From: Tessaracoccus flavescens
Lineage (GTDB): Bacteria > Actinomycetota > Actinomycetes > Propionibacteriales > Propionibacteriaceae
Length of the DNA stretch: 64,000 nt
NCBI RefSeq assembly: GCF_001998865.1
Contig: NZ_CP019607.1
Location: 744,001-808,000, forward strand
Reading direction: 5' to 3'
Position numbers and translations under genes: made by a program. How positions within the stretch are numbered: the stretch's first letter is position 1; each line of letters starts with the position of its first letter. Below are positions 1 to 64,000 of the stretch, one piece after another. The notes under the pieces were generated by a model, which worked only from the letters and a program-made list of their open reading frames with translations, was not told the origin of the DNA and made no database searches.

Positions 1-2
1 GA

Positions 3-152
3 GTCACCCATATCTTGGAGATTAAGCGCACGGAGGTCACCGTCCGCCGGGCGGCTGATGACCGGGAACTGTTTGTCAGCGAGCAGGTGATCTCCATCGA
101 TCAGCTGCGACGGGCACTGAGGGCGGTTGCAGCGGACAGCACCGGTGGCTGA
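3..152 (+). CDS. C-terminal end of an unidentified protein (partial)
   Basis: The frame is open from the window edge and ends at a TGA at 150-152, giving 49 residues of a C-terminus. It contains a charged stretch (EIKRTEVTVRRAADD) followed by VSEQVISIDQLRRALRAV, which looks like a beta strand and an amphipathic helix. I do not recognise the family. The gene begins upstream of the window. Its codon pattern is GC-rich at third positions, which supports coding, but the fragment is short. Confidence 0.4.
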   Translation, partial: VTHILEIKRTEVTVRRAADDRELFVSEQVISIDQLRRALRAVAADSTGG

Positions 153-220
153 GGCTCAACGCAGCAGGACAGCACGAGGCCGGTGTCCCAAATGAGGAGA
201 CCCCGGCCTCGCTTTTGGGC

Positions 221-632
221 TCAGCCGATGCGCAGCTGGTCGGTGTCGGGATCGACGTCGAACGTGACCACAGCACCATCGATGATCTCGCTGGCGAGTA
301 GCTTTGTGGCGAGCTGGTCCTCGATGGTGGACTGCACCAGCCGGCGCAGCGGTCGAGCGTCATAGACGGGGTCGAAGCCGTTGCGGGCGAGCCATTCCTT
401 GCCCAGTCGGCCAAGCTCTTGGCCAGTTCAGTCTTGCCCACGTCGGTGGGGCCGAGGAAAAGGAAGCTGCCGGTGGCCGGTTCGGATCGCTGATGCCAGC
501 GCGGCTGCGCCGGACAGCATCGGCAACGGCTTTGACTGCTCGCTTCTGCCCGATGAGGCGCTTGCCGATGTGTTCCTCCATGATGAGGAGCTTGTCAAAG
601 GACGGCGATGGCGAACTAGTCTTTCGGCCCAA
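221..632 (-). pseudogene. clpB: clpB remnant, internally deleted and frameshifted
   Basis: On the minus strand the beginning reads [19 protein letters not shown], typical of the linker into the second AAA+ domain of the ClpB disaggregase. A frame change follows and then the Walker A end GKTELAKSL. After that the sequence jumps directly to the far C-terminus ([11 protein letters not shown], then DQLATKLLASEI and FDVDPDTDQLRIG) and stops at 221-223. The N-domain, first AAA+ domain and most of the second are missing, so it cannot work. In many Actinobacteria clpB lies next to the dnaK operon in the same orientation; here the piece is upstream and inverted, which points to a rearrangement. Confidence 0.8.
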
Positions 633-708
633 CCGCGGTCTTCCGCCTCCGGACGCGGTCCTTGCGTGCTGAGCAGCTTCGCTGTTCGTAATGTCTTCAG
701 GGCTCTGA

Positions 709-2718
<2,010 letters not shown>

Positions 2719-2868
2719 TGCGCCCGGTGGGGTCGCCTTGCGACCCCACCCATTCCGGCGATCACCTGGCGATCGGCCCGCGTTGCGAGCCCTTCGCATG
2801 GTCCTGAGCCCATCCACGGTGGCGCTGCCTGTCAGGTGCTGCCACGACAATCACCCCCAGGAAGAAGT

Positions 2869-3438
2869 ATGAGCACAGACGACGTGACCACCTCGCCCAC
2901 TCCGCAGCCAGCGGCCGACGAGGTGCTCGCTCCTGACGCGCAGCTCGAAGCGTTGCGTGATCAGGTCGCGCAGCTGGAGAGCCGCTTGGCGGAACGTACT
3001 GAGGACCTGCAGCGGCTGCAAGCCGAGTACATCAATTACAAGCGACGAGTCGACCGTGACCGGGACCTGGCGCGCCGCGCGGGAAAGGAACAGATTCTCA
3101 CGGACCTTCTGCCCGCCTTGGATGCGATCCAGCTGGCCGAGCAGCACGGCGAGCTGGATGGCCCCTTCAAGATGCTTGCCGACCAGATCTCCGCAGTGGC
3201 TGCTCGGCACGGCCTGAGCAGTTACGGCCAGGTCGGAGACGAATTCGACCCCACCCTGCATGAGGCATTGATGCAGCTGCCGATGTCTGGCGCCACCAAG
3301 ACTTGTATCTCGCAAGTGATGCAGCCAGGTTTCCGCATTCACGACAAGGTCCTGCGCCCTGCCCGCGTCGCAGTCAGCGAGCCGGACACACAACAAGCCG
3401 CCACCGAGTCCAGTACGCACGGAGATGAGCAGCGATGA
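2869..3438 (+). CDS. grpE: Nucleotide exchange factor GrpE
   Basis: A 189-residue co-chaperone that releases ADP from DnaK. After a disordered N-terminus there is a long coiled-coil helix ([20 protein letters not shown]) and then the GrpE core with the conserved [12 protein letters not shown] region and [15 protein letters not shown]. The C-terminal beta domain contains [14 protein letters not shown], the usual DPxxHEA motif. The start at 2869 has an aggaag RBS. The stop overlaps the dnaJ start by four bases (ATGA at 3435-3438), so translation of the two is likely coupled. Confidence 0.95.
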
Positions 3439-4532
3439 GCGCGCAAGATTGGGTTGACAAGGACTTTTATAAGGTCCTGGGCGTGTCGAAGGACGCTACC
3501 GACAAGGACATCAAGAAGGCCTTCCGTAAGCTCGCTCGTCAGAACCATCCCGACCAGCACCCCGGCGACGCTGCTGCTGAGGCCCGGTTCAAGGAAATCT
3601 CGGAGGCAAACTCTGTCCTGTCCAACCCCGACTCGCGACGAGAGTACGACGAGATCCGCGAGATGGTCGCCAATGGCGGCTTCGGCTACGGCTCCGGCGC
3701 AGGATTTCCGGGAGCCGGTGGCCAGTACGCCTATGGAAACCCCGCCGGTGGCCCCTACACCTACAGCTATTCGACTGGTGGGTCTGCCGAGGACCTCTTT
3801 GGCCAAGGTGCGGGTTTTGAGGACATCCTGGGCGGCTTGTTCGGCCAGGACGGTGCTGGCTTCAGCGGTGCTCGGCGGCCCAGGGGCCCTCGGAAGGGCG
3901 CTGACATCGAGGGGGAGGTGACCATCGGCTTCCTCGAAGCTGTCAAGGGCACCACCGTTTCGATGCAGCTGGTCTCTGAGGTGGCGTGCACGGCTTGCGG
4001 CGGCGCTGGCATCACCTCGGGAAACCCGCCACAGGTATGCGGCTCCTGCCACGGCACCGGGCGGGTACGCCAAGCCAAGACCATGAAGGTGCGCATCCCG
4101 GCAGGCGTCGACGACGGCCAGACCATCCGAATCAAGGGCAAGGGCTCGGCCGGCCTAAACGGCGGCCCGGCGGGCGACCTGCTGGTCCGCGTTCATGTCA
4201 CCCCGCACCCACTGTTCGGCCGCAAGGGGCGAGATCTTACCGTGTCCGTGCCGGTCACCGTCGACGAACTCATCCTGGGCGCCGATATCGAGGTTCCCAC
4301 CCTCGAAGGCGGACGAGTGAAGGTGCGTATCCCCGAATGCACCCCGAACCGGCGCACCCTGCGTGTGCGGGGCAAGGGGGTCACCACCAAGGCGGGAACC
4401 GGCGACCTGCTAGTCACCGTCGAGGTCGTCATGCCGACGTCGCTCAACGACCGGGCCAGGCAGGCAATGCGCGACTTCGCCGACGCCGTAGACCAGCCCA
4501 ACCCCCGCGCTTCGATCCTTGGGAGGAACTGA
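3435..4532 (+). CDS. dnaJ: DnaJ-type co-chaperone with a reduced zinc-finger region
   Basis: 365 residues. The J domain has the HPD triad (NHPDQHPGD, about residues 36-44), followed by a Gly/Tyr/Phe-rich linker. The zinc region is unusual: only two CxxCxGxG repeats are present (CTACGGAG and CGSCHGTG), whereas DnaJ normally has four that form two zinc centres. The second repeat runs straight into [15 protein letters not shown], so the middle pair has been lost. The C-terminal substrate-binding beta domains ([19 protein letters not shown]) are complete. Loss of zinc centre 2, which in E. coli is needed to hand substrate to DnaK, would predict altered function (inference). Starts inside the grpE stop. 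Confidence 0.9.
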
Positions 4533-4533
4533 G

Positions 4534-4953
4534 ATGACCACCACCGACAACAGCGTTCATGACGGTGTGGTGTTCACCACCAGCCAGGTGGTGCTCCTGA
4601 CCGGTCTGCACCGCCGCACGCTCGAAGCCTTCGAGCGCGCCGGCATCGTGAGCCCACGCCGCAGCGCCGCCGGCCAAGCGAGCTACGACCAGCACGACCT
4701 TGTGCGGCTGCGCCAAGCGCGGAACCTGGTTCAACGCGCCGGGATGGACCTCGACCAAGTCCGACAGCTCTTCGCCTTGCAAGACCAGATCGAGCAGACC
4801 CGCCAACGCTTGGATCAGATGGTGACCGAGCTGTGGGAGGTCTTGGACCGGACCGTACCCACCCCCAGTGGGCGAGTGTTCACCACGGGCAGCGATGGCA
4901 GGGCATGGCCCGGCCGTCAGACGATGACGGGGCGTCGGCGCCTGCAGCGCTAA
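4534..4953 (+). CDS. hspR: MerR-family heat-shock repressor HspR
   Basis: 139 residues with an N-terminal winged helix-turn-helix of the MerR type (FTTSQVVLLTGLHRRTLEAFE, then RSAAGQASYDQHDLVRLRQ) and a following helical region with leucine heptads (VRQLFALQDQIEQTRQRLDQM). HspR proteins repress dnaK operons in Actinobacteria with DnaK as co-repressor, and the gene's position as last member of dnaK-grpE-dnaJ supports the call. The start at 4534 is preceded by ggaggaactgag. The C-terminal 30 residues are basic and not conserved-looking. Confidence 0.88.
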   Translation: MTTTDNSVHDGVVFTTSQVVLLTGLHRRTLEAFERAGIVSPRRSAAGQASYDQHDLVRLRQARNLVQRAGMDLDQVRQLFALQDQIEQTRQRLDQMVTELWEVLDRTVPTPSGRVFTTGSDGRAWPGRQTMTGRRRLQR

Positions 4954-5318
4954 TCAGGCCGGCTGGCACAGCGCGCCACAGCCGCTACTCCATGTGACGT
5001 GTTGTGCCTGTCGGCCGCATTTCACAACTTTCGATACTCAACTGTGCGCCCGGCCTCGAAGGCCTCATTCGTAGTCACCCAGGGCCGTCCACCACAGAGC
5101 CCGTATCACCGGCGGCCAACCTCATGACGGAGCCTCAGGTGCCCGACTTCGCAGCGTCTCCCCGCCGCGTGAGTTGCGGAATGGGGCATTGGCTCTCCCC
5201 CTGAATGACTGAACGTTTCCGCGCCGAGCCGCACGGGAACTACCAGCGTAGTGAGAGAGGTACGGTTGTCCACCTATATGGGTTGCAAAACCCACCTGAA
5301 CAGGCCGAAAGTCAGGTG
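4954..5318. other. Non-coding gap between the chaperone operon and the ABC transporter
   Basis: No convincing gene. The only structure I see is a short hairpin, tgggtt-gcaa-aaccca (5279-5294), just beyond the end of the leftward ABC permease gene; it could be that gene's terminator. This gap also marks a change from the chaperone block with its clpB remnant to ordinary core genes. Confidence 0.5.
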
Positions 5319-6947
5319 TCAGCGCCTGCGCTGCACCTGGATCTTCCGCTTCGGCGCCGCCGTCCCGTTCCGCCGCGCCTTCTTCTGCTCCAGCATCCGC
5401 TTCTGCTCCTCCTGCTGCTCGAGCAGCGAGTCCTTGTCGAGGCCGGAACGCAGGAAGCCGAAGGCGATCGCCGCGATCACGAGCGAGATCCAGGCGGACC
5501 AGCCGAACACGATCGGGAGGGTCACCAGCGCGACCATGTCGAAGCCGCGCAGCAGGGAGAAGATCAGCCCGGGCGGCATGGCGCCGACGCCCGTGGCGAC
5601 GATCGGGCCCGAGTAGTCGGCGGGCTTCGCCGAGATCCAACGGACGGCGCCGAGGAACCCGGCGATGCCGGTCACGAGGGCGGAGGCCGCCGCGGTGAGC
5701 GGATCGGCGGTCACTCCCCCGGCAAGGCCGAGGAAGGCCGGGAAGGCGGCGATCGCCCACAGGAGGGCAAGCACCGCGGGCACGACCATCGCTGCGGTCT
5801 TGATCTGGGCGGGGTCGAACGGGAAGCAGCGCTGCAGGCCCTTGGTGCGGGTCAGCACGCGCAGCGAGTTCATGAAGGGAATCAGCGCGGCCATGAGCAC
5901 CAGCGCCGAGATCGGCGGGTTGAGGCTGGCCAGCCCGAGCGCCTGGATCGCGTAAGGGACGACAACCGTCGCGGCGAGCGTGACGAGCGGAAGCGGCTGC
6001 CGCCACACGCGCTGCACGTCGCGCATGACCAGCGCCTTCGTGCCGAAGCCGACGCCCCTGGTGGGATTGACGTGCCCGCGCTGCTTCGACTTAGCCTCGA
6101 CCAGGATGTCGCGGATCAGGGCGAACTCGAGCGCGAAGGCCGCGCCCTGCAGTCCGCTGAGCAGCGAACCGCCCGAGATCAGGCGCTGCCTGCGCACACC
6201 GCGCAGCCGTCGCCATGCGATGAAACCGGCCACGACGATCAGCAGAAGCCCGACGCCCGCCACGATGAAGGCGAGTTCGACCGACAGCGTCGCGAGCCCG
6301 CCGAGCGCGAACCAGCCGGCCGCCCCGCCGACGAGCAGCACGAGCGTGCCGATCGCGACGGCGCCGATCAGCCACTGGACCGCCGTCACGATCCAGGTCC
6401 GGTCGAGCCCCTGCTCGGCGGCCGCGAAGGCGACGAGCCCGGCCGAGCCGAACCCTCCGGCGAGCGCCCAGATGCCGACGGCGACGAGAGGCGATCCGGT
6501 CAGCGCGGCGATTAACGCACCGAGCAGGGCGCCCGCGACGAGCGCGAAGCTGATCGCGGCGACGAGGCGTCCACCGAGGAGCGTGCGCCGGTCGGTGGGG
6601 CCGTCCATGAGCCAGAAGCCTTCGGCAGCCGACGCGACGACGGGGCCGAACATGCGCGACACGATCAGGGTGGCGGCGAGTACCGCCGCGACGGCCGCCC
6701 AGGGAAGCAGTCCGCGTGCCGCGATGCAGCCGTCGGTGTCGCAGACCGCGACCACCTGCTGGGCCCGGACGATCGAGGAGATGATCATGGCGCCGATCAG
6801 CACGATGCTGAACACCATGACGTAGCCGTCGGAGAGTGCCTGCCAGATGTTGCGATCGGCGCGGCCGCGGCGCCAGTCGCGCATCAGCAGCTTGAGCTGC
6901 TTCTCGTCGACGACGCCGAGGTCGCCGAAGCGCTGGTCGGTGGACAT
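5319..6947 (-). CDS. ABC transporter membrane protein (DUF6297-like)
   Basis: 542 residues with roughly a dozen hydrophobic segments, for example VFSIVLIGAMIISSIV and LLPWAAVAAVLAATLIVS, and a cytosolic N-terminus (DQRFGDLGVVDEKQLKLLMRD). It has no ATP-binding motifs. Its start shares the A of the upstream ATPase stop (TGATG at 6945-6949), so it is the membrane partner of that ATPase. The C-terminus is a basic tail ending KRKIQVQRRR. I think it belongs to the DUF6297-type permeases of Actinobacteria; the exported substrate cannot be read from the sequence. Confidence 0.75.
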   Translation of the reverse strand: MSTDQRFGDLGVVDEKQLKLLMRDWRRGRADRNIWQALSDGYVMVFSIVLIGAMIISSIVRAQQVVAVCDTDGCIAARGLLPWAAVAAVLAATLIVSRMFGPVVASAAEGFWLMDGPTDRRTLLGGRLVAAISFALVAGALLGALIAALTGSPLVAVGIWALAGGFGSAGLVAFAAAEQGLDRTWIVTAVQWLIGAVAIGTLVLLVGGAAGWFALGGLATLSVELAFIVAGVGLLLIVVAGFIAWRRLRGVRRQRLISGGSLLSGLQGAAFALEFALIRDILVEAKSKQRGHVNPTRGVGFGTKALVMRDVQRVWRQPLPLVTLAATVVVPYAIQALGLASLNPPISALVLMAALIPFMNSLRVLTRTKGLQRCFPFDPAQIKTAAMVVPAVLALLWAIAAFPAFLGLAGGVTADPLTAAASALVTGIAGFLGAVRWISAKPADYSGPIVATGVGAMPPGLIFSLLRGFDMVALVTLPIVFGWSAWISLVIAAIAFGFLRSGLDKDSLLEQQEEQKRMLEQKKARRNGTAAPKRKIQVQRRR

Positions 6948-7582
6948 CAGGCCCCCAGTCGCAGCTGCTTGGCGCCGATCGCCTGGAGCAGGGCCGGCTC
7001 GTGGCTGGCGAGCACGATCGCGAGCCCGCCTTCGAGTTCCGTCTTCAACCGACGGCCGAGCCACTCTACGCCCTCGACGTCGAGGCGCTGCTCGGGCTCG
7101 TCGAGCACGAGGAGGCGGCGGGGACGGACGAATGCGGTGGCGAGGGCGAGTCGGCGCCGCTGACCCGACGACAGCGTCGAGGGGAGCTGCCCCGCCTGCG
7201 GAACGAGCTGCACCTCCTCGAGCACCTCGTCCACGAGGGCGTCGGGATCGGTGAGCCCGTGGGCGCGGGCGAGCAGGTCGAGGTGCTCCACGACCGAGAG
7301 GTCGGGGAAGAAGTCGAGGTCGTCGATGACGGTGGCCACGTCCCGCCGGATCACGGGGTTGGTCTCGGAGACCTTCACCCCACCGACGGTGACCGTCCCC
7401 TCGTCCGGGCGGTCGGCGCCGACGAGGCAGCGCAGCACCGTCGACTTGCCCGCACCGTTCCGGCCGGTCAACGCGACGGCCTCGCCCTCGTGGACCTTCA
7501 TGGAGAAGCCCTCCACGATCGTCACAGGGCCGTAGCCCTTCTTCAGCTTGTCCACCTGGAGCACAACGTCTTTCTTAGCCAC
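6947..7582 (-). CDS. ABC transporter ATP-binding protein
   Basis: 211 residues, a single nucleotide-binding domain. Walker A is GRNGAGKST, the signature is LSSGQRRRLALA and Walker B is RLLVLDEPEQ followed by the D-loop. The GTG start at 7582 (VAKKDVVLQVDKL) is chosen because it begins the beta strand that opens all such domains; an open frame extends further upstream across menG but is clearly antisense. Translationally coupled to the permease gene that follows. It diverges from menG with only 72 bases between. Confidence 0.88.
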   Translation of the reverse strand: MAKKDVVLQVDKLKKGYGPVTIVEGFSMKVHEGEAVALTGRNGAGKSTVLRCLVGADRPDEGTVTVGGVKVSETNPVIRRDVATVIDDLDFFPDLSVVEHLDLLARAHGLTDPDALVDEVLEEVQLVPQAGQLPSTLSSGQRRRLALATAFVRPRRLLVLDEPEQRLDVEGVEWLGRRLKTELEGGLAIVLASHEPALLQAIGAKQLRLGA

Positions 7583-7642
7583 GGTCCCATTGTGGCGGAT
7601 AGGTGAAAGCGACGCGCAACGCGGCTTGTCTGGCGGCACCGC

Positions 7643-7648
7643 TAGGCT
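7643..7648 (+). promoter_or_regulatory. -10 box of a leaderless menG transcript
   Basis: TAGGCT sits six bases before the menG ATG with no Shine-Dalgarno between, the layout of a leaderless mRNA. Confidence 0.5.
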
Positions 7649-7654
7649 GAGGCA

Positions 7655-8353
7655 ATGCAGAATTCGAGGGCCGGGCTGGACAAGCAGCACGCAGATGTCG
7701 CTGCCATGTTCGACGGTGTGGCCAAGCGCTACGACTTCATGAACTCGGTGATGACCGGCGGCCAGGACCGCGCCTGGCGGCGCGCGACCGTCGAGGCGGT
7801 CGCGCCGCGCCCGGGAGAGCGGATCCTTGATCTGGCCGCGGGCACCGCACGGTCCTCCGCCGCGATAGCCGAGCGAGGGGCCCACGTCACGGCAGCCGAT
7901 CTGTCGTTCGGCATGCTCCGCGAGGGGCTCGCCCAGTTCCCCACCCTGGATTTCGCCAACGTCGACGCGCTCGCGCTGCCCTTCCATGACGACACGTTCG
8001 ACGCCGTCACCATCAGCTACGGCCTGCGCAACATCGACGACACGGCGGCGGCGCTGCGCGAGCTGCTCCGCGTGACCCGCCCGGGCGGCCGCATCGTCGT
8101 CAACGAGTTCTCCACCCCGACCAACCCCGCCTTCCGCTACGTCTACGACCGTTACCTGCCCGTCGCGCTTCCCGCGATGGCCAAGCTGTCGAGCAACCGG
8201 GCGGCCTACACCTACCTCGCCGAGTCGATCGCGGCGTGGCCGAGCCAGCCAGAACTCGCCGACGTGATGGCCGAGGTGGGCTGGACAGACGTCGAATGGC
8301 AGAACCATGCGGGAGGGATCGTCGCGCTGCACCGCGGATGGAAGGCCAAGTGA
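7655..8353 (+). CDS. menG: Demethylmenaquinone methyltransferase
   Basis: 232 residues. It methylates demethylmenaquinone with S-adenosylmethionine in the last step of menaquinone synthesis. The Rossmann SAM-binding motif is [12 protein letters not shown] (about residue 58), and the family motifs [13 protein letters not shown] near the start and [10 protein letters not shown] with [12 protein letters not shown] in the middle are all present. The length matches the UbiE/MenG family. Four more menaquinone genes (menD, menC, menA, menE) lie within 7 kb on the other strand. The stop overlaps the start of the next gene (TGATG), suggesting co-translation. Confidence 0.93.
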
Positions 8354-10020
8354 TGTCGTTCGTGTTGGACGCCTACTCCGCGCGCAGCTGCCCGGTGAAG
8401 ACCTTCAACACCTTCGACCCGACGTTGCCCGACCTTCCCCTCGACGAGTCGCTGCGTGAGGCGTTCCAGGGCGGTTCCGACTTCCGCGACCTCGTGCTCG
8501 AACGCGTCGTCTCGAGCGAGGGCGTCGTCGACCTCCGCGCGGAGGGCACGTGGGCCGAGCGGGAGGCGGCCACCCTCGCCGCGCTGGGCGCAGGGACCCC
8601 GGTGATCGTGGGCGGCGTGCTGCCCCTGGATCTCGCCGGCCACCGCAGCGGAAGGCCGGACGCCCTGGTGCGCGGCGCCGACACCGCCGAGGGGGCACCC
8701 GGCTACTGGCCGCTCAAGGTCAAGCCGTACCGGGTCCGCGAGAAGCAGCTCGGCTCAGCGACGCTCCAGACCTCCACCCTCGCCAACCTGCTCGCGCTCA
8801 GGCCGCTGCCCGACCTGCGCTACCGCGTCTACCGCGAGGGGGTGCTGCTCGAGCTGGCCCACTACTGGCGCCTGCTCGAATCCTGCGGGTTCGCGTCGTC
8901 AGAGCCGCTCGCCGCCGTCGTCGGAGACGACCGGTCCGAGGGCGGAGACCCGACGGCGACCTGGGTGGACCTCAGCACCAAGTTCATCCGCACCTACTCC
9001 AAGACGGCCGGCCACAAGCTGCGCTCCACGTTGGAGCGCTACGACCACGAACACCGGTTCCGCGTCTACGTCGCCGAGAATGCCGCCCAGCGCACCGGCG
9101 TGGACGACCCGCCACCCGTGGTCAGGCCGATCCGCGTCAAGGAGTGCGAGTGGTGCGCCTGGTGGCAGGTGTGCCGTCCGCAGATCGACGACGACGACCT
9201 CTCCCTGCGCATCTCGAAGGCCCCGCTCGACGTGCGCGAACTCCAGACCCTGCTCTCGCTCGGAATCAAGACGGTGGCGGAGCTGGCCGTCGCCGATGTC
9301 GAGGCCATCCTTCCCGCCTATCTCCCCCAGACCGGGCATCGCGACCGAGCGGAACAGCGGCTGCGGCAGGCCGCACGACGGGCTCGCATGCTGGCCAACG
9401 GCGTCGACCTCGAACGGGTGAGCGTCGAGCCGATCGGGGTGCCCCGCTCCGCGGTGGAGGTCGACCTGGACATCGAGACGGCTGAGGACGGATCGGTCTA
9501 TCTCTGGGGCGCGCTGCTGACCGACGCGGAGGGCACGCGCTACATGCACTTCAGCCAGTTCGAACACATCTCCGGCTGCCGCGAGACCGCCCTTGCCAAG
9601 CAGTTGGCCTCCTGGCTGCTCGAACTGGCCGAGCGTCACCCCGATCTGCTGGTGTTCCACTACAGCGACTACGAGAGGGTGCATCTCCAGCGCCTGGCGG
9701 ACCGCAGCGACGACCCAACGCTGCGGAAGGCGTGCGACCTGATCCGCGATCGCTTCGTGGACCTGTTCGGCTTCGTGCGCGACAACTTCGTCGGGGTCGA
9801 CGGGCTGGGGCTCAAGATCGTGGCGACCCGCGGCGCCGGGTTCTCCTGGCGCGACGAGGAGCCCGGCGGCCTCGCGTCGCAGACGTGGTTCAAGGACGCC
9901 GTCGACCACCAGAGCGAGTCGGCACGCGACAAGGCCCGCGAGCGGGTGCTCGAGTACAACGAGGACGACGTGCGCGCCACCCTCGCCGTGCGCAACTGGC
10001 TGACCGCCTTCGACGCCTGA
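8353..10020 (+). CDS. TM0106-family RecB-like nuclease with C-terminal RNase H-like domain
   Basis: 555 residues. The N-terminal half resembles a RecB/Cas4-type PD-(D/E)xK nuclease that ends with a cysteine cluster typical of an iron-sulfur site (KECEWCAWWQVCRPQ, around residue 260). A short helix-hairpin-helix-like stretch follows (LLSLGIKTVAELA). The C-terminal third is a DnaQ/RNase H-like fold with acidic residues DLDIETAEDG, HYSDYE and YNEDDVRATL. This domain order is that of the TM0106 family, whose role is thought to be in DNA repair or nucleic-acid processing. The ATG overlaps the menG stop. Confidence 0.8.
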   Translation: MSFVLDAYSARSCPVKTFNTFDPTLPDLPLDESLREAFQGGSDFRDLVLERVVSSEGVVDLRAEGTWAEREAATLAALGAGTPVIVGGVLPLDLAGHRSGRPDALVRGADTAEGAPGYWPLKVKPYRVREKQLGSATLQTSTLANLLALRPLPDLRYRVYREGVLLELAHYWRLLESCGFASSEPLAAVVGDDRSEGGDPTATWVDLSTKFIRTYSKTAGHKLRSTLERYDHEHRFRVYVAENAAQRTGVDDPPPVVRPIRVKECEWCAWWQVCRPQIDDDDLSLRISKAPLDVRELQTLLSLGIKTVAELAVADVEAILPAYLPQTGHRDRAEQRLRQAARRARMLANGVDLERVSVEPIGVPRSAVEVDLDIETAEDGSVYLWGALLTDAEGTRYMHFSQFEHISGCRETALAKQLASWLLELAERHPDLLVFHYSDYERVHLQRLADRSDDPTLRKACDLIRDRFVDLFGFVRDNFVGVDGLGLKIVATRGAGFSWRDEEPGGLASQTWFKDAVDHQSESARDKARERVLEYNEDDVRATLAVRNWLTAFDA

Positions 10021-10025
10021 CCACC

Positions 10026-10045
10026 CGCTAGCTGTACAGCTAGCG
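10026..10045. repeat. Perfect 20-bp palindrome between convergent genes
   Basis: cgctagctgtacagctagcg is its own reverse complement. It lies just after the nuclease gene and before the convergent menD end. It has no loop and no T-run, so it resembles a protein-binding operator at least as much as a terminator. Confidence 0.6.
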
Positions 10046-10119
10046 CATCGGTGAAGCTTGGCTCGCCTTCATTCGCGCTGAGCGTCGGCCAGTGCGGAAC
10101 GAATGATTGGACCTCCTCC

Positions 10120-11643
10120 TCAGAGCCGGGCCAGGATGAACTCCGCGTCCGAAGCGAGGGCCGCGTCGAGCGCGGTCGCATCGGAGACGGTGACCGACCG
10201 CCAGCCGAGCGCCCCGGCGACCGCCGCGAGGTCGGCGCCCTGAGGGGTGAGGAACACCCGGTCAAAGGCGTGCGCGTACTCGGGAGCGCCCTGCTCGAGC
10301 TTGCGGAAGATGCTGCCTCCCTGATCGTCGACGACCACCACCCGCAGCCGCTGCGGCCAGGGCTCCGACGGCGGGCGGACCAGCGCGCCGAGGTCGTGTT
10401 GGGCGGTCAGGTCGCCGAGCAGGACGGTCATGGGTCGGCCGTTGACCAGAGCGAGTCCCGTTGCTGTGGCGATGGTGCCGTCGATGCCTGCGAGGCCGCG
10501 GTTGGCATAGGTGCGTGGGGCGTCGTCGCGGATGGGGCTGACGTCGGCGGCGCGGATGATCGAACTGGAGCCGAACATCAGGTCGTCGCCCTGGTCGAGC
10601 GAGGCGAGCACGGCGTCCGCGACGTGGCGCTGGGTGAAGCCCCCACGCGACGGCTCCCACGTGGCTGAGCGCCACCGCGCAAGCCAGGCCGGATCCTGCG
10701 GCTCGAGCACGACCCGGTCGGCGACCACGGCCGCGCGGTGGCCGGGATCGATCCAGGTGGCCTTGTCGCTGACGATCACGACCTCGGTGTGCCTGCTTGC
10801 GAGCAGCGCCGAGACGGGGCGCGACAGCGTCGGGTGCCCGAACACGACCACGCGCTCGATCTCGTCTGCGAGTTCGAGGAGGGCGTGGCGGTAGGCGGGG
10901 ACCGCGTTGCCGCCGGATCGTGCGTTCGACGTCGGCTCGGCAAGCAGAGGTGCCCCGCTCACCTCGGCGAGGGCGCGCGCCTCCGCACCGACCGCGGGAG
11001 GGGCGTCGCCCGCGAGGACGACGGTGCGGCGAGCGTCGAGTTCGACCGCCTCGTGGCCTGCCGAACGGGCGACGTTCAGCGGTCGCTGACGACTCGGTGG
11101 CAACTCCCCCACCATCGGTGCCTCGAACTCGACGTTGAGCTGCACCGCCCCTGGCTGTCGGGTGCGACGTCCCTCGGCGAGCGCGACGGCGCGGTGGACG
11201 CCGGCCGCCCAGGCGTCGGGGGTGCCCGAATCCGAGGAGAGGCGCACGACGCCGAGCACCGTGGTGCCGAAGAGCCCGACCTGTTCGCCGGTCTGGCTCG
11301 CGCCTGTTCCGACGGCGTACGCGGGCCGGTCGGCGGTGATCAGCAGCAGCGGCAGGCCGCCCGTCGTCGCCTCCATCGCGGCGGGGACAAGGTTGGCGAC
11401 GGCGGTGCCGGAGGTGGTGACGACGGCGGCGGTGCGGCCACTTGCCTTACCGAGGCCGAGCGCTGTGAAGGCGGCGACCCGTTCGTCGATGCGGACGTGC
11501 AGCCGGATCCGGCCTTCGCGGTCGGCCCGTTCGACGGCGAGCGCGAGGGCGGCGGAGCGGGATCCCGGTGCGAGCACGAGGTCTGTGACGCCTGCCCCGA
11601 TCAGCGCGTCGAGGATCGTCGAGCCGAGTTCGATGCTGCTCAT
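10120..11643 (-). CDS. menD: SEPHCHC synthase MenD
   Basis: 507 residues. A thiamine-diphosphate enzyme that adds 2-oxoglutarate to isochorismate in menaquinone synthesis. The N-terminus has LVLAPGSRSAALALAVE, the MenD-specific PGSRS motif; ThDP-binding features such as LGLGKASGRTAAVVTTSGTA and, later, RGLAGIDGTIATATG with VVVDDQGGSIF follow in order. Length is somewhat short but all regions are present. The ATG overlaps the menC stop (ATGA). Confidence 0.93.
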   Translation of the reverse strand: MSSIELGSTILDALIGAGVTDLVLAPGSRSAALALAVERADREGRIRLHVRIDERVAAFTALGLGKASGRTAAVVTTSGTAVANLVPAAMEATTGGLPLLLITADRPAYAVGTGASQTGEQVGLFGTTVLGVVRLSSDSGTPDAWAAGVHRAVALAEGRRTRQPGAVQLNVEFEAPMVGELPPSRQRPLNVARSAGHEAVELDARRTVVLAGDAPPAVGAEARALAEVSGAPLLAEPTSNARSGGNAVPAYRHALLELADEIERVVVFGHPTLSRPVSALLASRHTEVVIVSDKATWIDPGHRAAVVADRVVLEPQDPAWLARWRSATWEPSRGGFTQRHVADAVLASLDQGDDLMFGSSSIIRAADVSPIRDDAPRTYANRGLAGIDGTIATATGLALVNGRPMTVLLGDLTAQHDLGALVRPPSEPWPQRLRVVVVDDQGGSIFRKLEQGAPEYAHAFDRVFLTPQGADLAAVAGALGWRSVTVSDATALDAALASDAEFILARL

Positions 11644-12590
11644 CGCTGCCCCTGGAGGATGTGGCGGACCCGCTCCCAGCGGGCAAGCCAGAAGTCGACG
11701 ACGTCACCGGTCGCCCGGCTGGCCTCGAGGAGGTCCGCGTCGACCTCGACGGGGGTGACGGGGAGCCACCCGTCGTGCGGGGCGAGCGGTGCACGGGTGA
11801 CGTCCGCCGAGAGCAGCCGCTGCGTCTCGAGGCCGCACGCATAGGGCAGGTCTGGAAGGGCTCCCGCGAGCGCGACCCCCGCGGCGAGGCCGACCGAGGT
11901 CTCGACCGCGCTGCTCACCACGACCGGCATCGCGAGCTCCTCGGCGAGCCGGAGGCAGGCGCGCACCCCGCCCAGCGGTTGCACCTTCAGCACGGCGATG
12001 TCGGCGGCGCCCGCCTGCTTCACCCTCATCGGATCCCCAGCCCGGCGGATCGACTCGTCGGCGGCGACGGGCACGCCCTTGTCGAGGGCCCGGAGCCGCG
12101 CGAGGTCCTCGACCGTCGCGCAGGGCTGTTCGACGTACTCGAGCCCGAACGGGGCGAGCTCGTCGACGGCGATGCGGGCCTGGTCGAGACTCCACTCTCC
12201 GTTGGCGTCGACCCGGAGCCTCGCGTCGGGAAGCGCTGCCCGGACGGCGGCGACCCGGGCCACATCGTCGTCGAGCCCTGACCCCGGGCCCGCGACCTTG
12301 ATCTTGATGGTCTGGCAGCCGGAGGCGACGGCGCGGGCGGCGGCCGCCTCAGGGTCAAGGGCGGGGACGATGCCGTTGACCTCGACCCGGTCGCGCACGC
12401 GATCGGGGTAGCCGTGTGCCGCCGCCTCGAGCGCGGCGGTCAGCCAGGTCGCCGCCTCCTCGTCGCCGTACTCGGGAAACGGGCTCCACTCGGCCCATCC
12501 GGCCGGCCCCTCGAACAGGATGCCGGAGCGGCGGGTGAGGCCCCTGAACGGCACCTCCATCGCAATGTCGTAGACGACCGGCGCGCTCAT
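11640..12590 (-). CDS. menC: o-Succinylbenzoate synthase MenC
   Basis: 316 residues, enolase superfamily. It dehydrates SHCHC to o-succinylbenzoate. Catalytic and metal-binding regions are visible: IKIKVAG (the KxK motif), LRVDANGEW, EYVEQPC, AADESI and VLKVQPLGG. The start at 12590 (MSAPVVYDIAMEVPF) overlaps the menA stop; longer open-frame extensions upstream are antisense to nothing useful and overlap menA. Middle gene of a tightly coupled menA-menC-menD run. Confidence 0.93.
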   Translation of the reverse strand: MSAPVVYDIAMEVPFRGLTRRSGILFEGPAGWAEWSPFPEYGDEEAATWLTAALEAAAHGYPDRVRDRVEVNGIVPALDPEAAAARAVASGCQTIKIKVAGPGSGLDDDVARVAAVRAALPDARLRVDANGEWSLDQARIAVDELAPFGLEYVEQPCATVEDLARLRALDKGVPVAADESIRRAGDPMRVKQAGAADIAVLKVQPLGGVRACLRLAEELAMPVVVSSAVETSVGLAAGVALAGALPDLPYACGLETQRLLSADVTRAPLAPHDGWLPVTPVEVDADLLEASRATGDVVDFWLARWERVRHILQGQR

Positions 12591-13480
12591 CCGAGGTAGA
12601 CCCCCACGAGGAGGCCGAGCCCGACGCCGATCTCGGCGAAACCGGTGGACTGGATCACGGGGATCAGGCGCGGCCCGTTGGCGCCGCCGAGCACCCGGCG
12701 GAGCGGGTCGATCAGCAGCAGCACGGCAAGAAGGGCGATCAGCGCCGTCCATCCGGTCAGCGCGGCGAACACGACGATGCCTGCGGCGGCGAGCGCGCAG
12801 AGACATGCGTAGAAGATCCGGCTTCCGCGGTCGCCGAGGCGGGCCGGAAGCGTCATCTTTCCGGAGCTGCGGTCGGTCTCGATGTCGCGCAGGTTGTTGG
12901 CGACGAGGATGGCGCTGGCGAGCGCGCCGACGCTGGTGCCCGCGATCCACGCGTGCAGCGGCGCCTGGCCCGCGATCACGTAGGTGGTGCCGACGGTCGC
13001 GACGAGCCCGAAGAAGACGAAGACCATGAGTTCGCCGAGCCCGAGGTATCCGTAGGGCTTGCTGCCCCCGGTGTAGAACCAGGCGGCGAGGATGCACAGG
13101 GCACCGACAGCGAGCAGCCACCACTGGCCGCTCAGCGCCACGACGCCGAGACCCGCGAGAGCGCCGATCCCGAAGGAGATGAAGGCGGCCGTCTTGACGG
13201 CCTTCGCCGAGGCGAGCCCCGATGCGACGAGGCGGACCGGGCCGACCCGGTCGTCGTCGGTGCCGCGCATGCCGTCGGAGTAGTCGTTGGCGTAGTTGAC
13301 GCCGACCTGCAGCGCGAGCGCGACCAGCAGGCAGAGCAGCGCGATCAGCCAGTTGACGTGGCCGAGCGCCGCGGCGGACGCACAGCCGGCGAGGATCGGC
13401 GCGACGGCGGCGGGGAGGGTGCGCGGGCGGGCCCCGGCGACCCAGATGGCGAGAGAGTCGTTCATGGTTGAACCAACCAT
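12587..13480 (-). CDS. menA: 1,4-Dihydroxy-2-naphthoate polyprenyltransferase MenA
   Basis: 297 residues, an integral membrane UbiA-family enzyme that attaches the isoprenoid tail. The two aspartate-rich motifs are NYANDYSDGMRGTDDD and NNLRDIETD, separated by several membrane helices. Two in-frame ATGs, at 13480 and 13465 (MNDSLAIWV), are possible starts; neither has a clear RBS and I cannot decide, although the second fits family length better. It follows menE after 45 bases and overlaps menC by four. Confidence 0.92.
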   Translation of the reverse strand: MVGSTMNDSLAIWVAGARPRTLPAAVAPILAGCASAAALGHVNWLIALLCLLVALALQVGVNYANDYSDGMRGTDDDRVGPVRLVASGLASAKAVKTAAFISFGIGALAGLGVVALSGQWWLLAVGALCILAAWFYTGGSKPYGYLGLGELMVFVFFGLVATVGTTYVIAGQAPLHAWIAGTSVGALASAILVANNLRDIETDRSSGKMTLPARLGDRGSRIFYACLCALAAAGIVVFAALTGWTALIALLAVLLLIDPLRRVLGGANGPRLIPVIQSTGFAEIGVGLGLLVGVYLG

Positions 13481-13525
13481 AGTGGCGGGGCCGGATTTCG
13501 GCTCGCGCGTGGGCGCGGCCGCGCC

Positions 13526-14530
13526 TCAGTCGAGCAGGGCGAGCAACCGGGCTCGGTCGGGCTTTCCCCCGTCTCCCTGGGGCACGGCGTCGAGCGTGAC
13601 CAGTTGGCGGGGCAGGCAGGCGGCGGGCAGCCGTCCGCGGAGCCGGTCGCGCCACAGTTCGAGGCTGCCGCCCGTCGCGAACAGCACGACCCGGGCGCCC
13701 CACTCCCGGTCGTCGACGGCGAGGACCTCGGTCTCGGGGTCCAGCGCCTGGACGGCGGCGCGGACCTCTGCCAGATCGACATTGACTCCTCCGGAGATGA
13801 CGACGTCGTCGATCCGGCCGTCGAGGACGAGCCGGTCGCCGTCGAGGTGGCCGCGGTCGCGGGTCAGCACGGCACCGTCGACGAGGGTCTCGGCGGTCAG
13901 TTCCGGCCTGCCCAGATAGCCCTCGAAGACGCTCGGCCCGCCGATCGCGATCCTCCCGTGTCCGCCGAGGCGGATCTCCACGCCGGGAAGGGGAAGGCCG
14001 TCCCAGACGACGCCCCCACAGGTCTCGCTCATGCCGTAGGTCTCGATCACTCGGATCCCTTCGCCCTCGGCGCGGCGCCTCAGGTCGGGGCGCAGCGCCG
14101 CACCACCGACGAGGACCGCGTCGAAGCGGGCGAGCCGGGCGACGACCGCCGAGTCCTCGAGGGCGCGGTAGAGCTGCGTGCCGACGATCGAGACACAGTT
14201 GCGCCCCGACCCTGCTTCGAGGGTCGCGAGTGCGGGGTCGGCGATCGCGACGCCGTCACCGGTGAGCCCACGCACGAGCACCATCAGGCCTGCGACGTAG
14301 CGGGGCGAGAGGGTCAGGTGCCAGGTCGCAGCGAAGCCGAGCCTTTCTGCGGCCGAGTCTGCGCCTGCCATCAGCGCCTCCCGGCTGAGCACGACCAGCT
14401 TCGCCTCACCGCTGGATCCGGAGGTGGCGACCACGACGCAGCCGTCGGGCGCCGTGCCCTGGCCCGGGGCGAGCCACAGCCCGGGGCCTCCCCCGAGAAA
14501 CCGTTCGACGGGTGCTGCGAGATCCTCCAC
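13526..14530 (-). CDS. menE: o-Succinylbenzoate-CoA ligase MenE
   Basis: 334 residues, ANL superfamily. It activates o-succinylbenzoate with ATP and CoA. The AMP-binding P-loop is VATSGSSGEAKLVV; YGMSETCGGVV and the hinge region LDGRIDDVVISGG follow. The protein is short compared with E. coli MenE but similar in layout to actinobacterial MenE. The GTG start at 14530 has no RBS but sits six bases downstream of TAGGCT on the minus strand. First gene of menE-menA-menC-menD. Confidence 0.9.
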   Translation of the reverse strand: MEDLAAPVERFLGGGPGLWLAPGQGTAPDGCVVVATSGSSGEAKLVVLSREALMAGADSAAERLGFAATWHLTLSPRYVAGLMVLVRGLTGDGVAIADPALATLEAGSGRNCVSIVGTQLYRALEDSAVVARLARFDAVLVGGAALRPDLRRRAEGEGIRVIETYGMSETCGGVVWDGLPLPGVEIRLGGHGRIAIGGPSVFEGYLGRPELTAETLVDGAVLTRDRGHLDGDRLVLDGRIDDVVISGGVNVDLAEVRAAVQALDPETEVLAVDDREWGARVVLFATGGSLELWRDRLRGRLPAACLPRQLVTLDAVPQGDGGKPDRARLLALLD

Positions 14531-14536
14531 CCGGCA

Positions 14537-14559
14537 AGCCTATCGACGGAAGGTAGACT
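14537..14559. promoter_or_regulatory. Divergent leaderless promoters for menE and the PLDc_N gene
   Basis: Two -10 boxes face away from each other in 36 bases: TAGGCT on the minus strand (14542-14537), six bases before the menE GTG, and TAGACT on the plus strand (14554-14559), six bases before the ATG at 14566. Confidence 0.5.
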
Positions 14560-14565
14560 CGTAGA

Positions 14566-14817
14566 ATGCCTCGCGTCCTGCTCATCATCGCCGTGGTGAT
14601 GCTCACCGTGTACTGCGTCGTCGAAGTCGCGCAGTCGCGGGGCTATCGCGTGCGCTCCATGCCGCGCTGGCTGTGGGCCTTCGCCGTGATCTGCGTGCCC
14701 GTCGTGGGGCCGGTCGCCTGGCTGTTCCTCGGCCGACCGCACAAGCAGACCCGTCAACTTCCCCGCCCCGGATCCGCCCCTGACGACGACGAAGACTTCC
14801 TCCGCGGTCTGCGCTGA
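14566..14817 (+). CDS. Small membrane protein with PLDc_N domain
   Basis: 83 residues with two membrane helices (VLLIIAVVMLTVYCVVEVA and WAFAVICVPVVGPVAWLFLG) and the conserved PRWLWAF and GRP motifs of the phospholipase D N-terminal-like domain. The tail is cytosolic and acidic. Such proteins sit beside men genes in many Actinobacteria; their job is unknown. Leaderless-type start. Confidence 0.82.
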   Translation: MPRVLLIIAVVMLTVYCVVEVAQSRGYRVRSMPRWLWAFAVICVPVVGPVAWLFLGRPHKQTRQLPRPGSAPDDDEDFLRGLR

Positions 14818-14903
14818 CCCCTGCCCGCCTGGGCGGTTTGACAGCCCACGCTCAGGGTTGTGGGAAACTGGTGGCGCGTGACGGAGAGAGGAAGGTCGTC
14901 AAG

Positions 14904-15524
14904 ATGACTGAAGGTGTGGCGGCTGTCGGGGAATGGCTGCGGGAGTGTGCCCGCGAGTTCGATGAGCGGCTCGAGGAGCTCAACGAGCTCGACCGGGTGC
15001 TCGGCGACGGCGATCACGGAACCAACATGCGGCGCGGGTTCGCGGCCGCGGAGTCCCTCGATCTGACGGAGGCGTCGCGCGCCTTCGAGGCGCTGCGCCA
15101 GGTAGGCATGGCGCTCGTCAGCAACGTCGGAGGGGCCTCCGGGCCGCTGTTCGGCACCTTCCTGCTGCGCGCCGGCGCGAACTGGCCTCCCACCCCGACC
15201 ACTGCAGGCATCGCCGTCGCGGTGCGCGAGGGTCTGCGCGGCGTCGTGGCCCGTGGAAAGGCCGAGCCCGGAGACAAGACGATGGTCGACGCGCTGACCC
15301 CGGCTACGGAGTCGCTCGAGGCCTCTGCGCGCGAGAACGAACCGCTCGGCGAGGCGCTGGAAAAGGCCGCCGACGCGGCCGAGCGTGGCAGGGACGCGAC
15401 CGCCGGGATGGTCGCCAGGCGGGGGCGCGCCCACCTGCGCGCCGCGGAGTCCGTCGGGGTGCTCGATCCCGGCGCGGTGTCGATGAGCATCATCCTGCGC
15501 ACCGCCGCTCAGCACATTTCGTGA
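14904..15524 (+). CDS. DhaL/DAK2-domain protein
   Basis: 206 residues. The sequence carries the nucleotide- and metal-binding features of the dihydroxyacetone kinase L subunit: LNELDRVLGDGDHGTNM, then SNVGGASGPLFGTFLLRAG and PGDKTMVDALTPA, ending with DPGAVSMSIILR. The start at 14904 has an RBS (gagaggaagg); an upstream extension to 14838 lacks one. No DhaK or DhaM partner is nearby, so it may act in a complete kinase elsewhere or phosphorylate something else. It is separated by 39 bases from the sugar nucleotidyltransferase gene. Confidence 0.82.
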   Translation: MTEGVAAVGEWLRECAREFDERLEELNELDRVLGDGDHGTNMRRGFAAAESLDLTEASRAFEALRQVGMALVSNVGGASGPLFGTFLLRAGANWPPTPTTAGIAVAVREGLRGVVARGKAEPGDKTMVDALTPATESLEASARENEPLGEALEKAADAAERGRDATAGMVARRGRAHLRAAESVGVLDPGAVSMSIILRTAAQHIS

Positions 15525-15563
15525 CGTTTTCGTCGCACGCAGGGTGGGCAATACGCTGAGGCC

Positions 15564-16382
15564 ATGAGCTTCGAGGCACCCCACAAAGCCGTCATCCTCG
15601 CCCGAGGGCTTGGATCCCGCATGCGTAAGGAAGCGGAGGGTGTGACCCTCAGCGACGAACAGTCCAAGGCCGCCGACGCAGGCGTGAAGGCGATGATCTC
15701 CGTCGGTCGTCCGTTCCTCGACCACGTGATCAGCGCGCTGGCCGACGCCGGCTTCACCGACGTGTGCCTGGTGATCGGCCCCGAGCACGACCTCATACGC
15801 GACTACTACGACTCCATCGACAAGAGCCGCGTGACGATCAGCTACGCGATCCAGGAGGAACCCCTCGGCACCGCCAACGCCGTCTTGGCCGCCGAGGAGT
15901 TCGCCGGGGACGACCGCGTCCTGGTGATCAACTCCGACAACTACTACCCGGCTGAGGCGCTGCGCCTGCTCGCCGACGTCCCCGGTTCGGCACTTGTCGG
16001 CTTCACCCGTGGGGGCATGCTGACGAAGTCGAACATCGCCCCCGACCGGATCGCCGCTTTCGCGCTCGCGACGGCCGACGCCGAAGGCAACCTGGCCGAG
16101 CTGGCCGAGAAGCCGGACGAGGAGACCATCGCCCGCCTCGGCGACGATGCCGTCATCTCGATGAACTGCTGGCTGTGCTCCCCCGCGATCTTCCCCGCGG
16201 CCAAGGCGATCCCGCCGTCGGCCCGCGGCGAGTACGAGATCACCGACGCGGTGCGCCGCGCCATTGAGGACGGCGATCCGTACGCCGTCGTGACGGCAGA
16301 CGTCGGCGTGCTCGACATGAGCAACCGCGGCGACATCGCCTCCGTCGTCGAGGCCCTCGGTGACTCGGAGGTCACCCTGTGA
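15564..16382 (+). CDS. Sugar-phosphate nucleotidyltransferase
   Basis: 272 residues with the nucleotide-binding start motif AVILARGLGSRMRKE, where the usual G-G-x-G-T-R is replaced by R-G-L-G-S-R, then LVIGPEHD, QEEPLGTANAVLAAEE and INSDNYYP, the metal-binding aspartate region. The fold is that of enzymes making NDP-sugars from sugar 1-phosphates. It is coupled (GTGA overlap at 16379-16382) to a GHMP sugar kinase, which would make the sugar 1-phosphate. The sugar is unknown. Leaderless-type start: TACGCT at 15552-15557. Confidence 0.82.
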   Translation: MSFEAPHKAVILARGLGSRMRKEAEGVTLSDEQSKAADAGVKAMISVGRPFLDHVISALADAGFTDVCLVIGPEHDLIRDYYDSIDKSRVTISYAIQEEPLGTANAVLAAEEFAGDDRVLVINSDNYYPAEALRLLADVPGSALVGFTRGGMLTKSNIAPDRIAAFALATADAEGNLAELAEKPDEETIARLGDDAVISMNCWLCSPAIFPAAKAIPPSARGEYEITDAVRRAIEDGDPYAVVTADVGVLDMSNRGDIASVVEALGDSEVTL

Positions 16383-17569
16383 AGTGGTTCGTCCCAGGTC
16401 GGCTCGAGGTCCTCGGGAAGCACACCGACTACGTCGGCGGGCGCTCGCTGCTCGCCGCCGTCGACCGTGGCATCACCATCGAGCTGACCGACTCCGACGA
16501 GCCGGGCGTCGTCGCCTCGTCGACCGCGGTCGAGGGTGAGCAGAAGCTCACCCCCGGCGTCGACCCGCAGCTGCCGAAGGGCCACTGGGCAAACTACGTG
16601 CAGGCGGTGGTCGACCGGCTGCACCTCAACTTCGGCGACCTGTTGCCGGCGCGCATCGTGATCGACTCGGACCTGCCGCTGGCGTCGGGGATGAGCTCGT
16701 CGTCCGCCCTCGTAGTGGCCGTCTCGCTCGCCCTGATCGACCAGAACGGCTTCCGCAAGCGCGAGGAGTGGAAGGCCAACGTCCACGACGACATCGACCT
16801 GGCAGGCTACATGGCCACGATGGAGAACGGCCTGACCTTCGGCACCCTTGAGGGTCTGCGCGGCGTCGGCACCTTCGGCGGCTCCGAGGACCACACGGCG
16901 ATGCTGTGCTGCCACCCCGGCCAGCTGACCGAGTTCACGTTCTGCCCCATCGTGGAGGGCGACTCCGTCGACCTGCCCGAGGACCTGAGCTTCGTGGTGG
17001 CCGTCTCCGGCGTGCTCGCCGAGAAGACAGGCGACGCGCTGGAGCACTACAACTCGCTGTCGCTGAACGCGCGCGAGCTCGCCGAACTCTGGAACGACGC
17101 CACCGGGAGCGAGCATGCGACGGTCGCAGACGCTCTCTCCTCCGATGAGGACGCCCTCGAGGGTCTGCGGGCTGTCGCGGCACACGACGAGCGCCTCACG
17201 AAGCGGCTCAACGCCTTCATCACTGAGTCGGAGGTGGCCATCCCCCGCGCCGTCGAGGCGCTGCGCGCAGGCGACCTCGAGGCCTTCGGCAAGGCGGCCG
17301 ACCTGTCGCACCGCAACGCAGACGAGGTGCTCGGCAACCAGATCCCGGAGACCAACGCGCTGCAGGCTCTGGCCCGCGAGCTCGGAGCCACCGCCTCGGC
17401 GGGCTTCGGCGCCGGCTTCGGCGGCTCGGTCTGGGCGCTCGTGCCCACCGCGGAGGCCGAGGAGTTCGGCGACCGCTGGCTTGCCGCCTACCTCGCCGAG
17501 TACCCGCAGTGGGAAGACACGGCCTCGATCGTCGTGACCCGCCCCGGCGGTCCCGCGCGGCGCCTGTGA
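16379..17569 (+). CDS. GHMP-family sugar kinase related to galactokinase
   Basis: 396 residues. GHMP motif 2 is LASGMSSSSALV (residues 101-112) and motif 3 is GFGAGFGGSVWAL near the C-terminus. The galactokinase signature near the N-terminus is altered: residues 6-21 read PGRLEVLGKHTDYVGG, with E in place of the usual Asn and K in place of the acidic residue in G-E-H-T-D-Y, which contacts the sugar in GalK. So I call it a sugar kinase, not galactokinase. It is sandwiched between a nucleotidyltransferase and a Nudix hydrolase, all with overlapping stops and starts. Confidence 0.82.
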   Translation: MKWFVPGRLEVLGKHTDYVGGRSLLAAVDRGITIELTDSDEPGVVASSTAVEGEQKLTPGVDPQLPKGHWANYVQAVVDRLHLNFGDLLPARIVIDSDLPLASGMSSSSALVVAVSLALIDQNGFRKREEWKANVHDDIDLAGYMATMENGLTFGTLEGLRGVGTFGGSEDHTAMLCCHPGQLTEFTFCPIVEGDSVDLPEDLSFVVAVSGVLAEKTGDALEHYNSLSLNARELAELWNDATGSEHATVADALSSDEDALEGLRAVAAHDERLTKRLNAFITESEVAIPRAVEALRAGDLEAFGKAADLSHRNADEVLGNQIPETNALQALARELGATASAGFGAGFGGSVWALVPTAEAEEFGDRWLAAYLAEYPQWEDTASIVVTRPGGPARRL

Positions 17570-18129
17570 GCGCTCAGCACGACGACCTGGTGCGCCTGCT
17601 GTCCGGCTGGCCTGAGGCCGACCGGCAGCAGGCGCTCCTGCGTCAGCGCTATCTCGCCTTCGCCGAGCGGGGCGACGCGTCCCTGCGCAAGCCGGGCGGC
17701 CCCGTCCACTTCACGGCGAGCCTGCTGCCGTTCAGCGACGACCTCACGCGCGTGCTGCTCGTCTTTCACAAGAAGGCGAGGCGCTGGCTGCAGCCCGGCG
17801 GTCACATCGAGGAGGCCGACGCGTCGATCCTCGAGGCCGCGCGGCGGGAGGGCGTCGAGGAGTGCGGCGTCGCTATCGACGGCCCGCTCGTGCCCGCACA
17901 ACTGGACGCGCACGAACTCGGCGGCGGCTTCGCCTGCCACGAGCACCTCGACATCCGCTTCGCGGTGCGGGTGCCGGGCGACGCCGTCCCGCACTTCTCC
18001 GACGAGTCCGAGGACGTGCGCTGGTTCGCCGTCGATGACGAACTGGTGCGGGCGGAGCTCGGGCCGCTCGTAGATGCGGGTCTCGTGGCGCTGCGCGGAC
18101 AGGGCGGTTCCGGTCACCCGGCATTCTGA
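17566..18129 (+). CDS. Nudix hydrolase
   Basis: 187 residues with a Nudix box GGHIEEADASILEAARREG followed by VEECGV, giving the REGxEExG core. These enzymes hydrolyse nucleoside diphosphates linked to another moiety. The GTG start overlaps the kinase stop (GTGA). The coupling suggests that it acts on a product or by-product of the NDP-sugar made by the two upstream enzymes, which is inference. Confidence 0.85.
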   Translation: MSAQHDDLVRLLSGWPEADRQQALLRQRYLAFAERGDASLRKPGGPVHFTASLLPFSDDLTRVLLVFHKKARRWLQPGGHIEEADASILEAARREGVEECGVAIDGPLVPAQLDAHELGGGFACHEHLDIRFAVRVPGDAVPHFSDESEDVRWFAVDDELVRAELGPLVDAGLVALRGQGGSGHPAF

Positions 18130-18353
18130 CCGTCCCGGATGCGTTCCTGCGCAGGCCCCAGCCGCCCGCGGTCGCGAGGCAACCGCCGTCCCACCTGGAC
18201 CGTCTGGGCGTGAACCCCATACGATCCGCGCAACCCCAGGGAGGCCGCAAGAGCGAGCAGACGTGCACGGACGAGACGGGCACCGTCGAGGTCGTGCCGC
18301 GGGAACCCAGGTCCAGGCGACTCGCGTCTCGAATCTCCAGGATCCATTCGCAG

Positions 18354-18496
18354 ATGCCGCGAGCCCGCCGTCCGCTCCTCGTGATCGCCTCGCTGCTGGC
18401 CGTAGCGGGCTGCGTCACAACTCCCCCGGACCGTCCTCCGGCCGCGAGGCGGCCTCCGACATGTTGAGCCGGGCCATCGGAGAGGTGGTTCACTAA
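18354..18496 (+). pseudogene. Frameshifted lipoprotein fragment
   Basis: MPRARRPLLVIASLLAVAGC is a classic lipoprotein signal with lipobox LAVAGC, but the frame ends 17 residues later. In a neighbouring frame the text continues plausibly (SPGPSSGREAASDMLSRAIGEVVH) to a stop at 18494-18496, so a single indel after the lipobox is likely. The remainder of the mature protein is missing. The stretch from the Nudix stop to here (18130-18353) holds nothing I can support. Confidence 0.45.
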
Positions 18497-18574
18497 CCCG
18501 TCGCGGCCTCGACACGTATCGAAAGGTGGACATCCAACAACAACGATCTGTGTCCTGGTGGAGTATTCAGCAGG

Positions 18575-18730
18575 CTACAGATCGCGGCTGGGATCCCAAA
18601 GGCGAGAGTCGCGCGGGATCTCGGTGTGGGTCGATCCACCCTGTACCGCGCACTCGAGCGTTCTCAGGCGAGTCACGAAAGTGACGCTTTCGTGTCACGA
18701 AACGCAACTGCGAAAGAAGTGCGGGAATGA
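18575..18730 (+). pseudogene. C-terminal HTH of a serine recombinase (resolvase) remnant
   Basis: The frame reads LQIAAGIPKARVARDLGVGR followed by STLYRALERSQ, which is the DNA-binding helix-turn-helix that ends resolvase/invertase family recombinases. The catalytic domain is absent: upstream the frame closes at 18494-18496. A remnant of a transposon or integrative element. Within it lies a small palindrome (cacgaaag-tgacg-ctttcgtg, 18674-18694). Between this stop and the next gene (18731-18827) there is nothing clear. Confidence 0.65.
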
Positions 18731-18827
18731 GGCTGGCGATCGTTGACGACCGTCGGTCACGTCGACGATCACGTCGCGGTAAGCCATCCATCCGCCCGGG
18801 GCGGGTCACCCATCTGTGAAGAGTCTG

Positions 18828-19259
18828 TTAAGGGGTCTTGCCCTGGAGGACAGTCCATGAGCGAACTGTTGAGGTGGGGCCTTGAGGGTCTGACCGGTTC
18901 ACGCAGGTGACCACGTCCGTGAAGGCGTTGTACTTAAGGCCGACTGCGATCTCGTTGAAGGTGTGGAACGTTGTGACGCAGTATTCCCGAGTTCGGTGCA
19001 CGGTCAGTGCCACGACGAGGCTGAGGCCGCAGCTGAAGATGAGCAGCCACAGTGCGAGAAACACTCGTGTTCTGCGCCGGCTGGAGACGGTTGATATGAG
19101 GACGAGAGCGAGGATAAGCGAGGCACCGCCAACCGCGGGGAGCCAGCCTGGCGGGGAGGCGCTGCCGTAGCACCACCAGATCAGGCTGCCGGACAGCAGT
19201 AACAGTGCCGCCGCGGCTGCCGGGTGCGCCCAGCGCAACTCAGCAGGGGGTGAATCCAT
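18828..19259 (-). CDS. Hypothetical membrane protein
   Basis: 143 residues from the ATG at 19259. Three membrane helices are visible (PAAAAALLLLSGSLIWWCY, VGGASLILALVLISTV and VFLALWLLIFSCGLSLVVALTV) followed by an extracytoplasmic tail with two cysteines (EYCVTTFHTFNEIAVGLKYN and VTCVNRSDP). I do not recognise the family. The start overlaps the end of the upstream gene by 20 bases, so the two form a unit. Base composition is a little lower in GC than the flanking core genes, consistent with acquired DNA. Confidence 0.55.
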   Translation of the reverse strand: MDSPPAELRWAHPAAAAALLLLSGSLIWWCYGSASPPGWLPAVGGASLILALVLISTVSSRRRTRVFLALWLLIFSCGLSLVVALTVHRTREYCVTTFHTFNEIAVGLKYNAFTDVVTCVNRSDPQGPTSTVRSWTVLQGKTP

Positions 19260-19735
19260 GTGCGAACTTCCAGTTTCGGCAGGACCCCGTTGCGAAGATG
19301 CCGAATCCCACTTTCGAGACGAGGATGTACGTCTTGCCTGGGTTCTTGACTCCACCGCACCATCCTACGTCTCCGCTTCCGAGCGAGGGTGTCTGGTTGG
19401 TTGAGTGCGGGTTGAACTGGAACTCGCAGCCTCCTGCGACTGCTGCTTGAGCTGCGCCGCGCCCTCCGTCGTTGGGAGAAATCTGGGCGGCGAGGGTAGC
19501 GCCGGTGTTAGGCGGGCCACCGCCGGAAAGAGGGATGTGGATTGAGACGTAATATGTCTTCTTCCCGTCAAGTTGCCAGGTGAACAGCGAACCGACGGTG
19601 AAGTCCAGCATATCGCTGCCGTCGCTGGCCCTCGTGTCGCGGTATGCGCCGGGAAGGTTGGTTGACCATTGGTAGTTGGCGTCGGTTTTGGCGTAGTTGA
19701 TCTTGTAGTCGTGTTCGTAAACGAACTGGGGTTTG
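19240..19735 (-). pseudogene. Hypothetical exported protein, beheaded
   Basis: The frame gives about 165 residues from KPQFVYEHDYKINYAKTD to a C-terminal cysteine (KFAHGFTPC). It is rich in aromatic residues and has paired cysteines (VGWCGGV, TGSCRNW), like a secreted protein, but no signal peptide or start is left: at about 19735 it runs into the MFS transporter remnant on the other strand. Both genes have therefore been cut at the same joint. Family not recognised. Confidence 0.5.
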
Positions 19736-19739
19736 ATCG

Positions 19740-20799
19740 GCCTGATCGCGGGCGTATACGCCGACCGGTGGCGACGCAAGCCGCTGCTCGTCGTCTCGAG
19801 CCTCGGCAGGGCGCTGTGCCTCGCCGCGATCCCCCTGCTCTGGCTGCTCGACGCGCTCAGCAGCTGGGTCCTCGCCCTGCTGCTGGTCGGCTACGGCTCC
19901 TTCGCCGTGTTCGGCTTCGCCGCCACCCAGTCGATCCTGCCCACCCTCGTCGAGCGCAGGGACCTTGTGAAGGCGAACTCCCGGCTCGACCAGAGCGACA
20001 CCGCCGCCCAGACCCTCGGCCCGGTCGTCGGCGGCGGGCTCGTGGCCGGTCTCGGTGCCCCGCTGGCCATCGCCGTCGACGCCGTGAGTACCTCGTCGAC
20101 GCCGTCCTCAACGCGAGCTCAAGGTCGACGAACCGCGCAGGGCGACCGAGGGGCGGCCACGACTCGTCGCGCAGGTGCGCGATGGGATCGCCTGGACGTA
20201 CCGCCACGCGACCCTCGGCCCGTTCGCCATCTCCACCCACATCTGGTTCCTGGCTAACTCGGCGAGCGCGACCGTGCTGACGATCCTCGCGCTGCGCACG
20301 CTCGGCCTTTCGCCGCTGACCTTCAGCCTGTCGGTCGCGGGGTCCGGTGTCGCGGGGCTGGTCGGCGCCTCTCTCGCGCCGTCGATCGACAAGCGGCTCG
20401 GCCCGGGGCCGACGATCATCGTCACGCGCGTCGTCTACCCGGTGACGTGGCTGCTCGTGGCCGTCTCGCTGGGAACGCCGGCAGAGCTTCCGCTGTTGTT
20501 CGTGTCGCTGGCCCTGCACGGTCTGGCCGCGGGCGTCGAGAACTCCAACGAGATGGGCTACTGGCCGGCGCTGACCCCCGATCCGCTGCTCGGCAGGGTG
20601 AACGGGACGCGCCGCTCGGTCAAACCGCACCGTCGCGGTGCTCCGCTCGGCGCTTGGCGGCGTGGTCCTCGCCTGGCTCGGGGAGCGGGTCACGCTGATC
20701 GCCGTGGTCGTCGTCTTCGCCGTCGCCACGCTTGTCGCGCCCGGCTCACCGTTGCGCAGGCAGGGCGTCGCCTGGGAGGACGACGAGCCGACCGGCTAG
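19740..20799 (+). pseudogene. Major facilitator transporter, N-terminally truncated and frameshifted
   Basis: The first readable residues are GVYADRWRRKPLLV, the loop 2-3 motif of an MFS carrier, so the first two helices are missing. The text then needs two frame changes: one near 20090 (before VRDGIAWTYRHATLGPFA) and one near 20620 (before SNRTVAVLRSALGG), ending GVAWEDDEPTG and a TAG at 20797-20799. All the parts of a transporter related to the MFS_3 group are recognisable but no frame makes a protein. Confidence 0.8.
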
Positions 20800-20803
20800 G
20801 TGG

Positions 20804-21718
20804 TCAGCGGTCGAGGTGTTCGTCCTCGTAGCTGCGCGGGTCCTCGATCGGCTCGAGGTGGCCGGTGACGTGCAGGTCCGGGAACTCGTCGCGGATCTCG
20901 TCGATCAGGTCCTCCATCGCGTCGTGACCCTCCTTGACCGTCCAGGCGCCGGGCACGAGCATGTGCATCTCCATGAAGGCGCGCACCCCGGAGACGCGGG
21001 TGCGCAGCGCGTGGAACGTGACCTGATCGCTGGTCTTCGAGGCGAGGATCTCGCGCAGCCGGGCGTTGGTCTCCTTCGGCAGCGACTCGTCCATCAGGCC
21101 CGAGGTCGACTCGGAGACGAGCTTCCAGCCCGTCCAGAGGATGTTGATGCCGACCGCGATCGCGACGATGGGGTCGAGGATCTCCCAGCCGGTGAGCCAG
21201 ACCAGGCCGACCCCGACGACGACGCCGATCGAGGTGACCAGGTCTGTCATCAGGTGCTGCCCGTCGGCGCGGAGCGTGATCGAGTTGTACCTACGTCCCG
21301 CCCGGATCAGCAAGACGGCGACCGCGCCGTTCAGCGCCGCTGCGACGATCGAGATCAGCAGGCCGATGCCCACCTGTTCGAGAGGCTGCGGGTTCAGGAG
21401 TCGCTGGATGCCGAAGACGAGGATCGCGGCCGCCGCCACGAAGATCATCACGCCCTCGATGGCCGAGGAGAAGTACTCCGCCTTGGAGTGGCCGAAGTGG
21501 TGGTTCTTGTCGGCAGGCTTCGCGGCGACCTTCAGCGCGACGAGGGCGACGATCGCGGCGACGAGATTGACCACCGACTCCGCCGCATCCGAGAGCAGGC
21601 CGACCGAGCCCGTGATGAGCCAGGCGCCGGTCTTGAGCGTGATCGTGGCGAGCGCCGCGGCGATGGAGAGCCAGGCGAACTTGGTCAGGTCGACGCGGGT
21701 GGAGGTCACGGTTTCCAT
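20804..21718 (-). CDS. Cation diffusion facilitator family transporter
   Basis: 304 residues. The transmembrane part carries the family's metal-site motifs LLSDAAESVVN (second helix) and DGQHLMTDLVTS (fifth helix), with NHHFGHSKAEYFSS between helices. The C-terminal cytosolic domain (VTFHALRTRVSGVRAFMEMH, then DLHVTGHLEP) is the ferredoxin-like metal sensor. Likely exports Zn, Co, Fe or Mn from the cytosol; metal unknown. The start at 21718 has an aggaag RBS. It is convergent with the dead MFS gene. Confidence 0.9.
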   Translation of the reverse strand: METVTSTRVDLTKFAWLSIAAALATITLKTGAWLITGSVGLLSDAAESVVNLVAAIVALVALKVAAKPADKNHHFGHSKAEYFSSAIEGVMIFVAAAAILVFGIQRLLNPQPLEQVGIGLLISIVAAALNGAVAVLLIRAGRRYNSITLRADGQHLMTDLVTSIGVVVGVGLVWLTGWEILDPIVAIAVGINILWTGWKLVSESTSGLMDESLPKETNARLREILASKTSDQVTFHALRTRVSGVRAFMEMHMLVPGAWTVKEGHDAMEDLIDEIRDEFPDLHVTGHLEPIEDPRSYEDEHLDR

Positions 21719-21843
21719 CTTCCTCTGGCCCCTCAACCCGGCCAAATCCGTCCCTGCCCGGGTTCCACCTTGAGCACTTATCGGGACTCGTTGCGCCCGC
21801 CGGGCCATGTGAACGCTGCCAAGCGCAACGAACCCGGAAAAGT

Positions 21844-22747
21844 GGCTCTATTCATGGATGTGTGGGTCGTGGGCGGCCTGGGAGGCTGGGTTTGGGGCCT
21901 GCGAGGTTCAGCATCGCGAGGGCGATGAGGGGTTCGGGTCCGTGGAAGCCGAACGCGATTCGGGTGATCAGTCGGATCTTGGTGTTGACTGATTCGATCA
22001 GTCCGTTGGATAGACCGTGGGTGATCGAGGCGAGGATCTCGTCGCGGTGTTTCATGATCCGGCGTTGTAGGTCGACGAACGCGGGGATGCGTGAGCGGCG
22101 GGCCCAACTGATCCAGTGATCGAACGCTGCCGGGGCTTCCTGGGGGGAGAGTTTGAACAAGGTGCGCATGGCTTCTTTCAGCAGGTAGGCCCGAAACAGG
22201 GTGGGGTGAGACGTTCGTATCCAGTCGAGGTGGACATGCTGGTTAGCAGTGAGGTTCTCCGGGTTCTTCCAGATCGAGAACCGGGAATGCTGAAGGCGTT
22301 GAGCCTGCCCGACAGAGCGGGGCTGCTGCCCTGTTTCAGGGTCGTGACGGCGGCGTCCGGTCGCTGCGCTCCAGGCCTGTCTGCGGACCGTGTCGAGGGC
22401 CTCGGTGACCCATTTCACGACATGGAACGGGTCAGCACACAGCACCGCCCTGGGGCAGCGGTTCCGGATCACTGATTTGATCCAGTTCGCCCCGTCAGCG
22501 CTCACGTGGCTGATCATCGCGACCCGGTCCTGGCCAGCAGCGTCTCCGGACGCGGCGAGCTCGTCGAAGAACTGGTTCAGCGTCGCTTTGTCACGTCCAG
22601 GAGCGGCCCAGACCAGGCGCCCGGTGTCGTGGTTGACCACCACGGTGAGGTACTTGTGGCCGCGTTTGTAGCTGATCTCATCGACACCGATCCTGGTCAG
22701 GTCAGCGAACCGGTCAAACGTTGACGCGGTGTCGAGCTTGATGCTCC
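21844..22747 (-). mobile_element. 3' half of an ISL3-family insertion sequence
   Basis: The coding part (stop 21852, about 298 residues) is the C-terminal two thirds of an ISL3 transposase: TRIGVDEISYKRGHKYLTV, then CADPFHVVKWVTEALD and GLIESVNTKIRLITR. A 25-bp terminal repeat (21844-21868, ggctctattc...tgtgggtc) lies at the end and contains the stop codon. The N-terminal part is cut off near 22747 where an IS110 element begins. The upstream half of an ISL3 element with a matching terminal repeat lies 15 kb away at 37199-37474. Confidence 0.8.
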
Positions 22748-22755
22748 TATGGATG

Positions 22756-23985
22756 TCAAGCGGCGTTGAGGTAGTCGCGGTAGGCGTTCGCAAGTTGGAT
22801 GTTCAGGCGGGTGCCGCGTTCGAGTTCGCTGATGCGTGCAGGGACGGTTCCGAGGTGTTCGGCGGCCTGGGTGAGGGTGAGCCCTCGCAGGTGTCGGAGG
22901 GGACGGAGGTCGTCGATGCGTGGTGTGGGTGCGGGGTGGACGAGGAGGTGCCAGGCCTCGCGGGCGATGGCGCGTTTGAGGCAGCGCAGCACGTCCTTCT
23001 TGCTCTTGCCCGCGGCGGTGAGCTTGGCGGCGTAGGCCTTGGTGCGCTGGTCGGCGGACAGCCGTACGAGCGCGATCTGGTATAGGGCCCAGTTGGCTTG
23101 CCGGTCGCCGCCGCGGTTGAGGCGGTGCCGGGTCGTTTTCCCGGAGCTGGCGGGGATCGGGGCGGCTCCGCAGAGTGCGGCGAAGGATGCTTCGGTGCGG
23201 AGCCGGGCGGGGTTGTCACCCGCGGTGATCAGCAGGGTTGCGGTGGTGATCACGCCGAACCCTTTGGTGGCGAGCATCGCGGGCGCGGACTGGGTGGTCA
23301 GGATGCGTAGCTCTGCGTCGATGTCGGCGATCTCCGCGGTGAGGTCCTGGTGGCGCCGCGCCAGCCGGCGTAGCGCTTGCCCGGTCGCGGCGGTGACACT
23401 GTTGACCGCGGGGCCTGGTCGGGTGGCGGCGAGCGTGTCGATCAAGGGGTCGCTGTCGAGGTGAGCGAAGCGTGTCCGGACGGCGTCCGGGGCGGTGATC
23501 AGCAGGGATGTGATCTGTCGATGCGCGGCGATGCGGGCCTTCATCGCGCTGCGGCGCACGGCCATCAGCACCCGGATCTGCTCGACTGGCCCGTCGCTGG
23601 TCTTCGCGATCGGCAGGGTGTCGGGCTCGGCGAGGGCCTGCTGAGCGGCAGCGTAGGCGTCGATCGGGTCGGACTTCCCGCGGCGCCGTTGCGCCCTCTT
23701 GGGGCGGATCACCTCACGGATCGTGACGTCGGCGGCGGCGAGGTAGCGGGCCAGGCCCGCGCCGTAGGAGTTCGTGCCCTCGATGCCGACCAGCGCGATT
23801 GCACCAAACGATGCGACGAACCCGAGCAGTTGCTCATAGCCCGCGGGTGTCGCGGACACTTGCAGGTCCCCGAGCCGGGCACCGCTACCGGCCGCGAGCA
23901 CCGCGACGTGATGGGTGTCTTTGTGTGTGTCGACACCAGCAACGACGGCGTTGCTCGTGTCGCGGTCGATTGTTGTTGTTGTCAT
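22756..23985 (-). CDS. IS110-family transposase with a C-terminal helix-turn-helix
   Basis: 409 residues and apparently intact. The N-terminal DEDD RuvC-like domain has AGVDTHKDTHHVAVL (residues 16-30), VGIEGTNSYG and KSDPIDAYAAAQ; the C-terminal Transposase_20 domain has TKGFGVITTATLL and FAALCGAAPIPASSGKT. Beyond that lies an extra segment (LTLTQAAEHLGTVPARISEL plus ERGTRLNIQLANAYRDYL) that reads like a Cro/C1-type HTH. RBS ggaagg precedes the ATG. IS110 enzymes are guided by an RNA made from the element's non-coding end. The insertion has cut an ISL3 element. Confidence 0.88.
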   Translation of the reverse strand: MTTTTIDRDTSNAVVAGVDTHKDTHHVAVLAAGSGARLGDLQVSATPAGYEQLLGFVASFGAIALVGIEGTNSYGAGLARYLAAADVTIREVIRPKRAQRRRGKSDPIDAYAAAQQALAEPDTLPIAKTSDGPVEQIRVLMAVRRSAMKARIAAHRQITSLLITAPDAVRTRFAHLDSDPLIDTLAATRPGPAVNSVTAATGQALRRLARRHQDLTAEIADIDAELRILTTQSAPAMLATKGFGVITTATLLITAGDNPARLRTEASFAALCGAAPIPASSGKTTRHRLNRGGDRQANWALYQIALVRLSADQRTKAYAAKLTAAGKSKKDVLRCLKRAIAREAWHLLVHPAPTPRIDDLRPLRHLRGLTLTQAAEHLGTVPARISELERGTRLNIQLANAYRDYLNAA

Positions 23986-24222
23986 GATGGTGGCGTGCCT
24001 TCCTGATGGTGGGCACGCCGGTCGGGGGCCGGGCAGACAAGACGTTGATGGGGCTCTCCAGGCTCATATGAAGTCATGCAAGGCCTTCGACCGGCGCTCC
24101 TCGTCGGTCACCCCACCGGCGAAGGGGTCGTGGACGGTTCAGATCAAAGACAGACCCCCCGCGGGGCCGCCAGTCAAGTTTTGGGTCACACGCCCCCTTG
24201 CCGGGGGACGGTTACATCCTCT
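23986..24222 (-). other. IS110 upstream non-coding end, possible bridge RNA locus
   Basis: In the IS110 group the bridge (seek) RNA is transcribed from the non-coding end upstream of the transposase. This stretch has no gene and several hairpin-forming pieces (ccccgcgggg near 24160, and ccccttgccgggg near 24190). I cannot define the outer end of the element or the guide loops from one copy. The part nearest 24222 may already belong to the IS256 remnant. Confidence 0.35.
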
Positions 24223-24576
24223 ACGTCAAGTTGTCTGTGTAAGTGGTCTGTTCTAGATGCTTCGGTTGAATCGTTCGGGGTAGCGGAGGGAGAGTTCGTT
24301 GAGGGCTTTGGTCCAGCCTTGGATGGTTGAGCCTTCTACGAGTTTGGCGGGGGCATTGCGGGGCTCGCTCTTGGGTCGGCCGGCTTCCTTGGCTCGTTCG
24401 CGGGCTCTCTTGTCTTCGATGGTGCGGATGGCCAGCCAGAGGAGTTTGACCACGGAGGCGTCGTTGGGGAACTGGCCGCGGTTCTTGATGATCTTGCGCA
24501 TCTGGTAGTTCAAGCTCTCGATCGAGTTGGTGGTGTAGATCACTTTGCGGGTGGCCGGACCGAAGTCGAGGAATGG
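24223..24576 (-). pseudogene. 3' tail of an IS256-family (Mutator) transposase
   Basis: The minus strand reads [20 protein letters not shown], then ESLNYQMRKIIKNRGQFPND, ALNELSLRYPERFNRSI and stop at 24253: the C-terminal portion of IS256 transposases, including the strongly conserved IYTTNxIESLN. A sequence like an IS256 terminal repeat (cttacacag...cttgacg on the minus strand, about 24223-24243) follows. The catalytic N-terminal two thirds are missing. It is joined without a gap to the start of tig. Confidence 0.8.
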
Positions 24577-24710
24577 TGGAAACCGGGGATGTTGACCTGC
24601 TCCGCGATCTCCTTGTAGGCCTTATCGAGGTGGGGCTGGAGATCTGCGAAGGGGATCTCGACGGTGAGCTTGACCCGGGTCGGGCTCAGCTTCTCAACGG
24701 TGCTAGGCAC
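24577..24710 (-). pseudogene. tig: First 44 codons of tig (trigger factor), truncated
   Basis: From a GTG at 24710 the minus strand reads [20 protein letters not shown] then [20 protein letters not shown] and IPGF, which is the ribosome-binding N-terminus of trigger factor including the start of the GFRxGxxP motif. At IPGF the sequence changes abruptly into the IS256 tail. The rest of tig is not in this window. Either this is a partial duplicate, or a full tig has been broken here and its remainder lies elsewhere. Confidence 0.8.
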
Positions 24711-24789
24711 GAATGGACTCCTGGAAGATTGAAATGATCGTGGCGAGTCTATCGGTCAATGCCCGTCGCACCAATCACGGAGCCGCTCC

Positions 24790-24795
24790 TAGAGT
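24790..24795 (+). promoter_or_regulatory. -10 box of the patatin gene
   Basis: TAGAGT lies seven bases upstream of the GTG start at 24803 with no RBS, matching the leaderless pattern seen repeatedly in this window. It also lies opposite the tig start, making a divergent promoter region (24711-24802). Confidence 0.45.
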
Positions 24796-24802
24796 TGGGG
24801 AT

Positions 24803-25693
24803 GTGACAAACCTCGAGAGCAACGTGACCGATACGGCCCTGATTTTCGAGGGCGGCGGAATGCGCGCGTCCTATTCGTCGGGCGTGCTCGCGGTCCTCCT
24901 GGGTGCCGGGATCCACTGCGACTGGGTGGGCGGCATCTCCGCGGGGTCGAGCTGCCTGGTCAACTACCTCGGCCGCGACGCCGCGCGGGCTGAGCGCTCC
25001 TTCGTCGACTTCGCGGCCGAACCGCAGTTCGGCAACTGGCGCACGTGGGCGCAGGGCAAGGGGGTGTTCAACGCGGAGTGGATCTACGAGCAGACCTCAG
25101 CCCCCGACCAGCCCCTCCCCTTCGACTTCGACACCTTCCGTCGCAACCCCGCGCAACTGGCGATCGGCGCGATCCGGTGCGACGACGGCGAGATGGTCTA
25201 CTGGGGCCGCGACGACATCGACGATCAGCTCGCCCTGATGAAGCGGGTCCGGGCGTCGTCCACGATGCCGGGCCTGATGCCGCTGACGATGATCGACGAC
25301 GTGGCCTACTGCGACGGCGCGCTCGGTCCCACCGGTGGGTTCGCCGTCGATGCGGCGAAGGCGGCCGGGTACGAGAAGTTCCTGGTGGTGATGACGCGCG
25401 AGCGCGGCTACCGGAAGCCCACGGCTCGCTTCCCGGCTGCCTACCGCGCGCTGTTTCGCCGCTACCCCGGCATCGCCAGGGGCCTGCTGGCACGGCCCGC
25501 CAACTACAACCGCACGCTTGACGAACTGGCGCAGCTGGAGCGAGCGGGTCGGGCACTGCTCCTGTTCCCCGATCAGATGCCGATCAGCAACTCGGAGCGT
25601 CGGGTCCCGGTACTGCGCTCGGTCTTCCGCGCCGGACGGAAGCAGGCAGAGCGCGAGATGGGGGCCATCAAGGAGTTCGTCGAACTGCCCTGA
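24803..25693 (+). CDS. Patatin-like phospholipase
   Basis: 296 residues. The oxyanion-hole motif is FEGGGMRASYSSGVL, the nucleophile elbow is GGISAGSS and the catalytic aspartate is in YCDGALG, all in the usual order. Probably hydrolyses acyl esters of lipids. The GTG at 24803 (VTNLESNVTDTALIFEGGG) is preferred over an in-frame ATG at 24713, which would overlap the tig promoter region and has no supporting signals. Confidence 0.88.
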   Translation: MTNLESNVTDTALIFEGGGMRASYSSGVLAVLLGAGIHCDWVGGISAGSSCLVNYLGRDAARAERSFVDFAAEPQFGNWRTWAQGKGVFNAEWIYEQTSAPDQPLPFDFDTFRRNPAQLAIGAIRCDDGEMVYWGRDDIDDQLALMKRVRASSTMPGLMPLTMIDDVAYCDGALGPTGGFAVDAAKAAGYEKFLVVMTRERGYRKPTARFPAAYRALFRRYPGIARGLLARPANYNRTLDELAQLERAGRALLLFPDQMPISNSERRVPVLRSVFRAGRKQAEREMGAIKEFVELP

Positions 25694-25718
25694 TGGCCCC
25701 CGCCTGAGCGCATGTGGC

Positions 25719-26573
25719 CTATGCGCCGAGGTGTTCCCGGATGAACGCGCGCGCGCCGTTGGCGAGCGCGATGTTGTCATCCCAGAGGTTGCGCCAGATG
25801 GCGAGATCGTTGCTGAAGGTGGGGTGGACGACCTTGCTGGAGAAGGACTCGAACGTCACGATGCCGTCGTAGCCCACCTCCTTCAACGCGCCCAGGAACT
25901 CAGGCCAGTTGACCGAGCCCGTCCCGAGCTGGCCGCGGTGCGACTCGCCGACGTGCACGTAGCCGAGCTTGCCGGCCGCCGCGGCATCCTTCACCGCACC
26001 CGCCATCGAATTCTCCTCGATGTTCATGTGATACGTGTCGAGATGCGCCGTGATGTTGTCGCGCCCGATCTCCTCGATGAACTTCAGCGTCTGAGCCGTC
26101 GTGTTGATGACGTTGGTCTCGTACCGGTTGCAGAACTCGAGGCCGAGCCTGATATTGGACTCCTTGGCCTTGTCCGCAAGCTCGGCGAGCACCGTGCGGG
26201 AGTTCTCCAACCCGCGCTCGGTGGCAGGGTGCGAGTACTTCATCAGCGCCGAGTAGATGACGCCGCAGAGCATCGAGCCGCCGCAGTCGCGCACGACGTT
26301 GAGGGCCTGGAAGAGAAGGTCGCGACCGGCCTTGACCGCGTCGGGGTCCTCGGAGGAGATGTCGGTGCGGGGCCCCAAGCCGAGCGAGGCGGAACAGCCG
26401 AGGCCGTTCTCCTCGAGCAGCTTGGCCGTCAGCGGGATATTCATCGTCGAGGGCGAGATCGCCGTCAGCTCGATGAGGTCGTAGCCCGTTTCCGCAGTGC
26501 GGGCGATCGCCTCGCGGGCGCCGTCGTCGTTCCATTCGCCGACCCAGACCATGGAGTGGATACCGATTTTCAT
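25719..26573 (-). CDS. Ketose 3-epimerase-like sugar isomerase/epimerase
   Basis: 284 residues, xylose-isomerase-like TIM barrel. The four metal ligands of the D-tagatose 3-epimerase group can be assigned: Glu in LGLEFCNRYE, Asp in AHLDTYHMNIEE, His in YVHVGESHRGQLGTG and Glu in IVTFESFSS. It would interconvert C3 epimers of a ketose. Last gene of the DeoR/ABC operon, 28 bases after a permease gene. RBS aaaggac. The natural substrate is not certain. Confidence 0.85.
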   Translation of the reverse strand: MKIGIHSMVWVGEWNDDGAREAIARTAETGYDLIELTAISPSTMNIPLTAKLLEENGLGCSASLGLGPRTDISSEDPDAVKAGRDLLFQALNVVRDCGGSMLCGVIYSALMKYSHPATERGLENSRTVLAELADKAKESNIRLGLEFCNRYETNVINTTAQTLKFIEEIGRDNITAHLDTYHMNIEENSMAGAVKDAAAAGKLGYVHVGESHRGQLGTGSVNWPEFLGALKEVGYDGIVTFESFSSKVVHPTFSNDLAIWRNLWDDNIALANGARAFIREHLGA

Positions 26574-26601
26574 GACTGTCCTTTCGTCGTTAGTGAGGGG
26601 T

Positions 26602-27675
26602 CTATTTGGTTCCGCTGTACTTGCGGTTGGTGATGCCGTTGAGGAGGGCCGCGCCGATGAGCACGGCACCCAGGGCGAACAGCTGGAGCTGAGTGCCGTT
26701 GTTGCCCTCGAACGCGAGCAGGATGCCCGCGTTGAGCCAGACGATCAGCAGTGCCGCGAGGAACACGCCTGCGACAGTGCCGATGCCGCCCGTGATCGCG
26801 ACGCCACCCAAGACGGCCATCGTGATCGCGGGGAGGGCCATGCCGTTGCCGGAGACGCCGGAGTCGGGTCGCGCCGAGGCGAACTGTGACACGGTGACCA
26901 CAGCGACCAGGCCAGAGATGGCCCCAGCTCCGACGTAGACGAGGGCGCGGGTGCGCTGGGTGTTGATGCCCGCCCACGACGCCGCCGTGTCGTTGGTGCC
27001 GATGGCGTAGAGCTCACGCCCATATGTCGTCTTCGACACGACGAACCACACAACGAGGAGCGTGGGGATCAGGAACAGGAACACACCCATCGGCACGAGC
27101 GGCAGGTACTGGCCGATGAGGGGAAGCTCCACGGCCTTCGACAGGCCGTACAGCTCCTGGATCGGCTGGGTGTTGATCGGCTTCTGGTTGTTGATGACCA
27201 GGGCCAACGACCACATCGCGTAGTAGGTGGCCAAGGTCACGATCAGCGGCGGGTATCCGAGGTACGCCACCAGGACCCCATTGAGGAGCCCGCAGAGGGC
27301 ACCGAAGATGACGGTCGCGATGATCGCCAGCAGCAGGGGCCATCCCCACATGCCGTGCATGAAGCCGAAGATCATGCCCGCGAGCGAGACGATGGCGCCC
27401 ACACTCAGGTCGATGCCGCCCTTGCCCGACATGATCACCAGCAGCTGAGCCAGCGCCAGCATCGTGAGGGGCACGAGGTTGATCAACGCCGCAGAAAGGT
27501 AATCGGAGTTGTAGCCGGGCGCGATGACGCCCGCGGCGCTCAGGCCGCCGAAGATGCCCACCAGCAGGAGCAGGAGCACAATGATGAGCACCGTGCGGTT
27601 GGTCAGCAGCAGCTTGACGATGTCGGTCCGCTCCTTGGCGGGCGCAACCGTCTCGTGAGTCGTCGTCGCACTCAT
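26602..27675 (-). CDS. Sugar ABC transporter permease (RbsC/RhaP type) 2
   Basis: 357 residues, about ten membrane helices, with the BPD_transp_2 family motif GGIDLSVGAIVSLAGMIFG and the cytosolic loop GRELYAIGTNDTAASWAGI (the EAA-like loop). ATG at 27675 overlaps the stop of the neighbouring permease by four bases. Together they form the heterodimeric pore of the importer. Long open frames continuing upstream are an artefact of GC-rich DNA. Confidence 0.9.
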   Translation of the reverse strand: MSATTTHETVAPAKERTDIVKLLLTNRTVLIIVLLLLLVGIFGGLSAAGVIAPGYNSDYLSAALINLVPLTMLALAQLLVIMSGKGGIDLSVGAIVSLAGMIFGFMHGMWGWPLLLAIIATVIFGALCGLLNGVLVAYLGYPPLIVTLATYYAMWSLALVINNQKPINTQPIQELYGLSKAVELPLIGQYLPLVPMGVFLFLIPTLLVVWFVVSKTTYGRELYAIGTNDTAASWAGINTQRTRALVYVGAGAISGLVAVVTVSQFASARPDSGVSGNGMALPAITMAVLGGVAITGGIGTVAGVFLAALLIVWLNAGILLAFEGNNGTQLQLFALGAVLIGAALLNGITNRKYSGTK

Positions 27676-28679
27676 AGCTTGGCCTTCCTGCGCTGTTCGC
27701 GGATCAGGTCTGCGCCAACCGCGATGATGATGAAGATGCCGACGAACAGGTTCGACAGCTGCGAGGGCCAGCCGAGCTGGGTCACGCCCGTGGCGACCGT
27801 CTGGACGAGCAGCGCACCGAGCACTGCGCCGAAGACCGAGCCGCGTCCGCCGACGACGGAGGTGCCGCCGATGACGGTGGCGGCGATGGTCATCAACTCG
27901 GTGCCGCGGCCGACGCTCTGGTCGAGCGTCGAGGTGCCGCCGGCGATGGTGATGCCCGCGGCAAGGCCGACGAGGATGCCCATGAGGACGTAGGCCATGA
28001 AGACCCTCCCCCGGACGTTGACGCCGGCCAAGGAGGCGGCGTTCTCGTCGTCGCCGATGGCGTAGAAGTGACGCCCACCCGGCCAGTGCCGGAGGTAGAA
28101 CCATGCGATGGCCACGAGCACGATCATGAGGATGAACGCGATGGGCACCCCGAGGACACGGCCCTCAGCACCTGGGCCGAGGATCGCGCGGCTCGCGGGG
28201 AGGCCGTTGACCGTCTGCGAGTTGAAGATCTTGAGACCGAGGAACTGGAACAGGTTCGCGGTGCCGAACGTGATGATGATCGCCGGTACGCGGCCGAAGC
28301 TGATCAACAACCCGTTGATCGCACCGAGTGCGGCACCCACGAGGATCGAGATGAGCAGGGCGAGCCAGAAGTTCATCCCGCCGACGGTGATCAGCTTGCC
28401 GATCGTGACGGAACACACCATGAGGATGGCGGCCACCGAGATGTCGATGCCGGCGGTGACCATGATGATGGTCATGCCGATGGCCATGATCCCGATCGGG
28501 GCAAGGCGCCACAGCAGCGACTGAACGCTGTAGGGCTCGAGGAAACCGGGTGTAGCGAACGACAGCACCAGCCAGAGTGCTGCGATCACGGCCATGAGGA
28601 TGTATTCCTGACCGGTAATCGCGGGTGGCAGCACGCGTTCGCGGCGCGTCCTGGTGGGCGCCATGGTGGCGGCGGTCAT
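27672..28679 (-). CDS. Sugar ABC transporter permease (RbsC/RhaP type) 1
   Basis: 335 residues with the same architecture as its neighbour: TAGIDISVAAILMVCSVTIG (family signature), GGRHFYAIGDDENAASLAGV (ATPase-coupling loop) and multiple membrane helices. Overlaps both the ATPase gene and the second permease by four bases, so translation is coupled throughout. Confidence 0.9.
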   Translation of the reverse strand: MTAATMAPTRTRRERVLPPAITGQEYILMAVIAALWLVLSFATPGFLEPYSVQSLLWRLAPIGIMAIGMTIIMVTAGIDISVAAILMVCSVTIGKLITVGGMNFWLALLISILVGAALGAINGLLISFGRVPAIIITFGTANLFQFLGLKIFNSQTVNGLPASRAILGPGAEGRVLGVPIAFILMIVLVAIAWFYLRHWPGGRHFYAIGDDENAASLAGVNVRGRVFMAYVLMGILVGLAAGITIAGGTSTLDQSVGRGTELMTIAATVIGGTSVVGGRGSVFGAVLGALLVQTVATGVTQLGWPSQLSNLFVGIFIIIAVGADLIREQRRKAKL

Positions 28680-30244
28680 GCGTCCTCTCCCTTCGCGAGT
28701 TGCATCTCGTCGCCCTCACTGAGCGCGCCCGAGGCTGCGGCCAGCACCTTGGCCTGGCTGACGCCCCGCTCGAACTCGGTGAACGTCGTTCCGTTGCGGA
28801 TGACGATGAGGCGATCCGCGATGCGGAGGGCCTCCATGAGGTCCGAGGTCGCGACCAGCACGGCGGCGCCGTCGTCGCAGACCTGGTCGATGAGCTTGTG
28901 GATCTCGTCCTTCGCGCCGATGTCGACGCCCTGCGAAGGTTCGGCGAGGACGAGGACGTCAGGCTTGTCGACGAGCTGGCGCGCGATGACGACCTTCTGT
29001 GCGTTACCACCAGAGAGCGCCGAGATCTTCTGGCGCTGGCTCGGGGTCTTGATGGCCAAGGCCTTGATCATGTCGTCGGCGACGACCTTCTCCTTGGTCT
29101 TGTCCATCACCACACCGAACTTGTGGAAGAGGTTCAGCGAGCCCACGGAGATGTTGAAGGCGATCGGCTGGAAGGAGAACATGCCCTCCTTCTTGCGGTT
29201 GGCAGGCAGCATCGCCAGACCCGCACGTTGCGCTTCGGATGCGGACTTGGGCGAGTAGGGCTTGCCCATCAGTTCCATGGACCCGGCGGTGACCGGCTGC
29301 TTGCCGTATGCAGCCGCGGCGATGTCGGCGACGCCGGAGCCGACGAGGCCGTACAGGACGACGACCTCGCCGCTGCGCACGTCGAGACTGACGTCGTGGA
29401 ACCGCTTGCCGGAAGCGAGACCCTTGAGCGACAGGCGCACTTCGCCGTTGGTGGGCTCGTGGCGGGAGGCCTCGGAGGCCTCGAACTCGCCTCCCACCAT
29501 GAGGTCGGCGAGGGAGGAGACGCTGAGGTCGTCGATGTCGAAGGTGCCCAGCGTCTCGCCGTCGCGCATGACCGTGACGACGTCGGCGATCTCGAAGAGC
29601 TCGTCCAGACGGTGGCTGATGTAGATGACCGACACGCCCTCGGCGGCGAGCCGCCGGACGGCCGTGAAGAGATTCTCGATCTCGGCGTCGGTAAGGATGG
29701 CCGACGGCTCGTCGAGGATGAGGATCTTCGCATCGTGCGACAGGGCCTTGGCGATGGAGACCTGCTGTTGCTCGGCGGCGGAGAGTTCCTCCACCTTGCG
29801 TGTGACGAAACTCTCGGGCAGACCGAACGCGGCGAGCAGATCGACCACGCGCTGCTTCTGGCCTGCCCAGTCGATGCGGGAACCGGAGGTCATCTCGCGG
29901 CCGAGGAAGATGTTCTCGCCCACGGCCAGCTGGCCGAAGAGTTGCGCCTCCTGGTACACGGCGGCGATGCCCTTGTCGAGGGCGTCGGAGGCCGACCTGA
30001 TCGAGACGGACTCGCCGTCCATCTCGAAGGTGCCGGTGTCGGGGAACTCCGCTCCGGCGATGATCTTGATCATGGTGGACTTGCCCGCGCCGTTCTCACC
30101 GACGACGGCGTGCACCTCACCGGGCATGAGGGTGAAGTCGGCATTCCGGATGGCGCGAACGCCTCCGTACCGTTTGCTGACCCCCTGCAGGGCGAAGCGC
30201 GGCGTGCCCTCCACCCTGCGGGGTGGGGGTAGTGCGACGGCCAT
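28676..30244 (-). CDS. Sugar ABC transporter ATPase with two nucleotide-binding domains
   Basis: 522 residues, RbsA/RhaT type. Domain 1 has Walker A GENGAGKSTM, signature LSAAEQQQVSIAKAL and Walker B ILILDEPSAIL. Domain 2 has a degenerate P-loop (YGLVGSGVADIA), signature LSGGNAQKVVIARQL and VLVLAEPSQGVD, the normal asymmetric arrangement of this family. Coupled to the permease genes downstream. Imports a monosaccharide delivered by the binding protein encoded just upstream. Confidence 0.92.
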   Translation of the reverse strand: MAVALPPPRRVEGTPRFALQGVSKRYGGVRAIRNADFTLMPGEVHAVVGENGAGKSTMIKIIAGAEFPDTGTFEMDGESVSIRSASDALDKGIAAVYQEAQLFGQLAVGENIFLGREMTSGSRIDWAGQKQRVVDLLAAFGLPESFVTRKVEELSAAEQQQVSIAKALSHDAKILILDEPSAILTDAEIENLFTAVRRLAAEGVSVIYISHRLDELFEIADVVTVMRDGETLGTFDIDDLSVSSLADLMVGGEFEASEASRHEPTNGEVRLSLKGLASGKRFHDVSLDVRSGEVVVLYGLVGSGVADIAAAAYGKQPVTAGSMELMGKPYSPKSASEAQRAGLAMLPANRKKEGMFSFQPIAFNISVGSLNLFHKFGVVMDKTKEKVVADDMIKALAIKTPSQRQKISALSGGNAQKVVIARQLVDKPDVLVLAEPSQGVDIGAKDEIHKLIDQVCDDGAAVLVATSDLMEALRIADRLIVIRNGTTFTEFERGVSQAKVLAAASGALSEGDEMQLAKGEDA

Positions 30245-30321
30245 CCGTAGCTCCTTGTCTGAGTGCCTTCACTGTGGGCGGCTGGGGGCACCGCTGTGCC
30301 CCCAGCCGTCGTGTCAGAGAA

Positions 30322-31398
30322 TCAGTAGTTGAACTGCCCCGCGTTGTCCTTGGTCAGGACCAGCGGCGGGCCGAGGATGAGTTCCTTAGTGTCGTCGCGG
30401 AACTCGACGTCCTTGATCTTGTCGCTGACCTGATTGGTGGCCTCAAACGCCTTGCCCTGGAATAACTGGGCGCCGGCCCATGCCGTCAGGTAGCCGAGGT
30501 TCTCGACATCCCAGAGGATTGAGCCGGAGGACGAGCCGTCCTCGAGGTACGGCAGCATCGCCTGCGGGGTACCCACACCAACGGTGAAGACCTGGCCGAT
30601 CTTGCCGGCGTCGCGCACGGCCTGGGCAACGCCCGGAGCCGACGTGGTGCACTGGCCGATGATGCCGTTGAGGTCAGGGTTGGCGTTCATCAAGTCGGTC
30701 GCCATCTGGGTGGCCTTGTTCTGGTCCTCGCCCGCGTAGACGGTGGGAAGCAGCTTGATGTCCGGGTACTTGCTGGCGAAGGTCTCTTCCTCGATCTTGA
30801 TCCAGGAGTTCAGGTTCTCCGCGGTCTCGCCACAGGAGACGATCACGGCCGTGCCCTTCTCACCCATGGCCTTGGCCAACGTGTCGGCCGTGTACTCGCC
30901 AATGGCCTGGCTGGTGGCCTGCTCTACGAAGACCTCACGCACGGAGTTCGGGGCGTCGGTGTCCGACGTGCCCACCTTGATGCCGGCGTCCTTGGCTTCC
31001 TGCAGGATCGGCGCAAGGGAGTCGGGATCGTTCGGGGCGACGATGAGGACGTCGACCTTCTTCTGGATCATCGAGCGCACGATGTCGGCCTGGGCGGCCG
31101 GGTCGGCAGTCGTCGGGCCCTGGTACATCCAGGTCAGGCCCTCGATCTCAGCCTCGGCGGCCTTGCCACCGGTGTTCATGGCCTCGAAGTATGGGATGCC
31201 CTGGATCTTCGGAACGAACGCGACGGTGAACTCGCCGCCCGCGGCCTCGCCACCGGTGGTGGCTTCAGCTGAGGTCGTCGTGTCGCCACCGGAAGGGGTG
31301 GTGGTCGTCGTCTCGGTGTTGCGGGTGGTGCAGGCAGCGGTGAAGAGCAGCGCGCCCACGGTGGCGGCTGTCAGGAAATTCTTGAGTACCTTTGACAT
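30322..31398 (-). CDS. Sugar-binding lipoprotein of the ABC importer (RhaS/LsrB-like)
   Basis: 358 residues. A lipoprotein signal (LTAATVGALLFTAACTT) is followed by a Thr/Gly-rich linker and a periplasmic-binding-protein type 1 fold (FTVAFVPKIQGIPYFEAMNT). Segments such as MYQGPTTADPAAQADIVRSM and VLIVAPNDPDSLAPIL match RhaS and LsrB style binders. RBS aaggag before the ATG. With a two-permease transporter, DeoR regulator and rhamnulokinase-like gene nearby, rhamnose or a similar deoxy-sugar/ketose is the best guess. Confidence 0.9.
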   Translation of the reverse strand: MSKVLKNFLTAATVGALLFTAACTTRNTETTTTTPSGGDTTTSAEATTGGEAAGGEFTVAFVPKIQGIPYFEAMNTGGKAAEAEIEGLTWMYQGPTTADPAAQADIVRSMIQKKVDVLIVAPNDPDSLAPILQEAKDAGIKVGTSDTDAPNSVREVFVEQATSQAIGEYTADTLAKAMGEKGTAVIVSCGETAENLNSWIKIEEETFASKYPDIKLLPTVYAGEDQNKATQMATDLMNANPDLNGIIGQCTTSAPGVAQAVRDAGKIGQVFTVGVGTPQAMLPYLEDGSSSGSILWDVENLGYLTAWAGAQLFQGKAFEATNQVSDKIKDVEFRDDTKELILGPPLVLTKDNAGQFNY

Positions 31399-31459
31399 GC
31401 TTCTCCTTTGAATCGAGTTGGTACTTCGGTGGTCGTGGGTGGTCGGTGGGATTCGAGGG

Positions 31460-32266
31460 TCACGGAGGCACACCACCTCCTCGGACCGGGCCGCCGGTGT
31501 CGACGCTCAGCCCCGCCGCGCGCCATGCCTCAGCTAAGGCCGGGCTGAGGCCGCGATCGGTGATGAGCCCGGTGACGCGGCTGGTCGGCAGCCACGGGTG
31601 GTACGCGTCGGCCGTGAACTTCGAGGAATCCAGCAAGGCGAAGTTGCGTCGGCTCGCGAGCGCCAACGTTCGTTTGGCCTCGGCTTCGGCGGAGGACACC
31701 TCCGAGAAGCCTTCGGCTGGGGACGCTCCCCGCGCGCTGAAAAAGAACAGGTCAACCTGTCCACCGAAGCAGGAACTCATCGGCGTCACCGCGCAAGCCC
31801 GCGAGGAGCGACGCATCGGCCCGCCGAGCAGGAACACGAATGCCGACGAGCTGTCCAGGAACAGCGTGGCTGTCGGAATCGAATAAGTGAGGACGAAGAG
31901 GTCACGCAGTTCAAGCAACTCGTGCGCGAGGTGGTGTGCGGTGGTGGAGGAATCGAGGGCGATCCGGTCGCCACTGTGGACGAGCCTGGCCGCGCGTCTG
32001 GCGATGTCTCGCTTCTGCTCGGCTTGATCCTGCAGCCGGAACGGGAAGGACCCTTCGTCCTTGAGGGAGGTGCGGGTCGCGCCACCGTGGACGCGGGTCA
32101 AGAGGCCACGCAACTCCAGTTCGGAGAGGTCTTTTCGGATGGTCACCGAGGACACACCAAATTGCGTCGCGAGGTCGCTCACGCTCGCGCGCCCCAGTCG
32201 CTCGAGCCACCGGTGAATGGCTTCACGGCGGCCAGCCTCATCAAGCTTCGTCACAACAATCCTCAT
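31460..32266 (-). CDS. DeoR-family sugar-responsive regulator
   Basis: 268 residues. The N-terminal winged HTH (HRWLERLGRASVSDLATQFG then VSSVTIRKDLSELELRGLL) and the C-terminal sugar-phosphate sensor (DSSTTAHHLAHEL, FLLGGPMRRSS, FALLDSSKF) are both complete. First gene of the operon with the ABC importer and epimerase, so it probably regulates itself and them in response to a phosphorylated sugar. A GTG at residue 5 is an alternative start. Long upstream region with repeated CGAAAG motifs. Confidence 0.9.
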   Translation of the reverse strand: MRIVVTKLDEAGRREAIHRWLERLGRASVSDLATQFGVSSVTIRKDLSELELRGLLTRVHGGATRTSLKDEGSFPFRLQDQAEQKRDIARRAARLVHSGDRIALDSSTTAHHLAHELLELRDLFVLTYSIPTATLFLDSSSAFVFLLGGPMRRSSRACAVTPMSSCFGGQVDLFFFSARGASPAEGFSEVSSAEAEAKRTLALASRRNFALLDSSKFTADAYHPWLPTSRVTGLITDRGLSPALAEAWRAAGLSVDTGGPVRGGGVPP

Positions 32267-32610
32267 TGACCGTCTGCAGTGCCCCTGTTGCGGCAGTGCT
32301 TGGCCCCGACTCTAGATCGCCGTTTCTTCCCCGTCCACAAAACAAACCAAGCGAAAGCACGTCGCTTTCGTTTCCCCACGGCGAGGCTCCCGACACGACC
32401 GGATGAACCATCGTCCCGTATCCAAAAGTCACAGTCATTCAGGGTTTTCGCTTCGACAACGATTGGCATCACGAATCGGTGACGAAAACGAAAGCAACCA
32501 CAAGGACGACCTCGGGACCCGCGCCCCGGTGACCAGGACGGGAGCATCCGGCCGCGGCCCGGAGCATGGCCTCGGAGGGCGGCGCACAACACGAACGCCG
32601 ACGAGCCTGA
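32267..32610 (-). promoter_or_regulatory. Control region of the DeoR/sugar operon with CGAAAGC repeats
   Basis: No gene in this 340-base stretch. It contains an inverted repeat CGAAAGC-acgtc-GCTTTCG (32352-32370), then TTTTCGC (32445-32451) and CGAAAACGAAAGC (32483-32495). DeoR-type repressors commonly bind repeats of TTTCG(T/C)TTTCG, so these are the likely sites. I cannot place -35 and -10 boxes with confidence. Confidence 0.5.
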
Positions 32611-32627
32611 TATGCTCGGGCGTCGTT

Positions 32628-32698
32628 GCGGATGTAGCTCAATGGTAGAGCCCTAGTCTTCCAAACTAGCTACGCGGGTTCGATTCCCGTCATCCGCT
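32628..32698 (+). tRNA. tRNA-Gly(TCC)
   Basis: 71 bases folding into a cloverleaf: acceptor gcggatg/catccgc, anticodon loop cttccaa with TCC, T arm gcgggttcgattcccgt. A CCA follows the discriminator base. A TATGCT -10 box lies at 32611-32616, twelve bases upstream. Confidence 0.96.
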
Positions 32699-32756
32699 CC
32701 ACACGTGCCTGGGCGCCGCGGCCCGGGCACTGCACGTCTCGCCGTAGTGTTGTCAA

Positions 32757-33564
32757 TGTACGGGAGCCGGCGTGATTTGACCAGGCGCATCGACGAAGTG
32801 CGCCGATCGGCGCGGGGAGCCGATGGGCGCGCCTGCACAGATGTCGGACGGCGGGCCCGAGCGCTGCGCCTTGGCGGTCACCGACACCGTCGGCGCGACG
32901 AGGGCGGCGGGTGACGGCGACGACAGGTTCACGATCCAGTCCATTTTCAGGGCGTTTGGGTACGCCACTGCAATCCAGTCACTTGGCGCGAAGAGGGTGA
33001 ATGAGTTCGACCGGGCAACCCAACAATCCGATGATCAGGGCCGGTGCCCTCGTGGTGCACAGCATCCCCCCGGCAGGAATGCCACCGCTCGCAACGATTT
33101 CATCCTCGGCCTCTCTTTGCGCCTCGTCGGCCGGCGTCTCGACGTCGACGAGGAGGTCCACGAGGCCGAGTTGGCGATGGTCCACCGCCACCTCGCGACC
33201 GCTCCTCCTCGGGGTCGAGAAAGACCTGCCCGACGAGACCCACGACGTCGTCGCCGGATACGCCCGCCAATGCGCGATCAGCGTGACGGCGACGGATCTG
33301 GCGATTATGGGCGCGACGCTGACCAACGGCGGTCGGCAGCCGCGCACCGGCGAGCAGATCTTCGACGCCGCCGTGCGCCAGTGCCTCGGCGTGATGGCCA
33401 CCTGTGGCATGTATGACGACCGGCGACTGGGTCTCCGCGGTCGGCGTCCCATCCAGGAGCGCGTCGCGTGCGGCATCCTCGCCGTGTCGCCCGGGCGGCT
33501 GGGCAGCGACGTGTGGTCGCCGTTCGATGAACACGGCATCAGCGTGCGGGACAGTCGCTGGTGA
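32757..33564 (+). pseudogene. Glutaminase (glsA-like) remnant with frameshifts
   Basis: Three pieces in different frames can be joined. They are RRIDEVRRSARGADGR, then AAGDGDDRFTIQSIFRAFGY and ATAIQSLG, then NPMIRAGALVV and, after another shift, YARQCAISVTATDLAIMGAT, LTNGGRQPRTGEQIF and VMATCGMYDD with GILAVSPGRLGSDVWSP. These match serine-dependent beta-lactamase-like glutaminases along most of their length, but IQSISK has become IQSIFR (catalytic Ser-x-x-Lys lost) and no frame is continuous. Dead gene between tRNA-Gly and the aldolase. Confidence 0.8.
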
Positions 33565-33686
33565 CTGTCCTGGCCGATCACCTGTGGCTCCACGTCCTGG
33601 GGCAGCCTCCACCCGAGTTGTATCGACCCTAGGAGCCGACCCTCTCCACCCCGCGCGCCTTGTAGCCTATGCTCTGGATGGAAGAG

Positions 33687-33698
33687 TGAAACGATTCA
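33687..33698. promoter_or_regulatory. LacI-type operator upstream of the aldolase gene
   Basis: TGAAACGATTCA. The exact reverse complement occurs at 36321-36332 upstream of the kinase gene. The site lies between a TATGCT box (33669-33674) and the translation start, well placed to block transcription. Confidence 0.7.
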
Positions 33699-33715
33699 TG
33701 AGTCAGGAAGTCACG

Positions 33716-34819
33716 ATGTCTGCACAGTTGCACGACGAACTCATCCGCCTCGCCAACGAGTTCGGATCAGACGAGGCCTACGCCCGTGCGGGGGGCGGGA
33801 ACGCCTCCGTCAAACACGGTGGGGTGCTCTACATCAAGCCCAGCGGCACGACGCTGGCCACCCTTCGCGACAACGACCTCGTGCCCCTGCGGATCCCCGT
33901 TCTCCTCGAGGCGCTGGTATCCGACGAGGAGGTCGACGGAGATCCAGTGATGGCGGCAGCCACCGCCGCCCGCGTAGGCGACCCGGGCGGCCGTCGGCCG
34001 AGCGTCGAGATCCTCTTCCACGCGCTGATCCCGGATTCCCTGGTGCTGCACCTCCACCCCTTGGTGGCCAATGCGCTCACGTGCCACGAAGACGGCCGGG
34101 CACTGGCCGAGCGGCTGCTGGGGAACGAGGCGATCTGGGTCGACTACACCGATCCGGGCGTGCCGCTGGCCAAGGAGATCCACCGGGAGCGGCAGGCCTT
34201 CGAGGCCCGCACAGGACACCCTGCCCCCGCGATCACGCTGATGGGCAACCACGGAATCATCGTCTCCGGCAACAACCGCGACGAGGTAGCGCAACGCATC
34301 ACCTGGCTCTCGGCCACCATCCAAGCGGCCATCGACGAGACCCCGGCCCCCGTGGTGCCGCAGCGCGCCGACGACGGAGCCAGCGTCGCGGAGGCGTTCC
34401 GGGTAGCCGCCGGGCGCGACGCCATCGCGTGGTCGAATGACGACGTCGTTCGGTCCGCGTCCAGCCTCAGCGCCGCCGCGGTCAGCCGGGGCCCCCTCAT
34501 CCCCGACCAGATCGTCTACGCCGGCTCCTTCCCAGTGATCCTGGAGGGGATCGACGACGTCGAGGCGGCCGTCGCGAGCTACGAGGCCGAGCACGGGCGT
34601 CAGCCCATCACTGCAGTGGCGCCGGGCCAGTGCGTCGCGTCGGTCGGCGACACCGACAAGGCCGCGACGATCGCGCTGGGCACGTTCCTCGACGCGTTGG
34701 TCGTCGGTCGCGACGCCGACAGGCTCGGCGGTTCGCGCGTCCTGAACGAACGCGAGCGTCACTTCATCGAGACCTGGGAAGCGGAGTCCTACCGCCAGCA
34801 GGTCTCGGCCGGGTCATGA
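33716..34819 (+). CDS. Class II aldolase family protein (rhamnulose-1-phosphate aldolase-like)
   Basis: 367 residues. The N-terminal motif ARAGGGNASVK and IKPSGTTLATL contact phosphate; zinc ligands are in VLHLHPLVANALT and MGNHGIIVSGNN. It corresponds to the aldolase half of the bifunctional RhaD-like aldolase/dehydrogenases, without the dehydrogenase. The start at 33716 has an aggaag RBS; an ATG at 33698 overlaps the operator. Convergent with the kinase gene, leaving three bases between stops. Likely splits a ketose 1-phosphate into dihydroxyacetone phosphate and an aldehyde. Confidence 0.85.
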   Translation: MSAQLHDELIRLANEFGSDEAYARAGGGNASVKHGGVLYIKPSGTTLATLRDNDLVPLRIPVLLEALVSDEEVDGDPVMAAATAARVGDPGGRRPSVEILFHALIPDSLVLHLHPLVANALTCHEDGRALAERLLGNEAIWVDYTDPGVPLAKEIHRERQAFEARTGHPAPAITLMGNHGIIVSGNNRDEVAQRITWLSATIQAAIDETPAPVVPQRADDGASVAEAFRVAAGRDAIAWSNDDVVRSASSLSAAAVSRGPLIPDQIVYAGSFPVILEGIDDVEAAVASYEAEHGRQPITAVAPGQCVASVGDTDKAATIALGTFLDALVVGRDADRLGGSRVLNERERHFIETWEAESYRQQVSAGS

Positions 34820-34822
34820 GGA

Positions 34823-36307
34823 TCAGCCCCACACTCGCCGTTCGGCCGCGTCCCAGCATCCGTCCGTCGGGCCGGGGGTGTAGTTGACCAGGTGCGACGA
34901 CGCCCGCACCACCTGGCGCAGTTCACTCAGGCCGCCATCGAGCAGGCCGACCGCACGAGCTTGGACCACGAGGTTGCCCAGAGCCGTCCCCTCCACGGGG
35001 CCGGCAACAACGGGCAGGCCAGTGGCATCTGCGGTGAGTTGGCACAGGAGCCGGTTCTGGATGCCGCCACCCAGCATGTGCACGACACCGACGTCGCGAC
35101 CGGCCACATCCGCCACCTGACGCACGGCCTGGCGATAGGCCAGAGCGAGCGAGTCGAAAACGCAGCGCGCCGTCTCAGCCTCGTTGCGGGGCGCCGGCTG
35201 CCCCGTGCGGGTGGCGCACTCGGCGATCCGCCCCGGCATGTCCCCCGGCGGGAAGAACGCTGCGTCGTTAATGTCGACGATGGTCCGCAGCGGCTCGGCG
35301 GCTGCAGCGGCCGCGACGAGATCGGCGACGGCGAGCTCATGGCCCGCGTTGCGCCACGTGGCCAGGCACTCGTTGAACACCCAAAGTCCCATGACGTTCT
35401 TGAGGAAGCGAACCGTTCCGTCCACGCCCAGTTCATTGGTGAGGTTCGCCTCTCTGGCGGCGGGCGTGAGCACCGGTTCCGGGAGTTCCAAGCCGACCAG
35501 CGACCACGTGCCGCAGGAGATGTACGCGAAGTCGTCGCGCTCGGCGGGAACTGCGACGATGGCCGACGCCGTGTCGTGGGTGCCGACCGCGACCAATTGC
35601 GTCGGCTCCCCCGCCGCGTTGTGCAAGTCCAGGTCCGGGGCGATGACGGGGCCGACGACCGTTCCTGGCTCGACCAGTTCCGGCAACAGATGCTCGATGG
35701 GGCGAGCGAACTGGCACCCCACGACGTCGAGCACCGTCGGCTGCCAGCGGCGAGTCACCGGGTCGAGCAGACCGGTGGTGGAGGCGTTGGTCACCTCGGC
35801 CACCGGACGGCCGGTGAGCCAGTAGCCCAGCAGGTCGGGCATGAGCAGGATGCGCTGCGCGATCTGAAGTCGCTCCTGAGATTCGACGGCGAGTTGGAAG
35901 ACCGTGTTGAAGGGCTGGATTTGGAGGCCGACGAGCTCGAACAGTTCCTCGACGGGCATCGCCTCGAAGAACTGCTCCGGGCGGGTGCGTGCGCACCGGT
36001 AGCTGGCCGGGTTGCCGATCAGTTCGCCGTTGGCGTCGAGCAGCCCATAGTCGACGGCCCAGGTGTCGATGCCGATGCTCTCGATCGGACCTAGGTCGCG
36101 GGCCGCGGTCCGCAGGCCCTCGAGAATCGAGCCCCACATGCCCAACACGCCCCAGTGCAGGCGATCCCCCTGGGGGGTTGGCAGGCGGTAAGGGCGATTG
36201 GGGAAGCGCACGGTCTCGCGCAGGTCGAAGCGACCGTCGGTCAGCACACCAGCGATGACCCGCCCGCTCGAGGCACCGAGGTCCACGGCCGCAAGGATCC
36301 GCGACAT
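34823..36307 (-). CDS. rhaB: Rhamnulokinase-like FGGY sugar kinase
   Basis: 494 residues. FGGY-family motifs: AAVDLGASSGRVIAG at the N-terminus (phosphate 1), GIDTWAVDYGLLD, TNASTTGLLDP, VGTHDTASAIVA and YISCGTWSLVGLE, then HMLGGGIQNRLLCQLTADAT. These are RhaB-specific forms. The ATG at 36307 has a gaggag RBS at the right distance; a GTG at 36310 is too close. Phosphorylates a 2-keto sugar such as L-rhamnulose. No rhamnose isomerase is in the window, so the imported sugar may already be a ketose. Confidence 0.88.
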   Translation of the reverse strand: MSRILAAVDLGASSGRVIAGVLTDGRFDLRETVRFPNRPYRLPTPQGDRLHWGVLGMWGSILEGLRTAARDLGPIESIGIDTWAVDYGLLDANGELIGNPASYRCARTRPEQFFEAMPVEELFELVGLQIQPFNTVFQLAVESQERLQIAQRILLMPDLLGYWLTGRPVAEVTNASTTGLLDPVTRRWQPTVLDVVGCQFARPIEHLLPELVEPGTVVGPVIAPDLDLHNAAGEPTQLVAVGTHDTASAIVAVPAERDDFAYISCGTWSLVGLELPEPVLTPAAREANLTNELGVDGTVRFLKNVMGLWVFNECLATWRNAGHELAVADLVAAAAAAEPLRTIVDINDAAFFPPGDMPGRIAECATRTGQPAPRNEAETARCVFDSLALAYRQAVRQVADVAGRDVGVVHMLGGGIQNRLLCQLTADATGLPVVAGPVEGTALGNLVVQARAVGLLDGGLSELRQVVRASSHLVNYTPGPTDGCWDAAERRVWG

Positions 36308-36320
36308 CACAACTCCTCAC

Positions 36321-36332
36321 TGAATCGTTTCA
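36321..36332. promoter_or_regulatory. LacI-type operator upstream of the kinase gene
   Basis: TGAATCGTTTCA, the reverse complement of the 33687-33698 site, fourteen bases upstream of the rhaB start and next to its RBS. A truncated lacI gene follows at once. Confidence 0.7.
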
Positions 36333-36364
36333 CGGAGCCTAGCATGCGCCCCCGGCGTGAATGG

Positions 36365-37198
36365 TCAGCCCTGGGTTGCGGCAGTTCCCGCCGTCGACTG
36401 CCGCACCACGAGCACCGGCTTCAACACCACCGAGACGTGTTCATGTGTTCGGCCGTCGTCGATCTCAGCCTCCAACAGTTCGACGGCGCGCCGCCCGAGT
36501 TCCGCGCTCGGCTGGCGCACCGAGGAGATCGGCACGATTGCGTTGGCGCAGAAATCAATGTCGTCATAGCCGATGAGCGCGATGTTCTCGGGGACCCGCA
36601 CACCCCTGTTCATCACCAGCGCCTGCAACAGCCCGGTCGCGAGCAGGTCGTTCATCGCGAAGATCGCGTCTGGGATCGGAGACATCGTGCGCAGGATCTG
36701 CTCGCCAATGGCGCGCCCGGCGAGGATCGTCATGTCCGGGGCCTCCAGATAGGCCAACTCCACTCCCCTCCCCTCGGCGGCAGCCAAGGCTCCGGCGTGC
36801 CGACGGCCCACCTGGCGGAAATGGGGCGGCCCTCCGACGACGAGTATTCTCGTGCGCCCCAGGCCGATGAGGTGATCTACGGCGAGATAGCCGCCGTAGT
36901 GGTCGTCGACGACGATCGTGCAGAAGCCCTCCTCCGGATCGACGGAGTCGACCAATACCACGGGGGTTCCGCGGTGCGCCGTCGCGCGATGTTGATCTAG
37001 GTCCGCGCCACTCGGGGTGACGAGCACGCCGCGCACCCGCTGCTGCTCGAATTGGGAGAGGTAGTACTCCTCTTTGCCATCGCGGAGGTGGCTGTTGGCC
37101 ACGAAGAGCCCGAGGCCGTGCGCTTCGGCGACCTCCTCAGCCTCGAGCGCGATGGAACCGTAGAAGGGGTTCTGGGTGTCGATGACGACTAAGACGAC
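36365..37198 (-). pseudogene. LacI-family regulator lacking its DNA-binding domain
   Basis: About 277 residues of effector-binding domain can be read: VVLVVIDTQNPFYGSIALEA, then QQRVRGVLVTPSGAD, GLGRTRILVVGGPPHF, AIFAMNDLLATGLLQAL and IALIGYDDIDFCANAIVPIS. The N-terminal HTH and hinge (about 60 residues) are gone; in their place an ISL3 remnant begins near 37199. An internal ATG at 37102 could start a 245-residue HTH-less protein. It probably no longer represses the operators beside the neighbouring genes. Confidence 0.82.
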
Positions 37199-37474
37199 GT
37201 CCCCGGCCCCTGTCGAACCGAGGGCTCCGGCTCCCGCATATCCCGCACCGGTTCATGCACCGCTTGAACGGCCTGACCCGCACCACCAGATCTCCCGATA
37301 CCTCATCGAAGTCCATCGCTTCGACGACCGTGTTCTCGACACCAACCAGCCGGGCACATACCCTGGAACCAAGCACGCCGCTTCTCGCTTTCAGGTCCTG
37401 TTCTTAGAAAAACAAGAACCTAGCCAGAAGCGGCGTGTCCCTCACCCCCGACCCACACATCGGTAACAAGAGCC
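37199..37474 (-). mobile_element. 5' end of an ISL3-family insertion sequence
   Basis: From a GTG at 37376 the minus strand reads SRVCARLVGVENTVVEAMDF, then DEVSGDLVVRVRPFKRCMNR and CGICGSRSPRFDRG, the zinc-finger N-terminus of ISL3 transposases. It is cut after about 60 residues where lacI sequence begins. A 25-bp terminal repeat (37450-37474) matches that of the ISL3 remnant at 21844 at 20 of 25 positions. Between the repeat and the start codon lies a large hairpin (37374-37437). Confidence 0.78.
37374..37437. repeat. Large inverted repeat over the ISL3 transposase start
   Basis: Outer arms cacgccgcttct (37374-37385) and agaagcggcgtg (37426-37437) are perfect 12-bp complements; an inner hairpin gttctt/aagaac (37400-37405, 37414-37419) sits in the loop. 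The GTG start codon lies within the outer arm, so the hairpin would hide the start in the mRNA, a known way to limit transposase synthesis from outside transcription. Confidence 0.6.
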
Positions 37475-37507
37475 GGAAAAGTGCTCAAGGCGACAGCGAC
37501 CACCGCC

Positions 37508-38452
37508 TCAGCGGCGGACCAGGTTGCGCACCACTCCCCCTGTGCGGACGGCCTCGATGTTGTGGGCGAGCAGCTCGTCGGCGTGCTGCGGGCGGCCGCC
37601 GGCGACGTGCGGGGTGATCAGCAGCGTCGGCTGGTCCCACAGCGGTGACTCGGCGGGCAGCGGCTCCGTAGCCGTCACGTCGAGCGCCGCTCCGGCGAGC
37701 CTGCCCGACTCCAGCGCCTCGACGAGGGCCTCCTCTTCGACGGTGCTCCCCCGCCCAACGTTGACGAGGACGGCGCCCTCCTTCAGCTGCGCGAACCGCT
37801 CCGCGTCCATCGCGTTGGCCGTCGACGGATGGTTCGGCAGGATCATCACCAGCACGTCGGTCTCGGCGAGCACGTCGGCCAGGCCCGAGTCGTCGACCAC
37901 CCGCACCCCGTCGCGCTCACCCGCGGTGCGCGCGACGCCCGTGACGTCGGCCCCGAGCGCGCGCACGAGCGGCGCGAGCGTCGAGCCGATCGACCCGTAG
38001 CCCCAGATCGTCACGTTGGCCCCGGCGAGCGTCGTGACACGCCCGTCGTTGGCGCGGAGCTTCATCGCGCCGTCATGGCCGACCGCCCAGACGTGGCGGA
38101 CCGCGTTCTGCACGGCGAGCGGGAAGTTGCGCAGCAGCGCGAGGATCATGCCGAGCGCGTGCTCCGCCACGGGCCCGTCGTGCAGGCCGACCCCGCTCGC
38201 GATGGGGACCTCTGGGTCGAAGCCAGCCGCGACGACAGGATCGGGGCCTGCCAGGAAGGCCTGGACGAGCCGGAGCCTGGTCAGGCGCTGCGCCGAGTCC
38301 TTGAGGACCTCGTTCGGCTGGCCCCACGCGACCAGCACCTCCGCGTCGAGATGCTCGTCCGCGACGGGTTGCGAGCCGTCGATGATGACGATCTCCGCGT
38401 CGTCGATCTTCGGCAGCCTGCCCTTGTAGGCCTTGGGGACCAGAACCTTCAC
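37508..38452 (-). CDS. D-isomer-specific 2-hydroxyacid dehydrogenase
   Basis: 314 residues. The NAD-binding motif is VTIWGYGSIGSTLAPLVRAL; the catalytic Arg, Glu and His are in VNVGRGSTVEEEAL, TATEPLPAESPLW and ITPHVAGGRPQ. The GTG at 38452 (VKVLVPKAYKGRL) has an aaaggag RBS and is chosen over an in-frame ATG 105 bases upstream, which overlaps the glyQS promoter. Substrate not predictable; glyoxylate/phosphoglycerate-like family. It diverges from glyQS. Confidence 0.88.
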   Translation of the reverse strand: MKVLVPKAYKGRLPKIDDAEIVIIDGSQPVADEHLDAEVLVAWGQPNEVLKDSAQRLTRLRLVQAFLAGPDPVVAAGFDPEVPIASGVGLHDGPVAEHALGMILALLRNFPLAVQNAVRHVWAVGHDGAMKLRANDGRVTTLAGANVTIWGYGSIGSTLAPLVRALGADVTGVARTAGERDGVRVVDDSGLADVLAETDVLVMILPNHPSTANAMDAERFAQLKEGAVLVNVGRGSTVEEEALVEALESGRLAGAALDVTATEPLPAESPLWDQPTLLITPHVAGGRPQHADELLAHNIEAVRTGGVVRNLVRR

Positions 38453-38530
38453 GATGCTCCTTTGCGGGTTGTGGGTCGTCTGCCAGCCAGCATGGCACAC
38501 ACCGGTTGAGCGTTGCGCGGCGGAAGTAGG

Positions 38531-38536
38531 TAATCT
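38531..38536 (+). promoter_or_regulatory. -10 box of leaderless glyQS
   Basis: TAATCT lies six bases before the GTG at 38543 and no Shine-Dalgarno is present. Confidence 0.5.
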
Positions 38537-38542
38537 GCTCGG

Positions 38543-41500
38543 GTGCTGACGATGCAAGACGCCCTACGCCGACTCTCCGACTACTGGACCTCGAAGGGCT
38601 GCCTCACGTGGCAGCCGTTCAACACGGAGGTCGGTGCCGGAACCATGAACCCGGCCACCGTCCTGCGCGTGCTCGGACCCGAGCCGTGGGACGTCGCCTA
38701 CGTCGAGCCCTCCGTGCGCCCGGATGACTCCCGCTACGGCGAGAACCCCAACCGGCTCCAGACGCACACCCAGTTCCAGGTGATCCTCAAGCCGGAGCCA
38801 GGCGACCCGCAGGAGCTGTACCTCGGCTCGCTCGAGGCCCTCGGTATCGACCTGTCGAAGCACGACGTGCGCTTCGTCGAGGACAACTGGCAGCAGCCTG
38901 CGATCGGCGCGTGGGGCCTCGGCTGGGAGGTGTGGCTCGACGGCATGGAGATCACGCAGTTCACCTACTTCCAGCAGGTCGGCGGCCAGAACCTCGACCC
39001 GATCCCGGTCGAGCTGACCTACGGCGTCGAGCGCATCCTCATGGCACAGCAGGGCGTGACCCACTTCAAGGACATCGTCTACGCGACCGCCGCGGACGGG
39101 CGCCCCGTCACCTACGGCGAGGCCTTCGGCCAGCAGGAATACGAGATGAGCCGCTACTACCTCGACGACGCGGACGTCGAGGCCAACCGCGCGCTCTACG
39201 AGACCTACGTCGGCGAGGCGACCCGCATGGTGGAGGCCCGCCTCCCAGTGCCCGCGCACTCCTACATCCTCAAGTCGAGCCACGCGTTCAACGTGCTCGA
39301 CGCGCGCGGCGCCATCTCGACGACGGAGCGCGCGAAGGCGTTCGCGACCATGCGTCGCCTGATGCGCGACACCGCAGCCCTGTGGATCGAGCGCCGCGAG
39401 GAACTCGGCTTCCCCCTGACCCGTGAGCAGTCCTCGACGGGCCCCGTCGCCCCGGAGCAGACCGATCCGGCGAGCCTCGGCACCGCGCCGCAGACCTTCG
39501 CGCTGGAGATCGGCGTCGAGGAACTGCCCCCGCATGTGGTCCCCCAGACCATCGAGGCCGTCCGTGAGGCGCTGACCTCGAAGCTGGCCGCGACCCGCCT
39601 CGAGCACGGGACGATCACCGTCGACGGCACGCCGCGGCGCATCGTCGCGATCGTCGAGGGCCTCGCCGCGGCCGAGCCGGACGCCGAGCAGCTGCGCAAG
39701 GGTCCGAAGTGGTCGGCGGCATTCGACGCGGCGGGCAACCCGACCAAGCCGCTCGAGGGCTTCATGCGCGGCCAGGGCGTCACGGCCGACCAGGTCGTCA
39801 AGGCCGAGATCGGCGGCAACGAGCACGCGGCCGTCAAGGTCTCCGTCGAGGGCCGAGGCGTTCTCGACGTGATGAGCGAGATCGTCGCCGACGTCGTCAG
39901 CGGGCTGCGCGCCGAGAAGAACATGCGCTGGAGCGACCCAAAGCTGTCGTTCTCCCGCGCCATCCGCTGGCTTGTCGCCCTCTGGGGCGGCGCCGTGGTG
40001 CCAGCCGTCATCTCCGACCTGAGCGCCGGCCGCACGACCGTCCTTGAGCGTCCGGTCGCGGGCGACATCGACGGGAGGCGCTCCGACGGCGCCCGCGTCG
40101 GCACCGTCGAGATCGCCTCTGCCGACGACCTGCTGCCTACGATCACCGAGGGCCGGATCATCCTGGCCAGCGACGCCCGCCGCGCCTCGGTCGGCGAGCA
40201 GGCCACCGCGCTCGCTGCGACCGTCGGCGGAACCGTTGACCTGGAAGGCGAGTCGGCCCTGGTTGACGAGATCACCAACCTGGTCGAGGAGCCCCACGGC
40301 GTGCTCGGCCACTTCGACGAGCGCTACCTCGACCTGCCCGAGCGCATCCTCACCACCGTCATGCGCAAGCATCAGCGCTACCTGCCCGTCTACCGCGACG
40401 GAAAGCTGGCGCCGCACTTCGTCACCATGGCCAACGGCCTCTGCGACGACGACACCGTGCGCGCTGGCAACGAGTCGGTCATCCGGGCCCGCTACGAGGA
40501 CGCGCTGTTCTTCTGGAACGCCGACCTCGCCGCCGAGAACGTCGACGGCTTCGTCCCCGGACTCGACGCGCTGACCTTCGAGGACCGCCTCGGGTCGGTC
40601 GGCCTGCGTGCCCGACGCATCGCCGACGTCGCGGGAAGGCTCGCCGCCCGCGTCAAGCTCGAAGGCTCCGAGCGCGAGACGCTGACCCGCGCCGGGCAGC
40701 TCGCCAAGTTCGACCTCGCCACGCAGATGGTGGTCGAGATGAGCTCGCTCGCCGGTTTCATCGCCCGCGAGTACGCCGTCCGCAAGGGCGAGACCGCAGA
40801 GGTGGCCGAGGCGCTCTACGAGATGGAGCAGCCCCACACCTCCGCCGATCCCGTGCCGGCGTCCACCCCCGGCGCGCTGCTGGCGCTTGCCGACCGGTTC
40901 GACCTGCTCGCTGCCATGTTCGCGCTCGGGGCGAAGCCGACCGGCTCCTCCGACCCGTTCGGGCTGCGCCGCGCCGCCCTCGGCGTGGTCCGGATCCTGC
41001 GCGAGTCGGCTGGCACGCCGCTGGAGAAGCTGACCATCCGGGCCGGCCTCGAGGACGCCGTCGCCCGCCTGGCCGAGCAGGGTGTCGAGGTGGCCCCCGA
41101 CGCCGTCGACGCGGCGCTCGAGTTCACCATCGGCCGCTTCGCGCAGCTGCTGCGCGACGAGGGCACCTCCGCCGACCTGGTCAACGCGATCCTTCCTGCG
41201 GCCAACGCCCCCGGGCGCGCGTCGCGGCTGCTCCGCGAGCTCTCGGAGCTCGAGGACGAGCGGCTCGACGACCTCGTCGAGGCCCTCGTGCGCATCTCGC
41301 GCATCCTCCCCGGAAAGGTCAAGCCGACCTACGACCGCTCGAAGCTCACCGAGCCTGCGGAGCTTGCCCTCGCCGACGCGATCGAGAAGATGCCGGCAGA
41401 CACGGCATCGCGCTCGATGGCCGACGTGGTCGAGCTGACCGATCCGCCGGTTGCGGCCGCCGAGGAGTTCTTCGAGGAGATCCTGGTCAACGCGGAGGAT

Positions 41501-41599
41501 CCGGCCGTGCGCGCCGCCCGCCAGGGGCTGCTCGCCTCGCTCCTTGCCGCCGCCCCGGCAGGCATCGACTGGAAGGCCCTCGACACGGCGCTGAGCTGA
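38543..41599 (+). CDS. glyQS: Glycyl-tRNA synthetase, fused alpha and beta subunits
   Basis: 1018 residues. Residues 1 to about 300 are the alpha subunit (SDYWTSKGCLTWQPFNTEVG, then VAYVEPSVRPDDSRYGENPN and LEVWLDGMEITQFTYFQQ-like text). After a linker rich in Pro, Ala and Thr, the beta subunit starts at FALEIGVEELPPHVVPQTIE and runs to the C-terminal helical region (FFEEILVNAEDPAVRAARQG). Charges tRNA-Gly. Separate GlyQ and GlyS chains, or a different dimeric GlyRS in most Actinobacteria, are the common forms; a fused gene is less usual. A long antisense open frame over it is an artefact of codon bias. Confidence 0.95.
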   Translation: MLTMQDALRRLSDYWTSKGCLTWQPFNTEVGAGTMNPATVLRVLGPEPWDVAYVEPSVRPDDSRYGENPNRLQTHTQFQVILKPEPGDPQELYLGSLEALGIDLSKHDVRFVEDNWQQPAIGAWGLGWEVWLDGMEITQFTYFQQVGGQNLDPIPVELTYGVERILMAQQGVTHFKDIVYATAADGRPVTYGEAFGQQEYEMSRYYLDDADVEANRALYETYVGEATRMVEARLPVPAHSYILKSSHAFNVLDARGAISTTERAKAFATMRRLMRDTAALWIERREELGFPLTREQSSTGPVAPEQTDPASLGTAPQTFALEIGVEELPPHVVPQTIEAVREALTSKLAATRLEHGTITVDGTPRRIVAIVEGLAAAEPDAEQLRKGPKWSAAFDAAGNPTKPLEGFMRGQGVTADQVVKAEIGGNEHAAVKVSVEGRGVLDVMSEIVADVVSGLRAEKNMRWSDPKLSFSRAIRWLVALWGGAVVPAVISDLSAGRTTVLERPVAGDIDGRRSDGARVGTVEIASADDLLPTITEGRIILASDARRASVGEQATALAATVGGTVDLEGESALVDEITNLVEEPHGVLGHFDERYLDLPERILTTVMRKHQRYLPVYRDGKLAPHFVTMANGLCDDDTVRAGNESVIRARYEDALFFWNADLAAENVDGFVPGLDALTFEDRLGSVGLRARRIADVAGRLAARVKLEGSERETLTRAGQLAKFDLATQMVVEMSSLAGFIAREYAVRKGETAEVAEALYEMEQPHTSADPVPASTPGALLALADRFDLLAAMFALGAKPTGSSDPFGLRRAALGVVRILRESAGTPLEKLTIRAGLEDAVARLAEQGVEVAPDAVDAALEFTIGRFAQLLRDEGTSADLVNAILPAANAPGRASRLLRELSELEDERLDDLVEALVRISRILPGKVKPTYDRSKLTEPAELALADAIEKMPADTASRSMADVVELTDPPVAAAEEFFEEILVNAEDPAVRAARQGLLASLLAAAPAGIDWKALDTALS

Positions 41600-41694
41600 T
41601 CCAGCCGCCGGGTCACCACCGTGGAGGGGCCGCGTCACCGTCAGCGGTGTCGCGGCCCTCGCACGTCCGGCGACGGATTCGGTTACCGTGGCAC

Positions 41695-41892
41695 ATGGAC
41701 ATCACAGTGCGGCTCTCACCCCAAGACGACAAGATGCTGCGCGAGATCGCCGAGGCCGAGGGCGTCAGCCCCGAGGATGCCCTCCTCAAGTCGGTCCACG
41801 AGGCTGCGCTGCACCGCGGCATCGTGGGCAACGTGGCGGGCACAACGGCCTCGGCCCCTGCAAGGCCGGCCGACCTGCTCGAGCTGATGTGA
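41695..41892 (+). CDS. Small ribbon-helix-helix-like protein
   Basis: 65 residues: MDITVRLSPQDDKMLREIAE, then AEGVSPEDALLKSVHEAAL, a beta strand followed by two helices as in CopG/antitoxin-type DNA-binding proteins, then a short tail. No toxin gene follows. A TACCGT box five bases upstream suggests a leaderless start. Possibly an orphan antitoxin or an autoregulator. Confidence 0.6.
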   Translation: MDITVRLSPQDDKMLREIAEAEGVSPEDALLKSVHEAALHRGIVGNVAGTTASAPARPADLLELM

Positions 41893-41935
41893 GCGAGGCC
41901 TGATCCGCCAACCGCCCCTGGTTGCGAACCCTCGC

Positions 41936-42538
41936 TCAGACGACCTTGATCCCGAGGATGTCGGCGAGCACGGGGGCCAGCTCCGTCACCTGGTCAGAGC
42001 CGAGGGTGACGCCCTTCAGCCCCTCCGGGTTCGACTCGAGGCCCTGCACCCGGGCTCCCCGCAGATCGATCCGCCGGGTGCGGGAACTGGTCAGCGTGAC
42101 CTTGCCGATCGTCGTGTCGATGAAGTTCAGCACCTCGACCTTGGCCTCCGACAGATCGAGGTCGCCGATGACGGCCTTGTCGATCTCGAGCCGGTTGATC
42201 GTCGTGCCGCGCAGGTTGAGGTAGTCGATCTTCCCACCGACGATCCGCACCCGGGTCCATGTGCCGCCGAAGGCCTGCACGGCCCCGATCCGGGACTCGA
42301 CGATCTCCACGTCTTGGAGCGACGACTTCGCGAGCGACAGGTCGGTGGCGTGGGCGGAACGGAGCTCGACGTCGGCCAGCCTGCAGCCGATCAGCTTCGC
42401 CCCGCTGAGGTCGGCGTCGGTGAACCGGCTGTCGAGGATCCGCAGACCGTGCCGTTCGGGCCCGCTGAAGGAGACCCGTGACTCGTCGACCCCCTCGATG
42501 TAGCCGTCCTCCAACAGGTCCTGCACGTCGATCGTCAT
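41936..42538 (-). CDS. Pentapeptide-repeat-like protein
   Basis: 200 residues. The middle consists of repeats of the A(D/N)LxX type in a loose form (DADLSGAKLIGCRLADVELR, then IDYLNLRGTTINRLEID and GDLDLSEAKVEVLNFID), predicting a right-handed beta helix. The N-terminus (MTIDVQDLLEDGYIEGVDES) and C-terminus are non-repetitive. Cytosolic; function unknown. Some pentapeptide proteins mimic DNA and protect gyrase, but this one has too little in common to say that. Confidence 0.75.
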   Translation of the reverse strand: MTIDVQDLLEDGYIEGVDESRVSFSGPERHGLRILDSRFTDADLSGAKLIGCRLADVELRSAHATDLSLAKSSLQDVEIVESRIGAVQAFGGTWTRVRIVGGKIDYLNLRGTTINRLEIDKAVIGDLDLSEAKVEVLNFIDTTIGKVTLTSSRTRRIDLRGARVQGLESNPEGLKGVTLGSDQVTELAPVLADILGIKVV

Positions 42539-42648
42539 GCGCTCAGGCTACCCATCGCCGCCGACATGCCCCGCGTGCCACCTGGGTGCAGCAGACGGGG
42601 TCCCCCGGTCGCAGGCGGATCGTCCCACCGCCTCGCTAGGCTGACGGC

Positions 42649-44130
42649 ATGGCAGGCAAGGGGTGGTTCGGACTTCCGTTCTTCTCGCTCAACCCACGCC
42701 CGGAGGTCGTCTCGTGCGTCCTGTCCGGCGGCGGTTCGCGCGCGAGTTTCCAGCTCGGGGCACTGGATTACCTGTACCGCCACGATGAACAGTTCACCCC
42801 GACGATCTTCGTCGGGGCCTCGGCCGGGTCCATTCTCGCCTCGACGCTCGCCCAGAGCGCCGACCGGGACGTCCAGCAGGAGTACCTGCGCAGGCTCCGC
42901 GAGATCTGGGACGCGATGACCGAGCCGAACGACATGTTCACCCCCCGCCCCTGGTACGAGCGGCTCGCGACGGAGGGCCCGCAGTTGCTCGAGCTCGTCA
43001 AACCTCTGCGCACCGACCCGCGGCCAGCCCCGCCGAGACCCCAACGCGCGCCGCTGCTGCCCTTCCTCCGACAGAGCCCGGCGAGCCCTCCGACCCCGGA
43101 GCTCCCGCCACAGCCCACACCGCTTGAACTGGCCCTGACTCCTGACTCCGACGAGCCCGTGCGTTCCGAGTGGTCCCTCGCCGCCCTCTCATCGATCGCC
43201 TCACACCTTGGCCGCCTGCCGAGGATCGGCAGCGACCTCAACGCGATCGCGCACGGCCTCGATGCAAGCAAGTCGATGTACCGCCCGGGCCCGGTGCTGC
43301 TGGAACTGCTGCGCGAGGAGACCTTCTTCCCGGCCCGCGTCGCGGCCTCTGGCGCGACGCTGCGGATCGCGATGGTGGCGCTCGAGTCCGGGGAGTTGCG
43401 CTTCATGACCGAGCGCGGCAGCTTCGTCAACCGCAACAACGAGCCCCTGCCCGGAGGCCTGCACGATCTCACCATCGGCGTGCTTGCCTCGTGCGCCATC
43501 CCTGCGGTGTTCAGGCCGGTGCCGATCGGCAACGAGACCTATGTCGACGGCGGCGTCCGCGAGAACCTGCCCGCCGCGCTCGCCATCGGTCACCTCGGCG
43601 CGGTCCGCAACTACGTGGTCAGCTCCCAGTCCTCCGGCGTGCACCGCCGCGGGTCGATGGCAGACGCCGATCTCTTCAGCATCGTAATGCGCTCGACGGA
43701 GATCCTGATCGACGAGGCCGGGCGCGACGAGCTCGCCTACGCGCACTCGGCGGGATCCATCGTGATCTACCCCGAGCTCAGCGTGCACGACGCGATGACG
43801 GTGGACCCGGCCCTGATCGCCATCAACGAGGCCTACGGCTGGCTCCGGGCCGCCGAACAGCATCTCCACCTCGATCAGGCGGCCGAGGCGAGGCACCGCC
43901 GCATCATCGAGGCCCGGCTCCGCGCGCTCCAGGCCGAACAGGACTACCTCTCGACCGAGGAGCCAGACAAGCGACGCCTTCGCGCACTCCGCTCCGCGAA
44001 GACGGAACTGCGCGACGCTGTCCGCTCGGCACGGGACGTGCCCCTCCCCCCTGGCGCCGAGGAGTGGTGGCGCACCTGGGAGCCCCGGGCGACGCCCGTC
44101 GCGCTCGACCCGCCCTGGCTCACCGCCTGA
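42649..44130 (+). CDS. Patatin-like phospholipase with C-terminal helical domain
   Basis: 493 residues. Motifs: LSGGGSRASFQLGAL (oxyanion hole), FVGASAGSILAST (nucleophile Ser) and YVDGGVRENLP (catalytic Asp). A proline-rich insert separates the first two motifs from the third. The C-terminal 100 residues are charged and helical (AAEQHLHLDQAAEARHRRII). A TAGGCT box six bases before the ATG suggests leaderless expression. Second patatin of the window, not closely similar to the one at 24803. Confidence 0.88.
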   Translation: MAGKGWFGLPFFSLNPRPEVVSCVLSGGGSRASFQLGALDYLYRHDEQFTPTIFVGASAGSILASTLAQSADRDVQQEYLRRLREIWDAMTEPNDMFTPRPWYERLATEGPQLLELVKPLRTDPRPAPPRPQRAPLLPFLRQSPASPPTPELPPQPTPLELALTPDSDEPVRSEWSLAALSSIASHLGRLPRIGSDLNAIAHGLDASKSMYRPGPVLLELLREETFFPARVAASGATLRIAMVALESGELRFMTERGSFVNRNNEPLPGGLHDLTIGVLASCAIPAVFRPVPIGNETYVDGGVRENLPAALAIGHLGAVRNYVVSSQSSGVHRRGSMADADLFSIVMRSTEILIDEAGRDELAYAHSAGSIVIYPELSVHDAMTVDPALIAINEAYGWLRAAEQHLHLDQAAEARHRRIIEARLRALQAEQDYLSTEEPDKRRLRALRSAKTELRDAVRSARDVPLPPGAEEWWRTWEPRATPVALDPPWLTA

Positions 44131-44140
44131 TCGCCACGGG

Positions 44141-44758
44141 TCACGGGGCGACCGACTCGCGTCCCTCGACCCTCCTGGCGACCGAGACCGCGAGCAGGGC
44201 GATCCCGATCCCGAGCACGATCACGCCGACGACGGCTAGGATCGGTGGCAGGAAGACCCGCAGCCCGATCAGTAGCGCCCCGATGGCGAGCAGACTCACC
44301 GGCAGGAGGGGAGCCGCCCGGCCGGCGAGCAGCGCCGCACCGAATGACAGCATCCCCGCGAGGAAGAAGAAGCCGGCCACGGCGAAGAACCCGCCGACCG
44401 GCCCGGCGAGCAGTTCGGCCCTCTGCGCGTCGCCGACCCGTGCGAGCACGTAGTGGGTGACGACCTCGACGACGACCAGGAATGAGGTCGCGAGCACCGC
44501 GGCGAGCCCGGTCGCGGCGATCCAGGCGGCCGCTCTCCCGCTGCCTGCCCGGACGCTCCACAGCACCCCGGTCAGGGCGAGCACGCCGAAGCCCGAGCCG
44601 AGCGGCGCGAGCAGGCGGAGGACCGTCAGGTCAGGCAGGACTCCTGCGAGGCGCAGGCCGTTGATCGTGAGCACGAGGGCTGACGCTATCGCGACGGCGA
44701 CCATGAGGTTCCGGACGACGGTGGACGACTGCAATGGCATATAACGAGTGTTATTCAT
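44141..44758 (-). CDS. Hypothetical membrane protein under TetR control
   Basis: 205 residues (199 if the second ATG, at 44740, is used). Six or so membrane helices, e.g. LMVAVAIASALVLTINGLRL and GGFFAVAGFFFLAGMLSFGA. No family recognised. It diverges from a tetR gene and the two share an 30-base region holding two identical-architecture palindromes; the first ATG lies inside one of them, so regulation by that TetR is very likely. Function might be transport or envelope-related (guess). Confidence 0.65.
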   Translation of the reverse strand: MNNTRYMPLQSSTVVRNLMVAVAIASALVLTINGLRLAGVLPDLTVLRLLAPLGSGFGVLALTGVLWSVRAGSGRAAAWIAATGLAAVLATSFLVVVEVVTHYVLARVGDAQRAELLAGPVGGFFAVAGFFFLAGMLSFGAALLAGRAAPLLPVSLLAIGALLIGLRVFLPPILAVVGVIVLGIGIALLAVSVARRVEGRESVAP

Positions 44759-44770
44759 AACGACTGTTAT
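44741..44770. promoter_or_regulatory. Twin TetR operators in the divergent promoter region
   Basis: ataac-gagt-gttat (44741-44754) and ataac-gact-gttat (44757-44770) are two copies of the same 14-bp palindrome with centres 16 bp apart, so on nearly the same helix face. The second overlaps the TATACT -10 box (44768-44773) of tetR. Confidence 0.78.
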
Positions 44771-44780
44771 ACTTCATCCC

Positions 44781-45284
44781 ATGGCCAAGAGCAAGAGCGA
44801 AGAGATCGAGAACCGGCTGAGGACCGGGGCGTTGTCACTGCTGGAACGCGACGGCGCACAGGCTCTCTCGGCGAGAAAGATCGCCACCGAGGCGGGGCGC
44901 ACGACGATGTGCATCTACAGCCACTTCGGCAGCGTGCCCGCCCTGCTCGGCAGCCTCTACGACAACCTCGCCGACGATCTCCTCAGCGCCGTCGACCAAG
45001 GAGACGAGCCGACGCTCGCCCTCGCCGCCTGGGCGGAGACGAACCCGGGAAGCTACCGCCTGCTCTTCCTTCAGGACCTCGCCACCCTCGGCCTCGATCC
45101 CGCCCAACGGGCCAGGCTCGTCGAGGAACTGGTCCGCCGCACGGGCGGCATCGACCGACTTGCCATGGCTCATGGGATGCTCAGCCTGAGCCTCACGGTC
45201 GCGGGCGAGCTTGAGCCACCGGAAGGCGCGCCGTCCTGGACGGAGTTCGTCCGCGCCCGCCTCGTCCGGCTCTGCAGCGCGTGA
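44781..45284 (+). CDS. TetR/AcrR-family transcriptional regulator
   Basis: 167 residues. N-terminal HTH: GALSLLERDGAQALSARKIA followed by TEAGRTTMCIYSHFGSVPAL, the typical TetR form. The ligand domain is short and helical. ATG at 44781 follows TATACT by seven bases (leaderless type). It probably represses itself and the divergent membrane protein gene through the twin operators. Confidence 0.88.
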   Translation: MAKSKSEEIENRLRTGALSLLERDGAQALSARKIATEAGRTTMCIYSHFGSVPALLGSLYDNLADDLLSAVDQGDEPTLALAAWAETNPGSYRLLFLQDLATLGLDPAQRARLVEELVRRTGGIDRLAMAHGMLSLSLTVAGELEPPEGAPSWTEFVRARLVRLCSA

Positions 45285-45307
45285 ACCGACACAGCCTTGG
45301 AGGAACA

Positions 45308-46006
45308 ATGCGACGGATCGGAATGCTCGGCGGCATGAGCTGGGAGTCGACCGCCCAGTACTACCGGATCGCCAACGAACTGGTTCGTGAGCGGCTCGGC
45401 GGGCTGCATTCGGCACCCCTGCTGATCGACTCGGTGGACTTCGCCGAGATCGAGGCGATGCAGGTCGAGGGAGACTGGGACGGCGCAGGCCGCCTGCTCG
45501 CGGGCCGGGCGGCCGCCCTGGAAGCAGCCGGCGCCGAACTGCTCGTCATCTGCACCAACACGATGCACAAGGTCTACGACCGAATCGCGGAGGCTGTGAG
45601 CGTGCCGGTCCTCCACCTCGCCGACGCGACCGCGGCGGCCGTCCGCCGCGAAGGCCTAGACCGGGTCGGCCTGCTCGGCACGGCTTTCACCATGGAGCAG
45701 GAGTTCTACCGCGACCGGATCGCCGGCCACGGTCTCGAGGTCGTCATCCCCGAGGCCGGAGAGCGCGCGGTCGTGCACCGGGTGATCTACGACGAGCTCG
45801 TCCGCGGCATCGTCCGCGACGACTCGCGGGAGGCCTACCTCGCGATCATCGGGCGGCTCGTCGAGCGCGGCGCCCATGGCGTGATCCTCGGCTGTACTGA
45901 GATCGAGCTGCTGGTCGGGCAGGAACACGTCGAGGTGCCCCTGTTCCCGACGACGCGGATCCACGTCGAGGAGATGGTCGCGCAGGCGGGCGCGCCCACC
46001 CTCTGA
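45308..46006 (+). CDS. Aspartate/glutamate racemase family protein
   Basis: 232 residues. GMLGGMSWESTAQYYRIANE is the start motif of the aspartate racemase (RacX/YgeA) group; the two catalytic cysteines are in LLVICTNTMHK and VILGCTEIELL. The ATG at 45308 has a ggagg RBS; an in-frame GTG-type start at 45281 overlaps tetR. May follow tetR in one transcript. Supplies or degrades D-amino acids. Confidence 0.9.
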   Translation: MRRIGMLGGMSWESTAQYYRIANELVRERLGGLHSAPLLIDSVDFAEIEAMQVEGDWDGAGRLLAGRAAALEAAGAELLVICTNTMHKVYDRIAEAVSVPVLHLADATAAAVRREGLDRVGLLGTAFTMEQEFYRDRIAGHGLEVVIPEAGERAVVHRVIYDELVRGIVRDDSREAYLAIIGRLVERGAHGVILGCTEIELLVGQEHVEVPLFPTTRIHVEEMVAQAGAPTL

Positions 46007-46015
46007 CGCCGATGC

Positions 46016-46609
46016 CTACTTGGTGAACTTGGCCTTGAGCGCCGAGATGCGCTCGTCCCACTTCTCGTGGCGCTCCTGCTTGCGCTCCTCGCGCAGGGCC
46101 TGCTTGGCCGCGTCGCGGGCGGCCTCGGCGGCTTCCTGCTGCGCCTCAAGCTCCGCGAGCACCTGTTCCAGCGGGAGCCGGGTGACGGTGCCCCCGTGGT
46201 CCGAGACGAAGTGGTCGAGCGAGGCGGTCTCAGCCTCGGAGGTCTGCAGCACGAGCGCGTTGTGACCCGGCGGAATGCTCGACGCGGCGCTGGCGAGCAC
46301 CGAGCCCTGGTCGGCGGCGCGATCAGCGTCGGAAAGGCCGCCGATCAGGCCTCCCGCGCCCCATCCGAGCAGCATGCCGAGGGGGCCGCCGAGTGCACCG
46401 ACGAGGATCCCGATCAGCGAGCCACCGAGGTAGCCGTCACCCGCGTACTCGTCGCCGCCCTCCGGGATCGAGACGCGACCGTCGGCGTCGCGCTGGACCA
46501 GCGCGGAGGCGGTCACGACCGCGGAGACGGGCGAGGACTTGAGGTCTGAGAGGGCCTTGAAGGCCTCCGCATCGTCAGGGAAGGTCACGATGGCGAGGAA
46601 GTTCGGCAT
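46016..46609 (-). CDS. DUF1269-like glycine-zipper protein
   Basis: 197 residues. N-terminal ferredoxin-like part (FLAIVTFPDDAEAFKALSDL), a central Gly-rich hydrophobic stretch (YLGGSLIGILVGALGGPLGM then LLGWGAGGLIGGL) typical of DUF1269/glycine-zipper membrane proteins, and a long charged coiled-coil C-terminus (EQVLAELEAQQEAAEAARDA). Stress-related in some relatives; function unknown. Good RBS (aggagaacc). Confidence 0.78.
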   Translation of the reverse strand: MPNFLAIVTFPDDAEAFKALSDLKSSPVSAVVTASALVQRDADGRVSIPEGGDEYAGDGYLGGSLIGILVGALGGPLGMLLGWGAGGLIGGLSDADRAADQGSVLASAASSIPPGHNALVLQTSEAETASLDHFVSDHGGTVTRLPLEQVLAELEAQQEAAEAARDAAKQALREERKQERHEKWDERISALKAKFTK

Positions 46610-46865
46610 GGCAGGTTCTCCTTATCGGCCTGGGCGAGTGCCTTGTGTACGTGATTTCACCGTAGGTCGCGGGTCCCACGATCACACGTAACGGCAGCCA
46701 ACTACTGCCAAAAGTTGGCTCGGCGTTCACCCGATGGCGTCGGCGGAGCGTGAGCGCTGGAGCGCAGGGCGTATGGAAGCCGTTAGGACGCTTCCCCCCC
46801 AGACCGGACGGGAGTGGTCTTGGTGTCGTACCCGCCGGGCGCCTCGAAAACCCCAGGAGCTCGAA
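46610..46865. other. Divergent intergenic region with an 8-bp inverted repeat
   Basis: No gene. agccaact and agttggct (46696-46703, 46713-46720) form a perfect inverted repeat with a nine-base loop; it could be an operator between the DUF1269 gene and the kdp remnants, or a terminator. The 46740-46860 portion is the leader of the kdp transcript. Confidence 0.4.
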
Positions 46866-46949
46866 ATGCTCGACGTGATCTACGTCCTCCTCGTCATCGG
46901 CCTCTTCGTCGCCGTGGCTCTGCTCGGCAAGGGGGCAGAACGGCTGTGA
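46866..46949 (+). CDS. 27-residue membrane peptide at the head of the kdp operon
   Basis: [20 protein letters not shown] plus GKGAERL: a single membrane helix ending in a short positive tail. Tiny membrane peptides of this kind precede kdpF in actinobacterial kdp operons. The start has aggagct upstream. Its TGA overlaps the GTG of kdpF. Confidence 0.6.
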
Positions 46950-47036
46950 GCCTCTTCGACCTGCTCGCCGTCATCCTCGCTTGCCGGTGTCTGCTATCTG
47001 CTGATTGCCCTCGTCCGCCCGGAGCGGTTCTCGTGA
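46946..47036 (+). pseudogene. kdpF: kdpF with a two-base deletion
   Basis: The GTG frame reads [12 protein letters not shown] and then loses sense; two frames over it continues [18 protein letters not shown] and ends at a TGA overlapping the kdpA GTG. Restoring two bases near 46980 gives a normal 30-residue KdpF, the small stabilising subunit of the Kdp potassium pump. Confidence 0.7.
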
Positions 47037-48139
47037 CCGCCGCGATCGCGGCGCTGACGCTGCTGTGCGTGATCGTCCCCCTCGCCCTCGTGGACCGGCC
47101 GATGGGGCGCTATCTCGCCTGGGTCTACTCCTCCGGGCGCCACTGGCGGACCGAGCGACTCGCCTACCGCTGGCTGAGGGTCGACCCCGACCAGGCACAG
47201 AAGTGGCGCTCCTACCTCGGAGGCGTGCTCGCCTTCTCCGCCGTCGACCTGCTGATCCTCTACACGCTGCAGCGGGTGCAGCACTGGCTGCCGCTGGCCC
47301 TCGGCCACGGGGCCGTCTCCCCCGACCTTTCCTTCAACACGGCGGCCTCCTTCGTAGGCAACACGAACTGGCAGTCCTACTCGGGTGAGCTGACCATGGG
47401 CCACCTGGTGCAGATGACAGGCCTCACGGTCCAGAACTTCACCTCCGCCGCCGTCGGCATGGGCGTCGCGGTCGCGCTGATCCGTGGCCTCGCCGCCCGC
47501 TCCACTGGTCTGGTCGGCAACTTCTGGGTGGACCTGGTCCGCGGGCTGCTTCGCGTGCTCCTGCCCATCTCCGTGGTCGGGGCCGTGGTGTTGATGCTCG
47601 GAGGCGTCGTCCAGAACCTCGACGCGGCGATGCAGGCCACCACCCTTGCCGGTGGCCGGCAGTCGATCCCCGGGGGGACCCGTCGCCTCACAGGAGGTGA
47701 TCAAGCTGCTCGGCACCAACGGTGGCGGATTCTTCAACACCAATTCCGCGCACCCGTTCGAGAACCCGTCGGCAGTGACGAACTACCTCGAACTGTTCCT
47801 GATGCTGCTGATCCCCGTCTCCCTGACCCGCACCTACGGCCTGCTGGTCGCAGACACCCGGCAGGGACATGCGGTCCTCGCCGTGATGACGATCCTGTTC
47901 ACGGCCTCCTACTCCGCCCTCGTCTGGCTCGAGTCCGCCGCACGCGACGCCGCTCCAGCCCTGGCAGGCGGCGCCTTCGAGGGCAAGGAGATGCGCTTCG
48001 GCATCGTCGCGTCCGCTCTGTTCGCCACCGTCGGGACCGGCACCTCGACCGGCGCCCTCAACTCGATGCACGACTCGCACACCTCGCTCGGCGGGATGCT
48101 GCCGATGCTCAACATGATGCTCGGCGAGATCAGCCCCGG
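47033..48139 (+). pseudogene. kdpA: kdpA, frameshifted and truncated
   Basis: Frame 1 gives the first 210 residues of the potassium-binding subunit ([20 protein letters not shown], then [20 protein letters not shown] and [16 protein letters not shown]). Near 47680 the frame changes and [40 protein letters not shown] and [13 protein letters not shown] follow. There the gene stops being KdpA: about 150 C-terminal residues plus kdpB and kdpC are missing and a tRNA-Lys begins fifteen bases later. The ATP-driven potassium uptake system is therefore dead here. Confidence 0.88.
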
Positions 48140-48154
48140 GGGCGGCGCACACAG

Positions 48155-48227
48155 TGCCCCCAGCGGGGCTCGAACCCGCGACCCATGGATTAAAAGTCCA
48201 CTGCTCTACCGACTGAGCTATAGGGGC
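48155..48227 (-). tRNA. tRNA-Lys(TTT)
   Basis: 73-base cloverleaf on the minus strand: acceptor gcccct..., anticodon loop cttttaa with TTT, T arm gcgggttcgagccccgc. Its -10 box TAAACT (minus strand, 48239-48234) lies seven bases upstream. The 3' end faces the truncated kdpA. Confidence 0.95.
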
Positions 48228-48368
48228 GGTCGGTAGTTTAGCGTCCCGCCCGGCTGGTCGCGGACTCCGGGTCCGCGTCCGCGATGCCCGTTACCCGGGA
48301 CGCCTCGGGCGTCGTCAGGCGCCTGCAAGACTGGAACGACACCCGATCGATGACTGGGAGGTCATTCC

Positions 48369-48887
48369 ATGGCAACCGATACACACGTCCGTTCCGTTTC
48401 CGAGTTCGATCTCGAGCGCTACCTCGGCCTCTGGTACGAGATCGGGCGACTTCCGCTGAAGTGGGAGGACGCCCACGCGACCCACATCACTGCCGAGTAC
48501 TCGCTGCAGGACGACGGCGACGTCCGCGTCGACAACCGCTGCTTCGACAATGCGGGAAAGCCCACCCAGTCGATCGGCCGCGCGAAGCCCGTCGGTGACG
48601 TGCCCGGCCGGCTCAAGGTCTCTTTCCTGCCCGAGTTCCTCCGCTGGATCCCGTTCACCGAGGGCGACTACTGGGTGCTGAAGCTGGACCCTGAGTACAC
48701 GGTCGCTCTGGTCGGCACTCCCGACCGCAAGAACCTGTGGCTCCTCGCCAGGCAGCCCGACGTGCCGGCCAGCATCGTCGACGAGTACCGCGCCGAGGCC
48801 GAGCGGCAGGGCTTCGACCTGACCGACTGGATCAACCCCGACCAGGACGGGCGCCGCGTCACCGACGAACTGCTCCACAAGGACTGA
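48369..48887 (+). CDS. Bacterial lipocalin (Blc-like)
   Basis: 172 residues. Lipocalin motif 1 is RYLGLWYEIGRLPLKWE and motif 3 region is LWLLARQPDVPASIVDEY, with the RVDNRCFDNAGKP strand typical of Blc. No signal peptide is visible, unlike E. coli Blc, so it is probably cytosolic. Good RBS (gggaggtc). Possibly binds lipids or heme-like ligands. Confidence 0.88.
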   Translation: MATDTHVRSVSEFDLERYLGLWYEIGRLPLKWEDAHATHITAEYSLQDDGDVRVDNRCFDNAGKPTQSIGRAKPVGDVPGRLKVSFLPEFLRWIPFTEGDYWVLKLDPEYTVALVGTPDRKNLWLLARQPDVPASIVDEYRAEAERQGFDLTDWINPDQDGRRVTDELLHKD

Positions 48888-48896
48888 TACTGGACG

Positions 48897-49229
48897 TCAT
48901 TCACAGCCGGCGCCGTCGTCGTCACGGTCTAGGTGGCTGCCATATCCCGGCTGGCCGATCCTGATCGGATCGGCCCCGGCGCTGCGCACCGCCTTGCAGT
49001 TCGGGCAGTAGACCGACTTTGGTGCTTCCTCATTGAAGGTGTCGGCCAGGGGGCGGATGTCGGTGTCACTCGATTGTGCCGACCGCGCGACCGCTTCGAG
49101 CTTCCCGAGGGTTGGGGCAGCAGTCACGCTCACTTCTGGTCCTGGCACCGTTGCAGTGACCTTGGGAGCTGGCGCCGTCACTGTGGGCCGTGCGTGACTG
49201 GCCCGAACAACGACCGGCATTTCCGCCAT
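48897..49229 (-). CDS. Excalibur calcium-binding domain protein, short form
   Basis: 110 residues. The C-terminal 37 residues form an excalibur domain (NCKAVRSAGADPIRIGQPGY then GSHLDRDDDGAGCE), an extracellular calcium-binding module. It is preceded by a Thr/Val/Ala/Pro-rich linker. Proteins of this kind normally have a signal peptide or membrane anchor ahead of the linker; none is present from the first ATG (49229), so the 5' part may be missing or replaced. Confidence 0.65.
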   Translation of the reverse strand: MAEMPVVVRASHARPTVTAPAPKVTATVPGPEVSVTAAPTLGKLEAVARSAQSSDTDIRPLADTFNEEAPKSVYCPNCKAVRSAGADPIRIGQPGYGSHLDRDDDGAGCE

Positions 49230-49266
49230 GGTCTGCAGCCCCCGGGCGTCTGGCACGCTTGAGACC

Positions 49267-49929
49267 ATGGGTCCGTGGATGTGGTTCTTCATCGTGGTGG
49301 CGATCGGCGTCGTGCTGCTGGCCGCCGCGCTGCTCGCCGACCGCCGGGCCCGCAGGCAGCTCGCCGGCGCCGGAGAGCCCGCTCCGCTGCGGCACAACGA
49401 CGACGTCGACCGGCACGTCCCCGCCTACATCACGCAGGACGAGATCGATGAGCTTCCCGACCCCCACCGTGGCGCTCAGGGCAGCGTGCCTCATCGCGGC
49501 GAGGGGTTCTCGTTCGGGCATGCGCACCGCGACTTCGCAACGCTCAGCGACGGAGCGAGCCGCGACAACGCGAGCCTCCTTGTGGTCAACGGTCGGGTCG
49601 ACTCCATGCGCGAACTGTTCTCCCCCCTCGCCCGGGCGAGCGAGGACGAGCCTCTCATCGTCGTGGCGGACAGCTTCGACCCGGTGGTGGTGACCACGCT
49701 CGCGGCGAACCGTCGCGCCCTCGGGACGCCGGTCGTCGCGGCCCAGGCCGGCGCGAAGGACCGGCTCCGGCTCGCCGAGCTGACCGGCGCCGTCGAGCTC
49801 GACCCCTCCGATCTGCAGGCGGGCTACGTCCCGGTCGAGGCGCTCGGACGCGCCAGGCACTGGGCGAGCACGGCGAGCCGCACCTGGGTCACCCCGTTCG
49901 AGTCGGGGGAAACTACACCCGGGGTCTGA
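49267..49929 (+). CDS. Membrane-anchored protein resembling a GroEL apical domain
   Basis: 220 residues. One N-terminal membrane helix (WFFIVVAIGVVLLAAALLA, residues 6-24), an acidic/histidine-rich linker, then residues 101-210 that align with the apical domain of GroEL. LLVVNGRVDSMRELFSPL compares with ILLADKKISNIREMLPVL; EPLIVVADSFDPVVVTTLAA compares with [20 protein letters not shown]; then GTPVVAAQAGAKDRLRLAEL with TG. The ATPase (equatorial) and intermediate domains are absent. The apical domain is the substrate-binding part of GroEL. An anchored, isolated copy would be a mini-chaperone or a new use of the fold; this is inference from motif similarity. Confidence 0.6.
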   Translation: MGPWMWFFIVVAIGVVLLAAALLADRRARRQLAGAGEPAPLRHNDDVDRHVPAYITQDEIDELPDPHRGAQGSVPHRGEGFSFGHAHRDFATLSDGASRDNASLLVVNGRVDSMRELFSPLARASEDEPLIVVADSFDPVVVTTLAANRRALGTPVVAAQAGAKDRLRLAELTGAVELDPSDLQAGYVPVEALGRARHWASTASRTWVTPFESGETTPGV

Positions 49930-50317
49930 CCGTTGCGCCGCCGGATCTCCTCCTGCGGGTCGGAACCTCAAGCTGGAACCTCAACCTTGAGGGCGAACCT
50001 CAAGCTCGACTTCACCTCGGCTGACCCTGAGAGATTCAGGCCCCTCTCAACTTTCACACCGACCCCCGTTTAGCCGACTGCTACCCCATAACCCCTTGTC
50101 AGAGCAGAGAGAGCGAAAAGAAGCGCCGCGAAATCACACGCTTGTCGTTTTCGAAGCGTCTTCGGCGTGTCGCGTTGTCACTTCTCAGCAAACTCTCAAC
50201 CTCCGTTGTTCCTGGCTCGTACACCCTCTTAATGTCCGTCGCAGTGGCCGGACGTGTCCGGGGGCTGATGCCCCGGGGAAGCGGGGCGTCCGGCCAACCG
50301 CACCGACGAGGAGAGAC
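49930..50317 (+). promoter_or_regulatory. Promoter and structured leader of the SH3/VldE-like gene
   Basis: No gene in these 388 bases. Near the left end gaacctcaagct is repeated (49963-49974, 49995-50006) around a hairpin CTTGAGG-gcgaa-CCTCAAG (49986-50004). A promoter TTGTTC (50206-50211), 18-base spacer, TAATGT (50230-50235) is followed by a stem ggccggacg/cgtccggcc (50246-50254, 50287-50295) enclosing a second hairpin ccgggg/ccccgg. The transcript would begin with this structure, then gaggag at 50309 and the GTG. Could be a regulatory RNA. Confidence 0.5.
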
Positions 50318-51703
50318 GTGAAGAAAGCACTCAGAGGCCTACGCGGCGTTGCAGCAGCGGCCGGAGTCGCAGTTCTGGTTCAGGGACTCGGCACCCTTGC
50401 GCTCGGCCCGGCGGCCGACGCAGGCGACGGGGACGTGACCGCGACGACCCGCGTGCATGTCCGCACCGGGCCCGCCACCTCCGCCAAGTCACTCACGGTG
50501 ATCAACAAGGGCACGACCCTGCCCTCGTCCGGGTCGAGCAACGGCTGGACGAAGGTCACCTACAACGGCAAGACCGCCTGGATCGCGAGCGCCTACCTCA
50601 AGGGCTCGAAGTCCAGCGCTCCCTCGTCCGAGACGTCGAACGGCACCACCGTTGGCCAGGGTGGCACCACCTACACGACGGCGAACCTCAACCTCCGCAC
50701 CGGACCGTCGCTGCGCGACAAGGTCTTCGTGGTGATCAAGAAGGGCGCCTCGCTCTCGCTCACGGGGAAGGTGAGCGGCGGCTACACGCAGATCAGCTAC
50801 AAGGGCAAGGCCCTCTGGGCCTCGACGAGCTACCTGAGCTCGGCGAAGGGCTCCACCTCGAGCTCACTGCCGAAGGTCACGAGCAAGGCCCGCGGAACGA
50901 CGGCACTGATGATCCGCACTTCCTCGTCGTCGAAGTTCACCAATCTCGGCGACGCCCCGAAGGGCACGATCTTCGATCTGACCGGGGTCAAGGAGAACGG
51001 GATGGCTCAGGTCATCTACAAGGGCGCGGTCCGCTGGGTCAACGCCAAGTACCTGACCGCCGTCAGCGACTCGACCACGCCTTCGACGCCTGACACCCCC
51101 AAGACCAGCACCCGCTACGCGACGACCGTGCTGAACATCTGGGCCGCAGCCACCGGCCAGTCCTACAGCGGAGAGATCCCCCGCGGAGGCGAACTCCAGG
51201 TCACGGGCACGGTCAAGAACGGCCGCGCCGAGATCGTGATCAACGGCGCGAAGAAGTGGGTGACTGCCAAGTACGTCTCGACCTCGAAGCCTGCCTCGTC
51301 CGGTTCGGGCGCCTCGACCGGCGGCGGCACCTCGCTGAACCGCGGCTACTCCAGCGGACTTGACCAGACCAACGCGAACGTCCAGTCGATCGTGCGGGAC
51401 GTGTGGAACCGCTACCCCCAGATCAAGACCATGTACGGTTGGCGCCGCGACGTCACGCCCGATCACCCTGCCGGCCGCGCGGTCGACGTGATGATCCCCA
51501 GCTACAAGACCAACTCGGCACTCGGCTGGGAGATCGCGAAGTACTACCAGGCGCACGCCAGCCAGTACAACATCAACTACATCATCTTCGATCAGAAGAT
51601 CTGGTCCACCGCCCGCACCAAGGAAGGCTGGCGCTCCATGGCCAACCGTGGCGGCGACACGGCCAACCACAAGGATCACGTGCACATCAACACGCACGGC
51701 TGA
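50318..51703 (+). CDS. Secreted SH3-repeat protein with VldE-like C-terminal domain
   Basis: 461 residues. A Sec signal (RGLRGVAAAAGVAVLVQGLG, cleavage after the ADAG region) is followed by four bacterial SH3 repeats, each with the VRTGPxxxxK and GWxKV pattern or a drifted form of it (about residues 45-105, 120-180, 190-250 and 260-325), a Ser/Gly linker, and a C-terminal domain with HPAGRAVDVMIPSYK and HKDHVHINTHG. The His and Asp in these motifs resemble M15/VldE-type zinc peptidases. Probably remodels peptidoglycan. GTG start with gaggaga RBS. Confidence 0.85.
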   Translation: MKKALRGLRGVAAAAGVAVLVQGLGTLALGPAADAGDGDVTATTRVHVRTGPATSAKSLTVINKGTTLPSSGSSNGWTKVTYNGKTAWIASAYLKGSKSSAPSSETSNGTTVGQGGTTYTTANLNLRTGPSLRDKVFVVIKKGASLSLTGKVSGGYTQISYKGKALWASTSYLSSAKGSTSSSLPKVTSKARGTTALMIRTSSSSKFTNLGDAPKGTIFDLTGVKENGMAQVIYKGAVRWVNAKYLTAVSDSTTPSTPDTPKTSTRYATTVLNIWAAATGQSYSGEIPRGGELQVTGTVKNGRAEIVINGAKKWVTAKYVSTSKPASSGSGASTGGGTSLNRGYSSGLDQTNANVQSIVRDVWNRYPQIKTMYGWRRDVTPDHPAGRAVDVMIPSYKTNSALGWEIAKYYQAHASQYNINYIIFDQKIWSTARTKEGWRSMANRGGDTANHKDHVHINTHG

Positions 51704-51718
51704 CCGAACAGCCAGGAC

Positions 51719-51746
51719 GCGGGGCCCACCGGGCCCCGCGTTTTTT
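51719..51746 (+). terminator. Terminator after the wall-protein gene
   Basis: gcggggccc-acc-gggccccgc followed by gtttttt: a perfect 9-bp GC stem and six T residues, 16 bases after the stop. Confidence 0.9.
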
Positions 51747-51761
51747 CGCGTTCCACGTCTT

Positions 51762-51790
51762 TTGGCGGTGGGGCGCGATTCCCCTATGCT
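51762..51790 (+). promoter_or_regulatory. tRNA-Glu promoter
   Basis: TTGGCG (51762-51767), 17 bases, TATGCT (51785-51790), eleven bases before the tRNA. Confidence 0.6.
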
Positions 51791-51801
51791 TGTCGAGCCT
51801 G

Positions 51802-51874
51802 GTCCCCATCGTCTAGCGGCCTAGGACTCCGCCCTTTCACGGCGGCAGCACGGGTTCGAATCCCGTTGGGGATG
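51802..51874 (+). tRNA. tRNA-Glu(TTC)
   Basis: 73 bases, acceptor gtcccca/tggggat, anticodon loop ctttcac with TTC, T arm cacgggttcgaatcccgt. No encoded CCA. Confidence 0.95.
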
Positions 51875-51887
51875 CAACAGCACACGC

Positions 51888-51917
51888 GGAGGGCGCCGAG
51901 ATCGGCGCCCTCCGGGT
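51888..51917 (+). terminator. Terminator after tRNA-Glu
   Basis: ggagggcgccg-agat-cggcgccctcc then gggtttc: an 11-bp perfect stem. From here to 52138 I see no gene, only the tRNA-Asp promoter. Confidence 0.8.
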
Positions 51918-52073
51918 TTCTGCTGCTCCAGGTGCGGTCGTGCAGGCTCCCAGCGGAACTGCGATGCTCCCCACCCAGACGCGCCCGACCGGCCGCCGAA
52001 AAGCCGCGCCCGACGCCGTCCATCGCCTGGAAGCTCGTTCAACGCCCGCTCCTGACAAGGCACTTTGCCCGAT

Positions 52074-52103
52074 GTGACAGCGCGGCTGAAGTCAGGCTAT
52101 AGT
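52074..52103 (+). promoter_or_regulatory. Promoter of the tRNA-Asp/tRNA-Phe unit
   Basis: GTGACA (52074-52079), 18-base spacer, TATAGT (52098-52103). Confidence 0.6.
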
Positions 52104-52138
52104 TCTCGAGTTGGCAACGCCAGCAAGGCCAAGAAATT

Positions 52139-52212
52139 GGCCCCGTAGCGCAGTTGGTTAGCGCGCCGCCCTGTCACGGCGGAGGTCGCGGGTTCGAGTC
52201 CCGTCGGGGTCG
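52139..52212 (+). tRNA. tRNA-Asp(GTC)
   Basis: 74 bases with acceptor ggccccg/cggggtc, anticodon loop ctgtcac with GTC and T arm gcgggttcgagtcccgt. 27 bases upstream of tRNA-Phe, probably co-transcribed. Confidence 0.95.
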
Positions 52213-52239
52213 CTAGGTCAGGCATCACGCCTTGGCCAT

Positions 52240-52313
52240 GGCCAGGTAGCTCAGCTGGTAGCAGCGTTCGCCTGAAAAGTGAAAGGTCGCCGGTTCGACC
52301 CCGGCCCTGGCCA
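52240..52313 (+). tRNA. tRNA-Phe(GAA), attachment site of an integrative element
   Basis: 74 bases with acceptor ggccagg/cctggcc, anticodon loop ctgaaaa with GAA and T arm gccggttcgaccccggc. Bases 52259-52307, covering the anticodon and T arms, are repeated exactly at 54657-54705, so an element has integrated in this gene and restored it. Confidence 0.95.
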
Positions 52314-52318
52314 CAGAC

Positions 52319-52344
52319 AAAACCCCTAGTTGACTAGGGGTTTT
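52319..52344 (+). terminator. Terminator after tRNA-Phe (element side)
   Basis: aaaacccctag-ttga-ctaggggtttt: perfect 11-bp stem ending in T residues, six bases after the tRNA. Confidence 0.9.
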
Positions 52345-52483
52345 CTTCATTTCACCCCCAATCCGCGCCGTCTGGGCATCCCTACGACGCCGCCCCGATA
52401 TCGCATGAATTGCTAGACCAGCCGTACTCTGGAAGCAGGAGGCCTCATGGTCCAGCCCAACCGGTCACACCGGCTTCATCACG

Positions 52484-53494
52484 GTGGGGGACCTTTTACT
52501 ACCGCGAGTCCAAGGGCCGTGGGTCAGAGTCCTCGAGGCCGGATGGTGGGAGCGTGGCACTCGCCGCCGTGTGGCCGTCTCTGCCCGCGATGAGGATCAG
52601 GACTGGGGACAAGCTCCGCGCCGCGGAAGCGGCTCGACGCCGGACGGTAGGTCGCCGCGACACCGACGATCAAGACGTGGTCCGAGACCTACATCGAGCG
52701 CGTGGGCGAGACTCTACGCCCCAGCCCCTACCCAGCCACCGCCTCCTACGTCCGCCGATGGATCGTGCCGACTCTCGGACACAAGAAGCTCGACCAGTTG
52801 ACGCCACCGGATCTCCGCCCCCTGGGCAGGGCCTGCCTCGCCGCCGGGCTCGCCAGGGCCACCGCAGCCAAGGTCACCGCAACCCTGCAGCTCAAGATCC
52901 GCGAGGCGATCTCTGACGGCCTGCCCCGTTCGGCGCGAACTGCTCGACGTCAAGCGCCCCTGCCTTGCCGCCACGAAGTCCCGCACCGACATCCCGCTAG
53001 AAGACGCCCTGCGCTTGGTGGAGGTCGTCTCGACGCGCCCGGATGCCGCCCGCTGGGCGGCCGCACTACCACAGGGCATGCGCCAGGCCGAGTGCCTCGG
53101 GCTCAGGTGGTCGTCGATCGACTGGGACGCCGACACCATCACGGTCTCGCACCAGGTCGTCACGCTCTTCTACCTCGATCGCAAGGCCGGGACGTTCCGC
53201 ATCCCTGACGACTATGAGGTGACACCCATCATCGGCTCCTACCACCCGGCTGAACCGGGGACGGCGGCCGGCGAGCGCACCATCCGATGGTGCCGTGGGC
53301 GCACGGCCCTTGAGAGGTGCCGGGACATCGCGCCAGTCAACGAGTGGGACCTCGTCTGGACGCACCACGCAGCGCCGCATGACTGTCAACAGCGGCAGCC
53401 CGATGGCCCGGAGGGCGTCCTGCCCTCACACCTGAAACCCTCGCTCCCCTACCGCGCAATCCCCATGCGCAACCCCCTCAACGGGCGAAGATAG
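52484..53494 (+). pseudogene. Tyrosine integrase remnant
   Basis: Pieces in three frames read as one integrase: GPWVRVLEAGWWERGTRRRV (N-terminal arm-binding part, from 52517), then WSETYIERVGETLRPSPYPA and TASYVRRWIVPTLGHKKLDQ (core-binding domain), then RTDIPLEDALRLVEVVSTRP and GMRQAECLGLRWSSIDWDAD, which includes the first catalytic Arg. The HxxR and Tyr region cannot be found; the last frame closes at 53494. It sits directly beside the attachment site, as integrase genes do. Inactive. Confidence 0.78.
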
Positions 53495-53519
53495 TACTTA
53501 AGTACTTAAGTACTTGACA
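53493..53519. promoter_or_regulatory. AGTACTT iterated palindrome overlapping a -35 box
   Basis: Three head-to-tail copies of AGTACTT(A) (53493-53515) form a palindromic array whose last bases merge into TTGACA (53514-53519), a consensus -35. It looks like an operator for an element-encoded repressor (for example ribbon-helix-helix or HTH) controlling a promoter toward the right. No intact gene follows. Confidence 0.55.
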
Positions 53520-53578
53520 TCGAGTGAACGACACCAGATCACCGCTCCATTCAGCGAAATGGCGTAATGTCTCGCACT

Positions 53579-53614
53579 GGAGGTCCCCGCCGCCCCCCAA
53601 GGGCGGGGGCCTCC
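53579..53614. repeat. Strong hairpin inside the element
   Basis: ggaggtccccgcc pairs with ggcgggggcctcc (13 pairs with one G-T) around a ten-base loop. No T-run follows on the plus strand. Confidence 0.55.
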
Positions 53615-53619
53615 CCAAA

Positions 53620-54650
53620 ACACAACCTCTTAGCGTTCGCCGCCTGACGCGGGTCCACCATTGCACCCAAGCCTGCGACTAGCCGGCCGAGCCCCCAAGC
53701 CCCGGCCGGATAGTCAAGATTAGCGAAGCTACTACAGACGTGGCAAAGCCCCGTCGCAGACGGCTGGGCAGGCCTGCCATTCGCCAACTGCCCGGCCAGG
53801 CCACACCCGACACAAGTGCCCCTCGCATTTGCCAGGCAAACCTGGAACGCTACCCCACTCCGCGCCCGCCTACCAGAGCGCTGATAACCTTGGTGACGAA
53901 GCTCCTTCACCGGCCCCCGGGTCCTCCCAGCCCGGGGGCCCACCTGCGTCCAGCAGCCCGTCCAGACCAAAGCCGACCGGGCGAAGGAGCTAGTCACAAT
54001 GGCCCACAGGCGCCTCCCCGAGGAGCAGGCCACGGCGCGAAGAGAAGCTATCTCCCACGGCACCGACCTCGGCCTCTAGATCACCCAGATCGCCGCACAG
54101 ATCGACATCTCAGCCGTCACCCTGCGCGCATGGATGCGCTCCAACATGCCTGACCACATTCGACCTCAAGGAGCCCGAATCGATGCTAGAGAGCGGGAAC
54201 GACGTCACAGCATCGTCACGAGCGCCCGAGCCTAGGGCGCCACATGGACAGAAGTCGCACAGCTGGCGCAGATGAACCCCGATACGCTCTCATCCTGGGT
54301 CGATGCCCTCGCCCCACAACTGAGACGCTCTCACCCCGCCACGCCAACCGCCCCAGCCCCAGCACTCCTTAGAGTGCGCGTGCACCGAGCGTCCGGACAC
54401 CGGCTAGTGGTCTGCCCATGCTGCGAACGCTCCTTCGTCCGGCCAACACGCAGACGCCCCAGGCGCCTGCGCGACCTCTACGAGACTCACTGCCACGGAC
54501 CCTCCGCATAGCCCCGGTCACGAGAGTCCGCACGTCCCGCGCCAATCAGGTAGGGCCCCACTCGCTTCGGCTAGGTGACCCTCGTCCCAAGGCGATGGCT
54601 ACAACCATGGCTACAATCAGAAGCTTTACCGGCATGTTTCACGCTCAGAT
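53620..54650. other. Decayed cargo of the tRNA-Phe element
   Basis: No intact gene. Short stretches look like helix-turn-helix remnants: ITQIAAQIDISAVTLRAWMR (about 54079-54138) after an in-frame stop, and EVAQLAQMNPDTLSSWVDAL (about 54252-54311) followed by a CPCCERSF cysteine motif in an open frame that ends at 54511. None has a proper start and ribosome binding site. 54512-54650 holds nothing recognisable. Confidence 0.4.
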
Positions 54651-54714
54651 TGCTCTTAGCAGCGTTCGCCTGAAAAGTGAAAGGTCGCCGGTTCGACCCC
54701 GGCCCGCCAAAGAC

Positions 54715-54740
54715 AAACCCCAGGTTCGCCAGGGGTTTTT
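54715..54740 (+). terminator. Terminator beyond the right attachment repeat
   Basis: aaacccc and ggggttt (54715-54721, 54732-54738) with a ten-base loop and five T residues; equivalent in place to the terminator after tRNA-Phe, so it was probably the original one. Confidence 0.85.
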
Positions 54741-54782
54741 GCTTTGCCCCTCGGGCCCCTGTGGAGGCCCGAGGCGGCCTGA

Positions 54783-55652
54783 CTAGCGGGACGCGCTCTC
54801 CACGAGGGAGGCCATCTCCAGGGCACCCGCGGCCCTCGCCTCGGCGTCGAAGTCTGCGGGCAGCACGATCTTGAAGCCGCGCCACGCCTCCCCCGCCACG
54901 GACAGGCACTGCCCCATGGTCTCGGCGGTGAGCAGCGTCCCCCGCGGGCTGATGCCGAGCCCGGCCGGGGCGAGATGGGAGTCGATCCAGGCGCCGCCCA
55001 CCTCGTTGTCCTCCGGCGAAACGGAGGAGAAGATCACCCCGCGCAGGAGCCTCCGTGCAGCCGCCTCGCTCACGTGGGCGAGGCCGGTAGCGGCATCCCT
55101 GGTCTCGATGACGCTGCGGGCCCAGTTGATCGAGACGCCGACGCCCGCGTCCTCCGCGGCATCGAGCTCCTCGGTGAGGGTGAGGAACCCCTTCTCGACC
55201 GGGTGCTCGTCCGAGAACGCATCGCAGTGCTCGACGACGATCTCGGTGCTCCCCCAGCCCCAGGAGACGATGTCGGCGAGGGAGGCGGCGAACGCTTCGG
55301 CGTCGGCGGTACGGGTCGGCGCGCTGTGCACCTCGACGGCGACGACCTCCAGCTCTGACGCCGAGACCGCCGCATGCACCTCGCGCAGCAGGTCGAGCGC
55401 CGCGGCTCTTCCGTCCGCATCGGGTGAGGCGAGGCCGAACCGAGGATCCTCACCGACGCGGCGCATCGTCTCAGGGATCATCGTGATCACATAGCGCCAG
55501 CCCGCGGGAGCGCCCTCAGGCACCTCGATGATCCCGCCACGGAAGGGCACCTCGAGGCCCTCGACCAGCGGCGAGGCGGCAAGCGCCTCGACGAGCGGCC
55601 CGGCGTCGTCCAGTCCCCCGAACAACGCGTACCCGCCGACAATCTGCCCCAT
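54783..55652 (-). CDS. DUF4862 family protein
   Basis: 289 residues. Starts GQIVGGYALFGGLDDAGPLV, with later segments ITMIPETMRRVGEDPRFGLA, VEVHSAPTRTADAEAFAASL and GISPRGTLLTAETMGQCLSV. This matches the DUF4862 family, which looks like a TIM-barrel sugar-isomerase relative but has no known activity. ATG at 55652; long upstream extension is out of character and rejected. The terminator of the tRNA element converges on it. Confidence 0.78.
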   Translation of the reverse strand: MGQIVGGYALFGGLDDAGPLVEALAASPLVEGLEVPFRGGIIEVPEGAPAGWRYVITMIPETMRRVGEDPRFGLASPDADGRAAALDLLREVHAAVSASELEVVAVEVHSAPTRTADAEAFAASLADIVSWGWGSTEIVVEHCDAFSDEHPVEKGFLTLTEELDAAEDAGVGVSINWARSVIETRDAATGLAHVSEAAARRLLRGVIFSSVSPEDNEVGGAWIDSHLAPAGLGISPRGTLLTAETMGQCLSVAGEAWRGFKIVLPADFDAEARAAGALEMASLVESASR

Positions 55653-55881
55653 GAAAGGCCTCCATTCCCGATCGCACCGACGCCCGGCGCCACGAGCAAT
55701 TCTGCCCTCCCGCACAGCGGCACCCGAGTCGCCCCTCCTTTCGGCCCGGCTCGACGTGGCGCCGCCGCCGGTTTGCCCTTTCCGGCCCCCTCTCCTGGCA
55801 ACGGTGGCAGGGTGAATTCGGGGGCAGGTGCAGTCAGGGCAGACCGGCCGCCCGGCGCCGCCCTCCGCCGGAAGGACGACC

Positions 55882-56786
55882 ATGGCACACGATGAACAGC
55901 ACCCCTCGCTCGCCCCCGATCCACGCGCCAGATACCCGAAGATCTCCCCGCCTCAGCAACGCCAGCCGGAGCCTGGACTCGACAGCGAGCTCGATCCCAC
56001 CGCCGACCACGGAGAGCAGACCTACCAGGGTTCTGGGCGGCTCAAGGGCAGGCGGGCACTGATTACCGGAGCCGACTCGGGCATCGGGGCGGCTGTGGCG
56101 ATCGCGTTCGCCCGGGAGGAGCGCACGTGTGCATGTCGTACCTCCCCTCCGAGCGGGAGGATGCCGAGCGCATCGCACAGGCGGCCAGCGACGACGAAGC
56201 GATGGTGCACCACCTCCCCGGCGACCTGCTCGACAAGGAGTACCGCGGTTCCCTCGTGGCAGATGCCGTGAAGGAGATGGGAGGCCTCGACATCCTGGTC
56301 AACAACGCGGGCAAGCAGGTCTCGGTGGACGACATCGCAGAGCTGACCGACGACCAGGTGGAGCAGACCTTCGGCGTCAACGTGTTCGCCATGTTCACCC
56401 TCTCGAGGGATGCCGCAGCGGTGATGGAACCTGGGGCGTCGATCATCAACACCACCTCCATCCAGGCGTACGACCCGTCGGGTCATCTGCTCGACTACGC
56501 GGCGACGAAGGCGGCCATCAACACCTTCACCAAGGGGCTCGCTGAACAGCTCGGCCCCAGGGGCATCCGGGTCAATGCCGTCGCCCCAGGGCCCATCTGG
56601 ACGCCGCTGCAGCCCTCCGACGGTCAGCCCATGGAGGCCCTTCCGAAGTTCGGCCACGACACCTGGCTCGGCAGGGCCGGACAGCCGGCCGAACTCGCAG
56701 GGGCCTACGTGTTCCTGGCCGAGGACGCCGCGTCCTACATCACGGGCTCGACCATCCACGTCAACGGCGGGAAGACCTCACCCTGA
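55882..56786 (+). pseudogene. Short-chain dehydrogenase/reductase with one frameshift
   Basis: About 300 residues when joined. A YhdF/YghA-like N-terminal extension (YPKISPPQQRQPEPGLDSEL) precedes the cofactor motif ALITGADSGIGAAVAIAFAR. Near 56116 one G appears to be missing (gaggagcgc for gagggagcgc). In the next frame the protein continues AHVCMSYLPSEREDAERIAQ, LDILVNNAGKQ, INTTSIQAYD and the catalytic YAATKAAINTF to the stop. With one base restored it would be a complete oxidoreductase, so a sequencing error is possible. Confidence 0.85.
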
Positions 56787-56862
56787 CATGAGCAACCCCG
56801 AAGCCTCTGCGTCGACCCTGAGCGACGTCGTCAGCGACAACCACGGAAGGTGACGGCGCTGG

Positions 56863-57309
56863 ATGCGCGATGCCGTCCTCACCGCCTTCCTGCTCTTCGT
56901 CCTCGCCGGTGTGAGCGGGCTCTTCGATCTGACGCACCGCGCTGAGGCCGACGGCGACGGCGTCCTGGCCGTCATCGAAACCCCGCTCACCACCCGCGCA
57001 GGCTCGGACATCCAGCTGGCGCTCGACCTGACGAACGAGACCGGCCTGCCCCGTCAGGTGACGCTCAGGATCGAGCGTTCCTATCTCGCACTCTTCGAGG
57101 ACCTGTCCTTCACCCCGCAGCCCGTCGCTGAGCGGGCGGTCGCCCCTGAGGCTGTCGAGCTCGTCTTCGAAGTCCCGGAAGGGGCCAGGACGGTGCGGAT
57201 CAGCGCCGAGGGTCGCGCCGCGGACGCCTGGACCCCGACGGCGACAGGCGCCCTCACCGTCGAGCCTGGTGAGCAGGAGTTCACGTTGCGGACCTGGCGG
57301 CTGCCCTGA
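56863..57309 (+). CDS. Hypothetical exported protein
   Basis: 148 residues with one N-terminal hydrophobic helix (AVLTAFLLFVLAGVSGLFDL) that could be a signal or anchor, then a beta-rich domain (SDIQLALDLTNETGLPRQVT) that reads like an immunoglobulin-like fold. No family recognised. Its stop shares a base with the start of the DUF421 gene (TGATG), so the two are made together. Confidence 0.6.
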   Translation: MRDAVLTAFLLFVLAGVSGLFDLTHRAEADGDGVLAVIETPLTTRAGSDIQLALDLTNETGLPRQVTLRIERSYLALFEDLSFTPQPVAERAVAPEAVELVFEVPEGARTVRISAEGRAADAWTPTATGALTVEPGEQEFTLRTWRLP

Positions 57310-57788
57310 TGGACATCGTCATCCGGGCCCTGATCGCCTTCATCCTGCTCTGGCTCCTCGCCCGCACCGCCGGGCGCGGCACCCTGGGTGAGCTCAGTTC
57401 CTTCGATCTGCTGGTCTTCGTCACCATGGGCGACCTCGTCCAGCAGGGCATCACGGGAGAGGACAGGAGCCTCACCGGCGGGCTCCTCGCAGTCGCGACC
57501 TTCGTCGTCCTCGCCGTGGTCATGAACTTCGCCATGGCGAAGTGGCCGAGAGTCGGCCGCGCCCTGGAGGGGTCACCCGTGATCCTGCTCCGGGAAGGGA
57601 AGATCAGTCACCTGGCGATGAAGCGTCAGCGCATCACCACCGCCGAACTGCTGAGCGCCGCCCGACAGTCCGGCTACGAGAGCCTCGACTCCGTCCTGCT
57701 CGCCATCCTCGAGACCAACGGGAAGATCTCGTTCTTCGACAAGAGCAGATCGGGAGGCGGATCGGACGCAGGGCCGGAGGCCGGGTAG
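57309..57788 (+). CDS. DUF421 (YetF-like) membrane protein
   Basis: 159 residues: membrane helices at the N-terminus (VIRALIAFILLWLLARTAGR and LLAVATFVVLAVVMNFAMA) enclosing GELSSFDLLVFVTMGDLVQQ, then the C-terminal cytosolic domain VILLREGKISHLAMKRQRIT with LETNGKISFF, as in the DUF421/YetF family of spore and envelope proteins. Function not established. Confidence 0.88.
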   Translation: MDIVIRALIAFILLWLLARTAGRGTLGELSSFDLLVFVTMGDLVQQGITGEDRSLTGGLLAVATFVVLAVVMNFAMAKWPRVGRALEGSPVILLREGKISHLAMKRQRITTAELLSAARQSGYESLDSVLLAILETNGKISFFDKSRSGGGSDAGPEAG

Positions 57789-57881
57789 CAGACCACGAGC
57801 GCCGGACAGCCGGCGACCACGACCTGGGGGAAGACAACCGGCTCCGCCGGTACGCGGACCGGCAACGGAAAGGAATCGATC

Positions 57882-60114
57882 ATGGCCACGAAGAAGCCGA
57901 CGAACAGCAAGCCCGCAGCAGGCGATCCAGCGGGGGCCCGCACGGACCTCACCCCGCCCGCCGGCCCGGGGGTTGAGAAACCCTCTGTTGAGGAGCCGAC
58001 GAAGCCCGTGCCCCCACCCGGGCCGAAGGCCTCCCAGAGCGGGCCCGCCACGATGGGGCCGACCGGAGCGCCGACGGAGGCGCCGCAGTCCACCAACGCG
58101 CAGCAGGGCGAGTACCTGACCACCTCGCAGGGGGCCCGGCTTCGCTCGACGGACCACTCGCTGAAGGCCGGGCCGCGAGGCCCCGTCCTGCTGCAGGACC
58201 ACCACCTCCGCGAGAAGATCACCCACTTCGACCACGAACGGATCCCCGAGCGGGTCGTCCACGCCCGAGGGGCCGGCGCCCACGGAATCTTCGTGGCGAA
58301 CGGACGGGCGTCCACCCTCCCGAGCCTCCTTCCTCCGCAAGGGCGTCGAGACCCCTGTCTTCGTCCGCTTCTCCACGGTGGCCGGCTTCCGGGGCTCGGC
58401 AGACACGGTCCGCGACACCCGCGGCTTCGCCACCAAGTTCTACACCGACGAAGGCAACTACGACCTGGTGGGCAACAACATCCCCGTCTTCTTCATCCAG
58501 GAGGGGATCAAGTTCCCCGACATCATCCACGCCGTCAAGCCGGAGCCAGACCGCGAGATCCCCCAGGCCCAGAGCGCGCACGACACGTTCTGGGACTTCG
58601 TCTCGCTGCACACCGAGGCGCAGGCGCACGTCGCATGGAGCATGTCGGACAGGGCGATCCCGCTCTCCTTCCGGACCATGGAGGGCTTCGGCGTGCACAC
58701 GTTCCGGATGATCAACGAGGGCGGGGAGACCTCGCTGGTGAAGTTCCACTGGAAGCCCCGGCAGGGGGTGCACTCCCAGGTGTGGGAGGAGACCCAGCTC
58801 ACGGCAGGAAAGGACCCGGACTTCCAGCGACGCGATCTCTACGACGCGATCGACGCCGGGGCCTACCCGATGTGGGACCTCGGCGTGCAGGTCTTCCCGG
58901 ACACCGAGGACGAGACCTTCGAGGGCATCGACCTGCTCGACCCGACCAAGCTGGTCCCGGAGGAGCTCAGTCCCGTGGAGATCATCGGCACCATGACGCT
59001 CACCCACCGGCCGGTGAACTTCTTCGCCGAGGTCGAGCAGGTCATGTTCAACCCGGGCAATCTGGTGCCCGGTATCGATGTGACCAACGACCCGCTGCTC
59101 CAGGTGAGGCTCTTCTCCTACATCGACACCCAGATCACGCGCCTCGGTGGACCGAACTTCGCCCAGTTGCCGATCAACCGTGCTCACTGCCCCGTCAACG
59201 ACATGTTCCGCGACGGCTTCCATCAGGACGCCGTCCACAGCGGCGTCGCCCCATACCGGCCGAACTCGCTCGACGGAGGAAACCCGGCCGAGGCCGACGA
59301 CGACAGCGCCGCCTTCATCGACGTGCCGGGCCGGGTCGAGGGCGAGAAGGTGCGCGAGCTCTCGAGCAGCTTCGACGACCACTTCAGCCAGGTCACCCTC
59401 TTCGTGCGCTCGCTCAGTGAGGTGGAGTTCGAGCATCTCGTGCAGGCGTACACCTTCGAGCTGTCCAAGTGCTACGAGCAGGCGATCCGGGAACGCCAGG
59501 TGCAGTGCCTGGCGGACATCGATGAGCGCCTGTGCGCACGGGTGGCCTCCAACCTCGGGCTTCCCGCACCCGCACCGCGGAGCGCACCAGGCGACCCCGA
59601 GCCGAGCCCTGCCCTCTCGCAGCATCGCGGCACGTGGCCGGTCGCCGGCCGCAAGCTGGCCCTCGTGACCGGCGCGACGCAGGACGGGGTGCCCGAGGCG
59701 AAACAGGCAGCCGAGGCCGCCGGACTCGTGCCGCTGGTGGTTGCACCGTCCGGAGGAACGGGCGTCGACAGGACCTTCCTCACGGCGGCATCGATCGAGT
59801 TCGACGCCGTCCTCGTGCTCGATGCTCCCCCGCCTGCTGCAGACTCGGCCGTGGAGGGCCGGGCAGAGGACGATGCCGCGCCGCAGCTCGACCCTCGAGC
59901 GGCCAGGCTGCTGGGCGAGATGTACCGGCACTGCAAGCCCATCGCGACCACTCCGGAGGCCACCTCTGCGCTCTCCTATGCGGGGCTGCCGAACAAGGGT
60001 CCTGGCCTGGTCAGCGCCGCCGCGGACGCGGCGGTCACGAAGCTCGCCGCGCTGTTGGAGCAGCACCGCGTGTGGGACCGCTTCCCACCGGAGGGCGGAG
60101 GCGACCGGAGCTAG
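57882..60114 (+). pseudogene. katE: Large-subunit catalase (KatE/HPII type) with one frameshift
   Basis: About 740 residues in two frames. The first (57882 to about 58318) has a proline-rich extension, then [20 protein letters not shown] and [15 protein letters not shown] with the catalytic His. One indel later the text continues [57 protein letters not shown] (heme-ligand Tyr) and a C-terminal DJ-1-like domain (RKLALVTGATQDGVPEAK). Two bases more or one less near 58318 would give a full clade II catalase, so a sequencing error cannot be excluded. Confidence 0.88.
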
Positions 60115-60117
60115 AAT
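60112..60117 (+). promoter_or_regulatory. -10 box of the YdeI-like gene
   Basis: TAGAAT lies seven bases before the ATG at 60125, right at the katE stop. Confidence 0.4.
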
Positions 60118-60124
60118 CTGGTGA

Positions 60125-60508
60125 ATGAAGACCGAGACCCTCCCCGCAGGCACCGTGCACGACGTCGTCCCAGACGATCTGGCCGCGGCCCTCGCCTGCG
60201 ACGACGCCGCGATGGAGGCTTGGCTCGACATCACTCCCCTCGCCCGCAACGAGTGGATCTGCCTGGTCACCGACGCGAAGCAGGACAAGACGCGCGTGCG
60301 TCGCCTGGAGCGCACCATCTCCCAACTGGGCGACGGGCACCGCCGTCCCTGCTGCTGGCCGGGCTGCGCCACCGGGAGCGCAACGGCAGGTAGTCAGCCC
60401 TCGGCGCCAGCTCCCGCCCCGACCAGGTCGAGCTGGGCTGCGATCTCCTCCGCGGAGACGGCGCCCTTCAGGATCGACGCCACGTTGCCCTCGGCGTCGA
60501 TGAAGTAG
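60125..60508 (+). CDS. YdeI/OmpD-associated family small protein
   Basis: 127 residues as an open frame. The conserved part is TVHDVVPDDLAAALACDDAA, LDITPLARNEWICLVTDAKQ and RRPCCWPGC, the C-terminal module of the YdeI family. After CCWPGC the frame runs on for 45 low-complexity residues across the convergent thioredoxin gene. Family members usually end soon after this motif, and the +1 frame would give RHRERNGR and stop at 60393, so one indel may have extended it. Confidence 0.68.
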   Translation: MKTETLPAGTVHDVVPDDLAAALACDDAAMEAWLDITPLARNEWICLVTDAKQDKTRVRRLERTISQLGDGHRRPCCWPGCATGSATAGSQPSAPAPAPTRSSWAAISSAETAPFRIDATLPSASMK

Positions 60509-60948
60509 TGGGTGGGCACCGAGTTGGCAAGGTAGCGAAGCGAGATCTCACCGATCGGGTCGGGAACGTTGCGGATCGTCAGATCGAGCCGCTCGGCGTA
60601 GTCCGTGACCAGCCCGCGGTCCTCGCGCAGATAGATGGCCACGATGTCGATGTCCTCCGCGGCCTCCTCCACATCGGGAAGCTCGGCCCGGCAGATCGAG
60701 CACCAGGTCGCCTGGAACAGCAACCAGACTGGACGGCCGCGGTAGTCCTCGAGCGAGGCGGGCTCGCCGTCGATGTCCATGGCCTTGAACCCTGGTGCCG
60801 CCGAGCCGACCTTCGGAGCCTCCGTGGCTGCCACCGGCTCCTCCGTCGCGGCAGAGGGGTTCCCCTTGATCAGGTACACGGCCACGAGGACGAGGGCCAC
60901 CAGCGCGACGAGGCCGACGATCCCCAGGGGCCTTCCCCGCTCACGCAT
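60394..60948 (-). CDS. Membrane-anchored thioredoxin-like protein (TlpA/ResA type)
   Basis: 184 residues. One N-terminal helix (LGIVGLVALVALVLVAVYLI), then a thioredoxin fold outside the membrane with active site ATWCSICRAELPDVE and the cis-Pro region NSVPTHYFIDAEGNV. ResA-like proteins reduce apocytochrome cysteines before heme attachment, which fits the neighbouring remnants of ccsB, nrfA and nrfH. The start overlaps the ccsB remnant by eight bases. It may be the only gene of this cluster still intact. Confidence 0.88.
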   Translation of the reverse strand: MRERGRPLGIVGLVALVALVLVAVYLIKGNPSAATEEPVAATEAPKVGSAAPGFKAMDIDGEPASLEDYRGRPVWLLFQATWCSICRAELPDVEEAAEDIDIVAIYLREDRGLVTDYAERLDLTIRNVPDPIGEISLRYLANSVPTHYFIDAEGNVASILKGAVSAEEIAAQLDLVGAGAGAEG

Positions 60949-61403
60949 AGGAATGCAGGCCTCCGAAGAAGTGGTTGCCGAAGTACGCGAACAGCACGGT
61001 GATGAAGCTGCGCACCAGCATCCAGGCGGCCTTGCGGCCTCGGCATTCGCGGACAACGCGCACTGCCGGAAGGCACCGTACCGAGCCGGCGTGGACGGTG
61101 GCCGTCATCTCGCTCGTGCGGAGGTACGACTCGTACTGGGCCGGGAAGTTCTGGCCCCAGACGGCGGGGTCGGCGATGGTGTCGTCGAGGTCGACGACGT
61201 TCGCGAACGAGTCGCCTGCCTCTTCGGGCCGCTCGATGATGTTGGCGAGCAGAGCGGTGATTCCCGCCGTGACGACCCGCCGTCAGGGCGATCGCTGCGA
61301 TGACGAGGCCGACGGTGCGGCGCCTCTTCTTCGGGACGGGAGTCTCCGACGTGGAATCACTGTTTTCTGGCTGCGTCCTGGTGGCGTCCGGGGTCCGCCA
61401 TGT
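60941..61403 (-). pseudogene. Deletion fusion of nrfA 5' end and ccsB 3' end
   Basis: On the minus strand the first part is NrfA (cytochrome c nitrite reductase): RRRTVGLVIAAIALTAG, one frameshift, then ALLANIIERPEEAGDSFANV, DPAVWGQNFPAQYESYLRTS and EMTATVHAGS. In the same frame and without a break it becomes the C-terminus of the cytochrome c synthesis protein CcsB: GRKAAWMLVRSFITVLFAYF then GNHFFGGLHSYA and stop at 60941. Everything between (most of nrfA and ccsA/resB/ccsB) has been deleted. No heme motif is left. Confidence 0.8.
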
Positions 61404-61406
61404 CTC

Positions 61407-61861
61407 TCACCCTGTCCCGTGACCGACGTCGGAGCGGCAACGGGTGCAGTTGACCTGGTCGCTGCCTGCTGTCCTGCGCATATCGCTGGTGAACTCAGAG
61501 TGACAGTAGAGACAGGCCTCGTTCGTCACTGCACGGTTGGAATCACGGATCTCGATGTTCTCGGGGTACCAGCCGGTCGTGAACTTCAGCCCGTGGCAGA
61601 ACCCGTTGTCTGCCTTGACGTAGTACTTGCTGACGACGTCGTCGTGCGGCGCGTGTAAGTCGTTGCACGTCGCGACGTTGGTGTGGCTGCCAGCGAGCCA
61701 GGCGTCGTAGTGGTCCTCCATGACGTGGCAGTTCGCGCAGGAGGCCGGATCGTTGCCCAGGTGGGAGATGCCCTTGGCGTAGATGAACGCGAACAGCCCG
61801 ACGCCGATCAACGAACCCACGACGAAGACTCCCGCGATGAGCAGAAGATTCTTCTTCGATT
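61407..61861 (-). pseudogene. nrfH: nrfH, cytochrome c nitrite reductase small subunit, degenerate
   Basis: The membrane anchor LLLIAGVFVVGSLIGVGLFA and NrfH sequence GFCHGLKFTTGWYPENIEIR are clear, but of four CxxCH heme sites only CANCH and CLYCH remain. The second is CNDLH and the fourth CTRCR. The start codon seems lost: the frame opens after a TAA with TCG AAG AAG (SKKNLLL). A GTG at 61820 is available but lies inside the membrane helix. Directly upstream of the nrfA remnant, as in nrfHA operons. Confidence 0.82.
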
Positions 61862-62108
61862 AGCTGACGTAGGTCCCGCGGTTCTCGAGGATCGTCTCCG
61901 CGTCCTGTTGGTGGTAGGCGAGGTATCCGCGCCACGGTCTCGAATCGTCGCGCTGGTCGCCGATCTCTGCGGCGAGGCAGGTGCCGCACCACGTGAAGCC
62001 CTCCCGACCGATCAACCGGATCCCGGCCAGCTCGTCGAAGGCGACGGCGTGTGCCGACGTGGGCGGCCCGCCGAGCGCGGCCTGCTGCGCCCGCCGTCGG
62101 GCGATCAC
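61860..62108 (-). CDS. Hypothetical protein with a CxxC motif
   Basis: 82 residues from a GTG at 62108: MIARRRAQQAALGGPPTSAH, then GIRLIGREGFTWCGTCLAAE and GYLAYHQQDAETILENRGTY. The single WCGTC could bind metal. The stop touches the beginning of nrfH. Not a family I know; its codon use is normal for the genome. Confidence 0.5.
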   Translation of the reverse strand: MIARRRAQQAALGGPPTSAHAVAFDELAGIRLIGREGFTWCGTCLAAEIGDQRDDSRPWRGYLAYHQQDAETILENRGTYVS

Positions 62109-62116
62109 CTCGACGA

Positions 62117-62346
62117 CTAAGCTAAGGACACTTGCTCCTCGGAAGCGGTGCCGGGAGCGGGATCGTCGGGATCGTCGGGATCGGCGAGGAACTCCTCGAG
62201 CCGGTCGAGGTAGCCGTCCGGATCGCTCTCGTCGGTCAGGACGACGCGCCACGTCTCCGCGAGGAGACATGGCGCGTCGTCGGACGCGAGCCCCAGCCAT
62301 CGGGCACGGCGGAACCCGCATACGGCTGGTACCGCGCTGCTGACAT
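62117..62346 (-). pseudogene. Hypothetical protein remnant, frameshifted
   Basis: From an ATG at 62346 the frame reads RYQPYAGSAVPDGW, then in the neighbouring frame LGLASDDAPCLLAETWRVVL and ESDPDGYLDRLEEFLADPDD, ending at a TAG (62119-62117). The two halves together look like one small acidic protein with an indel near 62300. 62347-62533 has no gene I can support. Confidence 0.4.
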
Positions 62347-62533
62347 GCGGCGAGTCTGCGCCGCGCTTGGCTCAGTACAACACGGCGAGCGCCTCCGCGA
62401 ACAGCCAGGTCGAAGAGGACGCCGCCTCGTGGCAGCGCGGAAGTTGGCGCACGCAGGCATTGACAGGGATCATCGTTCGACCTCCTCTCGGGTCACTCGG
62501 GCGTGGACCGCTTCGTCCACAGGGGTGATGTCA

Positions 62534-63493
62534 TCAGTGGGCGTAGGCGCCGAGGAAGCGCCTGTACTGATCGAAGACGACTTTCCTGATCTCCGGCTGG
62601 GAGAGGACGAGGTCGTGCAGGCCACCCTGGATGCGCGAGAGCACCACGAGGTTTCCGAGGCGGGCGGCGCGCTCGGCGATGCGTTCGACGTCGAGGACGG
62701 TGTCGGCGCTGAGCAGCGCCTCGTCCCACGCCCGTCGGAAGTCGGTGCGCTCCGAGATGGCCACGAGGATCGGGCAGTCGATGGCCAGGCCGGCCGCGAT
62801 CCGGCTGTGCCCCTGCAGGATCGCGGACAACCACCCGAAGCGGACGAGGAAGGCGGGATCGCCCTTGAGGTTGTGGTTGTAGGTCCACTCCCCGTCCTCG
62901 TCGACGGCGATCGAGCGCCGGTAGAACCCGTTGTCGGCCATGGGCACCGCGGTGGTCGGGGCGACGGCTCCCGCTGCGCTGAACATGGGCTGGGCCGTCG
63001 GCCGCAGCATCGGATTGGCCTGCAGTTCGAGCCAGGGGGAGTTGAGCATGAGGGCCGCGAACTGCCCCGGTCGCTCGTTGACGTAGAGCGAGGTCGTCAA
63101 GCCACCCGTTGAGTGCGCCATCAGCACGATCTCGTCGTGCCCGGCCTCCCGGATCGCCTCGACGGCGGCATCGAGTTCCACGAAGTAGTCGTCGAGCCTC
63201 GAGATGTAGCCGGCGAGCTGCTTCGGCCGCAGCGACCTGCCGTACCTGCGCAGGTCGATGGCGTAGAAGTCGTAGCCGAGGGCGTCCATCTCGTCGCCGA
63301 GGTGCGCCTGGAAGAAGTAGTCGCTCCAGCCGTGGACATAGAGCACCGCCCGCGAACGCGTGGGAGTGGCCCGTCGGATGAGGGTCGCGACGAGGCTGTT
63401 GTCGGGCTCGAGGGCGTAGGTCGGCTCGTCGGGCAGTTCGATCGTGAACTGCTCGTAGCCGTCAAGCTCCGAGTCGGGTGCCCAGGCGGTCAC
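62534..63493 (-). CDS. Alpha/beta hydrolase (lysophospholipase-like)
   Basis: 319 residues. Order of motifs: AVLYVHGWSDYFF (oxyanion HG), LMAHSTGGLTTSLY (nucleophile Ser), ILVAISERTDFRRAW (likely Asp region) and QGGLHDLVLSQP (catalytic His). This is the Hydrolase_4/serine aminopeptidase S33 layout seen in monoacylglycerol lipases. GTG start at 63493. No membrane segment or signal peptide. Confidence 0.85.
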   Translation of the reverse strand: MTAWAPDSELDGYEQFTIELPDEPTYALEPDNSLVATLIRRATPTRSRAVLYVHGWSDYFFQAHLGDEMDALGYDFYAIDLRRYGRSLRPKQLAGYISRLDDYFVELDAAVEAIREAGHDEIVLMAHSTGGLTTSLYVNERPGQFAALMLNSPWLELQANPMLRPTAQPMFSAAGAVAPTTAVPMADNGFYRRSIAVDEDGEWTYNHNLKGDPAFLVRFGWLSAILQGHSRIAAGLAIDCPILVAISERTDFRRAWDEALLSADTVLDVERIAERAARLGNLVVLSRIQGGLHDLVLSQPEIRKVVFDQYRRFLGAYAH

Positions 63494-63505
63494 GGGCGGC
63501 GAGGC

Positions 63506-63727
63506 CTATGACGAGCGACGCTCGTCGTCTTCTTCGTAGTCCGCGTCGTCGTAGTCCGCGTATTCCTCAGCCAGATCGGCATAGGAATCGGGGATCTCAC
63601 CGACGTCCGTGACGCTGTCTGCGCCTCGGAGCTCACGCTCCAATGACGCGAAATCGGTGTCTACCGGGCGATACTTAAGATCGCGAGCCACCTTGGTCTG
63701 CTTCGCCTTTGCACGGCCGCGCCCCAT
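63506..63727 (-). CDS. DUF3073 family protein
   Basis: 73 residues: MGRGRAKAKQTKVARDLKYR at the N-terminus is the hallmark of DUF3073, followed by an acidic, tyrosine-rich tail (YADLAEEYADYDDADYEEDD). A small basic/acidic actinobacterial protein of unknown role. ATG at 63727 preferred over 63781, since the family begins MGRGRAK. Confidence 0.92.
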   Translation of the reverse strand: MGRGRAKAKQTKVARDLKYRPVDTDFASLERELRGADSVTDVGEIPDSYADLAEEYADYDDADYEEDDERRSS

Positions 63728-63941
63728 ATCGGGTCGACCCCCTTGCCTTGTCCCTCGCGGTCTTACCGCGGAATCTGTCACTAACTCGTGGGTACAGGCT
63801 ACCCAATGTGTCGGGTTACTCCAAAGACCGCGCTCATGGGCGCGGCGTGTGTTCGCAACCGAAGAACACGCGTCGCAACCGGCGGTGTCCTGACCGACTA
63901 TCGACCCGTCCGCTCAGAATAGACCCGGTCCTCCTGCTCGG

Positions 63942-64000
63942 TCAGGCGGCCCGCCGAACGGGCCGTGGGCGCACCACGACCGGGCGGGCGCCGGATCGGT
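63942..64000 (-). CDS. Possible C-terminus of a gene running off the window
   Basis: The minus strand at the edge reads RSGARPVVVRPRPVRRAA and a TGA (63944-63942). Basic and proline-rich, plausible as a protein tail, but too short to be sure. 63728-63941 contains the DUF3073 upstream region and a long imperfect hairpin near 63842-63870. Confidence 0.25.
   Translation of the reverse strand, partial: RSGARPVVVRPRPVRRAA

Follow-up and report, generated by a model that had tools for sequence, protein, structure and literature searches.

Does a bacterium make, as a natural membrane protein, the isolated GroEL apical domain that is otherwise handled as a laboratory fragment? The question is raised by a gene in a 64,000-nucleotide stretch of Tessaracoccus flavescens DNA (contig NZ_CP019607.1, positions 744,001 to 808,000; referred to here as the window), in which an earlier note, made from the letters alone, had placed an open reading frame at 49267..49929 and read it as a membrane-anchored apical domain; the frame is indeed present at these coordinates. 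To our knowledge no natural protein is a lone GroEL apical domain, and the literature that we searched (open-licence PMC papers) showed no natural free-standing, membrane-anchored one. Excerpts of PMC4973282 and PMC9138447 describe the isolated domain as a laboratory minichaperone, and in the latter the engineered versions comprise GroEL 191-345 and, from T. thermophilus, GrAD 190-333. The features on which our analysis rests are as follows.

49267..49929, + strand: gene of the membrane-anchored GroEL apical-domain protein, 220 codons and a stop (open reading frame; start common to relatives; dN<dS in all pairs)
49273..49341, + strand: single N-terminal membrane helix, residues 3-25, the predicted helix continuing to 33 (AlphaFold; flanking charges)
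49366..49494, + strand: conserved linker, residues 34-76, with PAPxR and VPxYxTQ motifs and a low-confidence prediction (alignment; pLDDT)
49495..49905, + strand: GroEL apical domain, residues 77-213, corresponding to GroEL 191-338
49606..49632, + strand: helix H equivalent, residues 114-122 (predicted helix; equivalents of R231, E232, L234 and L237)
49681..49722, + strand: helix I equivalent, residues 139-152 (predicted helix; equivalents of L259, V263, V264 and N265)
50096..51703, + strand: gene of an SH3-repeat protein, probably secreted, its true start probably further in (SH3_3; related gene near 38 of 45 loci)

Identity and architecture of the protein

The gene starts at the ATG at 49267, which is common to its relatives (another in-frame ATG lies upstream at 49228), and its stop codon ends at 49929. 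Used as a single-sequence query, the protein matches the NCBIfam GroEL model NF009487 over residues 97-207 (E=1.2e-5) and a GroEL apical domain in the PDB at E=0.002; Pfam gives no match up to E=1. The best PDB match improves to 9.4e-12 with a 60-sequence family profile and to 6.3e-23 with a wider 23-sequence profile, and group I chaperonins account for all of the best 60 of 65 and all of the best 60 of 77 PDB matches, respectively. A fold search with the predicted structure aligns residues 77-213 with GroEL 191-338, some rows reaching 216 and 341; in this and a second fold search all matches listed (50 each) are group I chaperonins, and no other fold, group II chaperonins included, is among them. 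Group II (CCT/thermosome) rows may rank lower than the PDB and fold matches listed, which are all group I. When the genome of T. flavescens itself is searched with the profile, the next-best matches are its two genuine GroELs, each of them aligned over model positions 75-215. As far as identity alone is concerned, we regard the protein as almost certainly a true group I chaperonin apical domain. The earlier note had confined the match to residues 101-210; the match is real and its extent greater. That note had also named two checks, of the predicted fold and of rival families: the fold is that of the GroEL apical domain, and no family scores better in Pfam, NCBIfam or PDB sequences.

The other domains of GroEL are missing, as had been claimed from the letters. 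The protein has 220 residues in all, the NCBIfam and PDB matches cover the apical part only, and there is thus no equatorial ATPase domain; nor is there an intermediate domain, as the GroEL match spans about 191 to 338 and no residues are left over. What the protein shares with GroEL/Hsp60 is therefore sequence homology over about 191-338 and a predicted fold with helices H and I, and what it adds is a membrane helix and a linker.

The membrane helix, likewise foreseen in the earlier note, is the first part of an AlphaFold helix at residues 3-33, the hydrophobic portion of which comes first. Charge flanks it on one side only: in two alignments taken together (60 close and 23 wider members, five sequences occurring in both), all 83 rows have no Lys or Arg before the most hydrophobic 19-residue stretch, and all 83 have at least three in the 15 residues that follow it (mean 4.5). 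Given the positive-inside rule, positive charge solely after the helix would put the apical domain on the cytosolic side of the membrane, a topology that rests on the charge rule. Between helix and domain the linker has invariant residues P38, A39, P40, R42, P52, Y54, T56, Q57 and D61 across 60 sequences, and pLDDT is 51-68 in blocks 31-60 of the predicted model. Because it is so strongly conserved, the linker too may have a binding role. A fourth profile match in the same genome, at C1:339725-339925 (E=5.4e-4, model positions 3-68), contains one stop and corresponds to helix and linker only.

Conservation and genomic surroundings

A search of 5.8 billion proteins yielded 59 relatives, with E values from 3.5e-136 to 1.2e-48; the seven that are named by source are each called 'hypothetical protein' and come from Tessaracoccus, Arachnia, Propionibacteriaceae or no stated organism. 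The orthologues that the earlier note had suggested looking for in the Propionibacteriaceae occur across that family, at least 145 of 197 genomes and at least 23 genera having a member. This count consists of at least 142 genomes from the matches listed, including two (G185 and G195) whose match starts only inside the linker or domain, plus three genomes of genus g4 confirmed by local search. Within the same genus a member is found among the matches listed in 37 of 38 genomes, the exception (G014) being 60% complete, and a separate search of a 39th (G008) found a copy in pieces. Two genera of four genomes each (g29 and g34) have no member among the matches listed, and several genera seem to be without the gene. 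Among 296 genomes of the class, the matches listed outside the family all lie in open reading frames of at least 360 aa, as expected of GroEL. The family and class matches listed extend to about 3e-24 and 2e-22, and further or very divergent members may rank below these values.

The gene is under purifying selection. Eleven genes were taken and one identical copy dropped; among the remaining 10, the window's gene included, codon position 3 is the most divergent, dN is smaller than dS in all 45 pairs, and the four closest pairs have dN 0.19-0.25 against dS 0.90-1.16. One might suspect a functionless, decaying piece of a GroEL gene from the Tessaracoccus coleopterorum copy (L012:8001-8695), which is split over several frames and is either a pseudogene or an assembly error, and from a 68-residue frame at L095:9107-9310 that resembles the family's C-terminal end (E=4.1e-5), a possible remnant left out of the count. 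The selection results, the presence of members in so many genomes and the conservation of N-terminal helix and linker contradict this explanation, and we give it next to no weight.

The position of the gene is also conserved. In 44 of 45 loci there is a tRNA no more than 5 kb away, usually tRNA-Lys upstream and Glu, Asp or Phe downstream; this indicates that the gene has been inherited vertically and has largely stayed in place. In the window an Rfam search of 36000-64000 finds four tRNAs and nothing else. Next to the tRNA-Lys (48154-48227) kdpA looks broken: its frame at 46814-48236 matches only the first 221 of 563 KdpA-model positions, and the gene continues in another frame from about 47646 and ends at the tRNA. 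A lipocalin gene (48369-48887; Lipocalin_2, E=1.4e-42) separates tRNA-Lys from the apical gene. The distance from tRNA-Lys to the middle of the apical gene is about 1.4 kb here versus about 0.3-0.5 kb in many relatives, so the stretch may have been inserted locally.

The earlier note had described the neighbours as secreted and envelope genes, and the SH3-domain gene downstream fits that description. No other gene occurs as often within 4.5 kb of the apical gene: it is present at 38 of 45 loci, 34 of the 45 having it downstream in the same orientation, and the runner-up, a Zincin_1 gene, is near 18 of 45. The product of the SH3-domain gene matches SH3_3, and its SH3 part also resembles several NCBIfam models of cell-wall binding, with scores well short of the cut-offs; the C-terminal part matches a PDB entry called 'LysM domain-containing protein' (1.5e-11) and has a His/Asp pattern that we take to resemble M15-type peptidases. 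DUF202 genes are a second group of neighbours. In nine of 52 hand-chosen genomes (7 genera), two DUF202 genes follow the apical match at a distance of no more than 150 bases, and in four more such genes are within 3 kb; in T. flavescens itself the pair is elsewhere (C1:953316 and 953636). On a contig from a metagenome-assembled genome, one 375 aa frame (L053:5150-6277) joins the apical protein and a DUF202 domain, perhaps as a true fusion, perhaps through a lost stop or a sequence error.

These arrangements could mean that the apical protein is dedicated to the DUF202 membrane proteins or to the adjoining SH3-domain protein, the latter of which it might, for example, hold before export. Besides the neighbour frequencies and the fusion-like frame, this reading can draw on the divergent members in genus g4, which the SH3 gene adjoins too. 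Neither gene is an obligatory partner, however. DUF202 is absent from 24 of the 52 genomes, among them carriers of the apical gene such as G005 and G034, and as an obligatory partner it is rejected. For the SH3 gene the case is weakened by the tRNA framing, as synteny within a tRNA-framed block is weak evidence of joint function and may be merely positional, and by its occurrence on its own: 12 SH3-gene loci fetched from genomes without a listed apical gene contained a divergent apical gene in three (all genus g4), and the other nine had none adjoining, one of them with a possible remnant. We consider a dedicated partnership of this kind quite unlikely. Apical paralogues beside the gene, which extra frames at some loci, L012 included, had brought to mind, were rejected at the following loci: the extra frame at L055 is on the opposite strand and runs over a tRNA, and those at L043, L045, L047, L048 and L051 are DUF202 genes or were taken as such.

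Control of the gene appears to differ from that of the chaperonins. Both groEL loci of this genome carry a CIRCE element with 1 mismatch, whereas upstream of the apical gene, with the starts of 45 loci aligned, the best CIRCE has 7 mismatches (6 in shuffled sequence) and the best HAIR 4 (3 in shuffled sequence). Since neither is better than shuffled sequence, the gene probably does not belong to the HrcA heat-shock group. A search of the whole window gave no CIRCE match and one HAIR match, far away and at chance level, and a scan of 48880-50320 for promoters and terminators picked up a single terminator-like site, on the minus strand, but no promoter. Clustered AACCTCAAG-type repeats precede the SH3-domain gene at 49964-50014; among them is a perfect inverted repeat at 49986-50004, CTTGAG-N7-CTCAAG, a pattern not matched even once in any of 100 shuffles. 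The repeats are perhaps a regulator site, with a spacing that differs from that of HAIR.

The substrate-binding groove

GroEL mutations that impair substrate binding include those at Y199, S201, Y203, F204, L234, L237, L259 and V263, according to passages of PMC3268035, and V264 is also listed as a contributor in an excerpt of PMC7289027. We compared the equivalent positions in the 60 close relatives and the 23 wider members. In the close relatives the position equivalent to F204, on the groove floor, is Phe in 60/60; those of L234 and L237 are hydrophobic in 60/60 each and that of L259 in 59/60 (one gap), and the N265 equivalent is Asn in 59/60 (one gap). In the window's own protein the L234, L237 and L259 positions are occupied by F118, L121 and V142. 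V263 is replaced by Ala in 57/60 and V264 by Ala in 59/60. At the rim, Y199 has become His in 57/60, S201 His in 54/60, and Y203 Asp in 56/60 and Glu in 4/60. The wider members are hydrophobic at F204 (23/23), L234 (23/23), L237 (22/23), L259 (19/23) and V264 (23/23), at Y199 in 14/23 and at Y203 in only 2/23; six of the 23 have Glu for V263, and none of the 23 keeps the GroEL loop around KAPGFGDRRK in full, the loop being either shortened or absent. Judged from these alignments, the floor of the groove is kept and its rim is changed. Both helices that the earlier note had singled out are there, but their hydrophobic groove is conserved in part only, and this changed rim, with the lost or shortened GFGDRR loop and the lack of CIRCE, sets the protein apart from GroEL/Hsp60 beyond its missing domains. 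We read the changed groove as specialised rather than promiscuous binding. With an acidic residue at 203, His at 199 and Glu for V263 in six of 23, the groove could also have lost peptide binding altogether and be no longer in use.

The protein also has an HAHxD pattern at residues 85-89 (49519-49533), with His85 in 57/60, His87 in 54/60 and Asp89 in 56/60 close relatives; it is not general in distant members, position 85 being His in 8/23. Position 138 is His in 40/60 close relatives and Asp in the window's own protein. The pattern and the His at 138 could form a putative metal site.

Could the protein then be a general mini-chaperone, a membrane-tethered holdase that uses the H/I groove promiscuously for unfolded or nascent membrane and secretory proteins, much as GroEL apical domains in isolation do in vitro? 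Its domain limits are nearly the same as those of the engineered minichaperone in the parts of PMC9138447 available, and, as excerpts of that paper and of PMC4973282 describe, such domains on their own work without ATP and keep fibrils from forming. The hydrophobic equivalents of F204, L234, L237 and L259 would also suit such a role. However, in close relatives the equivalents of Y199 and Y203 are polar or charged and V263 and V264 are reduced to Ala, with Glu at V263 in a quarter or so of the wider members, and the gene has no CIRCE. The multivalency of the chaperonin ring matters for apical domains, and single domains are without it. We therefore hold a general mini-chaperone to be rather unlikely. 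A related version, in which one family has its own native membrane-tethered mini-chaperone in a tRNA-framed place, holding segments of clients at the inner side of the membrane without ATP and in a subset of lineages tied by operon, once perhaps by fusion, to DUF202 membrane proteins, can be entertained tentatively.

The same groove raises the thought of a docking site that recruits GroES or GroEL/GroES to the membrane by binding the GroES mobile loop. In GroEL, according to the text excerpted from PMC4973282, helices H and I form the surface to which both GroES and unfolded protein bind. The losses at the rim speak against such docking, and in the neighbour table no gene points to GroES; it seems to us very unlikely.

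A proposed tethered peptide-binding module

The reading that we prefer, to which, function included, we give a probability of roughly one half, is that the protein is tethered to the membrane and binds peptides independently of ATP, with a narrowed groove and a narrow set of partners. A group I apical domain would have been cut loose from the ATPase and ring-forming parts and anchored by the N-terminal helix and conserved linker on the cytosolic side of the cell membrane. There, without ATP, the H/I groove would bind a stretch of peptide, amphipathic or hydrophobic in character, in a protein located at the membrane; this stretch would then leave by simple exchange or be passed on to another factor. 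We infer narrow specificity because two classical hydrophobic groove positions are lost in close relatives and the domain as a whole is conserved; moreover, with full-length GroELs of its own, the cell already has general folding served. Such a protein would be an adaptor or a dedicated holdase rather than a general folding machine.

Two known uses of apical domains bear comparison with this proposal. The engineered minichaperone has nearly the same domain limits, going by the passages cited above, and also lacks the ATPase, but it is a soluble laboratory fragment with an intact hydrophobic groove, whereas the present protein is a naturally occurring membrane protein whose groove has changed and which is known from its sequence. 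The other is PIKfyve/Fab1, which holds a chaperonin apical-like domain, Fab1_TCP; excerpts of PMC2846930 present this as an apical-type domain reused outside a chaperonin with its binding positions mostly conserved. Fab1_TCP is eukaryotic, nearest to the apical domain of CCT3 (group II) and part of a large lipid kinase (in the same excerpts), unlike the small, bacterial, membrane-anchored protein described here.

The Propionibacteriaceae thus have a conserved, natural, membrane-anchored apical domain with boundaries close to those of the laboratory fragment; with it one can test directly whether a living cell benefits from an apical domain that has neither ATPase nor ring, and what part of the groove a narrower task requires. 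If it is an adaptor and not a chaperone, it would be a bacterial counterpart of eukaryotic PIKfyve, and chaperonin apical domains would be reusable peptide-binding modules. Evolution may here have produced a mini-chaperone, or it may have turned a part of a chaperonin to a new use at the membrane.
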